In this document: in pieces, positions 1-31,333 of the stretch
Layout of the letters: each line of letters starts with the position of its first letter
How positions within the stretch are numbered: the stretch's first letter is position 1
Virus record (IMG/VR): IMGVR_UViG_3300024259_000108
Location: 1 to 31,333 of that record
DNA: 31,333 nucleotides
Reading direction: 5' to 3' (one strand)
Source: a virus
Notes under the pieces: generated by a model
The model's input: only the letters and a program-made list of their open reading frames with translations
What the model was told of the DNA's origin: nothing
Database searches by the model: none
Program-made: the position numbers and the translations under genes

Positions 1-2
1 CC

Positions 3-3000
3 GCAATCGCCGACGCACTCGAAGAAATTAGAGACATTTTCGGTGATATTGCCACAGGGCCAGGAAAAGCTGTCGCAAGCCAGCTAAACACGATTAGCAA
101 ATCAGCAAGAGATCTGGCCGGAACTGGATTGAGTGTTACTCGTGTTTTCGGTTTCGGTGCTGAGGGAATTGCAGGGGCACTCAAGGCTGTAAACGAATTG
201 GCTCAAGGAACAGGTGAATCGTTCACGCGATTGAAAGGGGTTTTCCAAGAGTCAGGCTTGCAGCTTACGATGATGCAAAAAGGTTTGGGCGTCACGGCTG
301 AAAACATGGGCCAGTTGATGAATATTGCTGAGCTCCGCGGAAAGGATGTCGGCCGGGCAATCGAGGAATTCTCAAAAATAACGCTGCAAACGGCTGAAGA
401 GTTTGGGATGGGTGTCAAAACCATGGCCAAGGGAATGGCAGAGCTTAACATAGATGTCTCGACGTTTGGTCACCTGGGCCCGAAAGCATTTGCACCGATG
501 GTTGTGTATGCAAAGAAATTGGGTATCGAGGTGAAGCAACTGGCCGGCACGATGAAAAAGTTCTCCGGATTTTCTGACACGGCAAAGGCTGCATCAGAAT
601 TGGCTCAGGGTTTCGGTATGAACATCGACGCTATGAAGCTGATGGCAGCGCAGAATCCTGCCAAGAAAATTGATATGTTGAGGAAATCATTCTTCAATGC
701 CGGAAACGATATTTCGAAGATGAGCTACCAGCAACGACAATACCTCGAGCAAACAACCGGTCTTGAGGGCACGGCGCTTGAGGCAGCGTTCTCGCTGGAA
801 AAGCAGGGACTCTCATATGAGAATATTGAGAAGCAAGCCAAAAAAGCCGGCAAGCAACAGATTACACAAAAGAAAGTGATGCAAGATCTTGGTAAGCAAA
901 TCAAGAAACTCAATCACTTGATGAACGTCGAAAAATATGCCGGCTTCTTCGACGCGTTCATCAAAGGCTTCGGTGTCGGTCTCATGAAGGCAGGCGGAAT
1001 GCGAGGTGCTCTGAAAGATATCCAGAAGGCACTTCTGAAGGTACACAAAGCAGGCCGAGAAGTCGCGTATATGTTTGTGAAATATTTCCCTGGCGTGAAA
1101 ACTATGCTGTCAGCTATCAGCGAATTGTTTGATCCTGCAAAGATAAAAAACTTCACTGATGGTATAAAGGGCGCATTCGAAAAGCTGTTCAAGTCTGAAA
1201 ATGGATGGAGCGCGTTTTTTACAAACATTGAAAAAGTGTTCGAAGAACAAGCAGGTCCTGGCGGAAGCATCCTCACAAAGCTGAAGACAGGATTTAATAA
1301 GTTTGCCGGATTCATCATGAAAGGGGTAGCACTGACGATTGAAACGGCTGCAACGAAGCTGTTTGATACAGTACTGCCAGCAATTCAAGGGTTTCTTGAC
1401 AAGCTAACGGCGGCTATCAAGAAAGAGGCGGGCAAAGGAGCCGATGGCATGAACATATTTGAAATATTGTTCAACATGGGCGGCGGGGGTGCTGCAAAAG
1501 CAAGCGCAGGCTCTTTTTTAGAACCTGTTATCGCAGCGCTAGGAAATGCATGGACAAGCCTGAAGCCACAACTGGAAAAGATTTGGAAAACACTGTGGCC
1601 AATCATTAAGCCGATGCTTAAGGATGTTGCCACCGTCGCCGGAGCTGCATTCATGAGTGGTTTTTTATCATCGATCACATCAAGCATGATAACCATCGGT
1701 GGGTCGCTCCTGGCCACCGGGTTCGGCAAAATGCTGAAAGGCTCGGGGTTCATGAAAGGAATGGGCGGTCGGATGGCAGGAATGGTAAAGGGTCTCGGCA
1801 AGTTTTTACCAAAAATTACTGCAGCTCTAAAAGCGATACCTTTCTTGGGAACAATCGTCGCAGCAGCATTTGGGCTGTATGACGCAGTCACATTTGGAGG
1901 TGATTCACAAGATAAACGTCTCTCGAAACTAGGCGTGCACAGGGGAGTTGTTTTTGCTGAGTCAATGCTCTCCGCGATGACGTTTGGCGTATCTGACTAT
2001 ATCACAGGCGGAGGGATGAAGAAGCTCAGAGAGATTGAGAAAACCATAAACGGCGCTGTGAAAACAACGGCAGTCAGGCTCAATAACGCCGTAATCAAAG
2101 AAGCAGGTGCTAATGAAAAGCTCATGCAAACTTGGTATAAAGAAGCGCTGAAAAAAGGTGACAAACAAGGTGCCATTGGTCTCTACGCCCAAATGCAACT
2201 TCAAAAAGCAATCGCGTCTGACAAAGATGGTTTTTCGAAAATGTCGGGCGACGTGCAGCAGACATACCGCGAACATTTTTTGGCGTCGGCGAAATTGGCC
2301 GCGGGCAAGAACATTAGCAAGATTGAGAAGGCGATGCTCGCTGCAGAGGATGATGCCAAAGCGAAAAAGAGCATAACGAAGATGGCTGCGGCACACAAGA
2401 TGATCGGCATCATCGATTCTATCGCCGATTTAGAAAAAAAGATTGTTAAGTCAACGAAAAAATTGATGGCAATAGATATTGTTAAACTCCAGATGGACAT
2501 TGATTTTTCAATGCAAACACTGATGTCTGCGTTGATTGGCATTTCTAAGGTCATAGACGCTGACGAGTTATTGAGGACATCGAAAATAATTGGGCCAACA
2601 TTTGATGCCTTCGGGGCGGCGATCGACGTTATGCTAAAACCAATTGCATCGCTCGGCGATAAATTCTTTCAAATGAAGTCGGGGTTGGCGAACATTGGTA
2701 AGAGTACAACAGAGGCTGCGAAGATAATGCGTAAAGCACCGTTTACAAGGCTTACAAAAGAGCTGCCGCATATGGAGGCGGCAATTCTCGGCATTGACAA
2801 GGTAGTCTCGTCTGTCAATACGGCTGGCGGTAAGCTAACAAACGAAAATATCTCAAAGATGCAACCTGTCCTTGATGCTATAAAGGGCTTCAAAGGCGGC
2901 AAGATTGAAGTTTCGCATAATCTCCCCAACACTAAAATAGAGCTTACTGTGAGCATAGATAGTAAGAAGCTCGCCGAAGCTCTCGTCGCGATCGACCTGG

Positions 3001-3086
3001 GCAAATCGCCGGCGTCAACAAGCCCTAACGACAGAACGTATTTAAGCACACAAAAAGGTCAAACGAAACTACCTGGAAGCGCATGA
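3..3086 (+). CDS. Tail tape measure protein, 5'-truncated by window edge
   Basis: The reading frame is open from the first complete codon of the window, so the true start lies upstream; the TTG at 129 is internal. The visible part is about 1027 residues. It is rich in Ala, Gly, Lys and Met, has long helical stretches in the N-terminal third, and a hydrophobic, glycine-rich central block (roughly nt 1600-1900) that could hold several membrane-inserting helices. Length, composition, central hydrophobic block and position before baseplate genes are the usual signs of a tape measure protein, which sets tail length and is ejected ahead of the DNA. The N-terminal part, with segments such as FSGFSDTAKAASELAQGFGM, resembles tape measure proteins of marine T4-like phages as I recall them. 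It ends in an ATGA overlap with the next gene. Confidence 0.75.
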   Translation, partial: AIADALEEIRDIFGDIATGPGKAVASQLNTISKSARDLAGTGLSVTRVFGFGAEGIAGALKAVNELAQGTGESFTRLKGVFQESGLQLTMMQKGLGVTAENMGQLMNIAELRGKDVGRAIEEFSKITLQTAEEFGMGVKTMAKGMAELNIDVSTFGHLGPKAFAPMVVYAKKLGIEVKQLAGTMKKFSGFSDTAKAASELAQGFGMNIDAMKLMAAQNPAKKIDMLRKSFFNAGNDISKMSYQQRQYLEQTTGLEGTALEAAFSLEKQGLSYENIEKQAKKAGKQQITQKKVMQDLGKQIKKLNHLMNVEKYAGFFDAFIKGFGVGLMKAGGMRGALKDIQKALLKVHKAGREVAYMFVKYFPGVKTMLSAISELFDPAKIKNFTDGIKGAFEKLFKSENGWSAFFTNIEKVFEEQAGPGGSILTKLKTGFNKFAGFIMKGVALTIETAATKLFDTVLPAIQGFLDKLTAAIKKEAGKGADGMNIFEILFNMGGGGAAKASAGSFLEPVIAALGNAWTSLKPQLEKIWKTLWPIIKPMLKDVATVAGAAFMSGFLSSITSSMITIGGSLLATGFGKMLKGSGFMKGMGGRMAGMVKGLGKFLPKITAALKAIPFLGTIVAAAFGLYDAVTFGGDSQDKRLSKLGVHRGVVFAESMLSAMTFGVSDYITGGGMKKLREIEKTINGAVKTTAVRLNNAVIKEAGANEKLMQTWYKEALKKGDKQGAIGLYAQMQLQKAIASDKDGFSKMSGDVQQTYREHFLASAKLAAGKNISKIEKAMLAAEDDAKAKKSITKMAAAHKMIGIIDSIADLEKKIVKSTKKLMAIDIVKLQMDIDFSMQTLMSALIGISKVIDADELLRTSKIIGPTFDAFGAAIDVMLKPIASLGDKFFQMKSGLANIGKSTTEAAKIMRKAPFTRLTKELPHMEAAILGIDKVVSSVNTAGGKLTNENISKMQPVLDAIKGFKGGKIEVSHNLPNTKIELTVSIDSKKLAEALVAIDLGKSPASTSPNDRTYLSTQKGQTKLPGSA

Positions 3087-3280
3087 AAACCGACGACGAA
3101 AAAATTGATGCAGTCAAAAAATGGCTTGTAACTGAATCCGCAACTGGAAATGAGCTAGCGGCAGTATACTCATCCCTGTTGACATCGGCAAACACAGAAA
3201 TTACGTCGCACTATTATCTTATGCTCCACGATATGTTAGAATCATTCAAGAAGGTCGCGGCATCTTTCAAGGACAAATAA
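3083..3280 (+). CDS. Hypothetical 65-aa protein between tail genes
   Basis: A small gene of 65 codons starting in an ATGA overlap with the tape measure stop and ending directly before the ATG of the next gene. That translational coupling supports it being real. The product is helical and charged, with no signal peptide, membrane segment or cysteine. It has a Lys/Asp-rich start (MKTDDEKIDAVKKWL) and a lysine-rich end. I recognise no family. Position suggests a small tail or baseplate assembly component, but nothing in the sequence shows this. Confidence 0.75.
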   Translation: MKTDDEKIDAVKKWLVTESATGNELAAVYSSLLTSANTEITSHYYLMLHDMLESFKKVAASFKDK

Positions 3281-6200
3281 ATGTCAAAAAACACATTCGA
3301 GCAAATCGCAGCACAGCAATTGACAGATCCTGCGCATGACCCGCAATCAGATGACAAGAAAAATTTGGAGGGCATTCCAGTCACAGAGCCCAATCAGGCT
3401 GACATCAGCTTGTCGGGCATAACCGTACTCGGTTCATACCTCAACAATTACACAACATCTGGACGACGCCAGAACGGAACAGGCAACGAATTCTATCCAT
3501 CCTGGGAAGCATCAGAAGCCCCTTCACTGAATCGCCCGACCGGAAAAAAAGAGATTCAAAAAGAAGGCAAATCGTTTCTGCAGCAAGACGAGAACGCAAA
3601 AATTTCATCCGACGCCTTTTTCGATCCGAAAGATTTAGAAGAACTCCTAAGCAAAGACGGAAGCAAAGAAAGCCCGTCGGGTAATGAGCTACTCCACTCA
3701 GTTGAGGGGAACGACCACCCGTTAGTTAGGGCGGTCCTGGACAAGCTTACAAAAGACAACGTGTATACCCCTGAAGCGCACACGCAGTTCATCAAGGATA
3801 ACGGAACATCCAACGAAGAAATCGCAACCCGAGGCCTGTTCACAATTCAGCGTGATCTGGGATCATTCGTCCTGGATGGGAAGCAAGGAAAAAATGCGTC
3901 ATCGGGCCAACGTGTTCAAGTTTCAGATATGTCGAAGATGGCGCTTGCATTGCTTGCCAATAGCGTAGGAAACTACGGCGCAGCAAACTCTATCATGACA
4001 AATGGGACAATATCATTTCTTTCAATGAACCTTGCGAACCCTGTCGAGCAATTAGGCATCCAGGGAGTTAGTGTTGATCGCCTAAGGTTGAGCGGGCTTT
4101 ACAGTTCGAATCCAGATATTCGTAGGCTAATAGCCGGAGCAAAAGGCCAGAATGATCTGATAACAACACAGAACCAGACTAACCTAAACAATCGAGGCAT
4201 ATCATCTGACGGCGGGGCAGATCCAAAACTCCAATACTCTGCTTATAACGGTGTATCGCATTCTCAATTGAATTCATTCATGACGCCATTCGGTGGCCTT
4301 GTAGGCTCTGCAGGTATGCTGACGATCGCAATTGAAGGTGTTTTAGGGCTGCTCGCAATCTCGCTCTTGCTTTCAACGCTACCGAAAGGCGACACGAAGG
4401 ATTACATTGATCCAGAGAGTCCATGGCTATACGGATTGGGTTCGCACAGAAAAAATGAAACGACTGGAGCAACAACAATACTCTACGATCTCCTGCGAAT
4501 CACTGACACTGATTATGATTTCAAAAGCTGCGTTGAAGCTGGGATTCTATTGTTGCTTGGTTTCAACCCATCAGTAGGAAAAACAGGCCTGAAAGCTGCT
4601 CTTTCAAACCCGGCAAGCTTGGGTGTGTTCGCTGCAAATCTAGCGTTAAGCCCGTCGTATTACGCAAACCTGTTTCGACAAATCACCCGCGACACAAATG
4701 ACGTCGTTGCAGGTTTCAGAGAAATCGGAGGAACATATACAAGCGGCCTAACGTCGATGGCAACAGCTATAGATAAACTGGTAAACTCAAAGGCATACCA
4801 GTTTGTGATGATAGCAGCAGGTGTGGGAGATGCCGCCCTGAAGTCTATAAATGGCCAGCTCGATATGGGCACAACGAGTGTATTGTTTCGAAATCAAGAC
4901 ATCGTACCGGAACAACTCGAGGACAAGTCTTTGAAAAGCTTCAGGGCGATTGGCGAATGGCGCCGTCATGTCTCGAGATGGTCAGGTGGCAGAAACCCAT
5001 TGTCGTTACATACTTTCCCAGCGGCGATCGTTCGACAAACTGAAACAATCGGGCAGCCGACAATTAGATCATATAAAAAACCAAGTCGTCACGAGGTGGA
5101 ATCAATTGAAAATGATTTGGATGCAGAGTACATGCCATTCTATTTTCATGATCTGAGAACACACGAAATTATATCATTACCTGCATTTATCACACAATTT
5201 GATGAAAGTTTTAATGTGACATACAACTCAAACATCGGGTACGGCCGACAAGATCCTGTTCGAATCTACGATAACACAGAACGATCTATGAGCTTCGGCT
5301 TCAAGCTCGTCGCGTTTAATAAAGAGGATTTTGATGAGATGTGGTTTATGGTTAACAAGTTAGTAGCTATGTGCTATCCACAATATTCAAAAGGTCGCGA
5401 GCGACAATTCTCAGAAAATGGAACAGCATACAAATTCACGCAGCCATTTTCGCAAGTACCCGCTGCAAGTCCAATGATTCGTTTGCGCCTCGGTGATGTT
5501 CTGAGATCTAACTACAGCCTGAATTCGGCAAAGAAACTGTTTGGCGATTTGTCGATCGATGCTGCTGCGGAACGAAATGAATATGAAACTGCAAAAGCAA
5601 ACAATGTTGAGAAAGCAAGGAAGAAGTTTGATGGCGACAAGTTCGGTACAATGTTCAAGTACGGCAAACTCAAAGATCCTACTAAAACATTCCCATATAC
5701 AAGTCTCGGCGGTATACGGAAAGCAACATGGCCAGATTATGCCACCGTCAATTTTGTTCCAGCATCCTTCGCCGGCAAGTTTAATTTAGGGTCTATCATT
5801 CCCGGCACGAGAGATAACCAACGCGACGTAATTGCAAAGTCAACAACCGGAGCTGACAGGTATATTATAAAAATAACAGAAGCCGACCTGGCCTTTGACG
5901 TTGCATCTGCAAAAAAAGCAATATCATCTGATGTCGAAGCGGCGAAGCTAAAACTTGATGCCAAGCTAAAACAAACACAGTCACCGTCGAATACACAACA
6001 GGATGAGTTTTTCAATCCGGCGAATAATGCAATCATAAGATCGTTCAACTCCACACGAGGTAAGGGTCTTGCGGGTGTTATCACGTCGCTGGCGTTCGAT
6101 TACGGAACGTACCCGTATGAGATAACACCGGGAAGTAGAGCACCAAAAATGATTGACGTTTCTCTTGGGTTTGCGCCGATTCATGACTTACCACTTGGTT

Positions 6201-6427
6201 TGGATTATAAGGGCGAGCTCCGTGCTCCGTCACATCCTGTCGGTGGCATCGCTGGAAACTTCGGTGATGTGTATGATGATGTTCTGCCGACATCTGAAGA
6301 TCTGGCGAGCATAAGCAAATCACAGTTATCAGATCTGATTGGTTCAAACACTGTGGCTGGCCAAGAAACGCTTGAATCGTTGTCAAAGATTGCAAAAGGT
6401 CCAAACGACAAATCGAAGGGGGCATAA
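3281..6427 (+). CDS. Large tail/baseplate structural protein
   Basis: A 1048-residue protein whose ATG follows the previous stop directly. Residues 1-150 are polar and low in hydrophobic content. A strongly hydrophobic segment lies at about 336-368 (GGLVGSAGMLTIAIEGVLG and on), unusual for a virion protein. At about 622-707 there is a beta-rich stretch with DPVRIYDNTERSMSFGFKL followed by a CYPQYSKG motif. That pattern (DPxxIYxxTxRxxxFxF, then YPxYSKG) is one I associate with phage baseplate or tail-tube-initiator proteins. It sits between tape measure and gp53-like genes, which supports a baseplate role. The exact T4 equivalent is not clear. The hydrophobic helix may be masked in the particle or involved in membrane contact during infection; that is inference. 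Confidence 0.6.
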   Translation: MSKNTFEQIAAQQLTDPAHDPQSDDKKNLEGIPVTEPNQADISLSGITVLGSYLNNYTTSGRRQNGTGNEFYPSWEASEAPSLNRPTGKKEIQKEGKSFLQQDENAKISSDAFFDPKDLEELLSKDGSKESPSGNELLHSVEGNDHPLVRAVLDKLTKDNVYTPEAHTQFIKDNGTSNEEIATRGLFTIQRDLGSFVLDGKQGKNASSGQRVQVSDMSKMALALLANSVGNYGAANSIMTNGTISFLSMNLANPVEQLGIQGVSVDRLRLSGLYSSNPDIRRLIAGAKGQNDLITTQNQTNLNNRGISSDGGADPKLQYSAYNGVSHSQLNSFMTPFGGLVGSAGMLTIAIEGVLGLLAISLLLSTLPKGDTKDYIDPESPWLYGLGSHRKNETTGATTILYDLLRITDTDYDFKSCVEAGILLLLGFNPSVGKTGLKAALSNPASLGVFAANLALSPSYYANLFRQITRDTNDVVAGFREIGGTYTSGLTSMATAIDKLVNSKAYQFVMIAAGVGDAALKSINGQLDMGTTSVLFRNQDIVPEQLEDKSLKSFRAIGEWRRHVSRWSGGRNPLSLHTFPAAIVRQTETIGQPTIRSYKKPSRHEVESIENDLDAEYMPFYFHDLRTHEIISLPAFITQFDESFNVTYNSNIGYGRQDPVRIYDNTERSMSFGFKLVAFNKEDFDEMWFMVNKLVAMCYPQYSKGRERQFSENGTAYKFTQPFSQVPAASPMIRLRLGDVLRSNYSLNSAKKLFGDLSIDAAAERNEYETAKANNVEKARKKFDGDKFGTMFKYGKLKDPTKTFPYTSLGGIRKATWPDYATVNFVPASFAGKFNLGSIIPGTRDNQRDVIAKSTTGADRYIIKITEADLAFDVASAKKAISSDVEAAKLKLDAKLKQTQSPSNTQQDEFFNPANNAIIRSFNSTRGKGLAGVITSLAFDYGTYPYEITPGSRAPKMIDVSLGFAPIHDLPLGLDYKGELRAPSHPVGGIAGNFGDVYDDVLPTSEDLASISKSQLSDLIGSNTVAGQETLESLSKIAKGPNDKSKGA

Positions 6428-6724
6428 ATGGCATCAATAAACAGATATGAAAATGACAAGCTGGTAATGTCAGGCAAACTTTTAGGAACAAACGATGCAA
6501 TAATAAAACTCAGAAACGCGATCTCAACTGGCAGGATACAAACGACAACAACAGTGCTAAGGGGCGCTCAACGTCTCGACGTAATTGCAAATCATAATTA
6601 TGGAGACGGCAGGTTATGGTGGATTATTGCTGCAGCATCTGGTATAGGTTGGTGGCTCCAGGCACCAGCCGGCACTCGGATCGTAATCCCAAGCGATCTC
6701 AACGCGGTTTTAGAGGTAATCTAA
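6428..6724 (+). CDS. gp53/LysM-like baseplate wedge protein
   Basis: A 98-residue protein starting one base after the previous stop and ending in a TAATG overlap with the next gene. The C-terminal half has the LysM-like pattern seen in T4 gp53 and P2 gpX-type tail proteins: RLDVIANHNYGDGRLWWIIA at about 48-67, then an APAGTRIVIP segment at about 79-88. In these proteins the fold joins neighbouring baseplate wedges or sits at the tail base instead of binding peptidoglycan. Neighbouring large baseplate genes fit. The first 40 residues are less conserved in type and unrecognised. Confidence 0.75.
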   Translation: MASINRYENDKLVMSGKLLGTNDAIIKLRNAISTGRIQTTTTVLRGAQRLDVIANHNYGDGRLWWIIAAASGIGWWLQAPAGTRIVIPSDLNAVLEVI

Positions 6725-9678
6725 TGGCAGTTCGAACAGCAAGAAAAATATACAATGACTTAGCGAGGTACTTTGGATTGCGTGAACAGGACGCATTCCT
6801 GTCTGCAATTGAAAACTCGACAGCGAAATCAGCAAGTTCAGCACGTCAAACCAGCAAGGACATGTTCTTTCAGGAGATTTTTGGCGACGGTGTCGAGTTT
6901 ATGCCAGATGCTGAAATCTACAAACTGCTAAACAGTTATGGCAAAAATGCAAAAATTGATGTTTGCGTAACTCCTGCAGATGAGCAAGGTAGTATTCCTG
7001 ATGATGTATTGAACGTGCCGGGCAAAGATCAGGGGTGGGGAAAACCAAAAGAAAAACATTACGGAATATACACGGACGTCATTCAAACATCGAAGGTGCC
7101 AGATAATGCAGCAACCGTATACCAGGTTTTCCCGGCGGCACGAGGGCATGACATTGCAGACACTGAAATCATCACGCTGTTTATGAGTAACTTGACATCA
7201 TTAGAAATGTCTCGGGCAGTGCCATATATTGACATCACTGTATCATCGGCTGTGGGGGATGCAGGCGTCGATAAAGATACTGGAAATTTCGTCCAGGATG
7301 CACACTTTTCCCTTGGTAAGTTTTTAGGTGCAGGAATATCAGAGAAGGCTCTCCGTGGCAAATTTTTGGGTAAGGTTGGGACAGCCGACACGTTCGCCTC
7401 AAGCAAGCAATCAAACCTGCAGGCTGTTTCATCAATGGAAGTTTTTACGTCGCCGCAAACTATGGTGGCTGCCGACAGAACATATGAGCCAGGCGAATCG
7501 AGACCGATTGACAAGTTTAGGCCCTTTTTGAGCCTCGACGGAATAGAAATCAGTATTGTGCCAACGGCGTTTGGAACGATTTCTCATAAATCCGCGAAAT
7601 TGAATATGAAACTATTCGATCGAGGTCGGCTACAGGATATTGCCCCACTAGTCTCACCACAGCGGAAAGGAAATGTGCAGTTCTACATTACGTATGGCTG
7701 GTCACACCCAGACGGCCAGTTTGTGCAAAGGGGCGCTGACGCATCTCAAACAAAAATGGGAGACTTGATAAATGCAATGCGGATATCAGAATCGTATATT
7801 GTAACGAATAGCTCATTTGAATTTGAGAGTGATGGAACAGTTGCGGTAAGTGTTGATTTGGCGATGGTAGGTACTGGCGCCGCATCGGCAACTGATATTC
7901 TAAGTGTCGCTGACAGCGAAAGCGTTGCTAGCGTGATGTCAGTAATGCATGCAATCCAGAAAAAGATGAGAGACATTCAAAAAAGGATGCCAAACGTGAG
8001 CATTCCCCAGATTGTCATGGGCATAAGTCCTGAAAACGTGTTAAACCTTACCCCGAAGGATAAAAAAGCCCTAAAAAAAGCGTCAGCGAAGCTAAGAAAA
8101 TCAGGAACAAGCCTAAAAGACGTCAACACCGAACTTATAAAGCTCATCGGCGTGCGGTCTCGTGGAAAGAAATCATTGCTGGATCGAGCAGAAAAAACAG
8201 TGAAAGAGAACATCACTGATCACATCGACTACCTTCGGTCAACGCCTGATCCGTTTCTTCGACCAACAAAGCGTGGGGTAACATCATCAAAATTGAATGA
8301 TGGACATCTTACCAAGGGCGGCAAGCTTAACCAAAACAAAAAATCAAAACGTGGAAAACAAGCATACATCTCGTTCGGGAAGCTAATGACACATTTCTTG
8401 ACACCGGTGTTCTCGTCGCAGGACAATGATCTTCAGCTTATTTTCACGCCATTTAATAGCTCTGCTGGTGCGATGTATGATCACAACATCTCACAGTTCC
8501 CAATCGATATCGACGATTTGCGAAAGTACCTTGTTGCAGAGGCAAAAAAGAAGACGAAAATCTCGGCGTATGAACTCTTGCAGTTCGTAGAAAAGTACTT
8601 TTTATCGTTCCAAGGAAGTAGTGCATATGGGTTGTCCGATATCTATCAGCCTGATAAGCGAGATGATAAAACCCTTAAAGCTGTTTACCGGGCAAATATT
8701 GATAGAATACTAAGCAAAAAAGGCAATAGGAAATCGTTCAATAACAAACTGCATGAAAACCTGCGAAACATTTATGAAATGAAACGCATCAGGCCAACAT
8801 TCCGGCCGCCGCATGTTACGATGAATATTGTCACCAGAAAAAGCTCCGACAACTCGGGAAAGAACATCACACGGGTGACATTTTTCGACGCCGCAGCCGG
8901 CCAGGTTATGCCGATTATAGACACATTCAATAAGGCCGCAAGGCTAGGCCATTTTGTTAATGATTCGCTCAACGGTCCAGCGAATGAAAGAGGTGCTCGC
9001 CATGGCGAAACATCAGCGGCAACATACAAAACACTTCGTGACAGAAAGCTTACTGCTTCGCTTGCTGACCATCTTGGTGGAACAAGCAAAATTGATGACA
9101 TCATCGAGGAAATAAAAAGGATATCGAAGGCAGACAAGCTCCCGTTCCCGCCAAAGAAAGAAACTGAGCTGAGGGAGCGACTCAACGCAACTGAGGTTTT
9201 CAATTTCAAAAAGGCAAAAAACAACATCAAGGAACTGTTTTTTGAGTTTGCCCCGAGTCTGATATACGGCTCTGCAGCATCCGGTATATTGTCTGCAAAT
9301 TTGTCATCACAACAGAACGACGCGCTAACATCGATAGCACTGACAAAAGCAATAACTGGAAAAGACGGAAACGGTGCCAAGGAAGATATGTCGTTACCGC
9401 TGATGATTCACCCGACGACGTTGCGACTTGAAACGTTTGGCTGTCCATATTTCAGGATGGCACAGAAGTTTTTTGTTGACATGGGTACGAATACATCGGC
9501 TGACAATTTTTATGCCGTGACAAGTGTAAACCATACAATCAACCGCGGTGAGTTCAAAACGAACGTCGATTTGATTCAAACAGATGCATTCGGATCATTT
9601 GTTCATGTTGACAGCGAGATTGAAGACACGATCGTCACAATCGAAATTGCAAATGCATCAAAACGAAAAAAGTCCTGA
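6724..9678 (+). CDS. Large baseplate hub-like protein
   Basis: A 984-residue protein. I place the start at the ATG overlapping the previous stop (TAATG); an in-frame ATG at 6616 would overlap the gp53-like gene by about 110 bases and is unlikely. At about 265-331 a beta-rich segment (SAKLNMKLFDRGRLQDIAPL, then YITYGWSHPDGQ) looks like a hub domain. At about 896-959 a second segment (LETFGCPYFRMAQKFFVDMG, then YAVTSVNHTINRGEFKTNV) resembles the C-terminal region of gpD/gp27-type hub proteins. Between them is a long Lys-rich region with several helices. The role would be to form the ring linking the tail tube and the puncturing device. Assignment rests on motif resemblance and position. Confidence 0.6.
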   Translation: MAVRTARKIYNDLARYFGLREQDAFLSAIENSTAKSASSARQTSKDMFFQEIFGDGVEFMPDAEIYKLLNSYGKNAKIDVCVTPADEQGSIPDDVLNVPGKDQGWGKPKEKHYGIYTDVIQTSKVPDNAATVYQVFPAARGHDIADTEIITLFMSNLTSLEMSRAVPYIDITVSSAVGDAGVDKDTGNFVQDAHFSLGKFLGAGISEKALRGKFLGKVGTADTFASSKQSNLQAVSSMEVFTSPQTMVAADRTYEPGESRPIDKFRPFLSLDGIEISIVPTAFGTISHKSAKLNMKLFDRGRLQDIAPLVSPQRKGNVQFYITYGWSHPDGQFVQRGADASQTKMGDLINAMRISESYIVTNSSFEFESDGTVAVSVDLAMVGTGAASATDILSVADSESVASVMSVMHAIQKKMRDIQKRMPNVSIPQIVMGISPENVLNLTPKDKKALKKASAKLRKSGTSLKDVNTELIKLIGVRSRGKKSLLDRAEKTVKENITDHIDYLRSTPDPFLRPTKRGVTSSKLNDGHLTKGGKLNQNKKSKRGKQAYISFGKLMTHFLTPVFSSQDNDLQLIFTPFNSSAGAMYDHNISQFPIDIDDLRKYLVAEAKKKTKISAYELLQFVEKYFLSFQGSSAYGLSDIYQPDKRDDKTLKAVYRANIDRILSKKGNRKSFNNKLHENLRNIYEMKRIRPTFRPPHVTMNIVTRKSSDNSGKNITRVTFFDAAAGQVMPIIDTFNKAARLGHFVNDSLNGPANERGARHGETSAATYKTLRDRKLTASLADHLGGTSKIDDIIEEIKRISKADKLPFPPKKETELRERLNATEVFNFKKAKNNIKELFFEFAPSLIYGSAASGILSANLSSQQNDALTSIALTKAITGKDGNGAKEDMSLPLMIHPTTLRLETFGCPYFRMAQKFFVDMGTNTSADNFYAVTSVNHTINRGEFKTNVDLIQTDAFGSFVHVDSEIEDTIVTIEIANASKRKKS

Positions 9679-9703
9679 AAACCCGGCATGAATTTGCTAA
9701 TAT
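9675..9703 (+). promoter_or_regulatory. Sigma70-like promoter, apparently leaderless, for the DNA polymerase gene
   Basis: CTGAAA (9675-9680), a 17-base spacer, then TAATAT (9698-9703). Six bases separate the -10 box from the ATG at 9710, so transcription would start at or next to the start codon. No Shine-Dalgarno sequence precedes that ATG. The -35 box begins inside the stop codon region of the hub gene. Confidence 0.55.
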
Positions 9704-9709
9704 TACTAC

Positions 9710-10825
9710 ATGGATTTATGTCTTCAAGTCAAAAATGATCTTCTTCGGGTCGGCAACGTTGCAGACGGTCTTGACGGGATTCTGACTCTCGATATGCTTG
9801 AGGAGTTCCTATCAATCGTTGACAATGAAAAGTACCAATTCGTTGGCGATGAAACGCTTGCCATGACGAGCACGCTTACAAACGACTCATCATTGTGGCC
9901 AGTCATGATTGCAAAAAAGAAGCGCGACGAAATTGTGGCTGCGTCACTTCGGGCTATGAAGCAGGCGATGAGTTTCGATGAAAATCAAACGTATTTGTCG
10001 ACGTGGTTGCAGGTTAGGGATTTCCTCGACAGCTTGCATAGGATCTATACAGTGCCGAAGCCATGGAGCGCAATCCGTCAAGAATCACAAATTATGAAAG
10101 GAAATGCATTCAAGGCATCAATTTTGACGGGAATTCTTCCAAGGGTGAAATACTCCACAGCAGGTTCGGCGACCGGCAGGCTAACGATTACCAAGGGGCC
10201 GAATTTCCTTGTTGCACCAGCAAAGTCAAGGAAAGCCCTCCGAGCTTCAAAAAGTGACTCGGATATCGCAATTATTGATTTTACGTCAATGGAGCCACGA
10301 GTTGCACTAATGTTGCTGCAACATGACATCGGGAACATGGATGTGTACGAGTATCTTATGGATGTCTGTGATATTTCCACTCGTCCTATCGCAAAACTTG
10401 CAACAATTTCGGCGTTGTATGGGGCATCAGAGCGTAGCCTCATAGAAACGGTGAAGTCAAAAAGTAAGGCGGCATCAGTCGTAGCAAACGTCAAGGCATT
10501 TTTTGATGTACCAAGTTTAGAGGGGATGCTAGAAGAGCAAGCCAGACAAGGTATGGTCAGGAATTTTTTCGGCCGACCTCTGCATGATGCGACAAAGACT
10601 GAAAGAGTAAGGGTAAACCACTACATTCAGTCGACAGCGGCCGAGTTGGCGGTGCTGTTATTTGCAAAGTTATGTGATGCAGTGCCATCGATGAAGCCTC
10701 AGCTGGTGATTCATGATGCCCTCATTGCTGAGATTCCAAAATGTGACATCGAAACATTGAAAACCGAGTTGGCAGCATTACAATTTGAAAACATAAAGTT
10801 TCCATCGACGCTGGCTATTGTTTGA
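9710..10825 (+). CDS. Miniature family A DNA polymerase (polymerase domain only)
   Basis: A 371-residue protein that aligns by motif with the Klenow polymerase domain only; there is no 3'-5' exonuclease domain and no 5' nuclease. Residues 1-150 would be the thumb. Then come ATGRL (154-158, R157 = Pol I R668), motif A DFTSMEPR (190-197, D190 = D705, E195 = steric gate E710), motif B RPIAKLATISALYG (225-238, R754, K758 and Y766 equivalents kept), NHYIQ (303-307, N845/Q849) and motif C VIHDAL (333-338, D336 = D882). Differences from Pol I: the F762 position is I233, the glutamate after the motif C aspartate (E883) is A337, and the A-to-B interval is about 14 residues shorter. Catalytic aspartates are kept, so it is probably active. 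It has its own leaderless-type promoter. Confidence 0.88.
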   Translation: MDLCLQVKNDLLRVGNVADGLDGILTLDMLEEFLSIVDNEKYQFVGDETLAMTSTLTNDSSLWPVMIAKKKRDEIVAASLRAMKQAMSFDENQTYLSTWLQVRDFLDSLHRIYTVPKPWSAIRQESQIMKGNAFKASILTGILPRVKYSTAGSATGRLTITKGPNFLVAPAKSRKALRASKSDSDIAIIDFTSMEPRVALMLLQHDIGNMDVYEYLMDVCDISTRPIAKLATISALYGASERSLIETVKSKSKAASVVANVKAFFDVPSLEGMLEEQARQGMVRNFFGRPLHDATKTERVRVNHYIQSTAAELAVLLFAKLCDAVPSMKPQLVIHDALIAEIPKCDIETLKTELAALQFENIKFPSTLAIV

Positions 10826-10833
10826 TATTTATA
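10824..10833 (+). promoter_or_regulatory. GATATTTATA promoter-like element
   Basis: GATATTTATA lies just after the polymerase stop codon and 17 bases before the ATG at 10851, followed by a ribosome site (GGAAAGGTGA). I see no -35 box at the usual distance. The same element occurs in front of the reverse-strand gene at 15790 and, as CATATTTATA, the homing endonuclease at 19859. The position suggests a -10 element of a phage-specific, possibly late, promoter class. Confidence 0.45.
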
Positions 10834-10850
10834 TGCGGAAAGGTGATACA

Positions 10851-11348
10851 ATGAACGACAAACTTGATGCGATGCTTTTAGAGGCGGTCGAAGATTTTCT
10901 ACATGAAGCAAAAGCCAATAAGAGCAAGGTCGACTGGCATGGTGCGTATGGCACTGGCGGTACCTTCGCCAAGGAGATTGCGTTTACGAAAGGACGAGCA
11001 GAAGCAGACCCAAAAGGCCTATTACGCGATCTCGGTGTAACTCAAAAAGCGGAAGGTAAGACGGATGCAATCAAAGCTGTTTCCGTTTTACAGCAAGCAA
11101 TTCGGTCGAACGAGATTATGGCAGAAGCTTACGGCGACTTCAAAAGAACACGTACGAAGAACTCGAAAGGCCAAGACGTCGAAGGATTCAGCATCTCGTT
11201 CGATGAAGACTTGAAACAACGGGATGCAACGAAGTATCTTGTTATTACGTTACGCGCAGCAGAGAACGGTGGCATTTTGAACCTCGATAAAGGCATCGGG
11301 TTTGCCAACGCCAAGCTGGTTTCGAAACCAACAATTTACGCAAAGTAA
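10851..11348 (+). CDS. Hypothetical 165-aa protein
   Basis: I choose the ATG at 10851 (MNDKLDAMLLEAVEDFL), preceded by GGAAAGGTGA, over an in-frame ATG at 10818, which would overlap the polymerase and the promoter-like element. The N-terminal 30 residues form a likely acidic amphipathic helix. The middle is Lys/Gly-rich (WHGAYGTGGTFAKEIAFTKG). The C-terminal part looks like a mixed alpha/beta domain (KYLVITLRAAENGGILNLDK). No signal peptide, membrane segment or cysteine is present. I do not recognise the family. Its ATATTTATA-type promoter, shared with other genes of likely late or special expression, sets it apart from the flanking polymerase and HD-like genes. Confidence 0.8.
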   Translation: MNDKLDAMLLEAVEDFLHEAKANKSKVDWHGAYGTGGTFAKEIAFTKGRAEADPKGLLRDLGVTQKAEGKTDAIKAVSVLQQAIRSNEIMAEAYGDFKRTRTKNSKGQDVEGFSISFDEDLKQRDATKYLVITLRAAENGGILNLDKGIGFANAKLVSKPTIYAK

Positions 11349-11377
11349 TTGAAAACATTCCATAATATGACTATAAT
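11349..11377 (+). promoter_or_regulatory. Near-consensus sigma70 promoter, leaderless, for the HD-like gene
   Basis: TTGAAA (11349-11354), 17-base spacer, TATAAT (11372-11377). The predicted start point falls at about 11383-11384, the A of the ATG, so the mRNA would have no leader. No ribosome binding site is present before the ATG. The -35 box starts at the last base of the upstream stop codon. Confidence 0.72.
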
Positions 11378-11383
11378 GCTATC

Positions 11384-11956
11384 ATGGAAAACTTTGAAGA
11401 ACTAAAACAAACATACGCAAAATATTTGAGCTTTCTCAAGAAGTTCTTTCCCGAATCGAGTGATGCAATTGATTGCATGGAAGCCGACCTAGGAGAGAGA
11501 CTATTTCTTGCACCGAGAGACATAACCCCAGATTTGGGCGGAATTCCAGGAGGGTTGGTATCGTTTTCACTAAATGTAGCTAAACAGACGAAGATATTTC
11601 ACGAGGCCGTCAACCACAGATCGTTGGTACGGGTTGCCTTGCTTCATGAGTTGGGTCGAGTAGGCGGGCCGCATGCAGACTTGTTTGTGACAGAAACATC
11701 GGACTGGCATCGTGAGAAGTTGAATCGCAACTACAAATATAACGAAGCCTGCCCAAAAATGTCGTCATCTCATAGGACGCTATTCTACATCGCGAAATAC
11801 GGATTCAAGGTGACAATGGATGAATGGGTTGCAATCTTGACATCAGCCGGATTTCAATACGATGAGAACCGGTTTTATGCAAATGAGAACCTACCATTGG
11901 CCAGCGCGCTACAAATGTGCCGCACATTAACATTCAACGAAATGAAACAAAAGTGA
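11384..11956 (+). CDS. Degenerate HD-domain phosphohydrolase-like protein
   Basis: A 190-residue protein with the layout of a phage HD-domain family: GGLVSFSLNVA at 56-66, where relatives as I recall them have a metal-binding His (H-S-L-R-V); ALLHELGRVGG at 86-95, where relatives have L-H-D-L-G-K; then SDWHREKLNRNYKYNE at 106-121, SSHRTLFYIAKYG at 128-140, and LASALQMCRTLT at 172-183, where relatives usually carry H-x-A-D. Several metal ligands therefore appear changed (His to Phe, Asp to Glu, terminal His/Asp lost), so it may be inactive or bind rather than cleave nucleotides. The fold call is from motif pattern only. It is transcribed from its own strong, apparently leaderless promoter. Confidence 0.6.
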   Translation: MENFEELKQTYAKYLSFLKKFFPESSDAIDCMEADLGERLFLAPRDITPDLGGIPGGLVSFSLNVAKQTKIFHEAVNHRSLVRVALLHELGRVGGPHADLFVTETSDWHREKLNRNYKYNEACPKMSSSHRTLFYIAKYGFKVTMDEWVAILTSAGFQYDENRFYANENLPLASALQMCRTLTFNEMKQK

Positions 11957-11985
11957 ATATGATGTTGTCGAAACGAATGCAACAG

Positions 11986-11995
11986 GATATTTAGA
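11986..11995 (+). promoter_or_regulatory. GATATTTAGA, looser ATATTTATA-type element
   Basis: GATATTTAGA just upstream of the small acidic protein gene, differing at one base from GATATTTATA at 10824. It may act as a -10 element. A TTGTCG at 11965-11970 lies 17 bases before TATTTA (11988-11993), so a weak sigma70 reading is also possible. Confidence 0.3.
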
Positions 11996-11998
11996 TAT

Positions 11999-12265
11999 AT
12001 GAAAAAGAACATGAAAAAGAGCCTTTGGGAAGTTGTAAAGTGGATGCACGAAATCTATGATAAGGGTGATGATGACGATCCGTCGACTGAATTGCTTGTA
12101 GAACCAGACGCATCGACAGAGAACGAAGAAGATGCCCAAGAGCAAAGCGTGTGTGCTGGTGTAGCCGGTGTCACGACCCCGTTAGGTACTGACTCAACGT
12201 ACCCAAACAAGAAGTCCGCAGTCGCGGCATCCGGTGGCAATGCAAAAGCACCAAACACTAAATAA
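11999..12265 (+). CDS. Small acidic hypothetical protein
   Basis: An 88-residue protein. It could also start at the second ATG (12011), which would leave room for a transcript leader if the upstream ATATTTA element is the promoter; neither start has a clear ribosome site. The N-terminal 20 residues form a basic, Trp-containing helix (MKKSLWEVVKWMHEIYDKG), followed by a run of Asp/Glu and then a Ser/Thr/Pro/Gly-rich tail with VAGVTTPLGTDSTYP. Similar VxGxTxPLG tails occur, as I recall, in small proteins of large marine phages, some of them virion proteins; that link is weak. No function can be assigned. Confidence 0.65.
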   Translation: MKKNMKKSLWEVVKWMHEIYDKGDDDDPSTELLVEPDASTENEEDAQEQSVCAGVAGVTTPLGTDSTYPNKKSAVAASGGNAKAPNTK

Positions 12266-12305
12266 ATATTTGAACAACAGCAACAAAAACAATAAGATAT
12301 AACAT

Positions 12306-12362
12306 ACAAATTTGACAAATCACAAATTGTGGAAGCCTAATTTATAAACTTGGAGGTTTAAG
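12306..12362 (+). promoter_or_regulatory. Control region of the SSB gene: repeats, -35 box, ATTTATA element, RBS
   Basis: The 97-base gap before the SSB gene is AT-rich. It holds three direct copies of ACAAAT (12306, 12315, 12322), a perfect TTGACA (12312-12317), the promoter-like CTAATTTATA (12337-12346) and a strong GGAGG ribosome site (12351-12355) seven bases before the ATG. The spacing from TTGACA to any good -10 box is longer than 17, so which element drives transcription is unclear. T4 gp32 represses its own translation by binding its leader; an AT-rich leader is compatible with this but does not show it. Confidence 0.45.
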
Positions 12363-13148
12363 ATGGCAGTTAATTTAGAAGCACTACGGAAGAAGTTGGC
12401 CCAATTGAATGGTGAGGGCTCTCGAAAGAATGCGTTCTGGCGACCTGAGAAGGGTAAGGAGTCCGTTGTACGACTCATCTCTTTCCCAGACAACGACGGA
12501 CAACCGTTTAAAGAACTTTGGTTCTACTACAACATCGGAAGCAATCGCGGCCTGTTGTCACCGAACCAGTATGGTAAGCCTGACCCAATTCAGGAGCTAA
12601 TCAACAAGCTACGTGCCCAGGACACAAAGGAAGGTTACGAGCTTTGCAAGAAGCTATACCCGAAAATGCGTTCATACGTTCCAGTCATCGTCCGCGGTGA
12701 AGAGGACAAGGGCGTTCGTTTGTGGGGCTTCGGAAAGCAGGTTTACCAGGACTTGATTTCCACAATGTTGGATGCTGACTTCGGCGATATTACCGACCCG
12801 AAGAACGGATTTGATGTCAAGGTTACTGTGACCCAGCCTGCTGGTCAGCAGTATGCAAAGACGACGCCTCGAGCACGACCTGTTCGTTCGCCGTTGAGCG
12901 ATGACAAGAAGCAAGCGAAGGAATGGCTCGACAGCATCCCGAATCTTGATGACCTGTTCACCTTGAAGAGCTACGATGAGTTGGAAAACATCATCAACGC
13001 GTGGTTGGAGAACCCAGACGACGAGGCGCCATCGGCTCCACGTCATGCCCCAAAGAAAGCTGAAGAGTCAGAGGACAAAGCAGATGATGCTAAGCCTTCG
13101 ACATTCCAAGAGCTGGACGACGCTTTCGCTGATTTAGACAACATGTAA
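12363..13148 (+). CDS. Single-stranded DNA-binding protein, T4 gp32-like
   Basis: A 261-residue protein with the gp32 layout: a basic N-terminal arm (MAVNLEALRKKLAQLNGEG) for cooperative binding, a central OB-fold core (about 20-190) starting with FWRPEKGKESVVRLISFP, and a flexible C-terminal tail after about 215 rich in Glu, Asp, Ala and Pro, ending FQELDDAFADLDNM. The acidic tail normally contacts other replication proteins. Only one cysteine is present (LCKKLYPKMRSYVP), so the zinc site of T4 gp32 appears absent. It coats single-stranded DNA during replication and recombination and is expected to work with the recombinase, helicase and polymerase in this window. A strong ribosome site and a downstream terminator suggest high, separately controlled expression. 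Confidence 0.92.
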   Translation: MAVNLEALRKKLAQLNGEGSRKNAFWRPEKGKESVVRLISFPDNDGQPFKELWFYYNIGSNRGLLSPNQYGKPDPIQELINKLRAQDTKEGYELCKKLYPKMRSYVPVIVRGEEDKGVRLWGFGKQVYQDLISTMLDADFGDITDPKNGFDVKVTVTQPAGQQYAKTTPRARPVRSPLSDDKKQAKEWLDSIPNLDDLFTLKSYDELENIINAWLENPDDEAPSAPRHAPKKAEESEDKADDAKPSTFQELDDAFADLDNM

Positions 13149-13166
13149 ATGACTGTGTAAATCAGC

Positions 13167-13210
13167 AACAAAGCGGGGACGGCATTATTGTCATCCCCGC
13201 TTTGTTCTTT
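13167..13210 (+). terminator. Rho-independent terminator after SSB
   Basis: A perfect 13-bp inverted repeat, AACAAAGCGGGGA (13167-13179) and TCCCCGCTTTGTT (13194-13206), with a 14-base loop, followed by CTTT. The GC-rich core and flanking A/T runs make it a likely terminator in both directions. It isolates the SSB transcript from the recombinase gene. Confidence 0.88.
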
Positions 13211-13230
13211 GGAGGGGAAAATACTAATAT
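13202..13230 (+). promoter_or_regulatory. Promoter for the RecA/UvsX gene
   Basis: TTGTTC (13202-13207), 17-base spacer, TAATAT (13225-13230). The -35 box lies inside the right arm of the terminator. The predicted start near 13237 leaves a leader of about 12 bases containing AGAGGAAATT before the ATG at 13249. Confidence 0.5.
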
Positions 13231-13248
13231 ACATACATAGAGGAAATT

Positions 13249-14484
13249 ATGGTAGTAAAAAAGAAAGCAACGCCGAGGAAAAAGAGGGCAACTAAGAAAG
13301 ATGCAGTAACTGAGGACTTTACAAAAGACCTAATCGCATCGCTGAACAAGGAGTTCGGTTCAAAGGTTGCATATAATTTGGGTACAGAGACTTCACCTAC
13401 ACATGTGAAACGGTGGATTCCTACTGGCTCCCGCCAGATCAATTATATGGTTTCAAACCGTCGCAACGGTGGGCTTCCAGAAGGTCGTATCATTGAGATT
13501 TTCGGTCCGCCTTCAATTGGTAAATCACACATCGCAACGCAGATTGCAAGATCGACCCAAGAGATGGGCGGGTTGGCTGTGTATATTGACACCGAAAACG
13601 CAACATCAGTTGAGAACCTGGCAATGTTGGGCATCGATATTTCAAAGCGATTCGTGTATGTCGACCAACATTGTACAGAAGATGTTTTGAAGACTGCCGA
13701 GTCAACGATCTTGAAAGCCAAGGCCATGAAAAAAGATGTGCCGATTACAATAATTTGGGACTCAGTCGCTGCCTGTTCACCACGAGAAGAGCTGGACGGA
13801 GACTACGACAAAAACTCAATTGGGCTTCAGGCACGAGCCATTTCAAAAGGTATGCGGAAAATCACCGGCATCATTGGCAGCCAAAATGTTCTGCTCGTTT
13901 GCCTAAACCAGACGAGAACGAAAATCGGTGTGATGTTTGGTGATCCGACAACAACACCCGGCGGAGCAGCGATTCCATTCCACTCGTCAGTAAGGATTAG
14001 GCTGGGAGCCGGTCAGCAAATCAAGGACAAGTCCGGTGATGTCATCGGCATCCATGTGTGGGCAAAGACAATCAAGAACAAGGTTGCCATGCCTTTCCGG
14101 AAAGTCAAATTCGAAATCCACTTTGGTAAGGGTATTTTTGAACATGAGCAGGTTTTTGATGTGATGCGGAAACACGGTCCAGAGGACATTGATGGGAAAA
14201 CCATATCAGTCAGCGGCGCCGGCGCAAGCAAAGATTTCATTGTCACCGACACAGAAACCGGTGAAGTCCTTATTGAAAAGAAGTTCTACAAATCAAAATT
14301 CAACAAACTTCTGGACAGTGACGAATATGGTCCATACCTTGCCGATTTATTCGATAAGATTTACGTGAAAACAATCATCAACCCACACGACATAGAAATC
14401 GACGAGAACTCATATGAAGAAGTCACAGCACTTGCTGATGAGCTTGGAGCTCTCGATCCTGATGCGCTAGAGGAAATTGTATAA
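13249..14484 (+). CDS. uvsX: RecA/UvsX-like recombinase
   Basis: A 411-residue RecA-superfamily ATPase. The first 20 residues are very basic (VVKKKATPRKKRATKKDA). Walker A is GPPSIGKS (86-93); Walker B is ITIIWDS (166-172, D171); a LLVCLNQTRTKIG segment follows, typical of the RecA L1/L2 region. The C-terminal part is acidic. It forms filaments on single-stranded DNA and pairs homologous strands, supporting recombination-dependent replication and repair, in competition and cooperation with the SSB encoded upstream. UvsX-type is preferred over bacterial RecA because of the phage neighbourhood, but the gene symbol is tentative. The downstream exonuclease ATG lies one base after the stop, so the two are probably co-translated. 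Confidence 0.9.
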   Translation: MVVKKKATPRKKRATKKDAVTEDFTKDLIASLNKEFGSKVAYNLGTETSPTHVKRWIPTGSRQINYMVSNRRNGGLPEGRIIEIFGPPSIGKSHIATQIARSTQEMGGLAVYIDTENATSVENLAMLGIDISKRFVYVDQHCTEDVLKTAESTILKAKAMKKDVPITIIWDSVAACSPREELDGDYDKNSIGLQARAISKGMRKITGIIGSQNVLLVCLNQTRTKIGVMFGDPTTTPGGAAIPFHSSVRIRLGAGQQIKDKSGDVIGIHVWAKTIKNKVAMPFRKVKFEIHFGKGIFEHEQVFDVMRKHGPEDIDGKTISVSGAGASKDFIVTDTETGEVLIEKKFYKSKFNKLLDSDEYGPYLADLFDKIYVKTIINPHDIEIDENSYEEVTALADELGALDPDALEEIV

Positions 14485-14485
14485 G

Positions 14486-15451
14486 ATGAACAAACCAGCC
14501 CACCAAGATCGCCCAATCTTGATTGTCGACTTCATGAACATGTTCATTCGACACTTCAAAGCGAATCCGTCCATGGCAACAACGGGGGAACCAGTCGGCG
14601 GAGTTATGGGCTTTCTTGGTGGGCTTGGGCGGCTGTGCGAAACATACAATCCCAAAAAGGTAATCGTTGTTTTCGAGTCAGGTGGAAGCCAAAGAAAACG
14701 GGCAATCTCGGCATCATATAAGAATGGTCGCAAGGCACCGAAAATGAACCGGTACTACGGCGATGATATTCCAACGACGCCTGAGAATTTTGCCATGCAA
14801 GTCCTATTTATCACCCGAGCTTTGAAATGCTTGCCGGTGACACAGGTGTACGTCAGTGGCTGCGAAGCAGACGACGTTATAGGTTACCTAGGCCGGTACC
14901 ATTTCAAGACGTCCAGGGTCATTCTGGTGTCTTCAGATAAGGATTTCTATCAGCTCATCGATGAACGAGTGCAACAATGGTCACCCGGACAGAAAAAACT
15001 GATTACAGAACAATCAGTTATAGACAAATTTGGTGTTTCGCCGCAGAATTTTTGTTCAGCTCGGGTGTTCATCGGGGATCCGAGTGACAACGTCCCGGGT
15101 GTCAAAGGTGTGGGCTTCAAGAATATGGCGAAGTGGTTCCCTCAATTGGGTGGGCCTGACTTCGTAAGTCACAATGATATTGTCGACAGCGCGGTCGAGT
15201 TGGCGGAAACGAAAGCAGCCAAAACGATCCATCGAATCGCAGAATCTAGGGATTTGGCATTGAAAAACTGGAAGCTGATTTACCTGGACACATCACAGCT
15301 CTCCGGGACCCAGATTCAAAAGGTAAACCACCAGATTGAAAACGAGGGAAAACCAAACAAAATGGAACTGATGCGCCAGCTAATACAGTCGGGCATGCAA
15401 AAGTTTGATATTGATAGGCACTTTCAGGCAATTACAGCGATTCGACGTTAG
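14486..15451 (+). CDS. 5'-3' exonuclease / flap endonuclease (FEN/PIN)
   Basis: A 321-residue protein starting at the ATG just after the recombinase stop, with GAGGAAAT upstream; an in-frame TTG at 14477 is less likely. Acidic metal-binding motifs of the family are present: ILIVDFMNMF (D15), CEADDVIGYLG (126-136; D129, D130), VSSDKDFYQL (148-157; D151, D153) and an H3TH-like segment GDPSDNVPGVKGVGFKN. The basic SYKNGRK segment fits the arch region. It removes RNA primers and 5' flaps, the job done in bacteria by the N-terminal domain of Pol I. Here that activity and the polymerase domain are separate genes. Confidence 0.9.
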   Translation: MNKPAHQDRPILIVDFMNMFIRHFKANPSMATTGEPVGGVMGFLGGLGRLCETYNPKKVIVVFESGGSQRKRAISASYKNGRKAPKMNRYYGDDIPTTPENFAMQVLFITRALKCLPVTQVYVSGCEADDVIGYLGRYHFKTSRVILVSSDKDFYQLIDERVQQWSPGQKKLITEQSVIDKFGVSPQNFCSARVFIGDPSDNVPGVKGVGFKNMAKWFPQLGGPDFVSHNDIVDSAVELAETKAAKTIHRIAESRDLALKNWKLIYLDTSQLSGTQIQKVNHQIENEGKPNKMELMRQLIQSGMQKFDIDRHFQAITAIRR

Positions 15452-15454
15452 CAC

Positions 15455-15790
15455 TTACCACCAGACTTTATGTTTGCCAGCGGCACGAACGTCTTCTTTG
15501 ACATCTTCGTAAGATGCACCTTCCTCATCTACAACCTTCCAAATTGCCCGCTTGACAATCGACTCATCAGATTCATTAGCCCACTCAGGTTCTGTATATT
15601 CAATGATCTCATCGACAAAGCTAGCTAATTCACCTGTTGGAAAGGTTTTGCGTTTTCCGTAGTTTCTACCACCAGGAACCATTCGTTGTCTGCCATTGTG
15701 GTCGGTGTACCAATCAAGCGTGGAATCCCGAATGTCAGCCAGCCCGGCTTCACGAATGAGTTTTGTTAGTCGTTTTCTTGTGATTTTCAC
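15455..15790 (-). CDS. Reverse-strand hypothetical protein with MKITRKRLTKLIREA start
   Basis: The only supported reverse-strand gene, 111 residues, start codon GTG, with AGAGGG upstream as ribosome site and GATATTTATA 20 bases further up. The N-terminus MKITRKRLTKLIREA matches a short motif (MKxTxxxLxxLIREA) that I recall on many otherwise unrelated proteins of large marine T4-like phages; its role is unknown to me, possibly a virion-targeting tag. The rest is charged, with GGRNYGKRKTFPTGELASF in the middle and a Lys/His/Trp-rich end (AAGKHKVWW). It converges on the exonuclease gene with three bases between the stops and no visible terminator. Orientation and promoter suggest expression separate from the replication genes. 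Confidence 0.8.
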   Translation of the reverse strand: MKITRKRLTKLIREAGLADIRDSTLDWYTDHNGRQRMVPGGRNYGKRKTFPTGELASFVDEIIEYTEPEWANESDESIVKRAIWKVVDEEGASYEDVKEDVRAAGKHKVWW

Positions 15791-15810
15791 GGTGCCCTCT
15801 TACTTCTCTC

Positions 15811-15820
15811 TATAAATATC
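15811..15820 (-). promoter_or_regulatory. GATATTTATA promoter-like element, reverse strand
   Basis: On the reverse strand this reads GATATTTATA, identical to 10824-10833, and lies 20 bases before the GTG of the reverse-strand gene in the sense direction. This independent copy on the opposite strand is the best support for the element being a promoter. The rest of the 128-base divergent gap (15791-15918) holds only the weak forward -10 box described separately. Confidence 0.5.
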
Positions 15821-15869
15821 TGCCCGTGACCCGAGCGCAAATAAACATGTAAATACGGGTTTGCTTTTC

Positions 15870-15875
15870 TATTAT
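15870..15875 (+). promoter_or_regulatory. Possible -10 box for the helicase gene
   Basis: TATTAT within TATTATTTATGCATAC, about 45 bases before the helicase start. No convincing -35 box lies 16-18 bases upstream. It is the only plausible promoter element on the forward strand in this divergent gap, and helicase transcription cannot come from the reverse-strand gene before it. Confidence 0.3.
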
Positions 15876-15918
15876 TTATGCATACGAACGTGCCGGAGTG
15901 AGGCGCAAATGAGGCAAT

Positions 15919-17343
15919 GTGGCGGAATCGAAAAACAACTTCATGCAGGGAATCATAGACAATGCAAACAACGTACCATATTTTGCCCAGCATGGAAAAT
16001 CATTCCAAGAGAAAATCTTTCAAGGACTAATCTTTGATACTCCGTGGGCATCTCAAATGGTTGAGGTCATGCGCCCAAACTTTTTTGATGTCGAGTATCT
16101 CCAATTTCTAACTGAAAAGTACTTCCTGTATCACCAGAAATACAAGTGTTTCCCGACGTTGGGTTTGCTTGTCAACGTCATTCGTGATGAATTATCTGAC
16201 GGTGAAGACGACATCCTTCGTGACCAAATCATTGAGTTCTTGTTGCGGGTCAAGGCCAACCGGAACCCAGGAGACATCGCCTACGTCAAAGACAAGTCGT
16301 TGGATTTCTGTAAGCGACAAGCGTTCAAAGCAGCATTGGAAAAGTCTGTCACCTTGATTGAGGGTGATGGGTTCGAAGAAGTCATGGCTCTGATGAAGGA
16401 TGCCATTTCACTTGGTACTCCTCATAGTGTTGGTCACGATTTCTTCGAAGACCTTGAAGCCAGATTTATCAAACTAAATCGACATGCATGTCCGACAGGA
16501 TTCCCAATCCTGGATGCAAAGGACATTTTTGCTGGTGGGCTGGGTCGTGGTGAGATTGGAATCGTCGTTGCTAATACCGGCGTTGGTAAGAGTCACTGGC
16601 TGGTTGCCCTCGGTGCCAACGCCATGCGGGCCAAGAAAAACGTCCTGCACTACACATTCGAATTGTCTGAGACGAAAGTCGGTATTCGGTATGACAGCAA
16701 TCTTTGCGGACTTCCTTCAAACGACATCCAAGACAATATCGATTTGGTCAAAGAGGTCTACGAAAGCAAAAATCTCGGGCGCCTAATAATCAAAGAGTAC
16801 CCGACAGGAAGCGCCACGGTACAAACGTTGCGCAACCATATCGAGAAATTGTCACTGAAAGGCTTCAAGCCTGACATCATTCTTGTCGATTACGCCGACA
16901 TCATGCGTTCAGATCGTAAGTCAAGTGAACTGCGCCACGAGCTAAAGTTTATTTACGAAGAACTCAGAAATCTATCTATGGAATTAGACGTTCCTATTTG
17001 GACAGCGTCACAGGCAAATCGAGATAGTGCCCAATCGGACATTGTAGGTCTCGAAAATATGTCTGAAGCTTATGGAAAAGCAATGGTTGCTGATGTGGTC
17101 ATCAGCATCTCAAGAAAAGCAATGGAAAAATCAACAGGTGTTGGTCGTCTTTATATCGCAAAGAACAGAGCAGGTCGTGACGGAATCCTTTTTCCAATAT
17201 CAATTGACACATCAATGTCAATGTTTGAGATATTGGATGAGAACTCGTTGACACTTACTGAGACGGTACAACAAACCAATGGCAATGCCAAGGCAGCGCT
17301 TGCAGCCGCCTGGCAAAAAGTAAAAAGCGGAGAGGAAAACTAA
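15919..17343 (+). CDS. Replicative DNA helicase, DnaB/gp41-like
   Basis: A 474-residue protein. The GTG start has GAGG four bases upstream. The N-terminal domain (about 1-165) is helical. The C-terminal RecA-like core has Walker A ANTGVGKS (218-225), Walker B IILVDYAD (320-327) and a WTASQANR sensor-like motif at about 361-368. This is the layout of DnaB and T4 gp41 hexameric helicases that unwind DNA 5'-3' at the fork. It has no primase domain (unlike T7 gp4), so a separate primase would be expected elsewhere. It is followed two bases later by the ribonucleotide reductase ATG, so replication and dNTP supply are probably co-expressed. Confidence 0.9.
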   Translation: MAESKNNFMQGIIDNANNVPYFAQHGKSFQEKIFQGLIFDTPWASQMVEVMRPNFFDVEYLQFLTEKYFLYHQKYKCFPTLGLLVNVIRDELSDGEDDILRDQIIEFLLRVKANRNPGDIAYVKDKSLDFCKRQAFKAALEKSVTLIEGDGFEEVMALMKDAISLGTPHSVGHDFFEDLEARFIKLNRHACPTGFPILDAKDIFAGGLGRGEIGIVVANTGVGKSHWLVALGANAMRAKKNVLHYTFELSETKVGIRYDSNLCGLPSNDIQDNIDLVKEVYESKNLGRLIIKEYPTGSATVQTLRNHIEKLSLKGFKPDIILVDYADIMRSDRKSSELRHELKFIYEELRNLSMELDVPIWTASQANRDSAQSDIVGLENMSEAYGKAMVADVVISISRKAMEKSTGVGRLYIAKNRAGRDGILFPISIDTSMSMFEILDENSLTLTETVQQTNGNAKAALAAAWQKVKSGEEN

Positions 17344-17345
17344 TA

Positions 17346-19805
17346 ATGTTCACAAAAGAGGAGGTGCTGGCAGCATCACGCAAATATTTTCATGGCGATG
17401 AACTCGCCGCGACGGTCTTCACGACCAAGTATGCGATTACGGATAAAGATGGTGTCATCTGGGAAAATACGCCAGACGATATGCATCAGCGACTAGCCAA
17501 AGAGTTCGCACGAATCGAAAGAAAATATGACAACCCAATGAATGAGGCTGAGATCTTCAGGTTGCTTTCATCATGGGAGGTGGTGCCGCAAGGTTCCCCG
17601 ATGTCAGGTATTGGAAATGATCACCAACTTCAGTCACTCTCGAACTGTTTCGTTGTTGGTGCCCCAGAGGATTCATACGCAGGTATTCTCCACACTGACC
17701 AACAGCAAGTCCAGATAATGAAGCGTCGAGGTGGTGTCGGATTCGACATTTCAAACCTCCGCCCGAAGGGAATGGTTACATCCAACGCAGCCAGAACAAC
17801 CGACGGTCTTGCGATCTTTATGGAGCGCTTCTCAAACTCAACACGAGAGGTTGCTCAAGGGGGCCGACGTGGTGCATTGATGATTTCAATCGATATTCGT
17901 CACCCGGAGATTGAAACGTTCATCAACATCAAACGGAACCTCGACAAAGTCACCGGTGCCAATATTTCAATCCGCCTGACCGATGATTTCATGTTGGCAG
18001 CGGCAAACAACAAAAATTACACGCAACAATGGCCGGTAGACTCAGCGAATCCTGAGTGTGCAAAATCCGTCAGCGCCCGAAAAATCTGGGACATGATTAT
18101 TGATTCAGCATGGACGATGGCTGAACCAGGTGTTCTGTTCTGGGACAACGTAATCAAGAGCTCAATTCCTGATTGCTACGCTGATTTAGGTTTCAAGACT
18201 GAGTCATGCAACCCGTGTGCTGAATTGGTTCTTTGTCGTGATGACAGTTGTAGATTGCTACTCATCAACCTCGCCAAGTTCATCAAGAACGCATTCACGG
18301 GCCGAGCATACTTTGAGTGGAAACGTTTTGCGAAGGTGGTCCAACAATCACAACGTCTCATGGACGATCTGATTGATTTGGAGATTGAAAGCGTCGACAA
18401 AATCATCGCCAAGATCAAAGCTGATCCAGAGGACGCGAGTATCAAGGCTATCGAGTTGGATTTGTGGGAGCGAATCAAGAAGAAGGCTCTCCTGGGACGA
18501 CGAACAGGACTGGGTGTCACCGCGGTGGGAGATGCCATCGCAATGATGGGCATGAAATACGGATCGGATAAGTCGGTTATCGCCATCGGGGAAATCTACA
18601 AAACCCTCGGCATCAATGCTCACATTTCGTCATGCAAACTGGCCAAGGAACGAGGTGCATTCCCGATTTTCGATGCCGAGAGGGAAAAAGATCTTCCATA
18701 CTTGGCACGACTGTTGGTTTCAAACAAAGAGCTCGCCAGTCTGTACAAGAAATACGGTCGCAGAAATATTGCCCTGACGACAACCGCACCAGCAGGTTCT
18801 GTTTCAACAATGACCCAGACAACCTCTGGAATCGAGCCGGTCTTCATGCTCAAATACCGCCGCCGAAGGAAAATCACCCATGGGGAGAACCTCAAGGCTG
18901 ATTTTGTTGATGCGATGGGCGATGAGTGGGTTGAATACGACGTTTACCATCACATGCTCAAAAAATGGATGGATGTGACAGGTGACGATGACATCGAGAA
19001 TTCACCGTATTGGGGAGCAACAGCTCCGGAGTTGGACTGGGCACAACGTGTGAAAATCCAAGCCGAAGCCCAGAAGTGGGTCGACCACGGAATCTCATCG
19101 ACATGTAACCTGCCGTCTGACGTTTCAAAGGAAACGGTTCGTAAGATATACGAGGCAGCCTGGAAATCAGGATGTAAGGGTTTCACTGTTTATCGTGATG
19201 GTTGCCGAACAGGAGTTCTGGTTTCAACTGACGAGAAGAAAGATGAGACAAATTTCCCCGAGGTTTCCGCACCAAAACGACCCGACTCGCTTGCTTGTGA
19301 CATTCATCATGCATCGATCAAAGGGGAAAAATGGACGATCCTCGTCGGGCTATATAAAGATCGCCCATACGAATTGATGGGTGGATTGAGCAAGTACGTT
19401 GAGATTCCAGCCAAATATTCAACCGGGCGAATCATCAAGCACCCACGAAAAACGATGAACAGCGTTTACGACCTGAAGTTTGGTGAAAATGGCGACGAAG
19501 TTACGGTGAAGAACGTTGTGGATGCTTTTGAGAATGCAAACCACTCGGCGTTTACCAGGACGATTTCTCTCGCACTTCGACATGGTGCTGACGTGAAATA
19601 TGTTTGTGAGCAACTGACGAAAACGAAAGATTCAGACTTCACCAGTTTCAATAAGGTTATGTCACGCATCCTGAAGAAATACATTCAGGATGGAGCTGAG
19701 GTTGGCGGATCCCAGGTCTGCGAAAATTGTGAAGCAGAAGGTTCCCTGGTGTACCAGGAAGGATGTAAGACCTGCGCCGCTTGTGGAGTCTCGGCCTGCG
19801 GGTGA
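17346..19805 (+). CDS. nrdJ: Class II (B12-dependent) ribonucleotide reductase
   Basis: An 819-residue protein containing LSNCFVV near residues 99-105, MKRRGGVGFDISNLRPKG at about 126-143, the ESCNPCAE loop near 285-292, and a C-terminal cysteine cluster (CENCEAEG at 792-799, then GCKTCAACGVSACG) that recycles the active-site disulfide. This C-terminal pattern and the lack of an adjacent NrdB-like small subunit are typical of adenosylcobalamin-dependent NrdJ. It makes deoxyribonucleotides from ribonucleotides with no need for oxygen and depends on host B12. No intron or interruption is visible, although a homing endonuclease gene follows. It is probably in one operon with the helicase. Confidence 0.92.
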   Translation: MFTKEEVLAASRKYFHGDELAATVFTTKYAITDKDGVIWENTPDDMHQRLAKEFARIERKYDNPMNEAEIFRLLSSWEVVPQGSPMSGIGNDHQLQSLSNCFVVGAPEDSYAGILHTDQQQVQIMKRRGGVGFDISNLRPKGMVTSNAARTTDGLAIFMERFSNSTREVAQGGRRGALMISIDIRHPEIETFINIKRNLDKVTGANISIRLTDDFMLAAANNKNYTQQWPVDSANPECAKSVSARKIWDMIIDSAWTMAEPGVLFWDNVIKSSIPDCYADLGFKTESCNPCAELVLCRDDSCRLLLINLAKFIKNAFTGRAYFEWKRFAKVVQQSQRLMDDLIDLEIESVDKIIAKIKADPEDASIKAIELDLWERIKKKALLGRRTGLGVTAVGDAIAMMGMKYGSDKSVIAIGEIYKTLGINAHISSCKLAKERGAFPIFDAEREKDLPYLARLLVSNKELASLYKKYGRRNIALTTTAPAGSVSTMTQTTSGIEPVFMLKYRRRRKITHGENLKADFVDAMGDEWVEYDVYHHMLKKWMDVTGDDDIENSPYWGATAPELDWAQRVKIQAEAQKWVDHGISSTCNLPSDVSKETVRKIYEAAWKSGCKGFTVYRDGCRTGVLVSTDEKKDETNFPEVSAPKRPDSLACDIHHASIKGEKWTILVGLYKDRPYELMGGLSKYVEIPAKYSTGRIIKHPRKTMNSVYDLKFGENGDEVTVKNVVDAFENANHSAFTRTISLALRHGADVKYVCEQLTKTKDSDFTSFNKVMSRILKKYIQDGAEVGGSQVCENCEAEGSLVYQEGCKTCAACGVSACG

Positions 19806-19833
19806 CATTCTTTGCAAGTTAGGCAACCCTAGG

Positions 19834-19843
19834 CATATTTATA
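19834..19843 (+). promoter_or_regulatory. CATATTTATA promoter-like element before the homing endonuclease
   Basis: CATATTTATA lies 15 bases before the ATG at 19859, with CGAGG between as ribosome site. It matches the elements at 10824 and 15811 (reverse) at nine of ten bases. No -35 box is evident. Free-standing homing endonuclease genes in T4 are often read from their own late promoters, which this arrangement resembles. Confidence 0.5.
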
Positions 19844-19858
19844 CCCACGAGGTATAAA

Positions 19859-20863
19859 ATGATCAAGTGCAAAGAATGCAAAAAAGGATTCAAGGATAAT
19901 TTAGGCGGACAGCTAACTACTCATCTCCGCAAAGCCCACAAAATGGAAATGGTCGATTACGTCATTAAGCACAAGCTTGATGGCAAACCACCAAAGTGCA
20001 TTTGTGGGCTTTGCGATCTGCCTCCTGCATTTGCCAGGGGTGTGTTCAAGAGATATGCTCTTACTCACGACAAATTCAAGACAAGAGAAAAACTCTATAT
20101 CAAAAAGTATGGCAAGCCCAAATGTAAGGAGAAGTCCTGCAAGAAGGCTGTGACTTTCGTCCGTGGCAAACCAAAATCGTATTGCTCACAAAGGTGCTCC
20201 GGACTGAACGCCGGCTTTTCACTAAAGAAAACACAAGAAAAAATCAAGAAGGTCGTGAAGAAGAAGTACGGTGTCAAAAACGTCGGGCAGCTTCCCCATA
20301 TCGCCAAAGGTTCATCCAAGAAGATGAAAGCTAGGTGGGCAAAAGGTGAAGTCGTCATGGACGAGACCTGGAAGAAAGCGATAGGGAAGGGTTCAAAACG
20401 AAATTGGAAAAAGGAATCATACAGGAAGAAACAAGCGCACTGGAGAAAAAACAGAACCCCGGCGCAAAAAGCAGCGACATTACGTAAGATGTTCGCCGGT
20501 TCCAAAAACAGGTTGTCAAAGCTCCACCAACGCCTCCGGAAAGAGCTCGGCCTGACAAAACTGGGCTTTGTATCAGAGCAACGAGTGGGCGCCTACTTTG
20601 CTGATGAGCTCAACGAAAAGAAAAAGGTCATTGTCGAAATCAATGGTGATTATGTCCATGCCAACCCGAAACTCTATGAAGCCAAATTCAATGTGCGCCT
20701 TCGGGGCCAATCGTTTCTTGCTGAAGAAAAATGGGCTGCCGATGCCAAACGAAGTGAAAACTTACGACGAATGGGATACACTGTTATAGTGGTTTGGGAA
20801 TCAGACGACATCGAAATGAAACGACAGGAAATAAAGAATGTTATTGACACAAGAACGATTTGA
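19859..20863 (+). CDS. Free-standing homing endonuclease, zinc-finger plus Vsr/EDxHD-like nuclease
   Basis: A 334-residue, very lysine-rich protein. An N-terminal C2H2-type zinc finger (C4, C7, H22, H27) is followed by two more cysteine pairs (CICGLC near 48-53; CKEKSC and CSQRC near 81-120). The middle holds a KKKYGVKNVGQLPHIAK segment like the DNA-recognition repeats of phage homing enzymes. The C-terminal domain (about 255-320) has VIVEINGDYVHANP, then WAADAKRSENLRRMGYTVIV and VWESD, the pattern of Vsr/very-short-patch-repair-related homing nucleases (I-Bth0305I type). It presumably cuts phage DNA lacking the gene and spreads by recombination. Its position right after nrdJ is typical of such insertions. 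Confidence 0.82.
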   Translation: MIKCKECKKGFKDNLGGQLTTHLRKAHKMEMVDYVIKHKLDGKPPKCICGLCDLPPAFARGVFKRYALTHDKFKTREKLYIKKYGKPKCKEKSCKKAVTFVRGKPKSYCSQRCSGLNAGFSLKKTQEKIKKVVKKKYGVKNVGQLPHIAKGSSKKMKARWAKGEVVMDETWKKAIGKGSKRNWKKESYRKKQAHWRKNRTPAQKAATLRKMFAGSKNRLSKLHQRLRKELGLTKLGFVSEQRVGAYFADELNEKKKVIVEINGDYVHANPKLYEAKFNVRLRGQSFLAEEKWAADAKRSENLRRMGYTVIVVWESDDIEMKRQEIKNVIDTRTI

Positions 20864-21089
20864 CCAAGCGGTCAAGGTTTTGCAAACTATGACGCCACCA
20901 ACGCCAGGCATTCTACCGGGATCCTGGCAACAAAGTCCCGAGTGCCGGCCTGGTATGATGGAGGAATATGTCTTCGTTGAGCAAACACCCACCGGGGAGC
21001 TTGTAACAAAAATCGCACAGGTTTCTATCAATAAAAACAGCAAAGAAGATGTGCAATTCGGCAAACATATCGTGTATACCCAAGAATGA
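20838..21089 (+). CDS. Hypothetical 83-aa protein
   Basis: Starts at an ATG inside the last codons of the homing endonuclease (26-base overlap), with CAGGAAATAAAG upstream. It ends in an ATGA overlap with the next gene. The first 20 residues form a likely helix (MLLTQERFDQAVKVLQTM), followed by a proline-rich linker and a beta-rich end (EEYVFVEQTPTGELVTKIAQ). One cysteine, no membrane segment. I do not recognise it. Confidence 0.7.
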   Translation: MLLTQERFDQAVKVLQTMTPPTPGILPGSWQQSPECRPGMMEEYVFVEQTPTGELVTKIAQVSINKNSKEDVQFGKHIVYTQE

Positions 21090-21310
21090 AACGTCCTAAA
21101 TATATCACATGCATCATGAATACCATGAATACCAATGCACTATATGCTACTGACACATTGTGCGGCCATAAAATTGCTGGATTTTGTTTTACGAGCATCG
21201 ACCACTGGCTTCACAACCGGGTATGGGACTCGCGCCTTATTGGCTGTCCGGAGTGTCTCGAAAAAATCACAGAAACAATGAACGAAGAGAAATCGCTGCA
21301 TGAAGAGTAG
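21086..21310 (+). CDS. Small putative zinc-binding protein
   Basis: A 74-residue product with a likely metal site: CGH at 26-28, histidines at 40 and 43, and CPEC at 54-57 (IGCPECLEKI). The pattern CG...(about 27 residues)...CPEC resembles small treble-clef-like zinc proteins of phages. It overlaps both neighbours (ATGA at the start; its end overlaps the next gene by 11 bases). Function unknown. Confidence 0.7.
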   Translation: MKRPKYITCIMNTMNTNALYATDTLCGHKIAGFCFTSIDHWLHNRVWDSRLIGCPECLEKITETMNEEKSLHEE

Positions 21311-21944
21311 AAACAACGACCCAGCCTTCAAAAAAATCCTGGATACGATGCTCAATCACACAGAAGAAGTAGTCAGGAATACCGCGAAATACATTAAAAA
21401 ATGGACCACACCGGTTTATGTCGTCGGTGAAGATGTCACCCCTGAGATCCCATACCTAATTAACGGGGCCAAGTTTGCGTACCAACTGATGTACAAAGAT
21501 TTGATTCCGTTTTCTGGGGTGACGCTATGCAATGAAATATTTCTATCTAGAGCGTTGTTTCACCAAAATGACAACTTCAAAGTGAAAGAGTTGAAACATG
21601 CGATTTGCAACGACGGCTATAAAATAGATCCCGTTATTGAGCTACAAACAATTGCGGTAATTGTCCACGAAGTCAACCACATAATCAATAGGCAGCATGT
21701 GACCGGTTCCCACTTCAGGCCGACCTTTGAAGATTATGTCGTGTCTTTCGATGCAAAATCCAAATATGAGCAGGCTCAACTCAGAGCAAAGGACGAATAC
21801 CATGCGTACTCTTCGGCTCAAGGCGTGCTTTACGGGATGTCAGACGCCGACATCAAAAAAACGTTGCGCAGGGATGCCCTTTGGGGCTGCGCAATTGATG
21901 AATCAAGTTTTACCTTGGATTGGAATACAACAAATGAACGATAA
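21300..21944 (+). CDS. Putative HExxH zinc metallopeptidase-like protein
   Basis: A 214-residue protein with a zincin motif in a hydrophobic helix: AVIVHEVNHIINRQH (119-133), where H123, E124 and H127 fit HExxH. A candidate third ligand is E166 in RAKDEYHAYSSAQG (162-175), as in gluzincins where an ExxA-type helix follows. The first 60 residues contain PVYVVGEDVTPEIPYLI and the centre has a VTLCNEIFLS strand, which could be the beta-edge next to the active-site helix. There is no signal peptide, so it would act in the host cytoplasm or virion. The HExxH motif can occur by chance; the surrounding hydrophobic pattern and the downstream Glu make it more likely genuine. Substrate unknown. Confidence 0.55.
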   Translation: MKSRNNDPAFKKILDTMLNHTEEVVRNTAKYIKKWTTPVYVVGEDVTPEIPYLINGAKFAYQLMYKDLIPFSGVTLCNEIFLSRALFHQNDNFKVKELKHAICNDGYKIDPVIELQTIAVIVHEVNHIINRQHVTGSHFRPTFEDYVVSFDAKSKYEQAQLRAKDEYHAYSSAQGVLYGMSDADIKKTLRRDALWGCAIDESSFTLDWNTTNER

Positions 21945-21958
21945 GCAAAGGGGCTAAA

Positions 21959-22162
21959 ATGTCACGAATTAAAGACAAAAGACGAAAAGAATTAACGAAA
22001 ATTCTCGATAGCCTACCACCACTCAAAGACAGTCTTCTTGCGTGGCACCGTAAGGCGAATAATGATTATGAAGGGTATGCCACTTATGAAGATTACATCA
22101 AATTCGGTGGAATGTTTATACAGTTGACTGATCTTGAAGAAAACCTGGAGGAAACAGAATGA
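21959..22162 (+). CDS. Hypothetical 67-aa protein
   Basis: ATG preceded by AAGGGG, ending in an ATGA overlap with the next gene. The product is charged and helical with a basic start (SRIKDKRRKELTKILDSL) and an acidic end (LTDLEENLEETE). Nothing identifies its function. Confidence 0.7.
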   Translation: MSRIKDKRRKELTKILDSLPPLKDSLLAWHRKANNDYEGYATYEDYIKFGGMFIQLTDLEENLEETE

Positions 22163-22710
22163 ACACAGAAGAAGAAAATGAAGCCCTTAGGGTTGAAGAC
22201 GAGCGACTAAACAAAGAGTTCAAAGAGTTGTCAGACTTGGCCGCAGCACAAGAGGCGAGCGACCGCGCAGCATTTGATTCAGGAGAAGAGAAATATAAAC
22301 TGATCGCAGCATGTGAGTATGGTGAGCATTGCCTGGAAATTGTCCCGCCCCCAAGGACTGCGCGGTTGGTATATCTGACAGAAGAAGAATCTGATGCAGC
22401 GATAAAATCAGGCAAGATCTCTGCATTCACCACCGACGATGGAAAGCACATCGACGCTACCGTCGACGGCGACCTGGAAAAGTTTCAACAATTGGTTGAC
22501 GATCTCTTTGGGCATGTATACTCAATGGGTCGTAATATTGGAATGGGCAACCGTGATCGTAAACTTGAGGCTCACGAACTTATGGCCGCTCTTGACGGTA
22601 CACGTAATCTTGGTCGCGATCTTGCAGATGACATCACGGAGAAACGCGGAGATTTCAGCGAGTTGTGCAGTCGGATTTTAGGTTGGGGCTGGTTTGAAGC
22701 CGGAAAGTAA
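22159..22710 (+). CDS. Hypothetical acidic 183-aa protein
   Basis: Starts in an ATGA overlap, with GGAGGAAACAGA upstream as a strong ribosome site. Residues 1-45 form a highly charged coiled-coil-like helix (NTEEENEALRVEDERLNKEF). The centre has a short beta part (ARLVYLTEEESDAAI). The C-terminal part is helical with GTRNLGRDLADDITEKRGDF and an aromatic end (LGWGWFEAGK). No catalytic motif was recognised. Confidence 0.7.
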   Translation: MNTEEENEALRVEDERLNKEFKELSDLAAAQEASDRAAFDSGEEKYKLIAACEYGEHCLEIVPPPRTARLVYLTEEESDAAIKSGKISAFTTDDGKHIDATVDGDLEKFQQLVDDLFGHVYSMGRNIGMGNRDRKLEAHELMAALDGTRNLGRDLADDITEKRGDFSELCSRILGWGWFEAGK

Positions 22711-22954
22711 ATTCAACGTCGGCGATTTGGTCCGGATAGGGCACTACGGAACCGGATGCATCGCCGGGAGAACGTGCCGGCTTGTCACTGATGTGTGGGA
22801 GGGATTTTTCACGCAGACGGTCTCTGAATACCCACCGCTGTCCGCAGACAAAGCTCGAGCATACCATTTATTTCCGGAAGCCCATGGCTGGGTTGAAAGA
22901 GAGGATGACCTGGTTTTGGTAGCGTGTAGGCCCACAGGTTCTTTGAACACCTGA
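22694..22954 (+). CDS. Small-barrel (SH3/KOW-like) hypothetical protein
   Basis: An 86-residue protein that would start at TTG 22694, overlapping the previous gene by 17 bases; no ATG is available near the N-terminus, so the start is uncertain. It opens with FNVGDLVRIGHYGTG, the module seen in several products of this window (GD followed by hydrophobic-x-basic), and closes with GWVEREDDLVLV, as expected for a small beta barrel. Such folds bind nucleic acid or protein. Function unknown. Confidence 0.55.
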   Translation: MKPESKFNVGDLVRIGHYGTGCIAGRTCRLVTDVWEGFFTQTVSEYPPLSADKARAYHLFPEAHGWVEREDDLVLVACRPTGSLNT

Positions 22955-22971
22955 CGCTCATCCCCTATAAT
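22943..22971 (+). promoter_or_regulatory. Strong sigma70-like promoter
   Basis: TTGAAC (22943-22948), exactly 17 bases, then TATAAT (22966-22971). Predicted start near 22978, giving a leader of about 16 bases with AAGGGGG before the ATG at 22994. It probably drives the tightly linked genes from 22994 onward. Confidence 0.75.
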
Positions 22972-22993
22972 GTAAGTAAGAAAGGGGGTTGCT

Positions 22994-23200
22994 ATGGTTG
23001 CCAGACATACAACGAAATTTGTGCATATTGTGATGTGTACGACGCACAAACAGGATGGGTTCCTCCCTGAGACAGATATCGTTCGTGTCTGTAAGGACGA
23101 AGACGCAGCAACTCGCTTTAGCGAGAAGTGTCAATGGGGGACCCCGGAATACCATGCGACATACTTTGTACGCTCACATGTGGTGCATGACGATGAATAA
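22994..23200 (+). CDS. Hypothetical 68-aa protein
   Basis: First gene after a strong promoter, with an AAGGGGG ribosome site. The product begins with a beta-strand-like segment (TKFVHIVMCTTHKQDGFLP) and then DIVRVCKDEDAATRFSE, and ends with several His and acidic residues. It has two cysteines and no recognised domain. The end overlaps the next gene by 8-14 bases. Confidence 0.7.
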   Translation: MVARHTTKFVHIVMCTTHKQDGFLPETDIVRVCKDEDAATRFSEKCQWGTPEYHATYFVRSHVVHDDE

Positions 23201-23420
23201 TCGCCGAGTCTACAAAATCGACATCAACGAAATCCCAAGTCGTTACGATATATCATCATACATGGAAGGGGTTGCCCATGCATTACGTTTGGTGAAAGAA
23301 GCCGACGAAGCAGAGCAAAATAAAGAATACGAAAATGCGTGCAACAAACTCGATGAGCTTGCAAGAAAAAGAGACTGGAATGATCCAGCACAAAATCCCA
23401 TGGAATGTGATGACCAATAA
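23187..23420 (+). CDS. Hypothetical 77-aa protein
   Basis: I choose ATG 23187 (MTMNNRRVYKIDINEIPSRY; 23193 is an alternative). An in-frame ATG at 23055 would overlap most of the preceding gene. After a short beta start the product is mostly a charged helix (VAHALRLVKEADEAEQNKEY) that may form a coiled coil. It overlaps the methyltransferase start by 11 bases. Not recognised. Confidence 0.65.
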   Translation: MTMNNRRVYKIDINEIPSRYDISSYMEGVAHALRLVKEADEAEQNKEYENACNKLDELARKRDWNDPAQNPMECDDQ

Positions 23421-24267
23421 GACAATTTTCAAATATGCCGGCAACAAAGCCAAAGTTATGGCAAAGATTTCCCCATATTTCAAGTGGGATGGTGTGACGG
23501 CCTACTTCGAACCTTTCTGTGGGGCACTAGGCTCGGCGTTGAACGTTGAAATTCCTGAAGAGGTCACGAATGTGATGCTCTCTGATGAAAACTGGGAAGT
23601 CGTCAACGTTCATAAAATGTTCTCGAAGCACCCGGCACTGCTCGAGGAAAAAGTAAATGCCCTTCCGTTTGGTGAAGATGCATATTACGAGATCAGAAAC
23701 AAGGACCGCGAAGAGGTTCATTTCGAGGAAAGGACGAAGGACATCGACCAAGCGGCAAGAACACTCTACCTGAACAAGAATTGTTTCAATGGTCTGATGC
23801 GCTACAACCCGAAGAAAGGGTACTTCAACGTTCCATGGAACCACGCCAAGAAGAAAGCCATCGTCAATCTGACTGGCAAAGATATGAAATATGCCCGCGA
23901 TTTCTTGGCATCAGAACGTGTCTGTGTCAAGTGGTTGGGTTTTGAACAACATTTCGAGGGATTCGGGAAGGGCGATTTGGTTTACTGTGACCCGCCTTAC
24001 ATCAGTATCAAGGATCCGAAACAAGAATTTGTTGGGTTCGTTGGGAATTTCGACCGAGACAAGCAGTCTGAGCTTGCAAAAATGGGTGTTGAAGCCCACA
24101 AGCGAGGTGCCAAGGTTTACATCTCAAACTCAGATTGTCCGGCTGCCCGAGGGCTCTACGCTTTTTATGGATACAAGATTGTTGAAATAAAAGGTGTTCA
24201 AAGGAGTTTGTCACCGAAGTCTGAATCCCGCAAGAAAGTCGGTGAGATTCTAGCGATCCTGGATTAG
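23410..24267 (+). CDS. dam: Dam-type N6-adenine DNA methyltransferase (D12 class)
   Basis: A 285-residue protein starting at ATG 23410; the frame continues upstream to 23335 but that would overlap the preceding gene by 86 bases. The SAM-binding motif is FKYAGNKAK (7-15, in place of the usual F-x-Y-x-G-x-K), followed by YFEPFCGALGSALN. The catalytic motif is DPPY (194-197) in GDLVYCDPPYIS. The end has VYISNSDCPAARGLYAFYGY, also typical. It transfers a methyl group to adenine N6, with GATC the usual target of this class; actual specificity is unknown. Phages use it to escape host restriction or mark their DNA. No partner restriction enzyme is present. Confidence 0.9.
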   Translation: MTNKTIFKYAGNKAKVMAKISPYFKWDGVTAYFEPFCGALGSALNVEIPEEVTNVMLSDENWEVVNVHKMFSKHPALLEEKVNALPFGEDAYYEIRNKDREEVHFEERTKDIDQAARTLYLNKNCFNGLMRYNPKKGYFNVPWNHAKKKAIVNLTGKDMKYARDFLASERVCVKWLGFEQHFEGFGKGDLVYCDPPYISIKDPKQEFVGFVGNFDRDKQSELAKMGVEAHKRGAKVYISNSDCPAARGLYAFYGYKIVEIKGVQRSLSPKSESRKKVGEILAILD

Positions 24268-24269
24268 TC

Positions 24270-25175
24270 ATGACGAACGAAGAAATATTTGCCAAAGCGA
24301 GGGCCCGAATTGGTCCTTCGACCCACCCGGCACCTCCTAAGGTTTTGCCTAAAATCGGTGAGCCAACAGTAGACAATATCAAGGAAGGTGATGAAGTAAG
24401 AATACTTCCATTCGCATGGACATTGAAGGCCGACTGGTCGGGTGGTCGAAATGGATTCCGGCATCGACCACATGATTATATTTGGCTCAAAGGAACTGTC
24501 GTTACAGGAGGCCGGTTTCCAATCTCCAATGGTGTGTTTGTTCAATTCGATAAGAGTCAAAACGAGTTCGCAGTCGCCGAAGACTACGAACGCTGGAATA
24601 ACTGCCCACTGTTTTTTACCTGGGAACAGGTTTCAAAAGGGATCAAGCATTTGTATACACAGCATGAGTTTGCGCAGGGCGACATTGTAAGGCATAAAAA
24701 ACCTGATGAAGCAGGATACTCTGCATTCGGTGAGGTGATCGAGGTCACGGGTTGCCTGTATACCTGTCCAGGGATTTATGAGATGCAGGTCGATTGGGTA
24801 TGCCCAGACGATGGTTGCACCGCGGAAACATCTGAAACCTCTGAGACGGTTGACTTCATGTTCAAGCGCCGATACTTCGCCAAGCCGGACACATGGTTCA
24901 AGGAAGGCTCTGAATGCTTCCGGGGTGCCACACTTTGGCCGGAAGGTTCCCTAACCAACGAAGACGGTGAAAAAACAGGCACTTCTGTATATACTGGAAT
25001 ATATGTCGTCGGTTCAAGCGATGGAAACCCAAATGACCAGCGTTGGTACAAAATGGGACACAAAGACGGCGATGAAATTACAATGAACGAATCATGTACA
25101 AATGATGAGTTCGATGTCGTTGATGAGACTGACATAGAGGGAGAGGAAAATGTTGGGACCGCCTGTTTGCGATAA
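24270..25175 (+). CDS. Hypothetical protein with two small-barrel modules
   Basis: A 301-residue protein two bases after the methyltransferase stop. Two copies of the window's recurrent module appear: IKEGDEVRILPFAWT near residues 37-51 and FAQGDIVRHKKPDEAGYSAF near 134-153, each followed by beta-rich sequence. The C-terminal 60 residues are acidic (ETDIEGEEN). A CPDDGC pair near 174-179 might bind metal. The last 26 bases overlap the next gene. No enzyme motif was seen; binding of nucleic acid or a host protein is conceivable but unproven. Confidence 0.7.
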   Translation: MTNEEIFAKARARIGPSTHPAPPKVLPKIGEPTVDNIKEGDEVRILPFAWTLKADWSGGRNGFRHRPHDYIWLKGTVVTGGRFPISNGVFVQFDKSQNEFAVAEDYERWNNCPLFFTWEQVSKGIKHLYTQHEFAQGDIVRHKKPDEAGYSAFGEVIEVTGCLYTCPGIYEMQVDWVCPDDGCTAETSETSETVDFMFKRRYFAKPDTWFKEGSECFRGATLWPEGSLTNEDGEKTGTSVYTGIYVVGSSDGNPNDQRWYKMGHKDGDEITMNESCTNDEFDVVDETDIEGEENVGTACLR

Positions 25176-25362
25176 GTGCGAATTGATAATGCAGCCTGCC
25201 AGTACACAAGGGATGAATGGTATTCATCATTACGTGTGCCCAAAATGCACAACTCAAAACTGCCATACATTCAGTAATCGGCCGATTTTGACACGCCAAA
25301 ACTATCGTAAGATCGTAGCGGACACGTTCCATTTTCTGGAGAAGCAAAATGAAGGAAAATGA
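25150..25362 (+). CDS. Small zinc-ribbon protein
   Basis: A 70-residue protein with a clear zinc ribbon: CDKC at 7-10 and CPKC at 30-33, about 20 residues apart, followed by a third Cys (C38) and a helical tail (RQNYRKIVADTFHFLEKQ). The ATG has GAGAGGAAA upstream within the preceding gene. Zinc ribbons of this size in phages are often transcription or nucleic-acid-binding factors; nothing here is specific. Confidence 0.75.
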   Translation: MLGPPVCDKCELIMQPASTQGMNGIHHYVCPKCTTQNCHTFSNRPILTRQNYRKIVADTFHFLEKQNEGK

Positions 25363-25675
25363 GCCAAGGGAATATGAGTTCAAAACTGGAGATCTGATTT
25401 GGACATTGGGAATCAACGCCCCGTTCATGCAATACAGTTCATTTTCTGCGCTAATTGTCGATGCCGAGACCCGAACGTTGCTTTTCGACGGTAAGAAAGT
25501 GAAATGGAAGAACCGGTTCTACAAAACAGAGCAGGGAGCCCAAGAGGCACTTACCGCCAAGCGAAAGAGTTTGCACATGACCGCGAAAGATATTTGTTCT
25601 GTTCAACCCATGACAGCACCCTCGACAGGGATATTTCATCTTGAATATGAGTACAAATACAACGAGGATGACTGA
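25349..25675 (+). CDS. Small-barrel hypothetical protein, 108 aa
   Basis: The ATG is preceded by GGAG and overlaps the zinc-ribbon gene by 14 bases. It contains YEFKTGDLIWTLGI near residues 8-21, the module found in neighbouring genes, followed by beta strands (SALIVDAETRTLLFDGKKVK) and a short helix. The C-terminal 15 residues are Tyr/Glu-rich. Probably an SH3-like barrel; function unknown. Confidence 0.7.
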   Translation: MKENEPREYEFKTGDLIWTLGINAPFMQYSSFSALIVDAETRTLLFDGKKVKWKNRFYKTEQGAQEALTAKRKSLHMTAKDICSVQPMTAPSTGIFHLEYEYKYNEDD

Positions 25676-25676
25676 T

Positions 25677-25967
25677 ATGCAAAAGTTCTACACAAGGTGG
25701 GAAAACACAAGCGCTGATGATCATGAGGACAGGATTATGTCTATCATTTCTGAAGAAACGCATCTTGCGATTGCCCAGTTACGAAAGCCAAGTCGTTATG
25801 TGGTTCGTGACACATATGCTGAAAACAGGTGGCACTTTAGGGCATTGACCCAAGATGATGCAACCATCGCCAAATTTCTTGGTGAGAATTGGAAATATGA
25901 GACCTTCGGTGGATTTAGCCGCGTTAGGGATTTCACAGATTTGATCAGGAGAAAAGAATGTTCGTAA
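25677..25967 (+). CDS. Hypothetical 96-aa protein
   Basis: I prefer ATG 25677, which follows the previous stop and has GAGG nine bases upstream; ATG 25668 and TTG 25641 are in-frame alternatives. The product opens with MQKFYTRWENTSADDHEDR, has a helical centre (IMSIISEETHLAIAQLRK) and a beta-rich, aromatic second half. Overlaps the protease gene by 10 bases. Not recognised. Confidence 0.65.
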   Translation: MQKFYTRWENTSADDHEDRIMSIISEETHLAIAQLRKPSRYVVRDTYAENRWHFRALTQDDATIAKFLGENWKYETFGGFSRVRDFTDLIRRKECS

Positions 25968-26581
25968 AAAAAGTAGTGAGTAATTTGCTGAAATCAGAGA
26001 CGGTTCTCAAGAATGAGCCCGTGATTGTGTATGTCAACAAGTTCAATGAGGAAGCAGCCAAGAAGTTCTCCGAGGATATGGGGAAAGCACAGTTGACCGG
26101 TCAGCCTGTCATCCCTGTCGTGATTGATAGCTACGGTGGGGCAGTATATTCGCTGACATCAATGGTCTCGACGATAAAAGCCTCTGAGGTGCCCGTCGCG
26201 ACAATCGTGCTTGGAAAGGCGATGTCATGCGGCACCGCTTTGGCATCGTGTGGGGCTGAAGGCATGCGATTTTGCTCACCTGATGCGACATATTTGATTC
26301 ATGATGTTTCGTCATGGGCCGTCGGCAAGATTGAAGAAATGAAAGTTAGCACGAAAGAAGCCAAACGCCTTGATAAGATGCTGTACACCATGATGTCACG
26401 AAACTGCGGTCAAAAGGACGATTACTTCAAGAAGCTTAGCAGGAAGAAACGAGGTGCAGACTGGTTCTTCACGCCGAAAGAGGCTAAGAAGCACAACCTT
26501 GCAAACCATATCTGCATCCCAAAAATGACAGTTAGCGTCGATGTCAACTTCGAGTTTCACAACTGCGACGAGGATAAGTAA
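25958..26581 (+). CDS. ClpP-like serine protease
   Basis: A 207-residue ClpP/crotonase-fold protein. Key elements: VVIDSYGGAVYS (54-65, oxyanion loop), GKAMSCGTALASCGAEGMRF (86-105, nucleophile S90), TYLIHDVSSWAVG (111-123, H115) and ADWFFTPKEAKKHNLANHI (167-185, D168 as third triad member). All three catalytic residues of ClpP have matching positions. The length matches bacterial ClpP. No Clp ATPase is encoded nearby. It lies among small accessory genes, not beside capsid genes, so a role on host or phage regulatory proteins is more likely than prohead maturation, though the latter cannot be excluded. Good ribosome site (CAGGAGAAAAGA). Confidence 0.87.
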   Translation: MFVKKVVSNLLKSETVLKNEPVIVYVNKFNEEAAKKFSEDMGKAQLTGQPVIPVVIDSYGGAVYSLTSMVSTIKASEVPVATIVLGKAMSCGTALASCGAEGMRFCSPDATYLIHDVSSWAVGKIEEMKVSTKEAKRLDKMLYTMMSRNCGQKDDYFKKLSRKKRGADWFFTPKEAKKHNLANHICIPKMTVSVDVNFEFHNCDEDK

Positions 26582-26582
26582 G

Positions 26583-26999
26583 ATGGAGATTCCCGGGTTT
26601 GAAACCAAAGTACAAGGTTCTTCTAAGCCTCGAAAGCTAAAGATGAAGTGGACCGCTGTTGAGGAGGACACGCCCGAGGAATTATCCGAAACATTGAAAA
26701 AAAGAGATGCCATAAAAAGCATAGTAGCCCAGCAGATAGCCGACGAAATCGACGCAGAGCTTCTTGCTGATGCCGTTGAGCAGCTGGCAACACTTCATGT
26801 ACGATTCGAAGTCGTGCCGAGAAAGGGCATGATGGTGAATTATTGTCATCCGATGAATGATGAACCAATCCCGGGCCTGATTTTGAATGAATACGATCCG
26901 AAAAACCTCATGGCAGGCGAAATTTTGCTGGCCGGCGGTACCAAGTTTGGTTTCGTCCGAGACAACAGTGCTGAGCAATGGTTTGAGGAAGTTAAATAA
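26583..26999 (+). CDS. Hypothetical 138-aa protein with small-barrel C-terminus
   Basis: Start at ATG 26583 just after the protease stop (AAGTAAGATGG). The N-terminal half is charged and helical (KKRDAIKSIVAQQIADEIDA). The C-terminal half carries VPRKGMMVNYCHPMNDEP and later ILLAGGTKFGFVRDNSAEQW, a variant of the recurrent small-barrel module with KGMMV in place of KGDLV. It ends in a TAATG overlap. Function unknown. Confidence 0.7.
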   Translation: MEIPGFETKVQGSSKPRKLKMKWTAVEEDTPEELSETLKKRDAIKSIVAQQIADEIDAELLADAVEQLATLHVRFEVVPRKGMMVNYCHPMNDEPIPGLILNEYDPKNLMAGEILLAGGTKFGFVRDNSAEQWFEEVK

Positions 27000-27289
27000 T
27001 GAATCCCATGAAGCCCGTCAAACAGTGGTTTCATGGGCAGGGGATGAGAGTGAACCATGCTAGGATAAAACTCAACCAGATCCCAAAGACTGGTGATTTG
27101 ATAAGATATGAGATTATAATCGCCGGCGGACATGTGAAGTTTGGGCTATGTGTACAGCCACCAATACATGACGGCGTCGGAAGCTTGCTAATAAACGGCG
27201 AAATCTGGACGTTTGAAGATTACCCGACATGCCAAATTGCATGGTTCGATGTGATAAATGATAAGAAGCTGGAGAAACAAAATGATTAA
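26999..27289 (+). CDS. Small-barrel hypothetical protein, 96 aa
   Basis: Starts in a TAATG overlap; a second in-frame ATG at 27008 is possible. Contains QIPKTGDLIRYEIIIAGGHV near 27-46 followed by GSLLINGEIWTFEDYP, closely similar in order and spacing to the 29975 product (PKKGDLVRL...DRMEWFFFEED). These two, and the C-terminal half of the 26583 product, look like paralogues. Function unknown. Confidence 0.7.
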   Translation: MNPMKPVKQWFHGQGMRVNHARIKLNQIPKTGDLIRYEIIIAGGHVKFGLCVQPPIHDGVGSLLINGEIWTFEDYPTCQIAWFDVINDKKLEKQND

Positions 27290-27518
27290 GAACGAACAAT
27301 GCTACAGGTGTGCTGCACCCCTGGATGAAGACGCAACATGCTCAGGATCTGGGTTCACATTGAATTGTGCCTCATGCTATAAGTGCAATGGAAAGGGTGG
27401 TAAGCCTGTTTGCGTCACCTGCGGAAAGTGCTCCTCATGTGGGAAGTACAGGGCGAAATTGTTCTCCCGGACCAAGCAATTGAAAATTAAGCGATGCGAA
27501 TGCTCTGAGGCGCCGTAA
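27282..27518 (+). CDS. Cysteine-rich putative zinc protein
   Basis: A 78-residue protein with 12 cysteines arranged as CYRC (7-10), two single Cys, CASCYKC, CVTCGKCSSC and CEC. The spacing suits three zinc sites, as in tandem ribbon or DnaJ-like cysteine-rich domains. I choose ATG 27282, preceded by GGAG, over the ATG at 27258 inside the upstream gene. The tail is basic (RTKQLKIKRC). It ends in TAATG, coupled to the SLOG gene. No specific role is evident. Confidence 0.75.
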   Translation: MIKNEQCYRCAAPLDEDATCSGSGFTLNCASCYKCNGKGGKPVCVTCGKCSSCGKYRAKLFSRTKQLKIKRCECSEAP

Positions 27519-27934
27519 TGAAATATGGCATGACCGGTTCAAGGAAAGGCATGTCACACGAACAGTATCAAAAGTTTTTCACACTGCTTGAACGGTACCC
27601 CAAACTTTGTCATTTGATTCACGGTGATTGTCATGGTGCAGACACAGAAGCACATATGTTGGCCGTCGAAAAAGGCCATGAGATCACAATCAGGCCATGC
27701 GATTTTCCAGGAGCAAGAGCTCATTCTTGGGCAGCCACGATTCATGAAGAAAAACGTCCGCTAGCAAGGAACCACGACATCGTTGACGAGAGCGAAATGA
27801 TGTTTGCGTTCCCAGATGGATGGGTAGAACAGTGGCGTGGGTCAGGTACATGGGCAACAATTCGGTATGCAAAAAAGGTCAAGAAAATGCTTTGGATCAT
27901 TTATCCTGATGGTTCTGTTGTATCGCACGTGTAA
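27518..27934 (+). CDS. SLOG-fold (YspA/DprA-like) nucleotide-binding protein
   Basis: A 138-residue protein with the Rossmann-like SLOG pattern: MTGSRKG (5-11), LIHGDCHGADTEAH (33-46), a conserved RPLARNHDIVDESEMMFAFP (80-99) and RGSGTWATIRYAKK (107-120). Members bind nucleotides, NAD-related or ADP-ribose-type ligands, or single-stranded DNA, and many phage and bacterial cases are linked to DNA modification, defence or counter-defence. The ligand here is unknown. The start is coupled by TAATG to the cysteine-rich gene. Its stop lies in an inverted repeat that overlaps the ligase promoter. Confidence 0.8.
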   Translation: MKYGMTGSRKGMSHEQYQKFFTLLERYPKLCHLIHGDCHGADTEAHMLAVEKGHEITIRPCDFPGARAHSWAATIHEEKRPLARNHDIVDESEMMFAFPDGWVEQWRGSGTWATIRYAKKVKKMLWIIYPDGSVVSHV

Positions 27935-27957
27935 AACACGTCCCGTTGTGGTATAAT
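27927..27957 (+). promoter_or_regulatory. Ligase promoter with overlapping inverted repeat
   Basis: TATAAT (27952-27957) with only a poor -35 region, and a 6-bp inverted repeat ACGTGT-aaa-ACACGT (27927-27941) covering the -35 position and the stop codon of the SLOG gene. This suggests a regulated promoter where a dimeric protein binds the repeat. Predicted start near 27964, with AGAGG before the ligase ATG at 27995. Confidence 0.5.
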
Positions 27958-27994
27958 AAACATGTTCCCGGGGACGATACAAAGAGGTCAACTA

Positions 27995-29230
27995 ATGCGT
28001 GTTACAGATATTTTGAATGCAGTGAATGAAACCAAAGGCACAAATGCCAAACTGGACATTCTACGAGCCAACGGCGACAACGAGACACTGAAGCGTGCTT
28101 TGAAGCTGAGCCTTGACCAGTCGATTCAATTCTGGGTCAAGAAGGTTCCGAAGATTAACCTTCGCATTGACGTGAAACACCCACGGACCGATGCCGAAAT
28201 TTGGGAGCTGCTTTTCAACGTGCTGGAAATGTGCCAGGCACGAGAGCTTACTGGCAACGCAGCCCGCGACGCCATCTGCAACGTGCTGGTTCAGGTCACC
28301 CCAGAAGATGAGTACTGGATGCGCCGTCTGATTCAGAAGAAATCGGCCGTTGGTATCGCACGAACGACCACGAACAAGGTCTTTCCCGGGCTCATCACGA
28401 CATTCAAAGTCCAGCTTGCGGACAAGTGGAACGAGAAAACAGCCAAGAAGATGCCGAAGAACGTTTTCCTTGAGCCAAAGCTTGATGGAATCCGGTTGCT
28501 TTCAATCGTACGGGACGGCGCATGCGAATCGTATGCCCGCTCAGGTAAACGAATCAGCAATTTCGATGATACCATCGGCGCCCAATTGGCGACGTGGCCG
28601 GAGGGTGTGTACGACGGCGAGGTTATGGATGAAGATTTCACTGCTTTGATGCGTCAATACCGTCGCCAAACCGGTGCCAACGTTTCGAAATCGTACCTGA
28701 CCATTTTCGACTATGTCACCCTGGAAGAGTGGGACAATCGAAAAGGTGTCGCAACAATGCGGGAGCGTCGTGAGTGGCTTGAATCACTGTTCGACAACGT
28801 TGGTTCTGACAACATCTTCCTCATCGAGCAACAGGAAGTTGAAAAGTCAATGGATGCAATCGCATCACATCAAGCCCATTGGGAATCGCTGGGTTTCGAA
28901 GGTGCCATGGTCAAAAGCCCAGACGCCGTCTACAAGTTCGGTCGCTCACATGACATGCTGAAGGTGAAGTCCTTCATCGACATCGATCTTGAGGTCATCG
29001 GTTTCAAGGAAGGAACCGGCAAGAATGTTGGAAAACTTGGCGCTGTGTGGGTCGACCACAATGGTGTCGAGGTGAAAATTGGTTCTGGTTTCGATGACGA
29101 ACAACGTGTCGAGATTTGGAATAACAAAGACGATTTCCTGGGCATGACTGCAGAATGTCGATACCAGGAAGAGACGGAGGATGGTTCGCTTCGCTTCGGC
29201 ACCTTCGTTTGCTGGAGGCTTGATAAATGA
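27995..29230 (+). CDS. ATP-dependent DNA ligase
   Basis: A 411-residue ligase. I choose ATG 27995, with AGAGGTCAACTA upstream; an in-frame ATG at 27962 lies at the expected transcription start and lacks a ribosome site. Motif I is EPKLDGIR (160-167, nucleophile K162). Further motifs: VYDGEVM, GFEGAMVKSP and LKVKSF. A helical N-terminal domain (about 1-150) and a C-terminal OB-fold (after about 330, starting DIDLEVIGF) complete the T4 gp30-like layout. It seals nicks in DNA using ATP, joining Okazaki fragments after the 5'-3' exonuclease and polymerase have acted. The next gene overlaps by ATGA. Confidence 0.93.
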   Translation: MRVTDILNAVNETKGTNAKLDILRANGDNETLKRALKLSLDQSIQFWVKKVPKINLRIDVKHPRTDAEIWELLFNVLEMCQARELTGNAARDAICNVLVQVTPEDEYWMRRLIQKKSAVGIARTTTNKVFPGLITTFKVQLADKWNEKTAKKMPKNVFLEPKLDGIRLLSIVRDGACESYARSGKRISNFDDTIGAQLATWPEGVYDGEVMDEDFTALMRQYRRQTGANVSKSYLTIFDYVTLEEWDNRKGVATMRERREWLESLFDNVGSDNIFLIEQQEVEKSMDAIASHQAHWESLGFEGAMVKSPDAVYKFGRSHDMLKVKSFIDIDLEVIGFKEGTGKNVGKLGAVWVDHNGVEVKIGSGFDDEQRVEIWNNKDDFLGMTAECRYQEETEDGSLRFGTFVCWRLDK

Positions 29231-29451
29231 AAATCGGTGACAAAATCATGATTGTGGATCCAACAGGACTTGATAGCCCGGATTTTGTGATCGGTGGTCG
29301 TAATAAAGCCGGCAGGGTTGTTGTTGACTTATACGCCGGCGAGGTCTATGAAATAGCTGATAAATGGGATGCATATCTTCGTCTCAAACATGGCAGGAAA
29401 CGCCCATGGATCCACAAGAGCGTATGTGTCCCATCACGGAAAAAATCATGA
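29227..29451 (+). CDS. Small-barrel hypothetical protein, 74 aa
   Basis: Starts in an ATGA overlap with the ligase. MKIGDKIMIVDPTGL opens the protein, with the GD-hydrophobic module at the extreme N-terminus, followed by GGRNKAGRVVVDLYAGEVYE and a basic end. Compact SH3/KOW-like barrel is likely. Ends in an ATGA overlap with the next gene. Confidence 0.7.
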   Translation: MKIGDKIMIVDPTGLDSPDFVIGGRNKAGRVVVDLYAGEVYEIADKWDAYLRLKHGRKRPWIHKSVCVPSRKKS

Positions 29452-29975
29452 AACTACAAACACGAAAGTTTATTGAAAATGAGATGACAAACCTGGCTGA
29501 CTATGTCCAGAAATATCCCGCCGCCAAGAACATCGCCGTGGTTTTCTGTGCTCCCAAAGGTTACGCAAGTTCGTACCCATGGAAAACAGGGGAGACACTT
29601 CTTTACATCGGCGAGATGCACAACATGGGTGGCCATGGTGTATTCGTTCCAAAGAAAGGAAGGATCGTCTGGGGTTACCACCTGGACAACTTCTACGTTG
29701 AGAAGCACGAGGAGTTTGAGCTCGAAACTGGTTTCTTCGTGGCCGGGTTCAGCTATTACAAAACGTCATCCTGGAGCATGTTAGCCAGGGAAGCCTCAAT
29801 TACATCTTTCGCCGCGTACGCAGCAAAGGGATTGGCACTGAACCTTGATGGGTGGATGGCTGCATCCCTAAAGGAAGGCTGGCCGGAGATGACGAAGAAC
29901 GATTTTTATGACAAGGTGATGCAAGAGGCCCTAGATTATTATCGCGGCTGGGACGGCCCACGAGATGAGATGTAA
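29448..29975 (+). CDS. Hypothetical 175-aa protein
   Basis: I choose ATG 29448 because of its ATGA overlap with the previous stop; ATG 29424 is possible. The N-terminal half is beta-rich, with VAVVFCAPKGYASSYPW-like strands and FVPKKGRIVWGYHLDNFYVE, which may be another version of the small-barrel module. The C-terminal half is helical (ASITSFAAYAAKGLALNLDG, then YDKVMQEALDYYRGW). No catalytic motif is recognised. Confidence 0.7.
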   Translation: MKLQTRKFIENEMTNLADYVQKYPAAKNIAVVFCAPKGYASSYPWKTGETLLYIGEMHNMGGHGVFVPKKGRIVWGYHLDNFYVEKHEEFELETGFFVAGFSYYKTSSWSMLAREASITSFAAYAAKGLALNLDGWMAASLKEGWPEMTKNDFYDKVMQEALDYYRGWDGPRDEM

Positions 29976-30262
29976 TGTCGCAAAAATGGGTAAACATCAT
30001 CGGAAGGATGCCAAAGAAGGGCGATCTAGTAAGGCTCACCCAGCTTATGCTATCATCGAAGAGCTATCACGGTCAAACAACATATAGGTGTGATCGTGAT
30101 GACAGAGGCCCAGCATTGTGCTCAGGGGTAATACGAGATCCCGATGCGAAATATGTAACATTACAATTTCACGATCGGATGGAATGGTTTTTCTTTGAAG
30201 AAGATAAAGACAAAAGACCCTTCGCGAAATATGAATTAGGAGTAATAGAGAATGAAAAATGA
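29975..30262 (+). CDS. Small-barrel hypothetical protein, 95 aa
   Basis: Starts in a TAATG overlap. RMPKKGDLVRLTQLML near residues 9-24 is the module in its clearest form, followed by CSGVIRDPDAKYVTLQFHDR and MEWFFFEEDKDKRPF. The order (barrel entry, strand with small insertion, aromatic closing strand) matches the 26999 product. It overlaps the macro-domain gene by 11 bases. Function unknown. Confidence 0.7.
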   Translation: MSQKWVNIIGRMPKKGDLVRLTQLMLSSKSYHGQTTYRCDRDDRGPALCSGVIRDPDAKYVTLQFHDRMEWFFFEEDKDKRPFAKYELGVIENEK

Positions 30263-30782
30263 AATCAAGTATGTCAACGGCGACGCCACAAAACCAATCG
30301 GTGAAGGCACGAAACTAATCACGCATATCTGCAACGATATTGGCGGGTGGGGCCGCGGATTTGTCCTGTCTTTATCGAAGGAACATCCTGCTGCAGAAAC
30401 TGCGTACAGAAGCTGGTATCAAGGAAACCCTCCTGAAGCTCATCTAGGCCAGCCTCGTCTGAGTCTGGGCGAAGTTCAATATGTTGAATCATCTGACGGA
30501 ATCACGGTCGTAAACATGATTGCACAGCATGGCATCTTTACGAAAGATGCCATCCCGCCGATTCGTTATGATGCCTTAGCTTCCTGCTTATCAAAGGTTG
30601 CTGCATATGCAGGTGTCATGCATGCCTCAGTTCACATGCCTCGAATTGGTTGTGGTCTGGCTGGCGGCAAATGGTCAGAGATTGAGAAAATCGTGAATGA
30701 AGAGTTGATCGCCAAGGGCATCGAAGTTTACGTGTATGATTTCGACACCCAGGATGCCCGCACAATCCCGTGGAAAAAGTAA
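30252..30782 (+). CDS. Macro-domain protein, Poa1p/ADP-ribose-phosphatase-like
   Basis: A 176-residue macro domain with no extra domain. Seen: YVNGDATKP (7-15), ICNDIGGWGRGFVLSLSKEH (26-45), VVNMIAQHGI (86-95) and HMPRIGCGLAGGKWSEIEKI (128-147). This pattern is that of the Poa1p/ALC1-type group, which hydrolyses ADP-ribose-1''-phosphate or removes ADP-ribose from macromolecules. In phages such proteins can recycle RNA-repair products or counter ADP-ribosylating or NAD-based defences; which applies is unknown. The SLOG and PLD-like proteins nearby are possible functional partners. TAATG couples it to the next gene. Confidence 0.88.
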   Translation: MKNEIKYVNGDATKPIGEGTKLITHICNDIGGWGRGFVLSLSKEHPAAETAYRSWYQGNPPEAHLGQPRLSLGEVQYVESSDGITVVNMIAQHGIFTKDAIPPIRYDALASCLSKVAAYAGVMHASVHMPRIGCGLAGGKWSEIEKIVNEELIAKGIEVYVYDFDTQDARTIPWKK

Positions 30783-31306
30783 TGATTACCGACAGCCAAG
30801 AATACTGGGACACAATTCTTTGGGAGGCATCCCAGGAAGACACCGAAACGATCATGATTTCGACGTATGGAATGTACGCTGGAATCTCAGACACCGGTGA
30901 GAACACGGCAGCTAAGTATAGTTTTGATCGTCGTCCCCAGAAGATTCTAGGTTTGTCAAATAAAGGTAAGAAGGTGATTTTCCTGCTCTCAGAGAGCGAC
31001 CCGATCATCTGTACTCCTGATTGTGAACATTGCATTGCAAAATCCAAGAAGAGGGACGCAAGGAATAATGCCCATTTCGATGCATGGCCGAATGTCTCCT
31101 GGTTCCTGACACAAAGTCACCACCTCAAGGCCTTTCTCGTTAAGAAGAAGGATGGTCGTGTTCTTGGGTATACAGGGGGCCGTAACTTCTCGTCGTCTTC
31201 CTGGCGTGATGTTTCAGTCGAATTGTCTGAGGATGATGCGACAGCACTGATGAAATATTTGATTTTCGTAATTAAAACTCATGCTGTGAAGTTGTCAGAT
31301 ATTTAG
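30782..31306 (+). CDS. PLD-like (HKD) phosphodiesterase-family protein
   Basis: A 174-residue protein starting in a TAATG overlap with the macro gene. One HKD-type motif is visible: HHLKAFLVKKKDG (113-125; H114, K116, D124) followed by GGRNFSSSSWRD (132-143), in place of the usual G-S-x-N-x-S. The lysine-to-aspartate interval is longer than the common four residues. A single motif implies a dimer, as in the Nuc nuclease. C77, C81 and C84 (CTPDCEHC) form a possible metal site. Likely activity is a nuclease or other phosphodiesterase; the substrate is unknown. Confidence 0.7.
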   Translation: MITDSQEYWDTILWEASQEDTETIMISTYGMYAGISDTGENTAAKYSFDRRPQKILGLSNKGKKVIFLLSESDPIICTPDCEHCIAKSKKRDARNNAHFDAWPNVSWFLTQSHHLKAFLVKKKDGRVLGYTGGRNFSSSSWRDVSVELSEDDATALMKYLIFVIKTHAVKLSDI

Positions 31307-31325
31307 AGGAACAACGAGGGAAACA

Positions 31326-31333
31326 ATGAAAGT
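31326..31333 (+). CDS. Start of next gene, cut by window end
   Basis: ATGAAAGT at the very end, with CGAGGGAAACA upstream as ribosome site. Only two codons are visible, so nothing can be said about the product. Confidence 0.5.

Follow-up and report, generated by a model that had tools for sequence, protein, structure and literature searches.

Short exonuclease-free family A DNA polymerases of uncultured phages: a proposed accessory role beside DnaE

Introduction

The window analysed here, which is the entire IMG/VR record IMGVR_UViG_3300024259_000108 of 31,333 bases, encodes a family A DNA polymerase (PolA) without a proofreading domain, and this raises the question of what function such a reduced enzyme can have in a phage. 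The preliminary description of the locus considered either a low-fidelity or specialised enzyme, or the main replicase with proofreading supplied by another protein. The results presented below support a specialised exonuclease-free family A enzyme and speak against the main replicase. The features on which the analysis is based are collected in Table 1.

Table 1. Features of the window; residues in brackets are the E. coli Pol I equivalents
Feature	Position	Strand	Basis
Short exonuclease-free family A DNA polymerase (PolA), 371 aa	9710..10825	+	PF00476, residue mapping, AlphaFold2, clade conservation, dN/dS
R157 (R668), TGR element	10178..10180	+	Kept in 75/75 members with the column filled
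Motif A, D190 to R197, with D190 (D705), E195 (E710), R197 (R712)	10277..10300	+	D, E 76/76; R 72/76
Motif B, R225 to G238, with R225 (R754), K229 (K758), I233 (F762), Y237 (Y766)	10382..10423	+	R, K, Y 76/76; position 762 L 45, I 27, M 4
Motif C, H335 (H881), D336 (D882), A337 (E883); HDE to HDA	10712..10720	+	H, D 76/76; A 72, S 2, C 1, E 1
Protein of no assigned family after polA, 176 aa from TTG	10818..11348	+	Matched in 29/79 related loci
190-aa protein between polA and SSB	11384..11956	+	Matched in 51/79 related loci
gp32-like single-strand DNA-binding protein (SSB)	12363..13148	+	PF08804 3e-12, phrog_1192 8e-22
UvsX/RecA-type recombinase	13249..14484	+	PF00154 4e-62, phrog_97
Stand-alone 5' nuclease (FEN)	14477..15451	+	PF02739 2e-30
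DnaB/gp41-type replicative helicase	15919..17343	+	PF03796 3e-20, phrog_19 1e-71
Ribonucleotide reductase (RNR)	17346..19805	+	PF02867 6e-85
ATP-dependent DNA ligase, candidate sealing partner	27962..29230	+	PF01068 1.3e-15, PF14743 1.1e-14

Results

Identity and predicted fold

The polA frame runs from an ATG to a stop codon, and its product matches the Pfam model DNA_pol_A (PF00476) over residues 147–355 with 46.4 bits (E 3.5e-12; curated cut-off 34.3 bits), while the Pfam search found no domain besides DNA_pol_A in the protein. An AlphaFold2 model based on a 47-row family alignment (pLDDT 93.8, pTM 0.92) has the Taq large fragment (3po4_A) as its top structural match, with a Z score of 24.1 and an rmsd of 4.0 over 342 residues, and also matches the fold of the Bst large fragment. 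The predicted fold is that of the right-hand Klenow polymerase domain and takes up the whole modelled chain, in which a 3'-5' exonuclease domain would not fit. Because the structural alignment begins at Taq residue 304, ahead of the polymerase domain proper, one might guess that the N-terminal residues are a shrunken exonuclease-domain remnant. By profile, catalytic residues and predicted fold, the protein is a family A DNA polymerase, as first described.

The sole close relative of the window, G001, is a syntenic contig of 96.6 kb with about 83–86% nucleotide identity, and its polA gene also encodes 371 residues, 91% identical to those of the window. The dN/dS ratio of polA between the two is 0.053, similar to that of neighbouring genes, and polA is under purifying selection. 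With this 91% identical copy, the low dN/dS and 278 relatives in IMG/VR, the gene is real far beyond chance.

A clade of polymerase-only enzymes

Scans of IMG/VR with the single protein or a two-row alignment yielded one relative only, and the family was opened through a DnaE search followed by a nine-row PolA alignment. A profile built from distant members then identified the 278 relatives, 80 of which were kept. Their identity to the window PolA across the alignments ranges from 19 to 91%; PF00476 is matched at E 0.001 in 45 of the 47 aligned relatives, and no domain other than DNA_pol_A was found in the 47. All 71 complete polA genes have open frames of 353–427 codons, and hence a fused exonuclease is present in none of them. 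An exonuclease hidden from view by a frameshift, a sequencing error or an intein was rejected, the relatives being of constant length. An apparent intein was seen elsewhere, in a 1020-aa protein at 3557–6619 of L004, a portal by position and start, which has a Hint-like segment (CIAGDTLIATPTGFVEI) and HNH-like stretches.

No cultured phage was found inside the clade. In tblastn searches of INPHARED phages, the window PolA and member L098 had no match, and member L057 had only partial matches of 24–27% identity, e.g., to a 609-aa mycobacteriophage PolA. Two homologues reside on short contigs binned as Bacteroidota, which gives a weak hint at the host.

Active-site residues in the window and in the clade

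When numbered by alignment against E. coli Pol I, the window PolA retains the TGR arginine, motifs A, B and C (Table 1) and the N-x3-Q element, where N303 and Q307 correspond to N845 and Q849, again in agreement with the preliminary description. The alignment also confirmed the deviations noted there: isoleucine at the F762 position, HDA instead of HDE in motif C, loss of the QN pair (the E. coli segment PNLQNIP reads PNFLVAP), and a shorter segment from motif A to motif B, with D190 and R225 spanning 35 residues compared with 49 in E. coli. These residues had been called altered. The alterations are real, but they are not unusual; judged from the aligned sequences, I233, HDA, the lost QN and the short A-to-B segment are the norm of the clade and not peculiar to the window gene. 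Similarly, it had been stated that position 762 in viral enzymes is usually Phe, Tyr or Leu, and Ile does fall outside the F/Y/L set of a viral PolA survey (PMC9069017), but within the clade it is common (27 of 76).

Eight residues (D705, E710, R754, K758, Y766, Q849, H881 and D882) are invariant in 76 different sequences. The IMG/VR profile scan was selected on motif A or a QS(T/S) segment and conservation there is partly by construction, whereas the counts for R668, motif B and motif C are unaffected by this selection; moreover, an 11-row set reached through DnaE, without selection on any PolA motif, keeps the same catalytic set. In one sub-clade (L044, L045, L046 and L042, from G010, G009, G003 and G015, respectively), the motif A arginine (R712) is replaced by Cys or Asn.

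The gene cluster around polA

Nearly all loci that are long enough show the same gene order: tail genes, polA, one or two small genes, SSB, UvsX, FEN, DnaB, RNR and ClpP. Within the same loci, polA diverges faster than its neighbours, with mostly 25–47% identity compared with 61–77% for UvsX (best local segments). The FEN gene, 3.7 kb downstream of polA, matches residues 3–263 of the Pol I model (2.9e-44) and is the counterpart of the Pol I N-terminal domain. With polA, a FEN gene and a ligase gene, the components needed for nick translation are therefore encoded individually.

Of the two small proteins following PolA, the first has no family match in Pfam or PHROG and may start later, at about position 10846. 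The second likewise belongs to no known family and has no PHROG match; it contains an HD-like stretch (LLHELGRVGG) and is a candidate partner of the polymerase. Two further genes of the window were noted in passing. A DUF559-type nuclease-like gene at 19859–20863, between RNR and the next gene, is absent from this place in G001 and is probably a mobile insertion of the homing endonuclease type, and the protein encoded at 30252–30782, which G001 has as well, resembles a macro domain (ADP-ribose binding) in its sequence.

The position of polA directly upstream of SSB and UvsX might also suit a recombination or lesion-bypass polymerase that extends UvsX joint molecules, or performs low-fidelity synthesis across damage, and is not mainly engaged in Okazaki fragment maturation. 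The lack of a proofreading domain and the non-aromatic residue at position 762 fit such a role, E. coli Pol I is known to participate in Red recombination (PMC3686724), and inactivated Pol I exonucleases have been discussed in connection with error-prone repair (PMC12926913). However, FEN adjoins polA as constantly as UvsX does, and sequence predicts neither bypass nor error rate. A Fapy-DNA glycosylase gene, at 67756–68538 in G001, occurs in 9 of the 22 relatives, which points in the direction of damage processing, but it is not universal. On balance, we regard this alternative as unlikely. The same glycosylase indicates that some phages of the clade may themselves encode a step of excision repair; a general base-excision-repair set was considered and rejected, given its presence in those nine records only.

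DnaE as the probable replicase and proofreader

In G001, a DnaE protein of 1185 residues with PHP, DNA_pol3_alpha, finger and HHH domains is encoded 31 kb downstream of polA. With this DnaE as query, 16 further contigs were retrieved, 11 of which also carry the short PolA, the five others being 21–66 kb long. Conversely, DnaE is present in 17 of the 41 PolA contigs of at least 26 kb, always on the same strand and 16–31 kb downstream, and in 16 of 16 contigs that extend at least 33 kb beyond polA. The 24 PolA contigs without DnaE have at most 30.7 kb downstream of polA. The window ends 20.5 kb after polA, and from its relatives we infer that its own genome carries DnaE beyond the end of the fragment. 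Two contigs, G047 and G050, have no DnaE although 28–31 kb follow polA. The corresponding loci, L110 and its near duplicate L112, show an isolated polA surrounded by tail genes of opposite direction, and the distance rule is therefore not applicable there.

In every complete DnaE copy the PHP site has the residues HHDHEHCDH, and the aspartates of the polymerase site are conserved. According to a 2026 survey (PMC12926913), HHDHEH[C/H]DH identifies PHP domains with active proofreading; the nine site residues match this motif, and the most likely proofreader is the PHP domain of DnaE. A family B polymerase was found in none of 22 records, with the Microcystis phage Mel-JY01 detected as positive control; among 18 records, no Pol I-type exonuclease gene was found, and a DnaQ-type exonuclease only in one divergent contig, G012. 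The search for a family B polymerase or a stand-alone DnaQ-type exonuclease, which the preliminary description had called for, was thus negative among these relatives apart from this contig. Proofreading by another protein holds insofar as DnaE most likely provides it, but not in the form proposed, with another protein serving a PolA replicase.

A family A polymerase serves as the replicase in many phages, and the closeness of polA to the helicase and SSB genes would be in line with the short PolA being the main replicase, assisted by a proofreading protein. That reading we consider very improbable, since DnaE is encoded in the closest relative and in every long enough contig, a stand-alone DnaQ is confined to the single divergent contig, and polA is the fastest-diverging gene of the cluster.

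Counterparts in cultured and related phages

Flavobacterium phage immuto, Mel-JY01 and the uncultured phage LR756508 carry the same gene module. In immuto, gp001 (441 aa, annotated as DNA polymerase family A) precedes the genes for SSB, recombinase, 5'-3' exonuclease and helicase, and a second family A polymerase, gp199 (777 aa), has the exonuclease motifs DTET and YAAAD by reading. Mel-JY01, which carries a family B polymerase, has a 408-aa short PolA-like gene (PP395634.1, 50397–51623) annotated as hypothetical. Another Mel-JY01 gene, at 55792–56832 of PP395634.1 (10793–11833 of L134), is annotated as DNA polymerase I and matches the window FEN (E 3e-56), i.e., it is the 5' nuclease part only.

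The clade profile finds the Mel-JY01 protein at E 2e-10 and gives a weak match to immuto gp001 (E 0.02–0.06). This weak match, the 27% match between the Mel-JY01 protein and gp001, the tree and the gene position suggest that gp001 is kin to the window clade. In the tree, all short PolAs and these counterparts split from six full-length references with an SH-aLRT value of 98, which, in a quick tree with long branches and so few references, lends weak support to a single origin.

As for the window PolA, the counterparts are located upstream of SSB, recombinase, FEN and DnaB, and have alanine at the E883 position. They differ in a longer N-terminus, in the accompanying replicase, which is of family A (immuto) or B (Mel-JY01) and not DnaE, and in the replacement of E710 by His, R754 by Tyr and H881 by Tyr; they may thus work differently from the clade enzymes. 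The slot is kept while the replicase family changes, which argues for an accessory role. At the same time, these losses imply that a normal polymerase is not necessarily required in this slot, and together with Ala at position 883 in 72 of 76 clade sequences and the shortened fingers they could indicate a weakened or non-catalytic family member that is kept for binding, e.g., to present gapped DNA to FEN or ligase. For the clade itself this seems improbable to us: both metal-binding aspartates, R668, E710, R754, K758, Y766 and Q849 are invariant, which would be needless in a non-catalytic protein, and polA evolves with the dN/dS of 0.053 given above.

Discussion

Proposed role of the short PolA

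From the features described above we infer an enzymatic activity, its substrate and a division of labour, and suggest, with a probability of roughly 0.6, that the window PolA is a functional accessory gap filler of the Pol I type, which cooperates with FEN and ligase, encoded as separate genes, and operates alongside a DnaE that proofreads by itself. The activities of Pol I would in these phages be split or absent, with the polymerase provided by polA, the 5' nuclease by the FEN gene, and no 3'-5' exonuclease. Bulk copying would fall to the phage DnaE, which would proofread by its own PHP domain and work with the DnaB helicase and gp32-like SSB. The short PolA would act with FEN and the phage ligase to fill the short gaps where Okazaki fragments end, and would probably also fill gaps that result from recombination (UvsX) or excision repair. 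This proposal is favoured because the core Klenow residues are invariant (n = 76), the gene is under purifying selection, and the model matches the Taq and Bst folds. The role is taken to be accessory because DnaE is also encoded, FEN, SSB, UvsX and DnaB adjoin polA in nearly all loci, the slot outlasts a change of replicase, and polA diverges faster than UvsX in the same loci. Against it, HDA and the reduced fingers might lower catalytic activity, and the replisome as described here is partial, with no primase, clamp or clamp loader among the genes identified. Low fidelity of the short PolA is possible.

In a broader perspective, the short PolAs may represent a widespread polymerase-only class of family A (L/I/M762, HDA) that holds a fixed place within the cluster for recombination and primer processing in a large clade of uncultured T4-like phages, while related phages have swapped the replicase among families C, A and B; we hold this to be about evenly balanced between true and false. 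If true, the window clade would be the phage equivalent of the bacterial two-polymerase system, with a PHP-proofreading DnaE and a Pol I dissected into separate genes. The shortcut by which a phage PolA is equated with the phage replicase fails for a broad environmental group, in which PolA looks accessory and DnaE the replicase. Since the viral survey mentioned above (PMC9069017) restricted position 762 to F, L or Y, Ile and Met members would drop out of its filter; clusters in PMC6302109 bear labels of the same three residues. The clade furthermore offers a natural test of which Pol I features (E883, QN, exonuclease) are dispensable when the rest of the active site is fixed, and a supply of small predicted polymerases of about 370–410 residues that lack an exonuclease.

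Comparison with known polymerases

As for bacterial Pol I (PolA1, e.g., E. coli Pol I and Taq), the window PolA has the polymerase-domain fold and catalytic residues and a proposed role beside Pol III. Unlike PolA1, with which it shares about 18% identity, it has no fused FEN-like 5' nuclease, which is instead encoded by the separate FEN gene, and it lacks the DnaQ-like 3'-5' exonuclease domain; Ile for F762, Ala for E883, the absence of QN and 14 fewer residues between motifs A and B are additional differences. The Klenow-type phage enzymes (T7 gp5, mycobacteriophages, PolA3) are likewise phage-encoded family A polymerases with helicase and SSB nearby, and some of them (Bananafish, immuto gp199) share L762 and the motif A E-P with the short clade, but the references have an N-terminal exonuclease region, with an intact 3'-5' exonuclease domain typical of PolA3, and 609–777 residues, whereas the clade has polymerase-only frames with HDA. 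PolA2/APEX of Actinobacteria is similar in being a family A enzyme without working proofreading and accessory to Pol III, but it retains an inactivated exonuclease domain and a QxxLF clamp motif (PMC12926913); the window PolA has neither, QxxLF being absent from its 371 residues.

A split replicase, in which a family A polymerase is combined with a separate exonuclease gene, was not found in the window clade, where 18 records gave no Pol I-type exonuclease gene and a DnaQ-type one in a single divergent record. Rhodothermus phage RM378, considered as a possible case of a split family A polymerase, was rejected as a precedent; its 522-aa "DNA-directed DNA polymerase" has the family B motifs SLYPS and YSHTDS, and the clade profile gave no convincing match to RM378. 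Our literature search found no paper describing these short PolAs, and none of the three types in the bacterial survey (PolA1, PolA2 and PolA3) is described as missing the whole exonuclease domain (PMC12926913). Phages with both Pol III and PolA are known in Caulobacter phage CcrRogue and Sphingobium phage Lacusarx (PMC5648845); the PolA of CcrRogue is full-length (748 aa) and lies outside the short clade, and the feature shared with the window clade is the presence of families C and A together. The pairing of Pol III with PolA in phages is thus already known, whereas the polymerase-only form of PolA, as judged from sequence comparison, is outside the published PolA1, PolA2 and PolA3 types.
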